A stretch of DNA of 64,000 nt from Ulota crispa (lineage: Eukaryota > Streptophyta > Bryopsida > Orthotrichales > Orthotrichaceae): positions 8,683,219-8,747,218 of the forward strand of contig OY987251.1 in NCBI GenBank assembly GCA_963920765.1. The letters are read 5' to 3'. Every line of letters starts with the position of its first letter. Position 1 is the stretch's first letter. Positions 1-64,000 of this stretch are shown piece by piece. The notes beneath the pieces are model-generated. The model was not told the origin of the DNA. It did not search any database and saw only the letters and a list, made by a program, of their open reading frames with translations. The position numbers were made by a program, and so were the translations under genes.

Positions 1-863
1 TTTACATGCATTGGTTGTCTTTTGATTTGAAGTTTTGTACTACAAAAACTAGTGCAGACTTGGTACCGTTGAGCACAAAATTATAGTCATTGATAACCAA
101 TGCACGAATGGTGTTGATTTGAGTCACAAAAAATACTATTTGATCACCATCACTATAGATTGAAAGTATGTCATCCTGTCATACAACGTTGAACATTTTA
201 GAGGTACAACTTAAAATGAGATTTAGAACGGCACAAAAATTCATCTAATCACAAAACTTCTTTGCTTTTTTCATTTCCGTACGAGTCCTTTTTAACCCCA
301 AAGGCTTTTGACTACGTTTTCACCAAAACTGCTCCAAAATTGTCATTTTTAGTACAAGTATCAAATTTTAGAAAAAAAAGTCATGCACACATGTAATCAT
401 AAGATCTTGTAGTATACTAGTATCCAAAGATGTGGAAAAAATTTCAGAAATCTTTGTTGTATAGATTGTTAGATAATTGAGTTTGAACTAATATAAAGTC
501 ATTTTTTGTCCCTACAAAAATCTGGACAGTTGCACTTCACAAGGTCATATTTGTATGAAAAAAACTCCAAAATAGCTGTAATTTTTTGGATTTTTTCTTC
601 AAAGCAAGTTGGGTACACATTTGAAAATTTTCAAATTGTTTGGAATTGCAAAACACATGGAAAAACAATAGTAAGTAAAAAGAAGTTTAGAATGATTCAA
701 ACCACTAAATTGTTAAGAATTTAATTATGAAAATTTAAAATGCCAATTCAATGGTTATAACATTATAATAAACAATCTACGTCTTTTGGTTTTTTTGGTT
801 TTCCAAAATAATAAAAATTGAGTAAAACATAGGACTTAAAAGTTTATTTTAGAGTAAAGAATC
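1..863. other. AT-rich DNA, no gene recognised
   Basis: Very AT-rich sequence with long A and T runs. The only open frames are short and of low complexity, and none shows a recognisable domain. I see no repeat boundary here. Confidence 0.5.
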
Positions 864-1032
864 CATGACTGCCCGCAAACAGAATCTCTTCATAACTTTG
901 ATCTCACTGATCAAAATTGAATGATTCAAAGCTTCCCAAGTATATATAGATCTAAAGAACCAATTTTTATTTTTTTTTCTTTTTCAAATGTAATCTTTTT
1001 AAAAGTTTTTTGAGCTGCCCATGCTACCCAGC
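864..1032 (+). repeat. Fragment related to the foldback element at 25163-25880
   Basis: This stretch reads like one arm of the foldback element further right (compare 25541-25690). Both contain a 'gcccgc..aac' start, 'cttcataacttt', 'attgaatgattcaaagcttccca', then a T/A-rich block and 'gggctgc' or 'gagctgc'. It lacks the TTAA/CCCC ends, so it is a truncated or internally deleted relative. Confidence 0.6.
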
Positions 1033-1222
1033 AAACAAAGAAAATTATATATCATGCAATAATTTTTGAACCATTTAGTCAAAAGTTATGGACCTTAAAG
1101 CTACTCCTTGGGAAAATCATGTGTGAAAATTCCAAAGGAAAAAAATGAATAATCCGTTTGTAGTAAACTGCTCAAAATTACTATGTTGCCAAAAAACATT
1201 GTTTGGGCCAATTATTGGTTAA

Positions 1223-1854
1223 CCCCTAAATGCCTAAGGCACCCAATTTGGGTGTTAATAATACTTTGAAGTTCAATAAACCTTACTAATTTGCTAATTT
1301 TAGCAGTTTATACTTTTGAACTATTTTTTTGAAATCTAGTTTTAGCATCTAAAGCCTAATTTTGAAAATGATTGATTATGATTTTTCTATTCAAATTTTT
1401 GTGCATGGGTTTTGACTTTCTGTAGTATTGAGAGCTCTTGGAAATGAACCTCAAATATATTAGATCTTGGAGAAAATTTTATATTAGAATATCATTCTAA
1501 AAAATTGTAGAGGAGATTTTGAAAAGCCATAAACTGACTAGAGTTATGTATGTTATGTTCTTTAACATCATGTTTTTTGGGTGACCAGCTTTTTAGATTT
1601 GACTTGTGTAAAGAGGATTGAAAGACTTCAAGTTGTTTTTACAATTTTAACACCCTCTTGATCAAACATTATAATCTTTCAATTCATAAGTGATATTGTT
1701 GTTGTTTTCTTTTCCTATGTGATCTAACATATCTAGTTTGGATTTGTACAATTACAATTTAAAGAAATTTGGTGAAACTTATTGAAATGTTAGATTTTTG
1801 CTCAATTTTGAGCAGATTCTTGAAAGCTCAAAGAAGGCATTAGGCATTTAGGGG
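1223..1854 (+). mobile_element. piggyBac-like MITE, family A copy 1 (no internal insertion)
   Basis: A 632-bp element. The left end CCCCTAAATGCC is preceded by TTAA (1219-1222). The right end GGCATTTAGGGG is followed by TCAA, one change from TTAA. A TTAA target and ends that start with a run of C are hallmarks of the piggyBac superfamily. No coding capacity is seen. It aligns along its whole length with 15220-16441 (same strand) and, inverted, with 25943-27017. At 1730-1736 it reads 'aacatatctag' without a break, which is the empty site for the Stowaway-like insertion in copy 2. Family assignment is inferred from ends and flanks. Confidence 0.75.
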
Positions 1855-2110
1855 TCAAAATAGAAAATTTGAAAAAGTAAATTCAATTTGATATGTAAAC
1901 AATAAACGCAAATTCGGATTTTGGATTTTGGATTTTGAACTTTGATATACATTTATAACTTCAAATTTAGTATTTTCACACTTTAACATGTAATCATGCA
2001 TGGCCTTTATCATATTGTTCAGAAGACGAATAACAATAGAATTTGAAGAATTGGAATGATGAGCCCATATGCAAAACCAATATTTGGACCTAGCTAACAT
2101 TTTGCTTTAA

Positions 2111-2633
2111 CCCCTAATCGTCCAGTCGACCATTTTCTAGTCGTTGCCTGTTTTTTGGGTTGCTTGAGATTTTTTTTTTTTTCTTTTTTTTTTTTAATAG
2201 AAAATCAAGTCTACTTTCCAACTTAACTTGGATCATGTCAATCCAAGTTAAACTCCTCTAAGGAGAATTTTTCAAAGACAGACATTTTAATATTTGCTAG
2301 CTTTGTAGAATTTACTATTTTGGGAAACTAATGATGTTCTCTCCTTTCAAAAGATAACATTTTTGAATTTAGGATAGAATGTATATTTTTAACCAATCAT
2401 ACCAAACTTTGAAATCTATGAGGAAAATTTGTAATTTTGATGAATATTAAATTGTAAATGCTTCTAAATTCATTAAATAAGAGTACAAAACTTTTTTGAA
2501 TATTTGACCATATGGATAATTGCTAAACATCATGATTCTTATTTTCTCTTTTGAAACAAACTTCATCGAAGTTACAAGAGTATTTTTTTGAATGCATTTA
2601 TGTTTTGCCCTTACCTCCTCGGGTGTTTAGGGG
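2111..2633 (+). mobile_element. piggyBac-like MITE, family D copy 1
   Basis: A 523-bp element flanked on both sides by intact TTAA (2107-2110 and 2634-2637). The left end is CCCCTAATCGTCC and the right end GGGTGTTTAGGGG. The inside is AT-rich and non-coding. An inverted relative lies at 24629-25158. The right-hand TTAA is shared with the next CCCC-starting element, so two elements abut with one TTAA between them. Confidence 0.75.
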
Positions 2634-2637
2634 TTAA

Positions 2638-2725
2638 CCCCTAAAAGCCCATGTCCTATAAGGACAAAATGGATTTTGGGCAGGTTAATTTTTGCTATTG
2701 AGATTTTTGATCAATTATTTTGACG
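2638..2725 (+). mobile_element. 5' end of a piggyBac-like MITE (family F), truncated
   Basis: Starts CCCCTAAAAGCCCATG directly after the TTAA shared with the 2111-2633 element. It resembles the start of the foldback element at 25163: CCCCTAAAGGACCATG, then 'aaatgg', 'attttgggca'. No matching GGGG/TTAA right end was found nearby, so only this end can be supported. Confidence 0.5.
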
Positions 2726-5108
2726 GTTTTGTTTATTTTGAAATGGAGGTTTACAAGGTTACTTGAGAAAACATTTTTTTATTGAAATCAAATTTACAAC
2801 TCAAAAACTCTAAAAGTTTTATGGATGTATTTTGAATTAGTGGTAGTTTGGGCATGCCATTTACCATTACCTCCTCTCAAGGGCAACCAATGAAGGCATG
2901 CTACTTCCTTGGAGAATATATAAAGCAACAATGTACTATTTTAACTTCTTATTGTTCCAAATAAGTATAGTAGCTTTTGAAATGCAATATCTACTATGCA
3001 TTTGATTTTTTTTCAATTTTATTTTATGATTGTCAACATAGACAAGACCTTCCAAATTACCATTGGGAATTTTCATTTTCAAAAAAAATCATTAAAATTT
3101 TGGTTTGCAAAAATCTTGAGTCTAGTGTGATTTTCAAGCACATGTTTGCAATGCAAGGCCATGTAGAGATTGTTCCAAGTCTTTGCTTGCCATGTAAACT
3201 TGTGGAAATATGCCTAACATAATTTAAAGCATGTTGAAATTGCATCCATAGTGCAAAAACTTCTCACAATATATGATCAAAGGGACCTAGAATTTTGGGG
3301 CAAAGGTCAAATTGTTTTTTGTACTAACTTCAAATGATCATATGTCTCAATCTGTTTTGCCAAACCTTTATGAAAATTTCACCATGGCTTCTTATATATG
3401 TCTAATGCAAGATCTTTGGGAGGAGGGGGGGTGACCATTGAAATTTTAGAAAACTAGGTGAGAAAAAAAATAGGGTCAACTTTATTCATTGGAGATATAT
3501 TTTATGTTTTTGTTAAATCTACCATAGCATTGAAAATATGTCTCTTGCTTCATTATATGTAAAATATGGTAGAATAATACCTCCACTTTAGTATATTGTA
3601 GAAAAATTTAGGGTAGGAAAAATATGATCTCTCTAAAAGAGTTTAGTAGGATGAGTTTGATTATAATTGTATGACCAATTTGGATGAAAAATATTGCACT
3701 TTCTATCTAACTTTCAAATGTATTGGAGGGAAATCTTTTAGGATTTGGGGTTTCATTAGGTACATGGTGTGGATGCTAGCATTGTTACGGAGAATAGGGT
3801 TTAAAACTCTAGAAACACTTATAACCAATTGTTGCTAAGGGTTTGAGGTTTTTGGATTCCTGCATGCGCTTAAGGTTCCTACTGTTGCTAAGGGTTCAAG
3901 CACTTTTGATTCCTGCATGTGATTTAGTTTGCTTCTATGATGTAAGCTTATGTGCTATTTTTGTTCTTGATATCTTTGATTGCATGTATTGCAAACGTTG
4001 AAGTGGTGCTTTTTCTTTTTGCTATTTGTGTTATTGTCCTTCTGGATTTGTGTCCACCGCGGTTATTGCTTTTGAATTTGTGTTTACTATGCTTACTACA
4101 TGTATGAAAGTGGCAGTATTGGGCGCTTTGCAATTCATTGACTGTGTGTTATCTTCTTATCAAAATTAACCTTTTGACGCATTTTGCCAGCATCATAGGG
4201 GCGGTTTAGGGTGTTCAAGAGTTTTGATGTTTTTGTTTTACTTATGTAAGGTCCACTTAGGGTTTATGGTTTGAATTTGTATGATTGTTTGAAGTAATTT
4301 AGAGTTCTTTTAGTGTTTAGCATTTTGGTGCAAGTTGCAAGAGCACAACAGTGATGGATGTTAAAGTTAGGATTTAGTTATTTTTTGCAATATTCCACTT
4401 GGAGAATAAGGATTTAGGGTAGAACTATGTTGCATTCTTGCGCCAAGTTTTGGCACTTTGCCATTTGTAAAGAAAATAGGGTGCCAAAAATTAGCCTCCC
4501 TAACCATTTAGAAATAAACATAGGGCACCCTAAAATACATAAAAGTAGCCTTTTATCTAAAGATAGGGAGGAAAAATCCCCCCTTTAAATACCCCATTGT
4601 TGCACGTGATATCCAAGCAAAAGTGAGTGTGACCCCCCGAGTGCAAGATCCAAGGGTTAAATTTGTGGAATTAATAAAAATATTGTTCTTGGAATCAAAT
4701 GACAAATTTTTGTGTTTTTTTTCCAGAAATAATTGGCTTGGGCATCGTTAGAGCATATACTACCACCCGCTTTAAGAAGCACATGGAAACTAGGTTTGGA
4801 GGGGACGGAAGCAGCAAGTTGTGCAACAGGGCGTGAAGTTCCCTTGTAGCTTGGCGTGAAGTCCTTGCAACAACACGACAACATTGCTAGAGAGCCTTCC
4901 TGTTATAGATTCCTTGTTTTGGCTTCTTGTGCGTGACAAGGCCCATGAAGGGGACATGTACAAAATTAGAATTTGCTGTGAATGTGGCTCAGCCTAAAAC
5001 GCCCCGCTCTTGCACATTAACGAGTATAATGGTGTTGGAGACTTGAAGTACAAAAGCCGTTACGGGTTGAACTAAAAGGGCTCATTTGGCGGGTGGCAAG
5101 AGATGCTC
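2726..5108. other. Intergenic DNA, no gene or repeat recognised
   Basis: Moderately AT-rich sequence with short frames (all under about 80 codons) and no recognisable domain. At 5102-5108 'gatgctc' directly before TTA looks like the right end of a GAGCATC-type MITE, but its left end was not identified. Confidence 0.4.
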
Positions 5109-5539
5109 TTAGAGCATCTCCATTCTTTCTCTCCAAACAAGAGAGTATTGGACCCAAGTTGGTACAGCCTCCAAACTAAAATCCACCAAAGACTTGTCAG
5201 ACAATGTAATTTGGCCACTCTTGCCAAGTGCCCTCTAAGAGACACCAAGCTCTAGGGTCATCTTCAAATCTTAACGAGTTGAAATTTTGCATCTTTCTTT
5301 GAAAAAATGATCTTCTATCTCCCAAATTACAGAAAAAAAATAAGAATCTCTCCCATGCATGTCTCAAGGAGCAAGAAGATTGCTTTGACCAAGCTTGCTA
5401 TTATGCAGTCACACATTCTAGGGCAGGGATTTTACTCATGCATGTGGCCAACGACGCTACCGGGGGAGCTGCGAGCGGTGAGCTTGTGAGCCAAGAGCAG
5501 GAAAGTCATGAGCGTGGAGCCTAAATCCTAAACATTTGA

Positions 5540-6286
5540 AGTATAATGAAAATTTATATTGATGAGTTTAAACATTTGTAGTAATTAAATGAAAATAGTA
5601 CTCAAATTAAGAATGGGGTCCTATTACCATGGATATTGGATTGCATCCATGATTGTGTAGTTGAAGTGGATTAAGCCAAATGTTTTAGAGGTTTTCTGTA
5701 GCACATGACATGGCATTAATAAAACAAAATAGGTAGTATTTAGGAAAATGAAGAAAAGGTGCAAAAATTGAGGGAATTTGATTTGCCATGACTTGGTGGT
5801 GTAATACACAAGTTGTTGAAGAGGGAGTTCATATCTGATGAGCAATAGTGAGTTCATAGTTTTGGGTATTATTATTTGGTCACAAACAGAGTAGAACAAA
5901 ATAGAAGTGCAGGTTGAAAAGATTTGCGTGTCACAATCAACTTTCATAATCGGGGTTTAGGAAAAAAACACAAACAATTAGAGAAGGGTCACATGATTTA
6001 GGTCATGCAAAATACATCCATCATACTAATACTAAGATTTCAAAAGGTTAACTATTCACCCTCAAAGCAATGTACAAAATGAAACTTGTGCACATAATAC
6101 ATTAAGTACCATGGATGTAGACATAGATTGATATATATTTAAAAGAAAAGTAGTGACAACATCATTCTTATTAGATGTACATGCATGGGAATGATTATAG
6201 AAAGAACATTGCTATGTAATATATGAGAGAAACATTGATGTCATTACTGAGGAACAAAATAGCAATAAGCAAAAGCACAGGTTTAA
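5540..6286. other. No gene recognised
   Basis: AT-rich sequence downstream (in minus-strand sense) of the SWIM gene piece. A 107-codon minus-strand frame at 5624-5947 has no recognisable domain and a composition typical of AT-rich non-coding DNA. Confidence 0.4.
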
Positions 6287-7674
6287 CTAATCCATTTTTA
6301 TGATCCCTGTTTGAATGAGAAGGGATTTAATCATAGAGAAGCTAAAGCTAGAGGCATGAATAAAAGTGTGTTTCAAGGGGTCCATCTTGCAGTGGTAACA
6401 AAAAAGGTGATACAGATGTTTGCAGTTCACATATTGCAAATGACCTCTGATGGCAGCAACAACCATGTTGGTAAAGTCAGGACAATTGCAAGCAGAAAAA
6501 TTTCCTACTATAATTTGGTAGATGTTTTGATGGCCCTCAGATCCTGTTTGAAGTGAAACAATTGCCCCTAAGGCAAGCAGTGGCAACATTGTAGCTCCCA
6601 AAATTGAACCGCATACATTACCTACACTTTCCCATTTATTCCTCTGTTGGCACATTAGAGAGACGTTGAATTGTGGAGTTTTGCCTTGTCTTTGGGTATA
6701 CGTTGGAATTGGGCGGGTCCACTTCATCCTATATGGTGCACTCAAAGCAAGCAGACATGTCAAATAGTTGATGTGGGGACAATGAAGGCTGCTCCTGCAA
6801 GCAAAAACCCGCATGCTGTAGTAGAATAGACTCCTCACAAGTAAGTTTTGTACCAGATAGTACTAACCAAACTTTAGGAACCTTGCGCCAGTCAATTACA
6901 ATTGTCGCTTGGAGCCTTTTACACACCGTTCAATATCATCAGTACAAAACCAAAATTTTGTTGTGACCTCATAATATCCATAATCCACTTTCCTTCCACG
7001 ATATGTCAGAGCAGCAGTACCCTTGATCCTTTGCCAACTTTAGCAATACATTTCAAACTTGTATTGTGTTGTTGAGCATAACACTTAATATTACATTTAG
7101 GCTTGATTCTAGAAATGTGTCATTTTGATATACTACAGTCACTCTCAAAAGGCACAGCCACATAGGTGCAATTAGTGACCTCATGCATAGTACTTGGTCC
7201 ACCTTGGGTGCCTTCAAAGTTGCATGATGACCTCCTTTTTGTACGTAGTTCAAAAAAATTTACCTTATCAGATTGGTGAGATTCCCCACTAGAAGAATCC
7301 CATGTTTTTTATAACAAATTTTTTTGGACATCCACTTGTTTTTATGTTACAATTGATGTTAAAACTAACATCTTGATGTTATGTTTGATGTTGTTGTTAA
7401 CATGAAAACAAGTGGATGTCCAAAAAAATCCATTATAAAAAACATGGGTTTTTTCTAGTACCCCCTTGTCACCAATAGGAGTGATTGCTTTTCTCTTAGT
7501 ACTACCAAAAACCTCTTCACCTTTCAAATGTGGAATCTGTGTTCCAAGATTCTCCATCCCTTGCAATGTATTCAATGCGTCAACAAGTTTTTTGGGATCG
7601 TCACTCCCTCTTAGCGCCTTACAGCTTTTAATTTCAACTTGTTCTTTGAAGGACCAAAACCAGAAGCATTGCAA
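6287..7674 (-). pseudogene. SWIM zinc-finger protein, broken gene fragment
   Basis: The 3' block (6287-6838) encodes a SWIM-type zinc finger. Residues about 115-148 of that frame read SEGHQNIYQ..CNCPDF...VNCKHLY, i.e. CxC...CxH, followed by a conserved-looking tail (SFSFSMIKSLL). SWIM fingers bind DNA or protein and occur in MULE/FAR1 transposase relatives and in other plant zinc-finger proteins. The CKHLY form suggests the latter, but that is not settled. An upstream exon-like stretch (7470-7674) encodes LVDALNTLQGMENLGTQ and FGSTKRKAITP. Between the two blocks the frame is lost, and a 170-bp hairpin MITE follows the upstream exon. I see no complete gene. It may have been captured by a transposon. 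Confidence 0.55.
7289..7458. mobile_element. 170-bp foldback MITE inside the SWIM gene fragment
   Basis: Near-perfect hairpin. The left arm begins CTAGAAGAATCCCATG and the right arm ends CATGGGTTTTTTCTAG. The arms are about 60 bp and share 'ggacatccacttg' in inverted form around a short AT-rich centre rich in 'gttaac' and 'gatgtt'. It interrupts the reading frame that carries FGSTKRKAITP. The superfamily is not clear. Confidence 0.7.
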
Positions 7675-7939
7675 TGGTGAAAATATGCCCTATAAATTGT
7701 CATCTGTTGCCATGCTTGTACACCGTTGTCACATGTAGCTTCAGATATATTACCTCTACAATTCCGGACATTTGAAGCCACTTGTTATGGACAGTCCCAA
7801 ACAAATTGCAAGTAGGCATATCCGCCAATTCTTCTAGGTTAAAGTTATTATGCATACAACATACATTGTACAAGTTCTTTTAATCCACAAGAAATATGTT
7901 GAAAGTCTTGTCGAAGAGGAACAACCATAGCATATCATT

Positions 7940-8262
7940 CTTGGCAGATTGTTCATTTGCATTAAATGCAAATGGACTGATGTTCATTTGTTTGTGGACA
8001 GAGGCCACCATATGACATAATTCTTAGAAGAATGTTCATGTTTATATCCTTATAGACACTGACTACCCTAGTACATCATTCTTAGAAGAATATTCTAGGT
8101 CACTTCTTTGTGGACATTGGCCACCCTAGAATATCATTCTTAAAAGAGTGTTCAAGTGACAAAACCATTGGCCAAGGGACTTCCAGTGGATGTTGGTAAT
8201 ATCTTTTCATGGACTGTATACACTCTTGGACATCATTCTTAGACAAATGTTCTCATAATTTA
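7940..8262. repeat. Diverged edge of the 96-bp array
   Basis: Five degenerate copies of the motif 'cattcttnnnngaatgtt' (near 7939, 8019, 8076, 8134 and 8229), each preceded by a 'tggac' or 'agac' block like that of the main array. Spacing is irregular (about 55-95 bp). A stretch without units (8270-8830) separates it from the regular array. Confidence 0.6.
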
Positions 8263-8832
8263 ACCAGATTCAAGAAATGATTGAATAAAAAACCAAACAT
8301 ACATCAAAGGAGACATCCCAAAACAAGCTACTTTGCACCATAATGAATGACATATGCACTTTAAGCAATCTGAAGAGAAGCAAAAATGAATAATTCAAAA
8401 TGATAAAGCCATGAAATTTATCCCATTTATGAAGAGCTACCTCATTGCTTGCATTATAACAGAAGTGCCAAAAATCTAGCCAGTAGTTAAGATGGGACAA
8501 AGCATTTTCTGATGCCACTATTGAAGATAACCACCTAGACTAAATAGCCAAAATAATGTATCTCAGCATTGTCTATGGTGTTGAAGTCCTTGTACTGTTT
8601 GCATAGTGTGATGTGTTGTTGCTGCAATGACTGAGTGATGCACTTGTGCATATGTTTGACTAATGAACTATATCAATGTAGAAGACAGATCCGTTCTTGA
8701 TTTAATCACCTACAAACACATATAAAAACTTTAACCATATACAGTAACACTATTATGTACAATGAATTCTAAAATTAGTATTAATTCTATTAAGAAAATA
8801 CATTGACTTAGCTCTGTAACTCTATTATTGTG

Positions 8833-10040
8833 ACGGACAAGAAAATGCCAAGGAGCACATTATTGGAAGAATGTTAAACCGGAGGAACTCTAGGTTTTCT
8901 TAAATTCATTAGAAATTGGTTTTGTTTTGACAGACAGTGGCAGGTACTTAAGATCATTCTTGGCAGAATGTTGCACTAAAAGAACCTCAGGTAGAGGATA
9001 ATACAGAAGAAAGTGATTATTGGGGACGGACAGTGGAATGCCAATGACATCATTCCTCCAAGAATATCACACTCAAGGAACCATGGGTTGTGTTTAATTA
9101 ATTGGAAATTGGTTTTTTGTTGACGGACCGTGGCCAATACCAAAGAACATTCTTGGCAGAATGTTGCATTGAAGGAACCTTAAACTGAGAATATCACAGA
9201 AGAAAGTGATTATTGGTGACGGACAATGGAAGGCTGATGACATCATTCTTCCAAGAATATTATACCAAAGAAACCTTGGGCTATGTTTAATTCAATAGGA
9301 ACTAATTTTTTGTTGGCGGACAGTGACTGGTACTAGATATCATTCTTGGCAGAATGTTCACTAGAGGAACCCTAGTCTGAAATCACTTCACTTGAAAATG
9401 ATTTATTGTCACGGACATGAGAAGGTCGCAAAGCACATTCTTCCAAGAATGTTAGACCAAATTTGAAGAAACCTTTGGTTATGTTAAATTCACTAGAAAT
9501 CAGTTTCATGTTGCCGGACAATGACTGATACTAGACATCATTCTTGGCAGAATGTTCACTAAAAGAACCTTAGGCTAAAAATAATACAAAAGAAAGTGGT
9601 TATTTGTGATGGACAGTGGAAGGCCGACGACATCATTCTTCCAAGAATATTATACCAAAGGAACCATGGGTTGTGTTTAATTCAATAGGAACTAATTTTT
9701 TGTTGACAGGCAGTGGCTAATACTGGACATCATTCTTGGTAGAATGTTCACTATATGAACCCTAGTCTGAAATCACTTCACCTAAAAATGATTTATTGTC
9801 ACGGACATGGGAAGGTCACGAAGCACATTCTTCCAAGAATGTTAAACCAAAGGAACATTCGGCTTAGGTACTACAATGCAATGTGTGTTCTTGTGACGGA
9901 CAGTGGAACACCAGTAACATCATTCTTCCAAGAATGTTGTACTAAAAGAACCCTATGCTAAAATATCTTCAATTCTAACAACATTTTTTTGACGGCTAGT
10001 GACTAGTCTTAGATATCATTATTTGAAGAATGTTATAACG
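8833..10040. repeat. 96-bp tandem array with a palindromic core (about 13 units)
   Basis: Each unit has 'tgacggacagtgg'-like sequence followed about 25 bp later by the palindromic core CATTCTTCCAAGAATGTT or CATTCTTGGCAGAATGTT, then an 'aaggaacc' block. Unit starts fall near 8833, 8929, 9025, 9121, 9217, 9312, 9409, 9512, 9607, 9703, 9798, 9894 and 9990, i.e. every 95-103 bp. From 8929 to 9798 the two core types (ttCCaa and ttGGca) alternate, giving a dimer of about 192 bp. The array is non-coding. Function unknown: it could be satellite DNA or subterminal protein-binding repeats of a transposon. Confidence 0.85.
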
Positions 10041-10090
10041 AAGAAACCAAAAGCTGAGGTAATTTCAGTAGATACTTACCTATAGTTCAT

Positions 10091-10689
10091 GGACAAACCA
10101 TTGAACTAAGAAATATGTACCATTCAACTTCAAACAATCACCACAGTTAGCATGCAAGGGGGGGTAGATACAACTGCCATTGAGGGCATTGTTGCCGGTG
10201 AAGGTGCTTGCGTCCACGTCCTCTCTACTTTTAATCAGGTCTTACTCCTTAGTCAAAGTGAATGGGGCTCGGATGCGCTGGCCATCAGGAGTAGTGTTGC
10301 CAGCGACGCTGCTCTTGGTTGCTAGCGCATCTTCAAGCATTTATGTCAATTCATAGCATTGCTTATTTTTCTTTGCAAAATGCTTGCGGATGTGCCGACT
10401 ACTTGAAGCAGCGTCGCCGGCGACGGTGCTCCAAGTGGCCAGCACATTTGCAAGCATTTTGCTATGTTATTTGGTTAGGCATGCATTCCATGTGGCATTG
10501 ACGTTTTGGGTGCAGCGTAAATGCATATCGATCAGGCAGTAGAATAGATTCTCAAGCTCTTTGTTTCGGGGTTTCATCTTTTGCACTATGTTTTAGTTTA
10601 TTTGCGACAGTTATTTGCATCATTGACATACCTATTTCTTGGATTTGAACGTTGCTTGTAGCTACTATTGTTGGAATTTTTTTCTTTAG
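10091..10689. other. Spacer with a GC-rich inverted repeat
   Basis: Between the array and the spliced gene piece. It contains an imperfect inverted repeat, GTTGCCAGCGACGCTGCT at 10296-10313 against AGCAGCGTCGCCGGCGAC at 10407-10424, both followed by similar 'gcaagcattt' or 'tcaagcattt' sequence. The region is much more GC-rich than its surroundings. No gene recognised. Confidence 0.4.
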
Positions 10690-11175
10690 CAAGAGATAGT
10701 TGCGACTGCAGAATACACCTTGCAAAAATATAATGAAATCACCCCTATAGAAAATGAGACCAATAAGGACGTAGCTGATGCCATGCATGCAATGGCCAAG
10801 GATAGAAGGTCTAAGCTCTATGTAAAGATGATGAAGCTCTTGGCTATTGGAAACTCATCCAATAACAAAGAGTTTCTAGAGGAGGTATTTCTATTGTGGT
10901 CTTCTCTTTCTTGTTTTGCTCTTTATTGTTTGTGGCTTACTTTGGTTTGATGGAATTTATTCTTTTTATGTTGATAAACACTACAGCTCAAACAACACAA
11001 TGGAGATGACTCTAGACAAGCTGCAGAATATTGCCACAAGTTACACCTTGCATACCACAAGACTAAGTTCTTGAGAAAGTGGAATTCCTCTATGCCCTCT
11101 CGAGAGTCTAGATGTTTCCCTCCTAGACTTGTTGTTGATGATCCGCTCAAGGTTTATTTGAAAAAATGTGCTTGA
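10690..11175 (+). CDS. Two-exon gene piece, function unknown
   Basis: Exon 10690-10884 follows a good acceptor (ttctttag) and encodes 65 residues starting QEIVATAEYTLQKYNEIT. The donor GAG|gtattt at 10885 and acceptor ctacag at 10986 bound a 102-bp T-rich intron. The next exon (10987-11175) continues in phase 0 with LKQHNGDDSRQAAEYCHKLH and ends at TGA after VYLKKCA. Clean phase and canonical sites suggest a genuine coding piece. The protein is charged and Lys-rich, with no domain I recognise. No upstream first exon was identified, so the entry is partial. It may be a transposon-captured gene. Confidence 0.45.
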
Positions 11176-11832
11176 TATGCGGGGGTAAGCTTGAACATCT
11201 CATTCTCAATGCCTACTCTTTGGTTCATATGCGGATTGTTTATGCAATTTAACAATGGTGAGCCTCATGCACTTTTAAACTTAATTATTTGCATTTGTAT
11301 GTTCTATGGTTTTTTCAAATTAAAAATGTGGCTATTGCATATTATAATAATGCCATTAAAAATGACAATGTTATAGTTGATATGTCTATGCCATTGGAGC
11401 TAGACTTCACCTGCTCCAATTGAGATGGAGATAACGCCTGCAATATTGATATCCCAGGATCTTAGGGCGGATGCTATTGTTCCTCTTGATTTTGTTTGCA
11501 AAACTAGACCTAATAAGTAAAGTTCTCTTTTAAACTCTATCCCCATTTGCTTAACCCTTAAATAATTGAAAGGCCCTTTGTGACCAGTACAATACGGGGT
11601 ATTTTTCTTGTATTTGGAATGGATCCACACCTCTACTACATTTGGGACAAACTAAGAAGTTGGAAAATAGACCAATGCGGTTCTAGTGAGCTACTTGAGG
11701 TCCTAAATTATTATTTTTATTGGTAGCAAATGACAATTATACATTAGCGTATATATTATGCCCTATGGTTGTTTAAGGGTTAACATCCGGATTGGTCTTT
11801 ATCTAACACTTTGGATGTTATGTTTGTTCAGC

Positions 11833-12123
11833 CAAGCTAGGATGAAGAGTAGGAAGAAGTCCAAAAGCAAGGCAACCTCTGATGTATGGATTAGCCCTAA
11901 TAAGACTTATTTCTATCCGTCTTATGCAAAGAAAACGGCAAAGGCTTACGAAATTTTTGGTATTAAGAAGTCTTCAACATCTATTGCTAGGTACTCTAGT
12001 AATGTCTTAAAGTTCATGGATGTGATGGCAGCAAAAGGAGAGGGAACATTTGTGGACCCTATTACTAGTGTCTTTGCTGCTAAGACTAGTAAGATTTACT
12101 ATTTTGACACTCATACAGTTTGA
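11833..12123 (+). CDS. Possible downstream exon, function unknown
   Basis: After an acceptor-like 'gtttgttcag', an open frame encodes about 96 residues from QARMKSRKKSKSK through SYAKKTAKAYEIFGIKK to a TGA after YFDTHTV. It is Lys/Ser-rich at its start and then more balanced, which looks more protein-like than the surrounding AT-rich frames. It lies 660 bp downstream of the two-exon gene piece on the same strand, but that piece already has a stop, so a link is uncertain. No family recognised. Confidence 0.3.
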   Translation, partial: QARMKSRKKSKSKATSDVWISPNKTYFYPSYAKKTAKAYEIFGIKKSSTSIARYSSNVLKFMDVMAAKGEGTFVDPITSVFAAKTSKIYYFDTHTV

Positions 12124-12696
12124 GCAAGGTATTATGATTTGTATTGATTTAAATATTCTATAGATTTTTGCATGTCCTTGTTTCATTTCATCTACTTGCA
12201 ATAATCTTGTTGTTTTCTTTCCTCATTCCCTAGTTACTTCAAGATTTTTTTATTGTAATGATGTATCCATTTATTTTGATCCTAAAACTAACATCCCCTA
12301 TTTCTAAATCATGTTTGCAATAGAGACATTAATTGGCTTAATCTTGGTCTCTATAAACCCACAGTAATATAGGTATTGTTCGTCATTATCTAAGTAAAAG
12401 TTTTTGGCTCACAGACTCACAAGCTCACATGCTCTTGCTCACAGGCTCGCCCCCTAGCAACCCTGTGCATGTGGCCTACTGGCCCCACCAACTGCCCTTG
12501 GTGTGCCAATTTGAAGAGTAAAAGTGGAGCTAAAAAATGTAGCCGCTCCCTTCAAGCTAATTAACACACTCCAAGAGTTGCTTGGTGCCCTCCATGTACA
12601 GTGCATGAGTGGAGATGCTTTTAGGAGTTAAACATTCCTTGGAAAGTACCGAGCAAAGCAGAAAGCACAACATCGTTAATGCCACATGTGCATACG

Positions 12697-13128
12697 TCAA
12701 GCCTCTTTAATTTATATTTTCTAAAAATATATGCACAAAATAACAAGTTAACCCTTGACAATGTGCACAAATTAAGCCCATTGGTTCCCTATAAAAAAAA
12801 GTTTGCACTTGGCATGTGTCACATGGCAGTCACTGTACTTTTGTGGTGGTAAGGCCACCATATTCTTTAGCATGGCTAGAGTTGAATCCGACTTCTCTAC
12901 TCTTAAACTCTTAAAAGATGAACATTATAAATTATTGACTAACCTCTCACTTGAGAGGGTGTTGAAATGCAAGCAATTTCATGCTTTGACACATTTAATA
13001 TGATATCAAATATGCAAATATAAAAAACAAGTTTGTTAATTTATGACAATACACAAATTAACTTTCATGATGTGCATAAATTAGGCTAATTTGTTAATTT
13101 ATGAAAAACACAAATTAAAGAGGCCTAA
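12697..13128. mobile_element. MITE with GCCTCTTTAATTT ends
   Basis: Ends GCCTCTTTAATTT and AAATTAAAGAGGC are inverted. The flanks contain CATACGT on both sides (12690-12696 and about 13131-13140), a likely 7-8-bp target duplication as in hAT-type elements. The paralogous repeat at 19385-20290 reads straight through 'catacgtggatgg', giving an empty site. Subterminal 'tttgttaatttatga' repeats are present. Exact tips are uncertain by a few bases. Confidence 0.6.
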
Positions 13129-13215
13129 TCATACGTGAATAGTAAGCTAGGGTGGGAAAGCTCAAGTTTTGTTCCAAACTAGAGTAGAAAATACTAGGAC
13201 ATGTATAGTAGAATT

Positions 13216-13326
13216 CACTATGAGAAAACCATAGTCAAATCTACAAAAAGTTGACAAAGATTGTGACTGATTAGGACACAATCTGTGGTAACTTTTTGTA
13301 GATTTGACCATGGTTTTTTTGTAGTG
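13216..13326. mobile_element. 111-bp CACTA-type MITE
   Basis: Starts CACTATGAGAAAACCATAG and ends with the inverted match ...CCATGG-T run-GTAGTG. The inverted repeats are about 37 bp long and include 'gtcaaatctacaaaaagtt'. The flanks are ATT and ATA, near the 3-bp duplication expected for CACTA elements. The paralogous R2 copy near 19550 ('tatagtggaatgcctcgat') lacks it. Too short to code. Confidence 0.8.
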
Positions 13327-13409
13327 ATACCTTGATAACAAGCAGATTGATTCCACCACCTCCACCTTGCCCCCCTCCCACACTTTGATGGCTCAGTATA
13401 CTGCACATA

Positions 13410-13742
13410 AGTGAAATTGTTTTGTGCTAATTATTGCTTTTTTGCTACACCAAAATTGGTGTGGCTAATTGTTCTGTAGTAATTTTTGAAAAAATGTAAA
13501 ATATTTAACCAACTTTTACACATAGGTTTGGAAGTAGGAGCACAATTTCAGGATTCCACTTGATGTTGCCTCACCTACTGATGCAATATTTTAATGTCTC
13601 ACAAAACCGTCATGAGATTTAGCATTGATGAAAGGTTGAAAGCATCCAACTTTACATCTATAAAAATGTAGCCATCCTTGCTACTCAATCGTATTTTGGT
13701 TTGTTAAAAAACTAAGGCTAGTTCATCCAAAATATTTTTACT
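13410..13742 (+). mobile_element. MITE X copy 1 (AGTGAAA ends)
   Basis: A 333-bp element absent from the R2 paralogue ('actgcacattcgcacg' at 20023-20036) and present in inverted form at 16919-17259. It starts AGTGAAATTGTTTTG and ends ATTTTTACT. Inside are 'caccaaaattggtgtggctaatt' and 'aaggttgaaagcatccaac'. Two independent sites make it a mobile element. The superfamily is undetermined. Confidence 0.7.
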
Positions 13743-14120
13743 GCAGCACATACGTCAATGTGGGGCCAAGGCAAAAAAACTTAGGTATTTTTCCCAACAA
13801 GGGCAATAGTAATACTTTGTCCCTATTTTTTTTGTTGTTGTTCAATTACATCCATCCATTGGGGTTCCAAACTAATGCATGGTCTTTGAATCAAAATATG
13901 AATTCAAAATTCTCAAATTCAATCTCTCAATGGTAATTATCCAAACTCTCACATTTTTTGGCGAGTGAACAAAACAGTGCTTTTCGTTTATCACCCTGGC
14001 CCCACACCAACGTCGACGCACATGCAAGAAACTGAACCCGTGGAGGCGTGGGGAGAGGTGGCGGTGGGGTCACCCTTGAGGTATTCTCCTCTACTAGTCC
14101 AAGCATTTTCAGTCTTCTAA

Positions 14121-14434
14121 GAGCATCTCCACCGGTCCAGACTTGCTCAAAGTTTTCCATTTGGTTTGGCAAGGCTTGAAGGCTCTCAATCTCCACCCAT
14201 GCTCTTTGAAAAGGTGGCCTTACACTCAAACACACCCCATAAATAAGCAGTTGACCACTTATCTAGGAAAGTAGAGAATAAAGCTCACTAAACTTAGGGT
14301 GAATAGTGCATGAATAATGGCTTGGAGAGTGGCTTGCTAGACTAGCCAAATAAGAGAATTTGAGAGGGGCCTGAGAGGGGCCTGGCTACTTTTCATCCAC
14401 TTTGAGTGAGCCAGAGCCACCAGTGGAGATGCTC
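14121..14434. mobile_element. GAGCATC-type MITE M0
   Basis: Ends GAGCATCTCCACCGG and CCAGTGGAGATGCTC. Flanked by TAA at 14118-14120 and 14435-14437. A 3-bp TAA/TTA flank suits PIF/Harbinger-type MITEs. First of a head-to-tail series of related elements. Non-coding: the minus-strand frame across its left part has no recognisable domain. Confidence 0.7.
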
Positions 14435-14437
14435 TAA

Positions 14438-14577
14438 GAGCATCTCCACTCCAACACGTAAGGAGAGCCGAAACCGAGATCTATGCATATTAAGAGCCAT
14501 TAGATCATGATGTAATGGCTCTTAATATGCACAAATCTTGGTTCCGGCTCTCCTTATGTGCTGGAGTGGAGACGCTC
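14438..14577. mobile_element. GAGCATC-type hairpin MITE M1 (carries an empty TTAA site)
   Basis: A 140-bp hairpin. Ends GAGCATCTCCACTCC and GGAGTGGAGACGCTC, flanked by TAA on both sides (14435-14437 and 14578-14580). The inner arms are 'catattaagagccatta' and 'taatggctcttaatatg'. At 14522-14525 the sequence CTTAATATGC has one TTAA, which is the unoccupied form of the site where the 15220-16441 element sits in the related MITE M2. Confidence 0.8.
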
Positions 14578-14580
14578 TAA

Positions 14581-15100
14581 GGGCATCTGTAATGCACCTC
14601 GGGAAAACTCTCGGCAAGAATCTCAGTACTTTAGTCCGATCTTTTAATAGAAGGAATTTGACCATAAATTTTTAATGATTTGAAGGGAATTGAAAATATT
14701 ACTATAAAAACATAATAATATTTGGATTTGGACATTGCATATTTAGATATATCCCATCAAATGTTAACTAACTTCCAAAATACTTAGAGGCCCCTCCAAA
14801 TTAGGCCTAAGTAAGGAAATTTTAGTAAAGGGGTTGGCAAATGTACCAACTCCTTTACTAGAATTTCCTTATTTAGGCTTGATTTGGGGGGGCCTCTAAG
14901 TTTTGTGGAAGTTAGCTAATATTTGATGGGATATATCTAATCATGCAATGTCCAAACCCAAATATTATTACATTTTCACAATAATATTTTCAGTACCCTT
15001 CAAATCATATAAAAATTTATGGTCAAATTCCTTGTCTATTAAAAGACCAAAGTACCAGGATTCTTGCCGGGAGTTTCCTCGAGGTGCATTGCAGATGCCA
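14581..15100. mobile_element. 520-bp foldback MITE M3
   Basis: Long hairpin: the left arm starts GGGCATCTGTAATGCACCTCG and the right arm ends GAGGTGCATTGCAGATGCC. The arms are about 240 bp each with scattered mismatches. The centre is 'ggttggcaaatgtaccaac'. TAA flanks (14578-14580 and 15101-15103) again suit a PIF/Harbinger-type element. Confidence 0.8.
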
Positions 15101-15734
15101 TAAGTTACTGTAGTTTGGAACAAAAACCTAAGAGCTTCTCCACTGCAGCTCGTAAAGAGACCCCCATTATTGTGCTTCACATATTAAGGGCTATCACATC
15201 ATGATCTAATGACCCTTAACCCCTCAAGGCCCAAGGGGACCAAATGTGTCCCTCCTTGTTTGTAATTTGAGTTGCCTAAATTTTCTTCATGATTAATTAC
15301 AATCATTTTTTTAAAGTTCTTGTAGAAGTCTTGTTTTAGTATCAAAAGTCCAATTTTGAAAATGACTAATTATAACTTTTCTATTTAAGATTTTGTGCAA
15401 GGGTGTCCATTGCAAATCTTCACTTTCTAGTGTTGAGAGCTCTTGGAAATGAGCCTAAAGTACACTAGAACTTGGAGAAACAATCACATTATAAATTTAA
15501 TTTAAAAAGTTGGAGACTAGATTTTGAGAAGCCAGAAATTGATTAGGGTTATGCATGTTGTACTTTATATACTCATATTTGTTTGGTATCCTTAATTTTA
15601 AATTTGAGATCTAAAAAGAGGATTGAAAAACTCCAAATCACTTTCACAATTTTAACACCCTCTTGATCAAATGTTATAATCTTTCAATTCATAAGTGATA
15701 TTGTGTTTTCTTTTCTTACATGATCTCTAACATA

Positions 15735-16315
15735 CTCCCTCCGTCCCATTATAAAGCTCCAAAAAACTTCTCCATGAGGGATTAAATGTATTTTTAGTCA
15801 TTATGCTAGTGATAAATACATTCTAGAATCAATATACCACAAACCAAATACCTACAAAATCTCATGTTTTTATGTTGCCGTTTAGACAACCAAATTCCAT
15901 GCAAAAAGTACCATATTTGTGCATAGTTTGTGAAGGCTGCTAGCTCCTCATTATCATAGTCTTTGTACTAATGACACATGCATTCTAGAATCAATATACC
16001 ATCTACCAAATGTGTGCAAAATCCCCACTTTGATGTTGCCGTTTGGGCTTCCAAATTCCATGCAAAAAGTACCATATTTGTACATGTTGCTAGCTCCTCA
16101 TGATTGATGATTCAAAGATTAGTAGCAACAATGGTACCTCATATGGGCAAGGCCAAGCTTGTTAGGAGAGGAATGCTCTTTAATTGCTTAACTTGCCCCC
16201 ATGAGATCATTGGACAAGACAAATGCTTTCTCAGCAATTGAAATTAGCAAAAGGGAACTTTTTAGTGGGACAAGAACTGTGCCCAATTTGGAGCTTTATA
16301 TTGGGACAGAGGGAG
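15735..16315. mobile_element. Stowaway-like (Tc1/mariner) MITE
   Basis: A 581-bp element with 26-bp inverted ends, CTCCCTCCGTCCCATTATAA... and CTCCCTCTGTCCCAATATAA..., differing at two positions. Flanked by TA on both sides (15733-15734 and 16316-16317). The uninterrupted copy at 1730-1736 reads 'aacaTAtctag', confirming a TA target. The CTCCCTCCGTCCC end is the well-known Stowaway-type terminus. Internally there is a tandem duplication. Confidence 0.9.
15811..16110. repeat. Internal tandem duplication of about 155 bp in the Stowaway-like MITE
   Basis: Two diverged copies of a block holding 'cattctagaatcaatatacca', 'gatgttgccgttt' (or 'atgttgccgttt'), 'ccaaattccatgcaaaaagtaccatatttgt' and 'gctagctcctca', starting near 15811 and 15968. 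This explains why the MITE is longer than typical Stowaway elements. Confidence 0.75.
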
Positions 16316-16595
16316 TATCTAGTTTAAATTTGTACGGTTATAATTTAAAAAAAATTTGATCCAACTTATCAAAATGTTAACATTTTGTTCATCCAAGAAC
16401 ATATTTTGAGATACTCAAGAAAGTGCATGGGCCTTGAGGGGTTAATATGTGAAGCACAATATTGGGGGTCTCTTTATGGGCTTCAGTCAAGAAGCTCTGA
16501 GCATTCCCACCCTTGCTTCCCATCCATGTATGCACACATGGCGTTAACAACACCGTGCTTTTTGCTTCGCTTGATGCTCTCCAAGAAATGATTAA

Positions 16596-16836
16596 CCCCT
16601 GAGTGCCCCAGCACCCCAAATCTAGCCTCTCCATTTTCAACAATATTTTGACTTTGACCATTATAATCTTTTGATCCATGCAATGAATGTTTACCAAATT
16701 TTTCATACATTTGCAGACCCTAAGCATTGTGCAAGATCAAAGGCTAACTCTTCTAGATGTTGTTTTTGAACTTGTAGCACCAGATTGTTTGCAATGAGGT
16801 CCAACCCAACATGAATTTGGGCTGGGCGCTCAAGGG
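16596..16836 (+). mobile_element. Short piggyBac-like MITE (241 bp)
   Basis: The left end CCCCTGAGTGCCCCAGC follows TTAA (16592-16595). The right end GCTGGGCGCTCAAGGG is followed by TGAA. The tips are inverted and resemble those of family A copy 2. Shorter than the other elements and with no coding capacity. Confidence 0.6.
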
Positions 16837-16867
16837 TGAATTGAGGATCATCAAAGAAGGGTGGGGG

Positions 16868-17372
16868 GGGGGTGGTCACTTTGGTCAGTGGTGGTCACTT
16901 TGGTCACTAGTGGTGGTCAGTGAAAATATTTTGAATGAAGTGGTCTTAGCTTTCTTTCTAACCAAAAAATGGTTGAGTAGCAAGGATGGCTACATTTTTT
17001 TATAGATGTAAATTTAGTTGGATGCTTTCAACCTTTCATCAAAGCTAAATCTCATGATGATTCTGTGAGAAATTAGAGTATTGCACTAGTAAGATGAGGC
17101 AACATCAAGTGGAACCCTAAAATCCAGGCTCCTACTCCCAACCCCGTGTATAAAAGCTGGCTAAATATTTTACATTTTTTCAAAAAATACTATAAAACAA
17201 TTAGCCACACCAATTTTGGTGTAGAAAAAAAGCAATAATTAGCACTAAACGTTTTCACTAGTGGTGGTCACTCTAGTCAATGGTGGTCACTCTAGTCAAT
17301 GGTGGTCACTCTGGTCACTAGTGATGGTTATTCTAGTCACTAATGATGGTCAGTTGGTCACTCTAGTCAGTG
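16868..17372 (+). repeat. TGGTCACT minisatellite split by MITE X copy 2
   Basis: Tandem units of about 19-22 bp such as 'tggtcactctagtcaatgg' and 'tggtcactttggtcactagtgg'. Three to four units lie left of the MITE (16868-16918) and five to six right of it (17260-17372). The composition is unlike the flanks. Confidence 0.8.
16919..17259 (-). mobile_element. MITE X copy 2 (inverted)
   Basis: Starts AGTGAAAATATTTTGAATG and ends AACGTTTTCACT. The whole element is the reverse complement of 13410-13742 with substitutions. It sits inside the TGGTCACT minisatellite, with 'gtggtggtc' on both sides, which could be a 9-bp target duplication but is ambiguous because the host sequence is itself repetitive. 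Confidence 0.75.
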
Positions 17373-19384
17373 GTAGAATCAATCCGCGGGTAGCACATTG
17401 GGAGATCAAAGGTATGATAGCTTTATCTTGGCAAAGTACCTTATGATTCACCCATGTCCACCTAGAGGACATGCAACTCTTTTTGTGCTATAATAATTTC
17501 TGATTTTATCTAAGGTTTTAGTTTCCCAGTTCCTTGGCTTTGGCGCTTGTTGCTACGCCCAACTTTTGCTTGTTTCCTCTATTGTTTATCACAATAATTA
17601 TTGAAAGAAGTTATTGTAGTCTTGATAAATATTTAAATAGTGTGAAATGTCAAAAAATTAGTATGGGGCAACCTAAATGCATTTCTTGTGTATTGAATAA
17701 TCCCCATAAAGAAGTCTAAGTTTTTCCTTGTATGCCATTCAAACAACTTGCGTAATATAAAACATAATTGGATTTTTTTGTCTTGCATCATTAATATTAA
17801 AGTGTAATGCAATTTTGATCAAGCATACCAAATTTCAATTCCAAAAAATCAAAATCCCATTTTTGGTGATTTATTTTCCACAATAATTATGAATTTACAT
17901 GATAATTGATTAAAAACAAAGGCAATGGATTTTTTGAGATTTGATTGCATGCATGTGTAGGTAACACCCATACACACAACTTTCCTTCTTATGAGCACTT
18001 CCACAAAAGTTTCAAATTACCTTTTTTAGATATTTTATTGTTGAGCAATTGTCTAAATTTTGTATAACAAATATTTCTTTACTTGAATAATATTTGGCTA
18101 TTTGACTCGCACAATATCATTACATTTGTATGTTTGAGCATAATGATATGTTTATTATGTAAAAAACTAGTTTAAAAATAGAAATGTCAATTTTACAAAT
18201 TTTGGTCATACCACACTTCACATTGAATTTTTCATAAATCCTATATATGTTACTAAATGGGATTTTTTGTTACACAAAAGATGTGCAAGAGTGCACATGA
18301 CTAGTGAGCATGTAAGGTTGAATTGTTGAAGTTTTGAAGTGGTACTTGTGAACAAAAGGTAAGTGATTTAGTTCCTTGATAGTGTACAATCTACAATTGT
18401 TTGGCAAACATTGGCGGCTAGGTGCAAGCAAGGATCGCAACTGATTGCGACTCAAAGAACAAGGATCACAACCAATGATGAGTTGGCAATGGCATGGATG
18501 CTAGCTGCTTGGCTTCAACGACTTGCGCCTTCAACAGTTGCAAAATCCATTGAGATTATTGGACTTTGTTACCCAAACTGTAATTACTTTCAAATTGTTA
18601 CAACAAACTGTAATCTCTTTTGTTTTTGTTACTCATTTTGTAACTTCCCCTTAACTCTTGAGCACCCATGCCTTTTTCACCAAATCGGGGTTTTTGGAGA
18701 CCAACAACTTTGATGCATTGTATCTTGGTCAATCGGATGATTCACAAAAAGTGACCATTGAAAATAGTGGAACATCTTCTTAGAAAATGGCTTGCAAATA
18801 TTGGGAACAATTCAACGTGGGAGATGGAAGATTATAACATTTGATCTAACTTCATGTGATGACAAAATCTCAATTTTTGGTAGGTAGTTACTATTTGATG
18901 GTTTTTACAAAATTCTATAAGCCTCAGATTCATCTCCAATTTTGCGAGTAGCAAGATTAGATGTGAACGCACACACTTGTACATTATTGAAGATTGCACT
19001 TCTTTTTATGTCAAGTTTGAGGGCTTCAAATTGCTATTGCATGGAAAACAATGGTCAGCACAATCACTGACGGTTGCCACAATAAGGATCTAGAATATGC
19101 TTGAACCATTGGCAACAACTATCCTGCTACCACAAAGCTTAAACAAGCTTGCAAGGGATATTGACCGATTGCAAACCTGTAAAACGCTACTTGCCACCAC
19201 GCTCTGTACAATGCCTCCACGCCCCATATAGTGTTTTCACCGAATGAAATCTCTTGCAGCTTGCACAACATTTGGGTTTCCTTGCCATTACTACATTGAC
19301 ATGGACAACTTGAATATCTTCATAATTGTAGTTTATAGCAAGATCAAAAAATTAGAATCAGTCCCTCAAAACAAGGCGGCAATA
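17373..19384. other. No gene recognised
   Basis: AT-rich sequence. Open frames such as 18411-18713 show no domain and contain a loose repeat of 'gttac..aactgtaa' (18568-18650). Apart from the diverged repeat at 17750-17995 I see nothing I can name. Confidence 0.4.
17750..17995 (+). repeat. Diverged dispersed repeat R4, copy 1
   Basis: Matches 23270-23515 on the same strand. Both contain 'cccatttttg.tgattt', 'tttacatgataattgatt', 'ttttgaga', 'tgattgcatg' and 'tgtaggtaac' or 'tgtaggaaac'. No ends or target duplications were identified. Confidence 0.55.
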
Positions 19385-20290
19385 CATGAGGCGCTGGGGC
19401 GCTCAGGGTAACATGCCTTGGAAAGTACTGGGCGAAGCAGAAAGCTCGGCACCGTTAACGCCGCATGTGCATACGTGGATGGGAAGCTAGGGTGGGGATG
19501 CTTCAGGTTCTGTTCCCAAGTAGAGCAGCAAATACTAGGACAAGTATAGTGGAATGCCTCGATAACCGCCATCCCCCCAAACGCCGCATGTGCATACGTG
19601 GATGGGAAGCTAGGGTGGCAATGCTTCAGGCTCGATATGTTCCAAACCAAGTCTTAGAGGCAGTGGAAGGCCTCGATAACCGGAGCCAGGGTTCTTTTTA
19701 GTGGCGAATAAGTGCGTCTCGATAACCGGAGCCAGGGTTCTTTTTAGTGGCGAATAAGTGCGTCTCGATAACCGGAGCCAGGGTTCTTTTTAGTGGCGAA
19801 TAAGTGCGTCGTTGTCGCCTAGCCATTGCAGGATATCTAGAAGGAAAGATGAGGATTCGAAGAAATCGTTCGCAACTAGCGAATTTTCACCACTAAAATA
19901 ACCAGACTGTCCGGAGGCAGTGGAATGCCTCTGTAACAGGTGGCAGCCTCGAATCCTCGATAACCAGCACCCCCCGCACCCCCCTCACCCCCCTCCCACA
20001 CTTTGATGGCTCAGTTTACTGCACATTCGCACGTCGATGTGGGGCCACGGCGGAAAAGCTCAGGTGTTTTTCTCAACAAGGGTAATAGTAATAATTTGCC
20101 CGCCCCCCTGTTTTTGTTGTTCAATTGTGTCCTCCTCCGAGGTTCTAGACCAAAGCAAGGTCTCTGAATCCAAATATGAATTCAAAACTCTTAAATTCAA
20201 CCTCCCGATGGTAATCTAGGCACATTTTCTGGCGGGTGAAAAAACTGTGCAGTGCTTTTCTGCCGTGGCCCCACATCGACGTATGTGCAT
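19385..20290 (+). repeat. Repeat R2 copy 2 (lacks the three insertions of copy 1)
   Basis: Paralogue of 12605-14040, as described there. It provides empty sites for three MITEs. It has its own internal duplication: 'aacgccgcatgtgcatacgtgg' followed by 'atgggaagctagggtgg' occurs at 19458 and again at 19579. The 46-bp triplication also lies here. Confidence 0.75.
19672..19809 (+). repeat. Three identical 46-bp tandem copies
   Basis: Units start at 19672, 19718 and 19764. Each begins CTCGATAACCGGAGCCAGGG and ends GCGAATAAGTGCGT. I see no difference between the three, so the expansion is recent or recently homogenised. Confidence 0.9.
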
Positions 20291-20516
20291 GCCACATAGA
20301 GCCGTATGGACTATGGAGTTTGTCAACCGCTTCGATCTCCGTATCACCGTATGTATGCCCCGCACTTGTATGGAGTCTGACAGCCACTCACGTGCTGGAC
20401 CGACCGACGAAGGCGCTACAAAAACTGCACCAATGCAGTGGATCCTTTTAATGTGGGGCGGGTGGGCCACCGAGTCCCCTCTACTGCGCTCTCCCCCAGA
20501 TGGGTGCCTAGGGATC

Positions 20517-20590
20517 ACCAAAACAGCCATGTAATGTCGGCGAGGCCTCGGACCCTGGGCCACCCGAGCCTCACGAGCAGGCCACCCGCT
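20517..20590 (+). repeat. Repeat R3, copy 1
   Basis: 'accaaaacagccatgtaatg', then 'accctgggccacccgagc', then 'gcaggccacccgct'. The same order occurs at 24331-24402. A second local copy of 'cggaccctgggccaccc' lies at 20617. Confidence 0.6.
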
Positions 20591-20699
20591 CCCAAACAGC
20601 CCTGGAATGACATGCCCCGGACCCTGGGCCACCCGGTAGGGAATACCAGCCATTATATATGACGACACGCTCATAACCAGCAATATCATTCCAGCATGA

Positions 20700-22560
20700 C
20701 CTCCCCCCCGACCGCACTCCGATCTCCGTGTCTGTAGAGTTCGGCAGTTCACGTTCTTGTCCCTGTTTCTGCTTAGCTGCCACATTTGCCACGGTCCCAG
20801 TTCTCCCTCGCTAGCTTCCGTCTGCTTCTCACGTTAATTATCATCACCTCAAACTTACTACGCCTCTGAATTCCATCTGTATCGATCTTCGCCGGTTCGA
20901 TCGATCGATCAATACTCTCCCCCTCCAATATACAGTTTTTCCTTCTCTCCACTTCTACCTTTACGCTTTAACTGTAATAGACAAGATATTGTCTGGCAGC
21001 TGTAGAGGAAAGCTTTGTTGATGAAAGTCGCATAGGCCGAGGTCACCACACTTTCAGGATAACGACGGCTGAAGCTGTGCGAAATCAACGGCAAACCGGC
21101 ATTAATCAAAGTTGGTGTTTGTTGGGCTGCTAGTGTGTGCTTGCCTGCGTTGTTATTTACCAGTGTTGATCGATGTGCAGTTCTAGATTAGGCGTTGGGT
21201 GCCATTTTCCTTCGCCCTGGCTGGAGCTAAATACACTGAGAATTATTTAGTGTTTGTCTCTCCCATTGTGTGCCATGAATCATTTTGAGAAATTTCGACT
21301 ATTTGACGATAATTGAGCGTTCTTGTTTGTAGAGGAAGAAGGTGTTGATCCCATCAGAAAGTCAGCTCGTTGATACCAGCTGCCCACTTCCAAGGTAGAC
21401 GCCCCCTACAACGATCATTCTTGTTGATATTGTTCATTATGGTTCTAAGAAGACATTGTTTAGCAATAAGACGAGCAATAAGAGTTTTAAAAGAAACTGA
21501 AGCTTTTCTGTGGAAAAGTGACAGGACTCCTATGCACCAAAGCAAGACAGCATGGTATGTATCATCAACAAACTGATTGCAATAGTTCCAAGAACATTGT
21601 ATTAGGTGAATTGAGAAAAATGGTACATTTTGGGAGTTTCACTATTTCTGCTACTATGTACATTTTTGCATATTACAAATAAACCAACATGCAATTTCTT
21701 GTACAATAGTGAAGTCTTAGTAATTGCCCTTCAAGAACTTCGATAACTATAACTTTGAGCAAGAGCTATTCCATATATTTATTGTATGTGGGCTTAAGGT
21801 GGAATACAAAGTGGTCCCTCCATTTTTCCCAATTTACCGAATATGGTATTCAAGGAATTGGCTTTACACTAGGAGTTGAGATTGGTTTCCAGCCTCTGAC
21901 ACACCCTATCCTAAGTTCTCATTGGTTCATATTCTGAAAATGGCCTCAAGACCTTTATATTAGGAGGCAAGATCAAATTTTCAGAACACAATATAATATT
22001 TAAAAGACAAGATTTGACATGGCCCCAACTTAAAAAATTGGGTCTCCTGACAATATGAAGCCAATTCTTGGCCCTGGGGCCATTTTCAGATTTTATTAAA
22101 ATAAAAAAAATTCAATAAAAAACATTATTTTGAGATACTCAACACCGTAGGATGGAGTAAAAATATCAACAATTATCCTTAGTTTCTTTTTTTTATCCCT
22201 TTTCTCTTGAAATTTTCAAATTTTACTCTATTTGACCTCAACTTTCTGGTCTCAAAGCCTTTATAGACAAGAGAGCTGACCCCACTATATTCATATTATA
22301 ATGAACACTTGGGACCATTCTTGAGACCATTTGGGCTGAAATTTTTACCAAATAGCTCAAATTTTCATGGACTTGACTTCTAGTGTAAAGCGGCCCTTAG
22401 AGTTCTATGTGTGGATGCTAACGTCAAACTCTCATGTGATAAAACATAGGAGGAGCAGCTCCACCACTGTACATCCCCTTCACCACCATATGCCTAAGCT
22501 TATATCCTATGCATTTTTGTCAGTGACTCGGTGATCATTGTGGCTGTACGTCTCTACCTG
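20700..22560. other. Mixed-composition intergenic DNA, no gene recognised
   Basis: The first 900 bp are less AT-rich than average and look like possible promoter or untranslated sequence (CT-rich stretches, 'ttcgatcgatcgatc' at 20896), but no frame here carries a recognisable domain. From about 21600 the composition returns to AT-rich. Confidence 0.3.
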
Positions 22561-22565
22561 TACAG

Positions 22566-22883
22566 ATGGCGGGACAGAGTGAGGGAGGGGCTCGAATGGT
22601 CATTCCAGTGGGACCACCAGCGAGACCACCACGGGCACTAGCACCGGTAGCACCGGTAGCCCAGGCAGCACAGGTGGCACCCGCCGTCAGGCATCTTTTG
22701 GCACCTGTGGCCGGTCCTGCCCCAGCAAATATGGCAAGTGTGCACGGGCAAGGGGGGTTTCACATCCAAGCGGGCCTGCAGGGTCCCCAGGCAACCAAAA
22801 GCGACATCCGCTTTAAGATTTGGGGTGAGGGGATGATGAGCCAGTTTCCATGGGGGCCGGAACCAGAGGCCCATCCAGGCTAA
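22566..22883 (+). CDS. Pro/Ala/Val-rich open frame, function unknown
   Basis: A 105-codon frame that begins with ATG immediately after an acceptor-like 'ctgtacag' and ends TAA. Residues 12-55 are almost only A, P, V, R, L and Q (part is an imperfect 'gcaccggta' or 'gcacaggtgg' tandem). The rest (GQGGFHIQAGLQGP..SDIRFKIWGEGM) is more complex. It is GC-rich in AT-rich surroundings. It could be a gag-like or captured exon, or merely a GC-rich repeat. Confidence 0.2.
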   Translation: MAGQSEGGARMVIPVGPPARPPRALAPVAPVAQAAQVAPAVRHLLAPVAGPAPANMASVHGQGGFHIQAGLQGPQATKSDIRFKIWGEGMMSQFPWGPEPEAHPG

Positions 22884-23269
22884 CCCGGTCAGAACAAAGA
22901 AAAAATCCTGAAATGTTCAGTATGTATAGAGTTCAAAAAGTAGTCTTTGATTTTGGGTCCAGAGCCTCTAGTGATGTAGTTTGACTTTTACAAAATCAGA
23001 AGCTAGACATTTAGGTCGGACCCCTCTAGCCCCCCATAGAAACTAGTTCAAGGGGGTGAGGGAGGAGAGTATGCGACCCCACAAAACTTAGAGTTTGTTG
23101 TTTTTCTAGCTTCACTTGGTTATGTTATTTTGTCATTTGTGCATATTCATGTGTCTTTTGGTTCTATCACAGGTCGTTTTCAACTTGGACTTTTTGTACA
23201 GTACCAGTTAATAAAAATATACATAGTTACATTTTGCTTATTTTGCATGTCAAAGAACTTGCACTTTGC

Positions 23270-23515
23270 ATAATATAGAGTTTAGTTGGCATTTTCTTAT
23301 CTTACATCATAATTTGTAGTTCTTATGCAATCCCAATCAAGTATTTCAAAGTTTAGTTCCTAAAAACCTTAACCCCATTTTTGATGATTTTTTGGTACCA
23401 AATTCATGATTTTACATGATAATTGATTGAAATACATTGGTGATGAAATTTTGAGATGTGATTGCATGGGTATGTAGGAAACATCCTTACTGACATCTTC
23501 CACACTAAAACAAAT
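23270..23515 (+). repeat. Diverged dispersed repeat R4, copy 2
   Basis: Partner of 17750-17995; landmarks are given in that entry. Confidence 0.55.
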
Positions 23516-24330
23516 TCTCTTAACCCTTGAAGGACTAAGCTCTTTTTCTGAAAAAATTACTAGAAATTGCCACTTTTGGGGGAGTGAGTGGAAAGTTATG
23601 ATTTTTTTTTTGCCAATCCACCCATAGGATTTTGCACTAGACTATTATAGGTACTCAAGGGAAAAAAATCAGCTCATTTCACATTGAGAGGAGTGAGATA
23701 TTGACATATGAAGTGGGAAAAAAAGTTTCTTTCTACCTTGCCCAGAAATTTTAGAAACCTTTAACCACTCTTAGACCAAAAAAATTACTTTACACAAACT
23801 TGAGGTTTATTTTTCCCATGTAGGAAAACAAGTTAGGTAAGCATGGGAGAAATTTCAAATGAATTGAAGGTGTAGAACATACTTAAAAAAATCTTGCAAT
23901 GCTAAAAGGTCTTGAAATTGGAAGTACACTAGACAAAATTGGAGGATTTATGTAAAATTGAAAATTTTGATTCAAATCAATCAAAGCAGTGAACACAAAG
24001 ATTTACAAGTATATTCTCACTTAGAAGAAAAAAAAAAAAAAAAAAAAAAAAAAAACATGTGTAGCTTACTCAAAAAAATTAAAAACATAAATTTTCCATG
24101 GGGCAAGTGGAATGGGGGGATTTCAATCCCATTGGAAGGGCCCATTCCACTACCCCATTATTTTGACAAGGGCCAGCCCCACCGCGCAGAGCTTGTCAGA
24201 TGGTGGGAACCTGATTGCCATAATAAGTTTTCAGTTCCCCTACAGTTATCTTGCAATTCCCCGCAGTTCAGCAGGTTATCTTGGGCAGCTCGAGCGCTCC
24301 CCTTTGAGCCTAGCGCTCCCAACCTGAATA

Positions 24331-24402
24331 CCAAAACGGCCATGTAATGTCGTGGCCCCCAAACCTTGGGCCACTCGAGCTTGATGGCAAGCCACCCGTG
24401 GC
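24331..24402 (+). repeat. Repeat R3, copy 2
   Basis: 'accaaaacggccatgtaatg', 'ccttgggccactcgagc', 'gcaagccacccgtgg'. Partner of 20517-20590. Confidence 0.6.
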
Positions 24403-24628
24403 AGACTCTGGAGTTGCTTTGGTCTAGTTTCATTCATTTGATGAAAATTATAATGCAGAATTGTGCTACTGGCATGGGACATGCATGGGTCACGTAAGGC
24501 AACTCTTGGGGTTAGGGTCTTGGCATAAGTAAATCCCATATGTTCAAAAACAATTTTGCATGCTAATTAGTAAAAAAAATTACTTTTCAACAATAGTTGA
24601 TTGTGAACTCTTGATTTTTTTTTGTTAA

Positions 24629-25158
24629 CCTCTAAACGCCCAAGGGGTAAGGGCAAAACATAAATGCAAAAATACTCTTGTAACTTCAATGAAGTTTTTT
24701 CCAAAAGAGAAAACAAGAATCATGATGTTTAGCAATTATCCATATGGTCAAATATTCAAAAAAAAATTGTACTCTTATTTAATGAATTTAGAAGCATTTA
24801 CCATTAAATATTCACCAAATTTACAAATTTTACTCATAGATTTCAAAATTTGGCATGATTGGTTAAAAATAGACATTCTATCCTAAACTTCAAAAATGCT
24901 ATCTTTGAAAGGAGGGAACATCATTAGTTTCCCGTAATAGTAAATTCTACAACAATAGCAAATATTGAAGTGTTTGTCTTTGAAAAATTCTCCTTGGAGG
25001 AGTTTAACTTGAATTGACATGATTAAAGTTAAGTTGGAAAGTAGACTTGATTTTCTATTACAAAAAAAAAAAAAATTCTTTGAAAAAAGTTTATTTTGGT
25101 CTTGGGCAGCCTAAAAAAAGAGCAACTACAAGAAAATGGTCAATTGGGCGCTTACAAG
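24629..25158 (-). mobile_element. piggyBac-like MITE, family D copy 2 (inverted)
   Basis: A 530-bp reverse-complement relative of 2111-2633, flanked by TTAA on both sides (24625-24628 and 25159-25162). The left tip is CCTCTAAACGCCC and the right tip GGGCGCTTACAAG. The right tip has lost the GGGG. It abuts the next element through a single shared TTAA, as at 2634-2637. Confidence 0.75.
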
Positions 25159-25162
25159 TTAA

Positions 25163-25880
25163 CCCCTAAAGGACCATGCCCCCTTTTTGGGAACAAATGG
25201 GATTTTGGGCACGTAACTATGGCTAAACTACTTTGCGTGATTTTTTGACTCTTTTATGGGAGATGGGAAATTCAAAGATCTATGTGTGCATCTAATTTTT
25301 CCTCATTTTGACATTTATTGAAGAAGTTAAAAATGAATTTATGAGAATTTTAGTTCGGCGGGCAGCCCAAAAACTTTTTTAAAAATTGCATTTTTTAAAA
25401 ATAAAAATTCAAGGTTAGTTCTTTAGACTTATGTATATGTAGGAAGATTTGAATCATTCAATTCTAATTGATGGGATGAAAGTTATGAGAAGTTTTAGTT
25501 TGCGTGTTGGCATTGTTTTGAGATTCTCCACACCTACCCGCGAACTAAAACTTCTCATAACTTTCATCTCATCAATTAGAATTGAATGATTCAAAGCTTC
25601 CCACTTATATATAAGTCTAAAGAACTAACCTCAAATTTTTATTTTAATAAAATGCAAATTTTAAAGAAATTTTTGGGCTGCTCGTCAAACTAAAATTCTC
25701 ATAAATTCATGTTTGACTTTTTCAATAAATGTCGGAATGAGGAAAAAATTAGATGCCCACATAGATCTTTGAATTCCCCGTCTCCCATAAAAGTTTCAAA
25801 AAATTACACAAAGTAGTTTAGCCATAAGTACATGCCCAAAATCCCAAAAGTCCCCCAAGGGGACTTTGGTCTTGTAGGGG
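25163..25880. mobile_element. 718-bp foldback piggyBac-like MITE, family F
   Basis: Starts CCCCTAAAGGACCATGCCCC after TTAA and ends CTTTGGTCTTGTAGGGG before CTAA. Almost the whole element is a hairpin: 25163-25510 pairs with 25530-25880 ('gcccaaaatcccaaa', 'cccataaaag', 'gcttcccacttatatataagtctaaagaac' in the right arm). Non-coding. A long foldback with TTAA ends is unusual. Confidence 0.75.
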
Positions 25881-25942
25881 CTAAGATACATTGCTAGTGG
25901 TCACATGCATAGCTTCTTTGCTCCTTCTCAAGTTTATTTTAA

Positions 25943-27017
25943 CCCCTAAATACCCTTCTTATTATTTTCATGAAATGAAACAATCAACCAACCTTTTTCA
26001 TGAATTTCATCAAAAAATATATATAGATGTAACTATACAAATTTAAACTTGAAATGTTAGAGATTATGTGAAAAAGGTAAACACAACAATATCATTTATA
26101 GTTTGAAAGATTATAATGTTTGAACATGAGGGTGTTCAAATTGTGAAAATGACTTGAAGTCTTTCAATTCTCTTTGCACATGTCAAATCTAAAAAGTTGG
26201 TCACCAAAAGAATATGAGGCTTAAGGTCATTACACGTCTAGCTTTACTTGATTTATGGCTTTGAAAATCTACTCCTACTTTTTTTTCATGAATTTGTAAT
26301 ATGAATTTTTCTAAAAGCTCTAGTAGATTTAAGGCCCTTAGAGAAAATATGAGCCCTCTACAAGGCCCCTAAGAACCCCTGTCAAGGGCTCTCCTTAATT
26401 ATTTTAATTTGTACTGTGGGACAAAATAAATTCCTTACACCCTACTATGCCTTTGAGTGCAATCATGGCTCACTTTAGCATGTCCAATTTTCATTGGGCG
26501 TCACAATTACATGTACATATTACCATGGTCCTTTTTCTCTATATTAATACCTTTAACCTAGTACTTGTGAGGGTAACATTAGTTATGATTGTGTACAATA
26601 GTAGGAGAATAATTATGAAATTGTGACATGATACTAGATTGCCATTTTCTATTCATAGTTTTAGTGATGTACGTCATACAAGGTAGAGACACTTCACACA
26701 CGCTTTTAATGTACCCACTCTAGGCCCAATAAATGTTAGAGAGACCATTCTTAAGGGCCTTGTGGAGGGTTCATATTTTTTCTAATGGGCTTGTTTCCAA
26801 GATTTTCAAACACTAGAGAACTCAAGATTGCAATGCACATCCTTGTACAAAATCATGCATAGAGAAATCCTCAAATTTTGTTTCCCAATTTAGATTTATG
26901 ATGTTAAAAAAAATTCAAAACATACTTGTATTGAAATTTTTTAATTAAAATTAGTGATTTGATAAGGTTTTATTTATCTTCAAAGTTTGTAATCACCAAT
27001 ATTGGATGTCTTAGGCA
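25943..27017 (-). mobile_element. piggyBac-like MITE, family A copy 3 (inverted, with an insertion)
   Basis: The left tip CCCCTAAATACCC follows TTAA (25939-25942). The right side ends 'gtcttaggca' before TTAA (27018-27021), where the GGGG tip is missing. It aligns in reverse complement with 1223-1854. Without the 462-bp insertion at 26331-26792 it is about 613 bp. Confidence 0.7.
26331..26792. mobile_element. 462-bp MITE with AAGGCCCTTAG ends, inserted in family A copy 3
   Basis: Inverted ends of about 45 bp: 'aaggcccttagagaaaatatgagccctctacaaggccc' on the left and its near reverse complement on the right ('gggccttgtggagggttcatatttttt..gggctt'). Absent from family A copies 1 and 2 at the aligned position. 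Superfamily undetermined. Confidence 0.7.
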
Positions 27018-27059
27018 TTAACCATCAAATTTGGGACAATCATACTATTAAAATCACAA

Positions 27060-27330
27060 AGACCTCTAGAGTATCACACTTGCTCCTCTATAATATCACA
27101 TATCTGGTTTGTGATATCATACTACCAAAACCATAGTGACCTTTGTAATAATTCATTTGCACTCATGTAATATCACACCTCTACCTTTGTTGTATCGTAT
27201 GTCCAATATTTGTAATGTCATGCTACAAATATCAAAAGATCCTTTGGAAATCACGCAATGACCTTTATCGTATCACATATATATCCAGTCTCTATGATAT
27301 CGTAGTATCATAGTATCATACTATTATACT
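27060..27330 (+). repeat. Imperfect 'tatcaca/gatatcat' repeat
   Basis: Two to three loose copies of about 100 bp, each with 'gacctct' or 'gaccttt', 'tatcacat' or 'tatcacac', 'tttgt.atatcat' and 'actac.aa'. Too diverged for firm boundaries. GC-rich sequence of unknown nature follows to about 27780. Confidence 0.4.
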
Positions 27331-27943
27331 ACAGCTCCATCGCTCCCGACGTCCCGTCCAGCTCCATCGCTGCCACACTGCTCCAGCTGTCCCGCCCTAT
27401 CCACTTCCACGATCTCCGTAGCCGTCGATGCCCTTGACTCTCCCAGCGCTGATGTGGAATATCGGCCCTCCCTCCCTTCGCATCCTCTTGTCTCGCTGCC
27501 GTTGATTGGCAGCTACGCTGTGCTGCTCGCCCATGTGGCAATGTTCACGAAGTTCTCGGAGTTCCCAGCAGTGCATTCTCAGATGGAAGTTATAGCCGGT
27601 TGGTAAAACCATTGGTCTTCTGGATGTGGTCGAACCTGGGGGCTTCTGGTTCTTGGACCATTTGCTACTAGGCCAGGCATTGCTGATTCTGGTTCAGGGA
27701 CTCTTGCGGTTAGGTATTAGTCCCCTCCCTTGCTAGTAAATGTTACTGGAGACATGAAATTCAATAGTCAGCCCTCCAGCAAAATAAAATAATTTTTTTT
27801 CAAAATTCAGTTCTAAACCTTTGAAATATTTGTATTATCGTTTATTCATACACAAAGACTTTACAACCCGATACAATTGTTTGCTTTCTTGTAGAATTCT
27901 CATTTATTATCACATCAATTTGAAAAATAAAAAAAATTGAAGG

Positions 27944-28471
27944 TTATGGAAAAAAAATTAGATATTGAACGCACCTATATATTTTTTTGCTCCAACGAAG
28001 GTTTTCATGGTATTTCATGAAACACCCCGCACGCCAACACATGAACTTATTTCTACATGAAGGGCAATAAGTACTTGGATGTTTCAATAGAAGTGTACCT
28101 TTGTTGCATACCACGCACGAACCCCTTGATTTACTAGTTGCCGGATAACATACTCGTTCAAGTGGCATAGCATATGTGACTGGCATTTTGGACTTCCAAT
28201 TATCTGTGAGGGCTTCACACAATTGGGTCCTAAACTGTAGATGAGTCATAAGAAGTTGTGGGGGTTGTTCTCTCTTGCACTTCTCAATATAGATGATGTA
28301 CATATTCAATACACTTGTATCAATAAGAAAATAGAAAACCCGGTGCCACCACTTGTGGCACCGGGTTTGGCAAGAATATAAAGCCCAGAGTTGATCGGCC
28401 ACATCAACTCCTCTCACGTGAGTGGTATATTTAACAAACATTGGAAAGGTTTGAATATATTCACGTACCAA
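27944..28471 (-). pseudogene. piggyBac-type transposase, C-terminal piece
   Basis: An open 175-codon segment of a piggyBac superfamily (DDE_Tnp_1_7) cut-and-paste transposase. Residues about 13-55 hold the family signature: YTTHVRGVDVADQL, then CHKWWHRVFYFLIDTSVLN. The aspartate of GVD..DQ is the third catalytic acid region. The C-terminal end (residues about 120-165) is Cys-rich, with CVVC, CPSCRNKF and CWRAGC followed by MKYH, the zinc-binding finger typical of the family. The piece is cut at 28471/28472 by a solo LTR; the protein continues at 29978. Stop at 27944. No stop lies inside this piece, so it was well preserved until interrupted. Confidence 0.85.
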
Positions 28472-29977
28472 TGTCCTGATGGAGATGCCTCCATCATGTA
28501 GATATATATTATTTATCTATGTTTGTGTTGGTTTCAATAAATCAACAGTCGAGGCAAAAAATGTAGGAGTGATGAGAATCGCCGTTTGAAAGTAGCATAG
28601 CGGTTATAAATTTCAAGGCAGTGCGCCGTCTTGTCACATGCATAGCTCAGGAGATAGATAGCGAGTTGATTGGGTTAATTTTCTGCCTCACTAGTGTGCC
28701 AAGTTGTGGGCCGCCATCACCGCTCGACGAGTTTGATTGGGTTTGAATCCAAACCGGCGGGCGGCCAAAGGCGACCGCTTTTTTAACCAACCAAGTCCAC
28801 GACTTGGCGATTAAAGACAAGCGTTTAATGCTATTATATGCTTGCAAAGGCATGTGACCACTTTACGGTGGTGTTTATCTTTTATATATATATATTTTTA
28901 TATATTTATCTAGGTGTTTTGGAATGCTCATATATTTTGCCTTTATTTTAATAAAAATACTAAAGATTTAAAAGTAAATTGGAAAAGTGTGTAGAAGTTG
29001 GGGATTTGGGTGCTCTCTAAAAAATTGAGATCCAAACTTTGATTGACTATAACTTTTGGATAGAGTTTTAGTTTGTAGTGAATTTTTAGGGATTGTAGTT
29101 AGTGGTATTATTTTTCCAAATTGATATTATGTTTGCATGGATGATATGTAGAAAAAAAGTTATAGAAGTTTAAAGATGCAGTGTTTAGTTTGCAAGGAGG
29201 GAGAAAAGCTTCTACTTTGAACCGTATAACTTTAGGACAGTAGTTTAGATCGAGTTGAAATTTGGAGGGATGTAAAAATGTTAGAAGGGCTTTTCAAAAT
29301 GTCATTACACATAGTATTTGGATCTTTGAACCATCTATGACACTAGATAAAATTTTGCAACCTTTTTAAGACTTGTTTATTGTGATTTTTTTCATTGTTT
29401 TTATTAAAACATGAAAACTTGAAGATATGAAGACATGAAGACTTGAAGATATGAAGATTTGAAGATATAAAAACTTCAAGAGGAATATTTTGGATTTATT
29501 TTTTATATATGTGTGAGATGTGGTTTTGTTATTCTTAGCTAGTTTGGAAGCTCGTTTGTCATTTTATTTATATTATATTTTGTAAACCTTGTTGCAAGCA
29601 ATTTGGATTAAACCAAACTTAACTCCATTTATTGTTGTGGTGACGAAATTGAATTGATCATTCACATGGTCGAAACTTGCTCTGTTCTCACAATCTAGAA
29701 TTCTGGCCAGCAAATCATGAATTTGATTTTAGGTTTCTATCATACGGATGGCAACTCGTATCTGCTGTTTTAATCTATCCGTCCTGTATCCAGTGAGCTC
29801 TTATCCCTACTTTGACCCTTATACCTCTAGAGCCAGCCACAAGATAGGCCAACAAAAGACAAAATACTGAAGATTTGAAAAGTGAAGATCAAGATCAGCG
29901 GCATTTCCTAGTTAGTTACGTACAATCGCAACTAGACACCCTCTGTGTTCTCAATGCTCGCTCTTCTCAACCCAACA
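28472..29977 (+). mobile_element. Solo LTR (diverged relative of the Ty3 LTR), plus orientation
   Basis: Starts TGTCCTGATGG and ends TTCTCAACCCAACA, matching in reverse complement the LTRs at 30833-32992 and 39244-41403, but only about 1506 bp against 2160 bp and clearly diverged. Shared landmarks are 'tttcaataaatcaacagt.gaggcaa', the tRNA-like block, 'gaagatatgaagacatgaag' and 'ctatcttgtgg'-type sequence. No internal domain is attached, so it is a solo LTR. It lies inside the piggyBac transposase. Clean target duplications are not visible, although GTAC occurs near both edges (28465-28468 and 29980-29983). Confidence 0.8.
28735..28812 (-). other. tRNA-like (Pol III box) block in the solo LTR
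   Basis: On the minus strand, 'gtggacttggttggttaaaa' is followed by 'agcggtcgcc', 'ggccgcccgccgg' and a B-box-like GATTCAAACCC. Same block as in the two intact LTRs (GGTTCGAATCC), so it was present before this LTR family diverged. Confidence 0.5.
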
Positions 29978-30832
29978 AAGTACTGTTTCAATGTGGCACC
30001 GTCGTAATCGGAAATTCACAAGGAGCTTGCACATGTACCATATGAATAGAGAGGATAAGCACGAGCCACTTGTCCTTCCATACTATCTCCAAAATGGATC
30101 TAGACACATGCATTTGCCATTGCAATGAGCTATGTGCGCTTCTAGCACAATTCCTCAAATTCTTCAGAAGTGAGGGAAATCCAATTCTATTTGCTCTCAT
30201 AGTACCAATTGCATAGATATGCTTCTATAACAATTCATAAAACAATTATATACTGATAAAAAAGTTATCCATCACAATAATATATTTTTGGCTCTTGTAT
30301 GACGATCATAATTGCAGTACCACATTATGTGCTAATTTAGAGTGCCCACGTAATATGGATGCGTCATCTGCGACACTCACATCCTTCCTACAATATACCT
30401 CGAACTTCAAAACGAACTTTGATGCCGAATCTATAAGACACCAGACTTTCACCTCCCAATTCTGTGGCTTCGCTGGTATGTACTACCTAATTGGACAAAA
30501 TGAACATTTATACCTAATCATCATCTTGTCTATCGTGCCGAATTTCTCAAGGCTCCTAGAGAATTGACATGCCTGCCCAATAGTCTCTATCAACTATTGA
30601 ATCTGTCCCAATTTCTTGTATCCAGGAGAGGCTTTCTCTCAAATATAGATTTTATGATTAATAATATGTATGAACCTTGTTAGCGACCAAAACCGGCTCC
30701 AAGATATGAGATTGGAGATAATTGAACAATAAAAAATTGTACCTCGTTTTTGCTAATAGGATTTGATATTTGGTTGTCTTTTCATCTCCATGTATATAAG
30801 AATGGCAATGAACACGTGTAACTCTTTCACGG
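29978..30832 (-). pseudogene. piggyBac-type transposase, central piece
   Basis: Minus-strand translation in several frames with stops. In protein order: FIAILIYMEMKRQPNIKSY (about 30800-30740), then MMIRYK and YIPAKPQNWEVKVW (about 30510-30430), LIDSASKFVLKFEVY (about 30430-30380), MDNFFISI (about 30265), YAIGTMRANRIGFPSLL (about 30220-30170), and WKDKWLVLILS near 30050. These match, in order, the conserved blocks of piggyBac transposases (D in the LID block, MDNFF, G-T-R-NR). At least four in-frame stops or frameshifts show decay. Bounded on the left by the solo LTR and on the right by the Ty3 element. Confidence 0.8.
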
Positions 30833-32992
30833 TGTCGGGTTGAGAAAAGCGCGCCTTGGGAACACGCAGGGTGTCTTGCTGCGATCGTGCGTTGCCGACT
30901 GAAAACGTTGTCAATCTTGATCTTCTCTTCAAATCTTCAGTCTTCAGTCTTCCGTTGGCCTATCTTGTGGCTGGCTCTAAGGGTATAAAGGTCAAGGTAG
31001 GGATAAGAGCCCACTGGATATGGGACGGGTAGATCGGGACAGCAGACACGAGCTGCCGTCCGTATGACGGGATCCTAAAATCAAATTCACGATCTACTGG
31101 CCAAAACTCCAGATCGTGAGAACAGAGCAAGTCTCGACCATGTGGGTGATCAATCCCACTTTGTCACCACGACAATAAATGGGGTTAAGTTTGGTTTAAC
31201 CCAAACTGCCCGCAACAAGGTTTACAAAACAGAATAGAAATGAATTGACAAACGAGCCTCCAAAACCGGCTAGGAATAACAAAGCCACATCCCACACATA
31301 CATAAAAAATAAACCCAAAACATTCCTCTTGAAATCTTCATATCTTCAGATCTTCAAATCTTCATGTCTTCAAGTCTTCAAGTCTTCATGTTTTAATAAA
31401 AACAATGGGGAAAATCACAAATAACAAGTCCTAGAAAAGGCAGCAACCTTCTATCTAATGCCACAGATGGCTCAAAGATTCAAATGCTAAGTGTAATAAC
31501 AATTTGAAAAGCTCTCCTAACCTTCTAACATCCCTCTAAATTTCAACTCAATCTAAGATATTGTCCAAAAGTTATGCGAGTTCAAAGTAGAGGCTCTTCT
31601 TCCTCTTTACAAACTAAACACTGCCTCTAAAAACCTCTATAACTTTTGTTCTATACATCACCCATAGAAACGTGAAATCAATTTAGAAAGATGATATCAC
31701 TGGCTTCAACCCATAAAATTTGCACTTCAAAACAAAACTTTGTCCGAAAGCTCTAGTCAATCAAAGTGTGGGTCTCAATTTTTTAGAGAGCACCCAAACC
31801 CGCAACTTCTACCCACTATAACTTCTTCAATAAAACTCCAAATGAAATGATTAAAGACAATTTGAAAAGCTATGACAACAAACTATCACTCCTAAAATTT
31901 TGAGAAGAAAATCTCATACTGTCCAAAAGTTGTAGCTCTTCAAAATCTCGGCTTTCTCCTAACAAAAGGGCAGCCACCTCCAAACCTTCACACTTCCATA
32001 ACTTTCTCGTCCAAGCTTCAAACCTCAAGTTTAAAGACTTTCTAAAAAGCCAATAATAAGATAAACACTCTCTCCAAATCTTGTTGCAAAATGATATACG
32101 GATCATAAGTTATGGCTTGTCGAAGTCTCAGCCTTTCTTCATAGTTTGGCTTTTTGACTCCAAAATTCAAACACTCATAACTTTTGCATCACAACTCCAA
32201 ATCAAACTTGCAAACTCATTTTGGAAAGGTAATCACACAAGGAACAACCTCCTCAAATTTCAATTCAAAATCACGTATACACAGAAAAAAATCTCCTCTC
32301 AAAGTTTCGGGATTTTTCCCTTTCTTCCCACCAACACTCATACACTAACTTCCAACAACTAAGGGATCTTTCCTCCACAATTTCGACCCTATCTAAGGTA
32401 GGGAGGTGGGGCACATCAGCCCATGCTCCTCCTTATCCTAACCCCACCATAGATGCCAAAACCCTTTTCCTTTCACACATTTCCCATTGACTTCTAAATC
32501 CTTAGTATTTTTATTCAAACAAAGGCAAAATATATGAGCCTTCCAAAATCTCTAGATAAACATATGAAAATGATTAAATTACAAAATAAACACCATCGTA
32601 AAATGGCCACGTGCTCTTGCGAGCATATAATAGCGTCAAACGCTTGTCTTCAGTTGCCAAGTCGTGGACTTGGTTGGCTGGAAAAGCGGTCGTCTCTGGC
32701 CGCCTGCCGGTCCGGGTTCGAATCCCATCGAACTCGTCGAGCGGTGATGGCGGCTCACGGCTTGGCAGCTAGTGAGGCAGGAAATTGGCCCAGCCAACCC
32801 GCTACCTACCCCCTTGAGCTGTGCATGTGACAAGACGGCGCAGCGCATTGGAATCTATGGCCGCTGCGCTGTCACCAAACCGTGGTCCTCACCACGACCA
32901 CCCCTTTTGCCTCAACTGTTGATTTATTGAAATCAACACAAATATAAAGAAATAACAAGTATTTACATGATGGAGGGAAGTCCATCAGGACA
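30833..32992 (-). repeat. 3' LTR of the Ty3 element
   Basis: A 2160-bp repeat. On the minus strand it begins TGTCCTGATGG and ends CAACCCGACA (TG...CA). It differs from the other LTR at two adjacent bases near 30845, two near 31096-31105, one near 32044 and one near 32706, as far as I can see. Confidence 0.95.
32650..32730 (+). other. tRNA-like block with Pol III box B, in the 3' LTR
   Basis: 'gtggacttggttggctgg', then 'aaaagcggtcgtctctggccgcc', then GGTTCGAATCC at 32715-32725. The last is a perfect box B; a weak box A candidate (TGGCTGGAAAAGCGG) lies about 25 bp upstream. It is antisense to the LTR. Probably a tRNA-derived SINE fragment built into the LTR; it does not fold as a full tRNA. 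Confidence 0.5.
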
Positions 32993-32995
32993 TGC

Positions 32996-33003
32996 ACCCT
33001 CTC
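32996..33003 (-). other. Polypurine tract of the Ty3 element
   Basis: On the minus strand AGAGAGGG followed by TGCA lies just upstream of the 3' LTR (TGTCC...). It overlaps the very end of the pol frame. Expected role: primer for plus-strand DNA synthesis. Confidence 0.6.
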
Positions 33004-36000
33004 TAAACCTGCACATCCTCCGGTATGTGCCAAGTTTGCTCGTCATGAATATCTTGGTTATCTTTTGCATCTTCTGAATCTTCATCTTTATCTTCAGCTC
33101 TTTCGTGGCTTTCCATCTCTTGAGGGTTAAAAATCTCCTCAAGGTCTTCATGATGAAATTTTCCACTCCTTCGAAAAGCTTTGATTCGTTTACCAGCAAC
33201 AGGCACGCGCAGAGAAGTCCCATCCAATTCCCTAAGTGAATAAGTGCCGTTGGTGTGCACTTTCATCACAATATAGGGTCCAAACCATCTCTTAGCAAAT
33301 TTGCGCACTGTACTATGCTGATGCTCCAATGTACTGTCAAATACAAGGACCCAATCACCCTCTCTGATCTGCTTGGTTCTTAATCTGTGTGTTTTGTCAA
33401 ATCGCTCTTTATTGCTGAGCCTTGCTGTCTTCATCTTCTCCAATGCGATATCAAGGTCACTTGACAACCTTCCAAGCTGCTGAATCCGAAGTTCCAACAA
33501 TCTTTCTTTGCTTATACCGTCCTCCCATGAAAGAAACACCCATGTGGGAATATCCTCTTCCGCCGGCATAATAGGTTTCTGCCCATACACAAGTTCGACA
33601 GGCATGTAACCAGTAACTGTACTGTGCGTAGTTCTGTCGGCCCACAAAGCAAATGGTAATAGCTTTGGCCACATATTTGGTTTGCCTTTACAAGCTTTAA
33701 CCAAAGCATGAATGATCGGAGGATGCCCTCTCTCAATTTTGCCATTAGCCTCAGGGTTGTAAGCTGTCGTCAGCTTCAACTGCACACCATAACGTTTGAA
33801 GAACTCTTTGGCCTCAGTGGCATTTAGTTCTCCTCTGTCAGCTCTCATTCGGCCAATGCTGCCATAACGACTGAAGATGTCTTCGAGTATAAATCGGCAT
33901 ACATTTTCGGTAGCCTTAGTCCTCAAGGCTCTGCCCTCAACGAAGTTTGAGAGCTCCTCTCGTGCCAAAACAAGGTACTTCATTCCCCACATAGCATTTG
34001 GCATAGCTACCAAATCTATCATCCACTGAAAATGGATCGCTAGAGGGTAAGTAGGATGTAATTCATCTCTGTGGCGCACCTTGGATTGCAATTGGCATAC
34101 CACACAAGAAACTACAAACTCTTCAACGTCTTTGTAAAGTACTTTCCACCAGTACCTCTCCTTGATTTTTGTATAAGTGGCCCATACACCTCTGTGACCT
34201 GCCCAAAGAGTATCATGGAACTCCTTGAGAACTTCAGCTTTGGTCTTAGAGTCCCCCACCACTCTCAATGGTACTTCATCAGCTCTTTTTGCCCTCTTCC
34301 ATAGAAATCCTTCTCTCAAAAGATATCTATAGGATTGATGCCTGATGTCTTTGAATGTTTTGTCTGTCCATCCTTCTTGCAGCTTCATTGTGCTTAAATA
34401 TAGCCCAATGTCTCTCAATTTTTCTTCATAAAGCTCAGCTTTGAATGGCAAAGTATCGATCGATGAGCTCTCAGCATCTATCGTCACCACATAGCCTCCA
34501 TGCAATAAATCTTCGACATCTTCGTGGCCCATCATCTCATCTTCATTAGAATACCTTGTTCTAGACAACATATCGGCAACAGAATTCTTTTTGCCTTCAA
34601 TGTGTACTAGAACCGAATTCATGGATTTGATGTAGGCGATCCATCGAAGCATTGCAATGTCTGGTGAAGAACAATTTGCTATCATCCCCAGCAAAGGTAA
34701 GCAATCAGTCTCCAGTACCACCTCTGCTCCAATAAGGTAATTTCTGTCCGCCTTCAGAGCTGTAAGAGCACCCCATAGTTCTCTTTTCATTTGTGGATAT
34801 GCTCTCTGACGCTCTGTCAAAATCCTTGCTCCAAATCGAATAGCAAATCTTTTGCCTTCCTCATCATCTTGTCCAATAGCCCAACCTATGGCAATTGGAC
34901 TTGTGTCAACAGTTACGATCACCGGCCTCTTGCAATCATAGTTCACTTGCTTGAGAACTAGTGGCGACTCCAAAATCCTCTTCAACTCTTCCATAGCCAA
35001 GTTTTGCTCATTTTCCCAAATGAATTTGGTCCTCTTACGCAATAATTTGTAGAGAGGCTCTGATATATGAGCAAAATGGGGAATCCATATGTGGTAGAAG
35101 ACACAAGCTCCAAGAAACCTCCTTACTTCGGTGATATTGCTACAGGCTTTCATTCTTCCAATAGCATCAATCTTTTCAGGATTAGGTTTTCTTCCATAAG
35201 AGCCACATAAGTGCCCAACCACCAGAATTTCATTCACCCCAAACTTTGACTTATCAATGGATAGAGTCAAATTCACCTCCTCAAGTCTGCCCAAGATTTG
35301 AGCCACGTCATGGATATGGTTGCTTACAAAGGCTCGGCAACCATCACTCTGAACTGTCAAGTCTCTTTGATTTTCCTCGCATCTTTTTATTGGGATATCA
35401 TCCACAAAAGGTATGGTTTTCTCTGGCACAAAGTCTCTTAGAATTTGATTCATAGCGCTTTGCATATGTGCCACTGAATTAGTAGCGCCTTGAGGCAATG
35501 TGCACATACGCACCAATCTAAGAGGAGTCTTCATGGTCGTCAAATCCCTGCTTTGAGCAGCAATTTGGAATTGATCATAACCAGAGTATAGATCTCCAAT
35601 GGAATAGATTGCATGTCCAGCAAATGCCTCCGCCACTTCGTCAACAACAGGGCCTGATCCTTTGTTTCTGATTGTAACTTTGTTTGCAGGCTGCATATCT
35701 TGGATGAACCTCAATGCTCCTGACTTCTTTGGCACAGTAAACCAACGGTTTGAATATGGAGCCATTGAAGGCTCTAGTATGCCCATGCGCGTCTTTTCTT
35801 TGAGCAACTCCACTAATTTTGGCAGTAGAGCTCTAGGCACTGGAATAGGCTTCAAATCCCATGGTATATGTGGTACTGTGAATATGACCATTGGTGCTAC
35901 AACACTTGGCTGCACACACCCAATCTCATCTGAAGAAGAAGCAAAAGCCTTTCCATGCATCAAAAGCATGTCTTGAAATTTCTTTTTCTCTGGCTCAGTC

Positions 36001-36590
36001 AGGAAACCATCTCCTCCAATCTTGAGGTTAGCTAGAGTCTCTTTGGTGAATTTGTGTCCAATTCTCCTTGACTCTCTCAAACTTGGCTCTTTTTCAGCTT
36101 GTTTGATGTGATCATCAGTGTCAAATGGTAGCTGAGTAGCCACTGGCTTCACCTTCTTGTTCACAGTCTTGTACTTGGTATGTACTGCAGCTTCAGGTCT
36201 ATATTCATCGATATTAGAAGAACACAGCTTTGCCATTGCTGTGTAAATCTCATGATGCATTGCAGCTGTATGGACATCAATAAGACAATGAGTAGTCGGC
36301 TCTGCATCCTCATTTGTCTTCAAATCTTGCAGAGTATGCAAGATATCATCTGGCATGCCACTTTCTTCATACACACCAGTAATGCTCTCATCTTCTTCAA
36401 GAACCTTCATTTTTTTTAGGTTTTTCTCCTTCTTTTTGATAAATCTTCTATGTACATGGTCCAAATCTTTGGCATCCATGAAACTCGCAAATCCACACTT
36501 TGTCACGCTCAAAAATCCACACTTGATAGCAGTATGTATATTGGGGAATTCTCTAGTATTGATATCCTTGGCACCCGTGGATCCCCACAT
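33003..36590 (-). CDS. pol: Ty3/gypsy pol polyprotein: reverse transcriptase, RNase H, integrase (1195 aa)
   Basis: Copies the element RNA into DNA and inserts it. RT spans about residues 240-450: first catalytic Asp in GDLYSGYDQF (D333), LPQGATNSVA (365-374), FVDD at 395-398. RNase H spans about 555-680: VTVDTS (D562), E604, LETDC (D629), SVADMLSR (D673). The integrase has an HHCC finger (H792, H799, C829, C832), a catalytic triad D859, D918, E953 (the usual 35-residue D-E step), and a GPY/F module (WFGPY, about 1102-1106). I see no chromodomain; the C-terminal tail is acidic. The first ATG lies 15 bases after the gag stop, in the -1 frame, but this frame is open about 75 nt further upstream, so it could be made by frameshifting or by re-initiation. 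No internal stop. Confidence 0.95.
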   Translation of the reverse strand: MWGSTGAKDINTREFPNIHTAIKCGFLSVTKCGFASFMDAKDLDHVHRRFIKKKEKNLKKMKVLEEDESITGVYEESGMPDDILHTLQDLKTNEDAEPTTHCLIDVHTAAMHHEIYTAMAKLCSSNIDEYRPEAAVHTKYKTVNKKVKPVATQLPFDTDDHIKQAEKEPSLRESRRIGHKFTKETLANLKIGGDGFLTEPEKKKFQDMLLMHGKAFASSSDEIGCVQPSVVAPMVIFTVPHIPWDLKPIPVPRALLPKLVELLKEKTRMGILEPSMAPYSNRWFTVPKKSGALRFIQDMQPANKVTIRNKGSGPVVDEVAEAFAGHAIYSIGDLYSGYDQFQIAAQSRDLTTMKTPLRLVRMCTLPQGATNSVAHMQSAMNQILRDFVPEKTIPFVDDIPIKRCEENQRDLTVQSDGCRAFVSNHIHDVAQILGRLEEVNLTLSIDKSKFGVNEILVVGHLCGSYGRKPNPEKIDAIGRMKACSNITEVRRFLGACVFYHIWIPHFAHISEPLYKLLRKRTKFIWENEQNLAMEELKRILESPLVLKQVNYDCKRPVIVTVDTSPIAIGWAIGQDDEEGKRFAIRFGARILTERQRAYPQMKRELWGALTALKADRNYLIGAEVVLETDCLPLLGMIANCSSPDIAMLRWIAYIKSMNSVLVHIEGKKNSVADMLSRTRYSNEDEMMGHEDVEDLLHGGYVVTIDAESSSIDTLPFKAELYEEKLRDIGLYLSTMKLQEGWTDKTFKDIRHQSYRYLLREGFLWKRAKRADEVPLRVVGDSKTKAEVLKEFHDTLWAGHRGVWATYTKIKERYWWKVLYKDVEEFVVSCVVCQLQSKVRHRDELHPTYPLAIHFQWMIDLVAMPNAMWGMKYLVLAREELSNFVEGRALRTKATENVCRFILEDIFSRYGSIGRMRADRGELNATEAKEFFKRYGVQLKLTTAYNPEANGKIERGHPPIIHALVKACKGKPNMWPKLLPFALWADRTTHSTVTGYMPVELVYGQKPIMPAEEDIPTWVFLSWEDGISKERLLELRIQQLGRLSSDLDIALEKMKTARLSNKERFDKTHRLRTKQIREGDWVLVFDSTLEHQHSTVRKFAKRWFGPYIVMKVHTNGTYSLRELDGTSLRVPVAGKRIKAFRRSGKFHHEDLEEIFNPQEMESHERAEDKDEDSEDAKDNQDIHDEQTWHIPEDVQV

Positions 36591-36604
36591 CCCACGTGTG
36601 CCCT

Positions 36605-39193
36605 CTAGAAATCCGGAAAGTTCAGAGAAGTCGGCAAAGATACTTCTCTGAGTTGCATTCGATGCCTCTCATTGTCAGCTCTCACAGTTAAGAACTGCAC
36701 TGACTTCTTCCCATCTATACTTCGAATTCGAGCATAGTGAGATCCATCATCCAACACTTTGGTTTCCATGCGTGAAGCAGTGATGAAAGGTTGGCCCAGA
36801 AGCACTGGATATGCCCCAGTATTTTGAACAAAGAAATTCTGCTCAACCTCCACATCTCCAATCTTTGCTGGCACTGAAGGGCAAGCTCCATACAATGAAC
36901 TGCGCCCATTGTTAGCTGCTCTCATCACCCAGCCATGTTCTGTGTCAATTGGCCATTTGCCCTTCTCATAGGTCTTGCGAGATATGATGTTGATCTCTGA
37001 ACCATGATCTACAAGGGCCAAAACAGATTCATCCATTCCACCAAGCTTCACTCTTGTTTCAGTGGTGGCTCTAGCCCAATACGGTTGCTGAAACTCAGTC
37101 TCGACATCATGAGGTCTATTAGTAGAATGATCACAACTGAACTCAAAAATCTTAGCTTCAACTTTTGATACTTCATCATCAAATGTCTGAACTTTTGCCT
37201 CATTAGCCTTTCCATTTGAGCGCTGCACCCTCTCTGGCTCTTTTCTTGTTATCTCCGTGAGTGTAATTTCACTGCAGTGAGCCTCATGGTCTCCCATCAT
37301 GGCAAAAACTTTGCCAATCTCAATCTCTTCATCGATGGTCATGTGAGTGTCCAAAGCACTCACCATTACAGTCTCTGCTGTCATCTGTCTCTTTTGCTTG
37401 ATGATGTCGATGATCAGCTCATGGAAGTCTTTCTTGGCTATGCCAAGTGCTTCCCTCAATGTGAACTCGATCTTGGCATCCAAGATCCTCTCTTCCAATA
37501 TTCCCTTCATATCAATGGAGGTCTCAATGTCGGACTGGAGCTTATAAGCAGGGTTCTTCCCCTTTGGCTTGCTAGAGTCTTCTTTCTCATGGCCTCTTCC
37601 GCTGCCGCTAGACTGCCCCCAGTCTCTATCAGGAAGCAAATCATCCTCAGGGTGCACAAAGCTTGGACTTTGTGTCTTCGAGCGCGTTTGTACTCTGCGC
37701 TTCGACTCATTTGCAGAATCTTTCTGCGCTTGAGCCCTCTTCTTTGATGAAGGCTCTTCACCATCTTCGGCTTCAACTCTCCCACGCTTCTCTTCAACTG
37801 AAGCCTCATAGTGATCAACATTGGCTTGATCTCTCTCCAAAAATGCTTTGATGCTGCTTGCATCAACCGGGTCTTCCCATCCAGTTACATTTCTGATGGC
37901 TTGGGCTCCTCGTTTCATTAGTGTGGCTCTCTGAGTGGATGAAGCTCCAATTGAGTGCTGCTCCACTTCAATGTGGTATGAATCAGCTTCACGTACATGT
38001 ATGGAACTAGATCGTCCCATCTTTCCCTCCATAAGTTTCTTCATCCCTCCTCTGCCAAAGTTGGTCTTCAATGGTGTCTTTGTGGATGAATCATGAAGCT
38101 TGCCGTCAATAAATTCAACGATGCCATCTTTCAAGGCCTCGTCGCACTCTGTACAGTCTCGAAGGCGATGCTTGCCATCTTGTTCGCTCTTGTCACACCA
38201 TATACATCTCCAAGGGAGTGTCCTCCCTCCATCAGATGGCTGCGACGATGAAGAAGAGCCAGATGCCTGAGACTTCCTCAACTCAATAAACTCCACCTTC
38301 AGCTCTTTAAAACTCTTGATGAGTTCTTCAAGAGCATTACCTTCGTTGGTTTTGGTGGTCTTCAAGATAGACCCTGGAGTTGTTGATGATGATGGTGCAA
38401 AAAATACTTTGGGACTTTTTGGAACTAAAATTGGATTAGTGTCTACTCCTGCTCCAAATCCTTTTGACCTCACACGTTGTTGTTTGGCCAACAAGGTCAC
38501 GGTCTCTTCCACCCTTCTCCAATCAGTGGTAAAACCACCTTCTGTGGTACGATCTCCAAGAAGTAGAAGAAGTCTATCCTCCAATGCAGCATCAGCTGCT
38601 TGAAGGAAAAGCTCTGCCTTCCTGGTGTTGAGGAGGCGTCTCTCAATCATGGGTAACTGAGAAAACTTCTTCTCAAAGGCCTTCAGCAGCTCATGAGCAC
38701 CCATGTTGTCTCCTGGCCGCTGCTCCACCCATTCTAGAAAAGATCTTCTGGTCATCCTTTCCGTGTCCTCGTCAAAGTACTCGTCACGTAGACGCTCAGC
38801 AAAGGCAATCCAAGTGTGAACTCCTTCGCGGATCTCTCGCACACGGTCACGAATGTCAGGCACAACTGCCATGTCGAAGGTAGCCATCATTCGATTTTCA
38901 TCAACTTGATGCACCTCCATCTCGCAAACATAGGCTCGCAAAAACTTCGTTATGTTCTTGCCGTCAAACCTACCAGTCTTCACAACAACAGCTTTCAATG
39001 CCTCGGTGGCTACTTGACCACCCTGGTTGGCTCGATGTTGCTCCATGAATATGGCCAATGCTCCTAGGAGATCCTCCATTGGCATCTGAGGTCCACCAAC
39101 ACCTCTGGTAGTGGCGCTTGGAACCTCTCGATGCAAACCAGCTCCACCGGCACCACCGGTATTGGCGCCGAAAGCCTCGTTACTGTCTGCCAT
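36605..39193 (-). CDS. gag: Ty3/gypsy Gag-protease polyprotein (862 aa)
   Basis: Structural protein plus protease. The N-terminal 1-40 residues are Gly/Ala-rich, followed by a helical Gag-like region with FDGKNITKFLRAY at about 76-88. A zinc-knuckle-like motif C330-x2-C333-x8-H342-x4-C347 is longer than the usual CX2CX4HX4C. A long charged Ser/Lys/Glu-rich linker (450-550) follows. A retropepsin-type protease occupies about 715-835, with active site LVDHGSEINII (D729-H-G, where DTG or DSG is usual) and the second signature VLLGQPFI at 797-804. It ends TAG 14 bases before the pol ATG. The protease belongs to this frame and not to pol. Open throughout. Confidence 0.9.
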   Translation of the reverse strand: MADSNEAFGANTGGAGGAGLHREVPSATTRGVGGPQMPMEDLLGALAIFMEQHRANQGGQVATEALKAVVVKTGRFDGKNITKFLRAYVCEMEVHQVDENRMMATFDMAVVPDIRDRVREIREGVHTWIAFAERLRDEYFDEDTERMTRRSFLEWVEQRPGDNMGAHELLKAFEKKFSQLPMIERRLLNTRKAELFLQAADAALEDRLLLLLGDRTTEGGFTTDWRRVEETVTLLAKQQRVRSKGFGAGVDTNPILVPKSPKVFFAPSSSTTPGSILKTTKTNEGNALEELIKSFKELKVEFIELRKSQASGSSSSSQPSDGGRTLPWRCIWCDKSEQDGKHRLRDCTECDEALKDGIVEFIDGKLHDSSTKTPLKTNFGRGGMKKLMEGKMGRSSSIHVREADSYHIEVEQHSIGASSTQRATLMKRGAQAIRNVTGWEDPVDASSIKAFLERDQANVDHYEASVEEKRGRVEAEDGEEPSSKKRAQAQKDSANESKRRVQTRSKTQSPSFVHPEDDLLPDRDWGQSSGSGRGHEKEDSSKPKGKNPAYKLQSDIETSIDMKGILEERILDAKIEFTLREALGIAKKDFHELIIDIIKQKRQMTAETVMVSALDTHMTIDEEIEIGKVFAMMGDHEAHCSEITLTEITRKEPERVQRSNGKANEAKVQTFDDEVSKVEAKIFEFSCDHSTNRPHDVETEFQQPYWARATTETRVKLGGMDESVLALVDHGSEINIISRKTYEKGKWPIDTEHGWVMRAANNGRSSLYGACPSVPAKIGDVEVEQNFFVQNTGAYPVLLGQPFITASRMETKVLDDGSHYARIRSIDGKKSVQFLTVRADNERHRMQLREVSLPTSLNFPDF

Positions 39194-39223
39194 ATCAACA
39201 AACGCAATAATCGCCCCAAAGCT

Positions 39224-39241
39224 CTCTCAGTGGAAGCACCA
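39224..39241 (-). other. Primer-binding site candidate
   Basis: On the minus strand TGGTGCTTCCACTGAGAG begins two bases after the 5' LTR end, the usual position. It begins TGG, as needed to pair with a tRNA 3' CCA, but I cannot assign the tRNA. Confidence 0.6.
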
Positions 39242-39243
39242 AA

Positions 39244-41403
39244 TGTCGGGTTGAGAGGAGCGCGCCTTGGGAACACGCAGGGTGTCTTGCTGCGATCGTG
39301 CGTTGCCGACTGAAAACGTTGTCAATCTTGATCTTCTCTTCAAATCTTCAGTCTTCAGTCTTCCGTTGGCCTATCTTGTGGCTGGCTCTAAGGGTATAAA
39401 GGTCAAGGTAGGGATAAGAGCCCACTGGATATGGGACGGGTAGATCGGGACAGCAGACACGAGCTGCCGTCCGTATGACGGGATCCTAAAATCAAATTCA
39501 CGATCTGCTGGTCAAAACTCCAGATCGTGAGAACAGAGCAAGTCTCGACCATGTGGGTGATCAATCCCACTTTGTCACCACGACAATAAATGGGGTTAAG
39601 TTTGGTTTAACCCAAACTGCCCGCAACAAGGTTTACAAAACAGAATAGAAATGAATTGACAAACGAGCCTCCAAAACCGGCTAGGAATAACAAAGCCACA
39701 TCCCACACATACATAAAAAATAAACCCAAAACATTCCTCTTGAAATCTTCATATCTTCAGATCTTCAAATCTTCATGTCTTCAAGTCTTCAAGTCTTCAT
39801 GTTTTAATAAAAACAATGGGGAAAATCACAAATAACAAGTCCTAGAAAAGGCAGCAACCTTCTATCTAATGCCACAGATGGCTCAAAGATTCAAATGCTA
39901 AGTGTAATAACAATTTGAAAAGCTCTCCTAACCTTCTAACATCCCTCTAAATTTCAACTCAATCTAAGATATTGTCCAAAAGTTATGCGAGTTCAAAGTA
40001 GAGGCTCTTCTTCCTCTTTACAAACTAAACACTGCCTCTAAAAACCTCTATAACTTTTGTTCTATACATCACCCATAGAAACGTGAAATCAATTTAGAAA
40101 GATGATATCACTGGCTTCAACCCATAAAATTTGCACTTCAAAACAAAACTTTGTCCGAAAGCTCTAGTCAATCAAAGTGTGGGTCTCAATTTTTTAGAGA
40201 GCACCCAAACCCGCAACTTCTACCCACTATAACTTCTTCAATAAAACTCCAAATGAAATGATTAAAGACAATTTGAAAAGCTATGACAACAAACTATCAC
40301 TCCTAAAATTTTGAGAAGAAAATCTCATACTGTCCAAAAGTTGTAGCTCTTCAAAATCTCGGCTTTCTCCTAACAAAAGGGCAGCCACCTCCAAACCTTC
40401 ACACTTCCATAACTTTCTCGTCCAAGCTTCAAACCTCAAGTTTAAAGACTTTCTAGAAAGCCAATAATAAGATAAACACTCTCTCCAAATCTTGTTGCAA
40501 AATGATATACGGATCATAAGTTATGGCTTGTCGAAGTCTCAGCCTTTCTTCATAGTTTGGCTTTTTGACTCCAAAATTCAAACACTCATAACTTTTGCAT
40601 CACAACTCCAAATCAAACTTGCAAACTCATTTTGGAAAGGTAATCACACAAGGAACAACCTCCTCAAATTTCAATTCAAAATCACGTATACACAGAAAAA
40701 AATCTCCTCTCAAAGTTTCGGGATTTTTCCCTTTCTTCCCACCAACACTCATACACTAACTTCCAACAACTAAGGGATCTTTCCTCCACAATTTCGACCC
40801 TATCTAAGGTAGGGAGGTGGGGCACATCAGCCCATGCTCCTCCTTATCCTAACCCCACCATAGATGCCAAAACCCTTTTCCTTTCACACATTTCCCATTG
40901 ACTTCTAAATCCTTAGTATTTTTATTCAAACAAAGGCAAAATATATGAGCCTTCCAAAATCTCTAGATAAACATATGAAAATGATTAAATTACAAAATAA
41001 ACACCATCGTAAAATGGCCACGTGCTCTTGCGAGCATATAATAGCGTCAAACGCTTGTCTTCAGTTGCCAAGTCGTGGACTTGGTTGGCTGGAAAAGCGG
41101 TCGTCTCTGGCCGCCCGCCGGTCCGGGTTCGAATCCCATCGAACTCGTCGAGCGGTGATGGCGGCTCACGGCTTGGCAGCTAGTGAGGCAGGAAATTGGC
41201 CCAGCCAACCCGCTACCTACCCCCTTGAGCTGTGCATGTGACAAGACGGCGCAGCGCATTGGAATCTATGGCCGCTGCGCTGTCACCAAACCGTGGTCCT
41301 CACCACGACCACCCCTTTTGCCTCAACTGTTGATTTATTGAAATCAACACAAATATAAAGAAATAACAAGTATTTACATGATGGAGGGAAGTCCATCAGG
41401 ACA
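39244..41403 (-). repeat. 5' LTR of the Ty3 element
   Basis: 2160 bp, near-identical partner of 30833-32992. It should carry the promoter of the element; no TATA box could be assigned with confidence. Confidence 0.95.
41061..41141 (+). other. tRNA-like block with Pol III box B, in the 5' LTR
   Basis: Identical in design to the block at 32650-32730, with GGTTCGAATCC at 41126-41136 and one C/T difference nearby. Antisense to the retrotransposon. Confidence 0.5.
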
Positions 41404-41541
41404 ACGATACAAGTTGTCCGTGAAGAGCCCCCTCTTGTATTGCCCTCCATATTGCGTATGCCCGCATAGCGATTAGTTTCCTTTGTAATGTCATGAAATA
41501 CATGGTATGGCTAGAAGACCTCAAACAACTAAAGAAACGTG
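41404..41541 (-). pseudogene. piggyBac-type transposase, upstream (N-terminal side) piece
   Basis: Minus-strand translation gives LFEVF.PYHVFHDITKETNRYA, matching the piggyBac block that precedes the FIAI/IYME motif found at about 30800 on the other side of the Ty3 element. So the retrotransposon split one transposase. The piece ends abruptly at 41542, where a CACTA terminus begins. The true N-terminus is not in the window. Confidence 0.7.
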
Positions 41542-41558
41542 CACTATAAGAAAATCGG

Positions 41559-44500
41559 TTTTTTTAGATGTTCAAAGTAACAGGCTTCTATGTTTCCTCA
41601 GACATTAATCGTGTTGGCGTACACGTGCAAGAAAATCTGTTTTATAAAACAGGCAAAAAATGTGGCATGTTATTCAAATAACATGAGCACATCTTTGGTG
41701 AATGTCCAAAAAAACATGGGTACATGGGGGAAAAAATTCTGCCAAGTAGAGAAGTTTCATCCAAATAACTTATTTGTCATCCAGTAAACTTTTGACCAAA
41801 ACTTTGATAGGGTTCTACTCCCAAAAACTGACGTGGCAATTTTTGTCGGCCTAGATTCCAACGACTCTTAATTACATAAACACGTTCAATTGAGTGTTTG
41901 TTAAAACATACTTTTGTTCTATTGAACATTTTCTAGAGCATTGTTGGAGTGCTACACAATGTTGTAGTAGACGTAAGGCTGTTCACTACTATGTTGTGAT
42001 GGATATCAAAGGTAAAACATGAACGTTTCAGTAAACATGTTACTGTTTTGTTGGGCACTCTGAACACCGTCCACGCGGGTGTTCTGGCTGCTTCATCACT
42101 TCCTTCGCAGCATCAATAATATATTGGGGCTTTGGTTCAGGGTCCAGGTGCATGTTTCATGTGACATTTAATCTTTTCCAAAATGTTTACATTTGCATCT
42201 ATTTTAATGCGCAACGTCTCAGGGGACAGGTTGTAGAAACCACGCATGGTCATCACGGATGTTACATTGCAATCTTCAAAACTATGCAAAAATGCATAGG
42301 GTTGCCACCTTGACATTGATCGTGACTGTTTTAGTATTCAATTCAATGGATCATTGTCTTGAATGACATTAACTTCTACCATATGATGTTTAGATCAACA
42401 ACAACTGCAATGCAATTGAGTATTGCGTCAATGTTTTCTACGTCGTCAGTGGTGTTGCACACATCACATGGGAGCCGGTACGCTATTATAGAGGACGCAC
42501 ATTCTAGCATTTACTTCGTCGCACAGATGCTCCTCAGAACAGCATATTTGATTTCGCTTGCTATCATTTGCAATTTCTCAAATGTAGATGATGTCTACGC
42601 GCATGTTCAAAGGTTTAAGGTAGGGTTTAGGATATAACATAGATGGGTTGTATATAACAAAGATGACATGTTCTATTGTTATCAAGCTTATAAATCTTAG
42701 CACGTGCGTCTCTACTAATATGTCTCTCTGGATAACACATTTGACCAATAACCCTCTCTTCAGGACATTTGCAACGTAACCAACATCTATATAGAAGTCT
42801 TTTTTGCTCTCTGAGATATTACAAATGACACGGTGGCCATACCATGTTCAATTATAGAACATATGTCTACACATCAACTTCTTCAGTGGTATGTCGTCAA
42901 TAATATCACTAGGGACGTTCACTATTATTCCTAGCAACATTCAACATGCAGCTTTGACGTGCGCATACATAATTACATGTTTTGCATGACATTTTAGTAA
43001 ACGATTATTGGGTACAAGGTTATTCATTCCAATGCGCTTTGCATCGCCTCGCCATTCAAAACAAGGTCATCATTAACGTGGCATTCTCAATGTACTGATT
43101 CATTGGACGTCTTATAAAACATTTAGACTCACCAATACGTTTCTAGACTATTGCTGTACTTGTTGTCTATGCAGACATTTTGCATGACCATTCAGACGTC
43201 AACCCTGACATCACCTTCTTTTCAATAGAATATGCTTGTTGTATGCATCTATGTTTATCACAAAGCAAAATATGGCGGGTAATATAGTTTTGATGTCAAT
43301 GTTCAGCACAAGGATGTCCACGTTGACGTTAGAGACTACGGACGCTAGTCCAAAACTCTGCCTCTCCATACATAAAATGTGCCCTAGCAAACAAGCACGA
43401 TTGCTATGATTGCATAGCCTAAACACTCTACAATGTTGATTATTTTGTGTAATGTCACAACTATCTTGTCGGATTGAACTTCCCGAGGTGCATATAAGAA
43501 TACGTCTTCACCAACAACGGATCTCTCAAAGCGGAGGTCTTGCTTAGCACATGGACGCTATAAACAGGGGTACATTCAACTACCACTGTTTCTTCATTTC
43601 TTCTTGGTCACCTCTGCTCTTGTTGCTGGTCCTACCTACATTTTGTCAATTACCGTGTTAAGATTCCTCATGTCAACATTGCCAGTGCCAAATCCAATCA
43701 ACAAATTCAATGCAAACTCTTATTGATTCTAACCTTTGTGGTTGCCTTTGTGGTCTTGGAGGAGACATTTGACTTAAGTATATCTGGATTAGCCGGTGGG
43801 GAAGGCCCCACATCCTTCACTGCCTTCTTAGTCACTGACAACTTTGAAGGGCAATTAGCCGGCAATGCATACGCATCTGCTTTGTCTGACTCCTGTTACA
43901 AATACAATCAAGTATTCAATCCAGAACTTACACGCTACACTTGTTTCATTTAAGAATGGTAAGTATCAAGTTCTTGCTTGCACTGTACAATACAACAAAG
44001 TGGTATCTTTGGTTTAGGGTAAAAACACATGACAGTTGTCATAGCACAAGAAAGTACTTATCCTCTTATTAGCATTCAAAAGCATTAAAATGCCAGTAAG
44101 GTGACTTGTTTATTGTTCCCACAGAGGTTTAGTTTGTAGACCCTTAAGGTGACCGGAACAGGATAGAAACCCTGTTTAGAATTTGCAACAACACACCAAG
44201 ACAAACACACAAACATAGAATAACCGGAATATCCGGATGATTATCCGGATCTTTGCTAAGATCCGGCTCCGGCAGGACACTTAACTATGGCGAGAGAAGT
44301 TTAGCCTCTATAGCAAAGGGTTCCGCTATTTGATTAAGGAAGGCAGCGTGAGTGCCTACCCTTTGACAATTTATAGTGAATGAAGTATCACTAGACAAAA
44401 TAACAACAAAGAACACAAGGACAACATGATGCAATTACTTCTTTACAGCCAATCCAGAAGTGATTTTAGAAGGATAGGTTACACAAGGAACCCTTACAAC

Positions 44501-45326
44501 CCCAAATTACTACAATGACAAACCCTTCCTAACCTAATTCATGTGCTAAGATGGTAATCGGATAACTAAAGATCCATGTTCCTTTGCTTACAATCACTCT
44601 TGGTAATAGTGAGACTTCTCAACCGTCAACTAGCATGCATTGGGATCGCTATCCGGATTGCATCTAATCTAAGGCTGGCTATTTCTCATAAGAGTATCCA
44701 GATCATAAGCCCAAACAAGAACTGCCCCTTAGAACACGCAGTTTTCCAATCACCTCAATAATGCTACAGAAACCTGATCAAACAGGATTTGGGAACTATC
44801 TTTGTTTCCTTCACACTCAACGTTCGGCTACCCGCACAAAACAATGGTTCTAGCACTGCCGACATACCAACATCGCACCAAATCATCAACTCAGGACTCT
44901 GAAGTGGAAATCCAGAATTTGCTGTATACAAAAAAAATCAAAAATATAAAATTGTCCGAGGCAACAATGGTACAATTGCCCCTAATAACTAATTCTTAGG
45001 AAACATCAAAAAGCTTCCTGAAGGTAAAGTTACTGATCAAAGAATGACACGTTTCATTCTCTGATCCACAAAAGGTGGGTTTGGGCTCTCACCACAAGCT
45101 GCCTCTAAGAGTGGATCTCAAATCCTCAAATCAGGGATCTGTGATATCCAAAGGTAGCTAGACAGGAGGCTATCCCTAACTTCCTATAATCACCTCCCCT
45201 TTATTTCAAATTACAAAACTACCACTCTATACTAGGTGATAGCTTATTACTCTTTTTCTTCTTCTTTGCTGCAGGTGCTGCCGGTTTGGCGGCACTCTTA
45301 CGTGGCCAAGGTCATCGCATCGGAAC
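41559..45326. other. Probable CACTA subterminal and internal non-coding DNA
   Basis: Rich in short scattered words such as 'aacgt', 'gacgt', 'gaacat' and 'gacatt' in both orientations, as expected for subterminal binding sites, but I could not define a clean consensus. A cluster of TATCCGGAT-type palindromes lies at about 44221-44290. Frames here (e.g. 42359-42637, 43723-43953) have no recognisable domain. Confidence 0.35.
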
Positions 45327-47083
45327 TCAAGGACTCCCTGTCGCTTTCCCTTTCTTCTTTGCACTCTTCGCCTTCGATAGCCTTACAGCTTCCAGGTCAG
45401 TGTCACCGGAGAATTCCGTCAAAGTCTTGGTTTCCCCCTCACAACTTGTGCTGGAGGCAAAGGGTTCTTCATCCAAGTCAATCGTTAGGACGGGGGACGT
45501 TGATTCTCTGGAGCGTTTTGGGGTAATCTTCCTCTTGACATGACTCGATACCCAGGCGACACCTCCACCGTCAAGAGTTACCTGGGTCTGACTCTGAGTA
45601 CATGATCCAGGCATAGACCCTTTTCCAGGTCCAAAGTCGACATTGTTGGGTAATCGCACGGAACGAGGCGTCCTCACTTCCTCTAGTTCCTCCTTAAAAG
45701 TAGGACGCAAAGACGGCGGAGGTGGAGTTTTTCGGGCAAGTGTAGCTTCATTCCTTCCGGATCCTTCTCCTTCTTTCGGCATCTTGCTTTGACCATACAG
45801 GATCGTCCACATCTCCTGCAACGTTTCCTCCATCTTGCCTGCATATTCCACCAACATTTCCACAAGCTTGGCACTTATTGCCAATTCCATCTTCAGCACT
45901 TCCTCATCGAACAGCTTAGTCTTTGCCACCACCGTCCCCTAGAATGGCAACCATACTTTTGGAGTTGAGCCATATCCTAGTAGGCGTGTTGGGCTAACTT
46001 GTCCTCCTTCAAATGCCATCATAGTTGTGAGGTGAAGGCTGTCACCTGTCCTGATAGGTTCTGCACCTCCATCTGGCTTTGCTTCCTGGTCTAATAGAGA
46101 TCCTTTACCATGTCATAGAGCTTGTTTTGATGGACAGCATCTGTCAATACAAGCAATTTGTAAAGAACATCTCTATCATACATGACTACCTCATGGATCC
46201 CCTGAATCTAACTAATAAAGTCAGAAAAATGTTCCTTATCCCGGTAGTCCCTGGGGTTTTTCTTGACTGGCTTTGTCGGAGATTCGGAAGCCTCAACAGG
46301 TTTCTTGCCCTCCCGTTTGACTTGTTCTTGTCTCTTTGGTTCGAGGAGCTCTTCTGCCTCTGCTTCTGGTTCTTCTTCCTGCTTTGGTTCCTAGTCTGAT
46401 TCAAGTTTTGGGGTGATGTCAAATCTCATCATCACCTTGACAGTTTCATAGGCTTTACTCTCCTTGTCCTTCAATAATTCCAGATGTTTATACAAATGGA
46501 ATAAGAAAGGACTGAACCTTGATGGTTTAGTGTTTCCTATCGAGTTCACTAATTTCAATACTACATCCTTGACAACTATCCCCCAATTCACCGCTCTCTT
46601 TGAGGATAGTGCACCAAAGATGGTGTTAGCATATGTACGAGTGAAGGTAGTAGGTCTATCCGAAAGCAAAATAGGAACCAAGAATTCCAGAACTTGCCTC
46701 TTCTAGTTTTTCTTACAATTAGCAATCGTGTACCCATTCTTAGAGTTGGCTGCTGTTGCAAACTTCCCCTTGCTGTACTACTCTCCCCAAGGGTAGAGCC
46801 CCCCTCCCTCACTTGCAAAGGAGTATACTCCAATCCAAACCTCCTCCGACCAAGTATCCGGATGGGCTCATTCAGAGTTGTCCCACTGACTTGCTAGATC
46901 TCCTAACAATTCCCTAATCATCTCCCTGTCTTTTAAACCCCAGGGAACCGTAAGAAGTCCCTCGTAATCCATCCAGCTTAGATCCTCCCCTAACATCTTT
47001 CTTGCGTCAGGATCTACAAGAACTCTTGGAACTATTGACCTAAGCGCAATCGGCGCTTCCTCTTCCTTATCCGTTCTACCCAT
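45327..47083 (-). pseudogene. Transposon accessory-like protein, pseudogene with eight in-frame stops
   Basis: Starts MGRTDKEEEAPIALRS at 47083 and stays in one frame to about 45945. There the frame shifts by one into the final open piece (45932-45327; start VAKTKLFDEEVLKMELA, end KKKGKATGSP). Within the first part a central block (TYANTIFGALSSKRAVNWGI then RFSPFLFHLYKHLE) resembles plant transposon-associated proteins of the 'putative plant transposon protein' kind. It is followed by an acidic/Lys-rich linker and a likely coiled coil (MYDRDVLYKLLVLTDAVHQ...). Eight stops interrupt it: six TAG, two TGA, no TAA. A TATA-like TATATA on the minus strand lies near 47406. Function unknown. Confidence 0.6.
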
Positions 47084-47777
47084 GGCTCTGGAAGTGGGTG
47101 AAGAAAACCTGCAACCAACAACTCACTCCACAGGATAGCCTACCGCTCACAGCACCTTCACACTCTTCTCACAAAACAAATGCGCAAAAAACAAGGATCA
47201 AGAAGCAAGATGAATGAGACTTGGGAAATGAACTTGCTTTCTCCTTCCCAAGCTCATGATCAGGATTCCTCCACTGAACCATTGCAACCGCTCTTGTAAT
47301 AATAATTACAGGATAAACCGTTGCCATTATTCCTAATTCTTCCATTAGTGACCGTTGGTCACCAGGCGGCTTGTTTACCATATCTGGAATTTGTCCCACC
47401 GGCGCGCTATATAACCTAGTTTACAATTTCGGGCAAATGTTTCTGATTGAACAAGAAACTATTTTTAGTTTGGCAAGAAATTGTTAATCTCCTATTAACC
47501 ATTTTAACTACTTAAGGAATTGCAAAATTCCTTAAATTTGATAATTTCAATAAACTTCTCCTTTTTACTATGTAAAAGCAACAAAATTATTCAAATAGGA
47601 AGATTTTACATATTTTTATTGTCTAAAACCCTGAAGTTGACTTTTCAGGTTGCGACAACAGTAACTCTTGAGATGCATAAAACAATGTCTCCATGAGCAT
47701 ACATTAGACCATTACAACACATGGCTGCTTTGAGAAACATAGCATACATCATCTACATGTCAATAACGGCACAACAA
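47084..47777. other. Upstream region of the 45-47 kb pseudogene
   Basis: Holds a short minus-strand frame (47169-47399) without a recognisable domain, and AT-rich sequence. It separates two minus-strand pseudogenes. Confidence 0.3.
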
Positions 47778-50700
47778 CTATGCACAATTTACCTCCGTCG
47801 GCGCCACAACCCCATCAGCCTTGGTGATGACCTCTACTATGGTAGCATTCACAACCTCGGAGATGAGGGAGGCATCTTCTTTAGGATCAGTGTGCACCTC
47901 CTCCTTGATGCATTCATTAACTTCTATGGGCCCCCCTCCAACTCCTACAACCAAAGCATCCTGAACATGGGCCCCCTCTCCCCCTTTGTTGCCATCCACC
48001 TCCTGCACTCCTACTCCATGCCCTTCTTTGATAGAGGTGGATCCCCCACAAAGGAAGTATTGCTTGAACATTTTAGCCGAGTGCTCATTTGATGCTTTCA
48101 CAGCCTTGGCCAAGTCGGCGACTACATCCTCTAAATCCACTACCTTTATACCAAGTTCTTCCACCTCTTTCATGAGATCGTCCTGGGGTCTTGGAGCATT
48201 TTCCTTGAGCCGCTCCATCTCTTGGGCCAACTCTGCCTCCACTTCTACAAGGTACGGCTCTCTCCCAAGTTGTAAGATCTAGCATGCACATTTATGTTAA
48301 CAAACATGTCAAAAAAAACATCAACATGAGGATTGGAATGTGAGCCCCAACGTCAACAGAGTTTGATAACATATGAGCTTTTACAAACAAACATTCAAAA
48401 TGACATTGGAGGTGTCATTACAAACCTATACCCATCCACAAAAGTGAACAAAACAACAACTAAGAAGCGAGCTCTCACCAACTTCAAGATTGCCGTTTTC
48501 TCCATTGCGGTCACTTGGGCCTTCTTAGAGGCTTCCCTTCAAAAATGGAGCTCATTTGCTCCAACTTCCTTTGTGCCTTTTTGGTAGCTCGGATTGACTG
48601 CAAGGTTTCCCACTGCTCCTCCGTGATCTTGGGCGGTTTTGGATTGCCGTTCTTAAGTTTCTTGTTCACTTTCCACTGCTCAAGAATCAGCGCCTTGGTG
48701 ATCCTAGGCCCCAACCAAGCCTTGTCAATTTTCTAAGCCTGTCTGCCGGTGACCCTCCACCCTGCAACCACCAATACAAACAAGGAAAAACTCAGTTCCA
48801 TAAAAGGTAGAGCACCAAACATTTTCAATAGCTAGCCGTTAAGTACTAAACTAACCAGCATAAAGACGCTTGTAGAAGCGCTTCTTGGCATGCCGCTGCT
48901 GTGAGTCCCACCCACAGACACAATCCAAGTCTTTCAAAAGGAGTTTAACATCAAGTTCCAATGTCTTCACCATTCTTCTAGTCGGAATACCATTTAAATC
49001 CACTTGTATTGGTTTCTTCTCTTCCTCATAAAAGCCCCTACGCCTCCGAGAGGACTGCCCCTCCTTCTTTGGATTTAGCAACGGCTCGGGACTCTCTGAT
49101 CTCTCTGGCTCATCCCCATTAGAAGCTGAACTTGGGGAACTTGCGCTGGGCTTGTCCTCTCCTTCTTCTTGTTTCCTTGAGCTCAAGCTGGAGGTGCTTC
49201 TAAATCAAGGAAAACCATGTACGCCACAAGAAAGGTCAACAATGGCGTAAAGAATGATAGAGATGTTCACAATGATGTTGGTCAAGCCCAAATTCTTCCA
49301 AACACACACAAGAGTTCAAAAACCACCCTTAAATTGATCCTTAATCATAATTGGATGTATACTATAAGATGCTCACATCCAAAGTTGAAAATTTTCCGGG
49401 ACGACGTCATGTATGGTCCTTATCCAATCTCCTCCACCAAAACACCAAACATAAAAAACGTTGGATTTTGCCACACAGCAATGGCCCGGTATTACAAGGG
49501 ATACACGCGCATTCTTTTGCTTCTAGTACCCCACATATATTTAGTACCATATGAGTGTTATTACCGACAATTGAAAGGGGAGAATGCAACAAAACTCAAA
49601 TGCATAAGCTTGGCCCCGACCACCTTAGACAAATAAGCAAGTACAGGGACCAAATCTACCATGACCGTCAATCCTAGCTAAACTTTTAATGTATACTGGT
49701 CACATCTAGAGATGACAAGAGTGAAGGGAAAAATGGGGGCCTATGGTTTTGCCTTTGCTTTTTTGAACCAATCACCAATTAAAGAAAAGAAACATCAAAA
49801 GTGCAAAACAAAGAGGCCCAAAATTAACAAACATGCAGGCATGAATTTTCACTATCCAAACCACTCATATTAAGAACCATCTAAATGAGCTAACTCTCAA
49901 TTGTTACAAGAGAATTCATAACAAATCCAACTACACTAGGATGATCCACAACCAAACAAATAAGCAAACATAAGAAATGGCTCCTAACATGATCCTCCAT
50001 GTTGATTGGACCTGTATATTACTGGAGTGACATGCACAGATATAAAAATTTGGAAAAAATGATGGGTGTTGGTAGTCGTGTCCATCCCCTTCTAAGCAAA
50101 ACACCCAACCAAAAATTAAGAACACCATATTAACAATTAGGAATGCCCAGTATCAACATACACACATGCATGGTACTTAGATTCCAATCCCACACAAGTT
50201 TAGAAATATCTAAATTGAATAAACAGCACTCACAAAGAGGGAATTTATAACAAATCCAAAAGCATATAGGTGATTCATTGTAACCAAACAAACAAGCAAA
50301 CATAACAAAATGCCCCTGACATGACCCTCCATGTTTACTAGACTTGTATATTACCGAGGTGACATCCAAAGACATAAAAAATTGGGGAAAAAAAAGGGGT
50401 TGTTTGTGGTCCTTCCCAGCCCCTTCTAAATAAAACATGCAACAAAAAAATCAGAACACAATATTAACAAGCACAAATGCCCAATATCAACAAACGCACA
50501 TGCAAGATACTTACATTCCAATTCCACACATGTTTAGAAATATCTAAATTGAATAAACAGCACTCACAAAGAAGGAATGAATAAAAAATCTAAATGCATA
50601 CAGGTGATCCACCATAACTAAACAAAGAAGCAAACATAAAACATGGCCTCCGACATGACCCTCCATGTTGACTAGACTTGTATATTACAGGGGTGACATG

Positions 50701-53638
50701 CACACATATAAAAATTTGGAAAAAAAGGGGGGTGTCGATGGCCCTGTCTAGCTCCTTAAAGGAACACCCAACAAAAAATTAAGAACACGAGATTAACAAA
50801 CACACACACATGATACTTAGCTTTCAATTCCACACAAGTACAGAAATATCTAAATTGAATAAACAGCAGTCACAAAGAGGGAATGAATAAAAATTTGGAA
50901 TGCATACAGGTGATCCACCACAGCCAAACAAATAAGCAAACATAAGAAATGGCCCCTGACATGACCAGTCATGTTGATTGGACTTGTATATTACCAGGGT
51001 GACATGCACAGATATAAAAATTTGGAAAAAATGATGGGTGTTGGTGGTCCTACCCATCCCCTTCTAAGCAAAACACCCAACCAAAAATTAAGAACATGAG
51101 ATTAAGAACACACATGCATGAGACTTCACTTTCAATTCCACACAAGTACAGAAATATCTAAATTGAAAAAACAGCACTCACAAAGAGGGAATGAATAAAA
51201 TTTTGAAATGCATACAGGTGATCCACCGTAACCAAACAAAGAAGCAAACATAAAACATGGCCTCCAACATGATCCTCCACGTTGACTGGACTTGTATATT
51301 ACCAAGGTGACAAGCACAGATAAAAAAATTTGGAAAAAAAAGGATGCTGGTGGTCCTGCCCAACCCCTTCTAAGCAAGACAACCAACAAAAAATTGAAAA
51401 CACCATATTAACAAACACATACATGATACTTAGCTTTCAATTCCACACAAGTTCAGAAATATCTATATTGAATAAACCACACTCACAAAGAGGGAATTCG
51501 TTAAAAATGCAAATGCATACAGGTGATCCAACGTAACCAAACGTAGAAGCAAACATAAATAATTGCCCCCAACATGACTAGTCATGTTGACTGGACTTGT
51601 ATATTACCGGGGTGACATGCACGGATATAAAAATTTGGAAAAAAGGATGGGTGTTGGAGGTCTTGCCCATCCCCTTCTAAGCAAAATAGCCAATAGAAAA
51701 TTAAGAACACAAGATTAACAAGCACGAATGCCTAATATCAACAAACACATATGCATGATACTTAGCTTTCAATTACGCACATGTTTAGAAATATCCAAAT
51801 TGAATAAACAACACTCACAAAGACAGAATGACTAAAAAATCCAAATGCATATAGGTGATCCACCGCAGCCAAACAAATAAGCAAACATAAAAAAATGCCC
51901 CCGACATGACTCTCCATGTTCACTAGATTTGTATATTACTGGGTTCACATCCAAAGCTATAAAATTTGTGGGAAAAAAAGGGATGCCCGAAGCCCTGTCC
52001 CAGCCCAGTTCTATTGGAACACCAACTTTTGAAAAATCACCGGAATTTTCAAACAGAAAGGCCTAATATTAACAAGCACACACGCCCCATGTATACCTGC
52101 TAATGTACACAATTTCATTTCTAGGTGTAAGTGATAAGCAGCAATTATAATGACAAAGCTAAAACAAATCCTATTGCAGAAGCCTAACCTACCATCTCTT
52201 AAGCAAAAAGGCAAGCACAAAAAACGCCCATAACATGACCTTGATCCTGAGCGATTTTACGTACTGCAGGGGTCATGTCTAAAGATGAGAAGGTTGAATT
52301 GAAAACATTGGGCATCTATGGACACGCATAGACCCTCCCAAACACAACAATGAACCCTAAAAATTGCCAGGATTAAAATACATGAATTCCCGTCCTCTCA
52401 CTTACAATCCCCACCTACGTTCTGTTAGCTAACAATGGTACCCATTTCACGTAAAGGAAACATACACACAATAGAATTGCATACGCTAGACCCTACCTAC
52501 TTGAACAAATACGCAAATATAAAAATTGCTCGAGGTTCACTCTGACCTCTGCCCACGTTACTTTGTGTTTTGAAGCGCTAATAAACTTTGATGTGACATG
52601 GAGAGAAATTCATAGGGTTGTAAACCCCTATTTTCAAGGAGATTTAACTAAACCAATAAAACGTACTATGTAACCTTGTTCCCAGCATGACTTTTACCAA
52701 GCTACCGGCAACAGTACAAACTCACTTGTTTCTTGGTGATGTCCTTAGCAACGTTCTTGCAAACAATAATACATGTCTGTAAACGTGCTTCTAATATGGC
52801 TAATGTTTTAGATGATAAAGTGCTAACCTAAGAAAAACACATGATACCTAGAATCTGCCACCAATTCATTTAGAAGAACTCACCTTTCTTGGTCACGGGG
52901 GTCTCCCATCTTCTGCTTCTTCTTTTGCTGTCATTTTGGGGGCGTCATTGTTTGCACCGCAAGCTTGGCCCTGCCCTTTCTTTTAGATTGGACCCCACTG
53001 TGTCGCCGAGAGGGATCATGAAAGCTTCCCTCCTCTACGGATTTGCTGTCAAAGATGTGGTTCACCACAGACGGGTCTGCTGGTACTGATTGTACTCACT
53101 TCTTAAAGCTATCAGTCTTTGGCACTAACGTTGTTACTTTCCCCATCTTTGCACGCTTGAATGGCCACTATTGAAAAGCCCTGTCCGCAGTATCCCTGCA
53201 ATTAGCAAACGCCAATGAAACAATACGGTATTCACGCTCTAGCTACTACAGTTACAATTCATTCTCTGCCATGCATCTTTGCATCTCTAAACTGTATACT
53301 TCTTTAAAAATCCATCACTACTTTGTATGCATTACCTCCCTCACCGCACTTTCCTCGCGTATAGCGTTGGCTTGCTTTACATTGGTGGCAACGCAACAAT
53401 TTTGCCTTGCTGCTGGTTCTTTAGACTCCTCTACTAGTAGTGCACGCTGCAAGGATTGGGGGTCCACTGAAGCCAGACCTCGACGCGTCCTTTCCGGCTC
53501 TATCTTCTCGATCTTGATAAGCTTCCCCGCTAATTGCCGTGGATGTCGAGGAGACGAGGCCAACGCAAGATCCTCCACTAAACGCAGTAGACTATATCTA
53601 ATGTTCACCGGCCCATGACAATTCCAAGGAAACAACAA
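47778..53638 (-). pseudogene. CACTA TNP1-like gene (plant transposase 24 type), multi-exon, decayed
   Basis: Second CACTA gene, thought to encode a protein that binds subterminal repeats. Exons that I infer from GT-AG sites: 53336-53638 (..KLIKIEKIEPERTRRGL..), 52884-53195 (basic, WPFKRAKMGK and SKRKGRAKLAV), 48856-49199 (RSESPEPLLNPKKEGQSSRR, ends RLYAG), 48479-48761 and 47778-48255. Exons 48856-49199 and 48479-48761 join in phase as RLYA-GWRVTGRQA. The latter holds LEQWKVNKKLKNGNPKPPKI and TLQSIRATKKAQRKL, resembling the Transposase_24 (Ptta/En/Spm) core. The last exon encodes a coiled coil (LMKEVEELGIKVVDLEDVV). Four in-frame stops (two TAG, two TGA) make it a pseudogene. The intron between 49200 and 52883 holds a tandem array. 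Confidence 0.55.
49625..52560 (-). repeat. Tandem array of about 310-330 bp units (about 10 copies)
   Basis: The unit marker 'caggtgatccacc' recurs near 49940, 50271, 50604, 50910, 51219, 51524 and 51855 (steps of 331, 333, 306, 309, 305 and 331). More diverged units lie near 49625, 52190 and 52490. Each also has 'gacatgac', 'gacttgtatattac', 'tataaaaatttggaaaaaa', 'aacacccaacaaaaaattaagaac' and 'cacaaagagggaat'. Central units are the most alike and edge units diverged, the pattern of unequal exchange. Repeated short minus-strand frames here are by-products of the repeat. Confidence 0.85.
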
Positions 53639-53649
53639 TTAGGAGGGGA

Positions 53650-54759
53650 TTCAGGCCTTTGAACACAACCGCATCACTCTCTAGCTAGAAAACGCCGCTT
53701 ACATGTCGTAATTGCAGCTGCGCGGTGTTAAAGCAGACGCTGGGATAAACAACGTTGTCAGGCAACAAGGTGGTCTGACTATGTCAGGCCTACTAGCGCA
53801 TGGCAAACTTAAGGCCGTGGTAAGTACCTGTTGTTTTAGGGAAAGCCGGGTTTGATAGCAATCTCATTTTTTTCCTTGCACAGACCCAGCGGACGCTCGA
53901 GCAAGCCCTCTAGGCAAACTTGTAGGCCTCCCCTGTGCTTTGACACCTGCAGTTCCTTCTCTGGATGTCCTTTGTTGCCTCACCTGCGCTCCCCGCCGTG
54001 TAGAAGGTGTCGTCATTGTAGAGTGCTCCTAGCTGCAGGTTGGTTCCCCTTTGATTTCCCAAATGTACCTTGAGGCCTTGCTGACAAAGTTATTGCAGAT
54101 TCTTGGTCGACAAAATTCACGAAGGCGACGAGTGCCTAAGGCGTGGTCTAGGGTTCAACATTCTTGTGGTACGCTCACTATCTCGTGGAGAATCCTAAAG
54201 TGTGTTGCACGTCAGATTGCATTCTCCCCTCTACAAGATTGCTGCATATCGTAATATGAACTAGGTGTGTGAGTATGCGGACCCCTTGCTACCCGGATGG
54301 CCTTGGAGGTAGAGCACTCAGTACCTCAAATGTTCTCCAAAATAGACACGTGGATCAGTAATAATGATTGCTAGAATCACCTATAGACGCTACTAGTGTG
54401 CTAGGTGCCTTGGAAAATGTAATAGTTGACATTCCAATTATTATCAACATTAACAGCAGTGTAACATGAAAAACACACCAGTGTCCAGGAGGATGTCAAA
54501 TCGTACACGTGTGTGCCTATTTGCCCTACTTGCCCATTTAGATTGTAAAACAAGCGTTATTACTAGTGACCGCTATACTATAGGCTATACACTCTTCATT
54601 TTGAAGAGAAACCAAAAGCATATTTGTCTCTGCCGCGTATGCTTTTAATTTCATGGACAACACTGCTTGGCTTAGCCTTTGAATGTTTCTATTATATTTG
54701 CTAGATGTAAATGCATTGGAGCCATATACAGTGAACTCCACATTCATATCATGGGCCCT
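53650..54759. other. Spacer between the two arrays, near the TNP1-like 5' end
   Basis: The first 600 bp are GC-richer than the surroundings and lie just upstream of the first recognisable TNP1-like exon, so a promoter or untranslated exon is possible. Short plus-strand frames (53852-54073, 54051-54254) have no recognisable domain. Confidence 0.3.
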
Positions 54760-55990
54760 AATTCCCTCTTTGTGAGTGCTGTTTATTCAATTTAGATATT
54801 TCTAAACTTGTGTGGGATTGGAATGTAAGTACCATGCGTGTGTGTTTGTTGATACTAGGCATTCCTGATTGTTAATATGGTGTTCTTAATTTTTTGTTGG
54901 CTGTTTTGCTAAGAAAGGGATGGGTAGGACCACCAACACCCATCATTTTTTCCAAATTTTTATATCCGTGCATGTCACCCTGGTAATATACAAGTCCAAT
55001 CAACATGACTGGTCATGTCAGGGGCCATTTCTTATGTTTGCTTATTTGTTTGGCTGTGGTGGATCACCTGTATGCATTCCAAATTTTTATTCATTCCCTC
55101 TTTGTGACTGTTGTTTATTCAATATAGATATTTCTATACTTGTGTGGAATTGAAAGCTAAGTATCATGCGTGTGTGTTTGTTAATCTTGTGTTCTTCATT
55201 TTTTGTTGGGTGTTCCATTTAGAAGGGGCTGGGCAGGGCCATTGACACCTTCCTTTTTTTCCAAATTTTTATATGTGTGCTTGTCACCCTAATAATATAC
55301 AAGTCCAGTCAACGTGGAGGGTCATGTCGGAGGCCATGTTTTATGTTTGCTTCTTTGTTTGGTTATGGTGGATCACCTGTTTGCATTCCAAATTTTTAGG
55401 GTTTAATCCCTCTCTGCGAGTGCTGTTTATTCACTTTAGATATTTCTGAACTTATGTGGAATGGAAAGCTATCTAACATGCACGTGTGATTGTTAATCTT
55501 GTGTTCTTAATTTTTTGTTGGGTGTTTTGTTTAGAAGGGGCTCGGCAAGAGCACCAACTTCCCCCTTTTTTTCCAAATTTTTATATATGTGCATGTCACC
55601 CCAATAATATTCAAGTCTAGTCAACGTGGAGGGTCATGTCGAAGGCCATGTTTTATGTTTGCTTGTTTCTTTGGTTACGGTGGATCACTTGTACGCATTT
55701 CAGATTTTTATTCATTACTTCTTTATGAGTGCCATTTATTCAATTTAGATATTTCTAAATATGTGTGGAATTGGAATGTAAGTATCTTGCATGTGCATTT
55801 GTTGATATTGGGCATTCGTGCTTGTTAATATTGTATTTTGATTTTTTTGTTGCATGTTTTATTTAGAAGGGGCTAGGAAGGACCACAAACAACCCCCTTT
55901 TTTCCCCCAATTTTTTATATCTTTGGATGTCACCTCGGTAATATACAAGTCTAGTGACTCTAGTCAGGATGGAGGGTCACGTTACGGGTA
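54760..55990 (+). repeat. Inverted array of the same 310-bp unit (about 4 copies)
   Basis: Units face the opposite way to those at 49625-52560; 'ggtggatcac' recurs near 55059, 55368 and 55678. The unit around 54920-55153 is almost identical to the one around 50824-51057: its conceptual 77-residue translation differs at two positions. Exact copying between opposed arrays 4 kb apart suggests recent duplication or gene conversion. Confidence 0.85.
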
Positions 55991-56741
55991 GTTTTTTTAT
56001 GTTTGCTTTCAAGTTTCAAGGGGGGCGAGGTATGTGTAGACGGTGAATAACCATTGCCTTGTACTTAAATGTGAATGTGGTCTACTTGAAGAGAAGTCAA
56101 TTACCTTGGCACACCTTTCATATGCTTGCACAGTCATTGCATAAGAATGTTTTGGCCTAGTAGAGTTTTTTTTTTCTTCTTTTCTAGCTATTGTCTGGAG
56201 GATGGCATGTTTGGGATTAGGTTCAATATTGTCAATTTTTATATAATGATTTGATGGAAAAGCCAGCATATGTGCATACTCAAGATTATTTTAAGGATTT
56301 TTGGTTGGTCCCATCACATGAATTTGTGTCAAGTTAGCTTATTAAGTTTAGACCCTATTATTTGGTTTTTGGGCTTCATTAATTACTAGACTTGTTAAAC
56401 ATTGTAGTTCCTTTTTTTGTAGCACTGACCTATGCATTTGCAAGGCAAGGTGGTGGTTTTGTTTGAGAAGTACTGTACTAAACCATTGCATAGAGAAAGA
56501 GTCAATGGTACTGTTGTACTAGGGCTCTTTGCTAGGTCTTTTGCCTTGCATGCAATTTGCAAAAATTGTTCTGGCGACATTGTTGCAAATGTTTCTTTGA
56601 ACAGTAGGACGTTGAATCAAGCATTGTAGTGCACACTGCCTATTGGGTGGGCTCAATATGCTCATATTAGCATGTTTGATGTTAAGTGACAAGCTTTAAT
56701 TGGAGGTTTTGTAAGTGTGCAGGAATTAGCAAAAATTCGAA
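55991..56741. other. No gene recognised
   Basis: AT-rich spacer between the inverted array and the acidic open frame. Short frames on both strands show no domain. Confidence 0.4.
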
Positions 56742-57359
56742 ATGGACATGGATAGTGATTTCTTTTCCTCTCTTGAGTTCATGGGAGAGGTAGAAGATTC
56801 ATATGAACCACATCCTTTTGAAAGCTATGAAATGGATGTGGATTTTTTTACAACCCTTGACCTCATGGGAGAAGTTGCAGAATCATATGAACCACACCCC
56901 TTTGAAAGCTATGAATTAGAGCATGTGGAACACTTGGAACAGTTGACCTTTTGGCACAAGGACCACATGAGCCTTTATGAACGTGGTCTTTTATCTAGTA
57001 AGGATTTCATGCCGGACATCAAAGACAATGTTTGGGTGAATACATGGTTGAGTGGCTCAAAATCATGTCACACTATAAAAAACTGCACTTATCCAATTTT
57101 CAAATGCCTAAAAGGTACATTGGAAATTTTCAAAAAAGATAAAAAAGTCCATTGTAGAGATTTAAATTTCATTATAACTACAATAATGTTGTTCAATTTC
57201 TTCTTTGGCATTTTATGGAAGTGTAAAGGGCTTTTGAAAAAACACAAGTGTGACATTTTTGTTGGTAGCAAGTTTTTCAAGGACTTTTTAAAGATAACAT
57301 ACTTACTCAAGAGAATACAAAGGACTAGGATTCTAGTGGGTATTTTGATAAACTTTTAA
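56742..57359 (+). CDS. Acidic protein with an internal duplication, function unknown
   Basis: A 205-codon frame from ATG to TAA. Residues about 5-30 and 31-58 are a tandem duplication: DFFSSLEFMGEVEDSYEPHP is repeated as DFFTTLDLMGEVAESYEPHP, each followed by FESYE. Next come ELEHVEHLEQLTFWHKDHMS and a Lys/Phe-rich C-terminal half that may lie outside the original gene. The repeat conserves protein sequence while the DNA has changed, which hints at past selection. No family recognised. A same-strand piece downstream (57759-57962) may be related. Confidence 0.4.
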   Translation: MDMDSDFFSSLEFMGEVEDSYEPHPFESYEMDVDFFTTLDLMGEVAESYEPHPFESYELEHVEHLEQLTFWHKDHMSLYERGLLSSKDFMPDIKDNVWVNTWLSGSKSCHTIKNCTYPIFKCLKGTLEIFKKDKKVHCRDLNFIITTIMLFNFFFGILWKCKGLLKKHKCDIFVGSKFFKDFLKITYLLKRIQRTRILVGILINF

Positions 57360-57758
57360 GAAATTATAATCTTGTTTTGTAAATGTATATAGAATGTTTG
57401 CAAAGGACTTTTTAAGGCCTTTTTAAACCTTCAATCTTATGAGTTCTTTTTCTCCTTTGTTTTTTTTGTTCAATTTTTCTTTTTGCAACTTGAGTAATTT
57501 TCTAAGTTCTAGGAGTGGTTCTAGCAATAAGGACTTTTTGAATAACTTTGATTGATTTAGTCTAAGCTCTAGAACACAGCCTGTAGTGGGTAATTTTGAA
57601 AAGAACAGATCCAAAGACATCGAACCAATGAATTGAGTTTATAAGTCCATTGTAGACATGAAGAGGCCACATAGCCGCAAGGACACTTGATGCAATTACA
57701 ACTAAGACTTGAATCAAAATCCTTAAACCCACTTATGGAACTTTGAAGATAGGGCCTT

Positions 57759-57962
57759 TTGCCAAAATTGAGCCACTCAACCTTGCATTCACCCGTCTAC
57801 CATAGTAATTTGTATAGCATGCTGTCAGCCTACCATGGATGTTACCCATTTGATTGTTGGGAGGCCAATTATGAGAATTATTTGTATGAGCAAGCCATGC
57901 AAGCAAAAGATGAGGAACAGCTAGAAAGGGATATCCAAAGGTTCAAGACTCTTGACTACTGA
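57759..57962 (+). CDS. Short open frame with an acidic C-terminus, unknown
   Basis: A 67-codon frame. The last 40 residues (CYPFDCWEANYENYLYEQAM, then KDEEQLERDIQRFKTLDY) look protein-like and helical. It could be a downstream piece of the 56742-57359 protein. No family recognised. Confidence 0.25.
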   Translation: MPKLSHSTLHSPVYHSNLYSMLSAYHGCYPFDCWEANYENYLYEQAMQAKDEEQLERDIQRFKTLDY

Positions 57963-58393
57963 ACTACCAGGCACTTCATTGATTAGTTCAGCATGTGGAG
58001 GATAGCTACATAGGTGATACGGCATATATGTAGAACATTGTAGTGTCACATAGTATAGACGTCAAATAGGGTATCAAGTGTGACGCGTCCCACAACTTTC
58101 ATAAATCCACATGGACATGGATGCGTTTTCAATGACGCTCACCACAACATGAACATGTCATGTGTACTGCTTCTGTTGACATTACAACCACCAGATTGCT
58201 TATTTCTCAAATGAATTCATGTGATTGTTTTAGGGTGCACAATGTTGTACATTGGAAGCCGTTTCAAAACTTTAGTGCAACTAAAATACAAGGAAATTCT
58301 GAATTCTTCTGGCTTCTTGTGTAGGCTTTAATTGCTAATGTAGAGTGTTGTACATATAGGGATGACCCCAAACCAGGTCCAGCGGGCTTTATC

Positions 58394-61300
58394 ATGCCTA
58401 GCCACGGTGCAAGGGTGCGCATTGCTAGTGACTGGCAAACTTTGCGACATATCCCCGTCGGCAACCTTATATTGCAGACAAAGTTGCATGTGGCAACCAA
58501 GAAGAATTACAAATCTTACCCGTGCCCATGTAGGGATTGTCAAAGGGGCCTATACAAGGGGATTGAAATAATTCAAAGACATCATGCATCCGTGGGCAGA
58601 GATCTTTTTTTGACAAAATCCATGATTGGTGGAGATCCACCTCAAGGTTTTTCATTGGGTGGTGTTTGGGTTGAAGATACTGCATACAACAACGATGTTG
58701 TTGTGAACAACCTTGATGATTCCGGCAACTCCAATATTGACAACGACCCCATTCAAGGTGATATGCCAGACGTTCAAAGAGGTGTCCCCCTTGCCAATAA
58801 CAACGTTGTGCTGGACAAGTACCACGACGTGCAAAGGCAGGTTATGGATGCATTTGACCGTGTGGATGAATTGCACCGGTAGCCCCTAGCTAATTCAGAC
58901 ATGCCAGAGCATGATGACACTGGTAGCAAGACAGTGAAAATGTTACATGCAATGTACGAGCTAGCTACGACGCTTGTGTACGTAGGTTCAAAAACAAGCG
59001 TGGTGTTCGCTACAATTGTCATCATGAACATATGCGTAATTTTTGGCGTTAGCAACAAGTTTGTGGACGAGCTCTTGTGCTACTTAGCAACGGACCTCTT
59101 GCCAAAGGGAACAAGCTACCGAGCAATCATTACGAGGCTAAAAGGACCATTCAAAAATTGGGTCTAGACTACAACAACATCCATGCATGTCCAAACGGGT
59201 GCATGTTGTTTGAAGGTGATGAAGCAAAGTTGGAGGTCTGCCCAAAGTGCTCCAAGTCAAGCTGGATGGAAGGGTTAGATTTTATCCTTGCAAAAGTCAT
59301 TTGTCACTTTCCCCTCATACCAAGGCTAAAATGAATGTAGAGGTCCCCTGAGATTGTTGGCATGTTAACTGGATATACCCAACACGTCAGCACGGACGGC
59401 ATGATGCGCTTTGTGGTGGAGAGTCTAGCATGGAAGCACGTTGATACAAATGCTGCCTTCGGCAACTTTAGCGCCAAGCATAGGAACATGCGCTTGGCCC
59501 TTGCGTTGGACGGCATCAATCCGTTCAAGCTTAGCAACACAAACTGGTCAACGTGGCCAGTACTAATATTGAATTACAACTTGGAGCCATGGTTTGTGAC
59601 CAAGAAGTTTTGGATCTCGCTAAGCATCCTCATATCAGGCAAGCAGTCTCCCACCCCAAAGAACATTGATGTGTTCATTTGACCATTACTGCAGGAATTG
59701 CATGCTTTGTGGCAAGGCGTTTTGGCATTGGATTACTTGCAGCCCGAGGATTCAAGGCGCTTCACAATGCAAGGATTGCTGATGTGGACAATCTCTGATT
59801 TTCCCGCATATGGCCTTATCTCTAGTTTATACTGTAAAGGATATAAGGGTTGTCCATGTTGCGGGCCCAACACAAATTCACGGATGGCAAAGACTGGGGA
59901 CTTGCAACCAGATAGGACAACAAAGGGCAAGAAGATTGTTTATGGTGGCATGCACAGGTATTTATCTTGAACCCACCCATATTGCGGCAATACAGAGTTC
60001 AATGGCCAACGTGAAGATCAGAGACCACCTCGAACAACTACAGGAGAAGACGTCATTGCGTATGCTAGGAGGCGCAAAGAATACTTGGACAGAGGTGGTT
60101 GAGAGGATGGCAAGGACGACCCTGTACACCTCACAAGTGTGAAGCGATTGAGCACCTTCTTTGAACTCCCTTATTGGCAAGTAATTGAATTTGTTAGCAC
60201 TTCCTAGCCATAGATTTCTTGATGTGACATTCATAAAGGCAACTAGAATGTGCAATAGCCATTGTTGAAGTTGGCAAAAATATAGAGTGCTACCCCAAAG
60301 ACTTCTAGAAATGTATAGATTGATATGGGAAATTAAAGCTCCCCATTATCTTTGATGTGAAAAACCACATTGGCAAAAACATTGTCTTGTATGTTTAGGT
60401 TGTTTGGTGCATTGTTACATCACATTAGACGTCTCTCTAGATGTCGTAAAGAACATATTTGTCACTGGCTGATGGTTGCCAATACATTAAACCGATGCAA
60501 TAAACCTCTATATGTATCGGACATCCACAGGGTTGGATGATTGCTTAGGTGTTTTCCTATGCATTCTAATAGACATAGACTTTGATGGTGGCAGCATCTA
60601 ATGGTCCGGCACGTTCTAGATGTCATGCATTGTGAGAAGAATTTATGCAAGAACATCTTGAAGATGCTATTGGGATTAAACAACAGCCTTGGAAGTCAGC
60701 AGAATGTGGAGGATTTGGAAATGTGGGAGGAACTTTGGTTGCAACATTCAGAGCAACGCGGTCAAGTTTTCCTCATGCCGCATGCATCGTATGTACTAAA
60801 AGCGGACAAGCAAAGAGAGTTTGTGCAAATAATATCAAACATCCAAACTCCAACAAACTTCGTGGAAGCCATTCACAAGCGCCTCAAAGATGGGAAACTT
60901 CATTACATGAAGACCCATGATTACCATGTCCTCATGCAAGAGGTAATCACAAATGATAATTTTGCATCTACTATGAATATCTAACGTCCGTAAACACATC
61001 ATAAGCAATAGAGTTATTTCTATTCTAACATTCTAGAAAAGGGTACCACTGACACTGGATACAACGTATCTTAGTAGCAAACGTTCAAAAATGTAACATC
61101 TCCTACATGTATACGTCAATACTAGGTTGTATTGGATGTATAGTTGAGCGTCTCCCTGTCAAACTACATACAACATTGCATTTTCAGATGTCTGGAATTT
61201 GTACACAATATGGAATTGTATGCGTTAAGTTCATGTAGCAAGCCCTCCTTCAATACCCTACAATGTGTAGTCAATGATGTCTGACCACAATTCCCACTAT

Positions 61301-63150
61301 TTTTGGTTGCAAATACTTCTTGTGGTTATCTAAAACCTCTTGGATGAGAGTGTGAGTCAAGCAATCATAAAAATGTGTTGGGTATTTCAAAAGGTATGCG
61401 AGAAAGAGGTGCAAGAGGACAGCAAGGGAGAGCTGATGGAGAATGTCATTATGGCAGCATGTATGATAGAGAAGGTGTTCCCATTGACGTTCTTGAATAT
61501 CATGACGCACCTCCCCATACATCTCATGGAGCAACTCTTCATTTGCGAGCCGGTCCATTGCAGGTGGATGTACCCAATTGAGAAGTACATGAAGACATTG
61601 AAGGACTACATGAGGACGTATGCGCATCCAAAAGGGAGCATAGCAAAGGGATATTGCATGGAGGATGCTCTTGGATTTTGTACCGAGTATATGAAGCGAC
61701 ATAAGTTTACAATTCATTGTGTGTGGGATGCAGATGAGGATGCAACTATGAATGACGAGGTCCTAAGGCCTAATGAAAAGACAAAGAGGAAGATGTCAAA
61801 TGTTGTGCATGGATATGCACATTTGTTTGTGCTTAACAATGCGGCATGTCTAGAGCCATGGCAAGAGTAAGTGTACAACAAACCCTATTTATATAAACAG
61901 TGGTTATATAGCACATTGGCAACAACATTGTCCATGTTACGTTGATGTTATTTTTGACATAGAAATAGACTATGATTTGTTTGGTTGTACATCACATAAA
62001 GGCTTGAATGGCAATACTGACATGGTTGGCATGTTGTATAGAATGATGTGAGCTATAAAAATTAGGATAGTTTACTGTTGTTATAAACATATGCAGTAAC
62101 GAATGTTTTATTAGACATGTTTGGAAACGCTCATGCCTAGCATTGGATGATTAGTATGGTACATACTATGTCTGGGGTGGCATCAGTTGGGAGAGAGCCA
62201 TGTCAATTTTAACGTTCTTTGAACACTCTTCATATATTAGTATCAATGGCCCTTGTTAATATTGGCAACATGTTTGGTTCCTTATAAAGTCATGGCACTC
62301 GTCATAGGAAATATGTCACTGCAAAGGCATGGAGATGGAAGGAGCGTGAGGCCTATCGCATTTGCTTTCACCGCCAATGCCCCTTTGCGCAGCGAAGATA
62401 TCCTGAAGGATTGTGCGACCTACCTGTGTTTGCTGATTGGTTACAAGCACGTTTCAGGGATGCTCAAAATGACGGGGAAGAGGTAGAAGATGACGTCGTT
62501 CAATATACCCATCCTCTGGAGAGGTATGCAATGTTACATCGACAAATGCATTCATTTGGGATGCATTTATGATCTCTTAGTTTGGAAGGGGGACTTATCT
62601 CCTGAGATTCCTGTGTGGTAGCATCATTTACCAAACAACTGCAATGGAGAGTTTCTAATGGGAGACCCCTAGAATGAACAGCAAATTACGTGGATACATT
62701 GAAGAAATTCTGGAGTTGGATTATTGTAACCATTGCACCACTGTAATGCTATGCAATTGGGTGAAGAGTACCCGCGATGTGCATTTTCCAATTGTTGAAC
62801 GCGACCAATATGGTTTTAGCATAGCCAACTTCAACCGCATGGGCGACTCTATGAACGCGGACTCATTTGCAGTCCCGTTGCATTGTCAGCAAGTTTTTTT
62901 TTTCTGATGATCCACAAAGAAGTGGATGGAAAGTTATTTGCAGAACAAATGTGTGAGGTTGACGTACAACACCGCTGAATTGCAGCAATTGCCTGCTGTC
63001 ATTGACATCGATAACAACGTAAACTTTGGAGGTCTAACCCCTCCAACAGTGGAAGCAGAAACTAGAAGAAGACCAGATATGGCAAGTGGTGTATATGTGA
63101 GAGCCACAGTAGATGAGACAGAAGAAGAGGTGAACGTAGAAGAAGACTAG
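58394..63150 (+). pseudogene. CACTA TNP2 transposase, multi-exon, decayed
   Basis: DDE-type transposase of En/Spm elements. Order of recognisable blocks: N-terminal transposase-associated zinc region YPCPCRDC (about 58520); LGLDYNNIHACPNGCMLF and CPKCSKSSW (59155-59265); the TNP2 core LALALDGINPF and LSNTNWSTWPV (59495-59570), LHALWQGV (59699), DFPAYGLIS and CPCCGPNT (59790-59875), FFELPYWQ (60157-60180); intron 60181-60594 (gtaatt...ggcag); HLMVRHVLDVMHCEKN (60595 on); HDYHVLMQE (to about 60942); a DUF4218-like block FPLTFLNIMTHLPIHLMEQL and HCRWMYPIEKYMKTLK (61475-61605); donor at 61867/61868; KAWRWKER (about 62320); and a DUF4216-like end (ILELDYCNHC..QQVFF, 62700-62900). Stops are mostly TGA or TAG, for example TGA within FI-PLLQEL near 59680, and there are several frameshifts. 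Not functional. Confidence 0.85.
60181..60594 (+). other. Intron in the TNP2 pseudogene
   Basis: Donor CAA|gtaattg and acceptor gtggcag|CAT. Joining the flanks restores the TNP2 order PYWQ-HLMVRHVLDVMH, so the boundaries are well supported. A host of many 'gacat/aacat' words lies within. Confidence 0.7.
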
Positions 63151-64000
63151 AATATGGCAGAGGACTAGTGGTTAGCTAGAGCAATTCCCTAAACCCCCTT
63201 TTAACGTTGCATTTAGTGGCCAATATGTTCTAGAGTATGTTTACTTACACCTCATGTATAAGGCTCTCAAAGAGAGGAGCATTGTGCATGCCAAATGCAA
63301 TGTCGTATTGAGCATGCAAGTATGACGGGCACAAATGTTTGTGATTGTATTTGCTACACCGTTTCTATAAATTAACATATTTGCTATGTATATTTTAGTG
63401 TTGCAGTAATCATGACAGGATGTGGTGTAGTACAAAATCATGTAAATTTTGTTGTCAACATAACCGTGTTGTTATGTTCAAAGATGTAAATCAAATCATG
63501 TTCTGTAAGTCAAACAGGGAAATGCATTTATAAAAAAAAAAAATTACAACAGTTGGTTGTAATCACTTGAACATTAAAATGTACATAAAAGAGATGTTAC
63601 TTTTATTGGCAAATGCTTGTCACAAAAAAGGACTTGTGTATGGATGGACCTTTACTACATATCCATGTAACCAAATTTGAGTAATGCGGCATAGATTGCT
63701 TCAAATCATATGTTGTGCAAAACCATGAAATTCTTGTAAAATAATTCACCAAAAACATGGTTTTGGGATTTTGAAAGTCAATCTCCTGTTTGCTATTTAT
63801 ATCAATCAAAAGGTACAGGCTAGTGATACAAGAATTCAAAACTAAAAAGAAGACCGTAGAATGCCTAGGTTTTCCCAAAAGAAAATTACGGGGAACAAAA
63901 CCAAATAGTAGGCCACTATCAGAAGTTCTTGATCAATAAATGACTATTTACAAATTTATGTCCAATCATTATTTGTAATTCCGCTTAGAAAAAGTTTAGC
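63151..64000. other. Downstream of TNP2, no right terminus seen
   Basis: AT-rich sequence with a 12-nt A run near 63531. I looked for an inverted copy of CACTATAAGAAAA (that is, TTTTCTTATAGTG) and found none. Confidence 0.5.

Follow-up and report, generated by a model that had tools for sequence, protein, structure and literature searches.

The closest described systems, T. ni piggyBac (6x67) and piggyBat (9c0f), duplicate TTAA on insertion, have C-rich inverted ends and use a DDD transposase, whose catalytic residues in piggyBac are D268, D346 and D447 according to the available part of one report (PMC7351741). Both have animal hosts, and the group is known chiefly from animals, whereas the elements described here reside in a plant, with the same target, the same kind of ends, and a transposase of the same fold with aligned catalytic residues. 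In the accessible text of a review, PiggyBac is one of seven MITE superfamilies of angiosperms (PMC10004981), and in the accessible parts of other papers 1230 PiggyBac fragments amounting to 122,417 bp are tabulated for a fern genome (PMC6890710), a grass genome table gives one copy of 75 bp (PMC8319324), and occasional occurrences in plants, e.g., red algae, are mentioned (PMC12732532). Further papers name plants among the hosts of piggyBac, with no detail in the excerpts available. Elements of this kind are known, and there are earlier annotations of PiggyBac in plants (PMC6890710, PMC10004981). The available excerpts of three of these reports (PMC10004981, PMC6890710, PMC12732532) give no partner transposase, whereas here transposase-bearing elements with related ends occur in the same genome. 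Among the titles listed in bryophyte-specific searches of the open-access literature, no precedent was found for native piggyBac elements in bryophytes.

The window (the whole stretch of Ulota crispa DNA that was analysed, 64,000 bases) carries, at 15220–16441 on the plus strand, an element of 1222 bp as present that is very probably a piggyBac-type MITE. Its terminal inverted repeats, at 15220–15233 (CCCCTCAAGGCCCA, plus strand) and 16428–16441 (minus strand), are a perfect match over 14 bp, start with CCC (CC...GG overall), and are bordered by TTAA on both sides (15216–15219 and 16442–16445), in agreement with the CCCC...GGGG tips and flanks of the original prediction. In an inverted-repeat search of the window, 15216–15233 and 16428–16445 were complementary at 18 of 18 positions.

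The predicted boundaries of the element stand, but its length as a single unit does not, since 581 bp of it is a nested Stowaway-type insertion (15735–16315) that had been overlooked. The CTCCCTCCGTCCC-type ends of this inner piece are presumably Stowaway ends. Like Stowaway MITEs (Tc1/mariner) it is flanked by a 2 bp TA duplication (15733–15734 and 16316–16317), a feature that the 15220 element itself does not show, and it sits there as a passenger. At all 28 sister loci tested (L011–L038) the site is uninterrupted, with at most 2 of 14 mismatches and with CATATCTA intact in 21 of them, so that, without the insertion, the element measures about 640 bp. These loci are 89–91% identical to the window copy outside the nested piece, and the 581 bp piece by itself matches dozens of other places in the genome, most of them at about 92%. 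A single locus points the other way: L002 (C1:12820416–12824495), which has different ends (TCCCTGAATGCC and GGCATTTAGGGG), is occupied by a Stowaway-type element where the window copy is too, and aligns with it across that element at 83%. This may reflect one inherited insertion or the same TA struck twice. It could be taken to mean that the 1222 bp unit moved in one piece and that the Stowaway-type part was ancestral cargo and no later insertion, but the uninterrupted sister loci and the independent copies of the inner piece make this improbable. In the 640 bp family the mean pairwise difference is 9.1% (28 copies, the one in the window included), and the majority sequence has no stop-free stretch longer than 58 aa. 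The family therefore has no coding capacity, and the label of MITE was correct.

Transposase genes were found elsewhere in the window and in the genome. Within the window, PF13843, the Pfam family of the piggyBac transposase, is matched at 27944–28516 and 30306–30482 on the minus strand, where a broken piggyBac transposase gene has its C-terminal part at 27998–28567, including a GVDVADQ motif, and its earlier part about 1.4 kb away at 29997–30953 (both minus strand). The stretch 27944–28516 matched the solved chains of piggyBat (1.5e-05) and piggyBac (0.00089), and the broken gene is 44–49% identical to the copy at the C7 locus. Genome-wide, 120 stretches matched PF13843 (best E 1.3e-73; 116 of 528 candidates were scored to give them, all above the cut-off), while none of 14 control genomes, whose identity is not stated, gave a match. 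Ten of the 120 stretches are free of stops inside the match, introns not being allowed for.

Eight of the transposase loci were fetched and examined for ends, and in two of them the PF13843 transposase lies within a TTAA-flanked element with CCCCT ends. These are the C5 element (TTAA|CCCCTAAATGCCTAA...|TTAA, about 5.7 kb) and L080 (TTAA|CCCCTTGAGGACTATG...|TTAA, about 5.2 kb), with end mismatches of 1/16 and 2/16, respectively; with the other 255 tetramers in place of TTAA, 0 of 79,241 and 0 of 40,603 pairs were that good. Both frames are interrupted by one stop inside the PF13843 match. At the C7 locus the right end (CCCCTAAAGGCCCAAG) is identical to the end of the 15220 element at 15 of 16 positions, and the left end is unsure, only end pairs with 3/16 mismatches being available. 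No matching TTAA-flanked ends were seen in the stretch read at the remaining five loci. A transposase-bearing element with exact CCCCTCAAGGCCCA ends was not found; on C1 and in the first 26 Mb of C2, the 28 PF13843 hits compared are all more than 16 kb away from each of the 126 listed exact ends. A TTAA-flanked 6.3 kb element carrying CCCCTCAAGGCC at its ends (L077, C1:19617150–19623720), chosen because both of its ends are exact, gave no match in a transposase search and may carry captured sequence. Two loci with largely open transposase frames, L076 (C1:1178700–1184000) and L078 (C2:34591900–34598700), show no TTAA/CCCC ends that match each other within the sequence read. Their G+C contents are 0.47 and 0.46, compared to 0.36 at the C7 locus and 0.37 at C5, and they may be either old copies or host genes.

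The original prediction regarded TTAA duplication with C-rich tips as the signature of piggyBac. The TTAA itself holds, as described below, but its duplication alone is only suggestive because Kolobok elements also duplicate TTAA (PMC9587614, in the part available). That shared target is what would favour a Kolobok-superfamily MITE at 15220. However, Kolobok ends are given in the same text as 5′-RR...YY-3′, whereas those of the 15220 element read CC...GG, and a piggyBac transposase lies inside elements whose ends are of this kind; a Kolobok identity was rejected on the end letters and is very unlikely. The assignment to a piggyBac-like group is supported by the transposase, and the group is settled by its abundance in the genome, its presence in the window and its location inside the two TTAA/CCCCT elements.

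The 389 aa stop-free frame of L078 matches PF13843 at 4.1e-67, and among PDB chains it matches piggyBat (2.6e-24) and piggyBac (7.6e-20). In the alignment, piggyBac residues D268, D346 and D447 all fall on D (positions counted by hand, D346 rechecked). An AlphaFold2 model of the frame has a mean pLDDT of 84.2, and its best Foldseek match is piggyBac 6x67 (8.4e-23). By its sequence and modelled fold, the transposase is of the piggyBac kind. Four of the moss transposases that were compared share 32–41% identity among themselves. Protein searches with the L078 and L072 frames returned 25 and 17 proteins; the best relatives, 39–50% identical, are without an organism name, and the named ones come from an ant (33%), a moth (33%) and a sea slug (34%). 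A tree of 39 rows (eight of the moss's own sequences and the 31 of 42 matches that are at least 300 aa long, rooted for drawing only) places the eight together with 11 unnamed sequences in one branch (support 100/99) that excludes the three named animals, and within it the moss transposases are interspersed with the unnamed ones. The tree indicates a separate and diverse group, not an age, because the root is arbitrary and the unnamed rows were retrieved with the moss's own queries.

The 15220 element interrupts a hairpin MITE, M2, so that the order of nesting can be read from the outside inwards: hairpin, 15220 element, Stowaway-type piece. The left part of M2, up to and including the TTAA, lies at 15132–15219 and the right part at 16446–16497 (both plus strand), with TAA at 15129–15131 and TGA at 16498–16500. 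An unsplit relative, M1 (14438–14577), has TAA on both sides (14435–14437 and 14578–14580) and, at the counterpart of the M2 split point, a single TTAA (14522–14525). When the M2 flanks were joined with one TTAA and aligned to M1, 108 of 143 columns aligned with a score of 57.5, which dropped to 53.5 when both TTAAs were kept; the top score of 200 shuffles was 8. The original prediction of a split hairpin with one TTAA at the empty site is confirmed by this alignment. Its placing of the insertion in the hairpin is also correct, but 'centre' is loose: M1 holds two symmetrically placed TTAAs (positions 53 and 85 of 140), and the one used is at 85–88.

Other hairpins provide further empty and filled sites. 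L075, which is 89% identical over the first 88 bases of M1, is split at the same TTAA as M2 by a different element (ends CCCCCAAAGGACC and GGTCCTTTGGGG); both junctions were read through, and the flanks run directly into M1-like sequence. Nine partial hairpin matches (L081–L089) were also obtained, and eight of them (L081–L088) were inspected at the TTAA site. In two, L083 and L084, different TTAA|CCC elements interrupt the hairpin at this TTAA, with one junction read each, five (L081 and L085–L088) are unsplit with a single TTAA at the site, and in L082 the TTAA is lost. The five unsplit members do not bear out the possibility that the hairpin family already had two TTAAs at this position. 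The same TTAA has therefore been hit in four hairpins (M2, L075, L083 and L084). No claim is made for an insertion hot spot, as a rough hand estimate (two TTAAs per hairpin, 37 candidates, and a density of TTAA elements as in the window) gives about one expected split.

The hairpins of the M1 type can be classed as Tourist-type (PIF/Harbinger), judging from the 3 bp TAA/TTA duplication that the accessible text of PMC10004981 gives as the mark of Tourist MITEs. It is seen at M1 (TAA/TAA) and L075 (TTA/TTA) and is imperfect at M2 (TAA/TGA). Their GAGCATCTCC ends are without a match to a named family. M1 itself is part of a run of abutting inverted-repeat elements between 14120 and 15104 (about 14120–14435, M1, and a near-palindrome at about 14577–15104), with ends of the GAGCATCTCC or GGGCATCTG type.

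Across the genome, TTAA directly precedes 381 of the 430 exact CCCCTCAAGGCCCA ends, and 49 are without an exact TTAA; the reversed control pattern does not occur at all, and the background is 303 TTAAs in the 64,000 bases of the window. For 29 further copies of the 640 bp family that were fetched (L010–L038), both ends could be placed in 28, with TTAA at the left end in 23, at the right in 25 and at both in 20, leaving eight that lack it on at least one side. The original prediction that copies elsewhere would mostly be flanked by TTAA is upheld by these counts. The target duplication that characterises the piggyBac superfamily is thus seen at ends genome-wide, in family copies, and in the empty and filled pairs M1/M2 and L075. 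Elements of the CCCCTCAAGGCC type number in the order of 2,600 in the genome, estimated from 2778 and 2797 matches (at most one mismatch) minus 192 and 202 in the control, at two ends per element.

Thirty ends located solely through the motif, equivalent to 25 elements once five facing pairs are counted singly, were bordered by TTAA in 28 cases and by TCAA and TAAA in one each; the outermost of the four bases was T in all 30, with variable bases further out. The M1/M2 pair alone is no proof of TTAA duplication, because T|TA|A with ACCCC ends gives the same letters, and to that extent it fits equally well a Tc1/mariner- or PIF-like element with ACCCC...GGGGT ends that duplicated TA, or the 3 bp TAA/TTA, with TTAA as its target by chance; but if TA were what is duplicated, the outermost base could be any letter, and the constant T argues against this and, together with the TTAA that precedes most of the exact ends, makes such readings negligible.

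The preferred interpretation, to which we assign a probability of roughly 95%, is that the 15220 element is a non-autonomous transposon of the piggyBac superfamily that moved into a TTAA of the hairpin and was later hit by a Stowaway-type element. A piggyBac transposase supplied by another element would have recognised its CCCCTCAAGG ends; the 15220 element would then have been excised and pasted into the TTAA of the Tourist-type hairpin, the TTAA being duplicated in the process, and a Stowaway-type element would subsequently have inserted into it at a TA. Cut-and-paste movement by a transposase acting in trans is suggested by the ends, the target and the resident transposases.

Several other TTAA elements occur in the window. 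One (1223–1854) has perfect 14 bp ends (CCCCTAAATGCCTA) flanked by TTAA and TCAA, and a 37 bp stretch of its end, which takes in the TTAA, is a 94.6% match to the transposase-bearing C5 element. Probable TTAA elements lie at 2111–2633 and 24629–25158, with 4/14 and 3/14 mismatches between their ends and TTAA on both sides, and an element with a hairpin-like interior (25163–25880) has 2/14 mismatches and flanks of TTAA and CTAA. The last two abut, with one TTAA in common. A similar arrangement was seen at L049/L050 (C1:6537349–6537376), where two TTAA elements stand back to back with a single common TTAA, as if an existing flank had been reused as a target. The window also carries a Ty3-type retroelement (33003–39193, minus strand) with two long open frames of 1195 and 862 aa. 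Among the best 120 of 234 relatives of its first frame, those that carry a name come from liverworts, Riccia sorocarpa and in one case R. fluitans, which makes a bryophyte host likely. The best Riccia match to the Ty3 polymerase is 64% over 95% of the query (67% over shorter stretches), and relatives without an organism name reach 91% among the matches listed.

It is notable how abundant and diverse piggyBac is in this bryophyte genome. A speculative extension, which we consider possible but doubtful, is that bryophyte-grade land plants carry an old, diversified piggyBac clade of their own rather than a recent import from insects, that TTAA MITEs have been inserted thousands of times here through its action, and that some of the largely open copies without TTAA/CCC ends (e.g., L076 and L078) are now host genes. 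Nested pairs of elements, such as those described here, give the relative order of insertions directly. The genome raises the question of whether a plant's own piggyBac might be used as a footprint-free tool. It also allows one to ask in what way a transposon specific for TTAA spreads in plants and, with its many transposase stretches and CCCCTCAAGGCC-type elements, where the piggyBac elements of plants originated.
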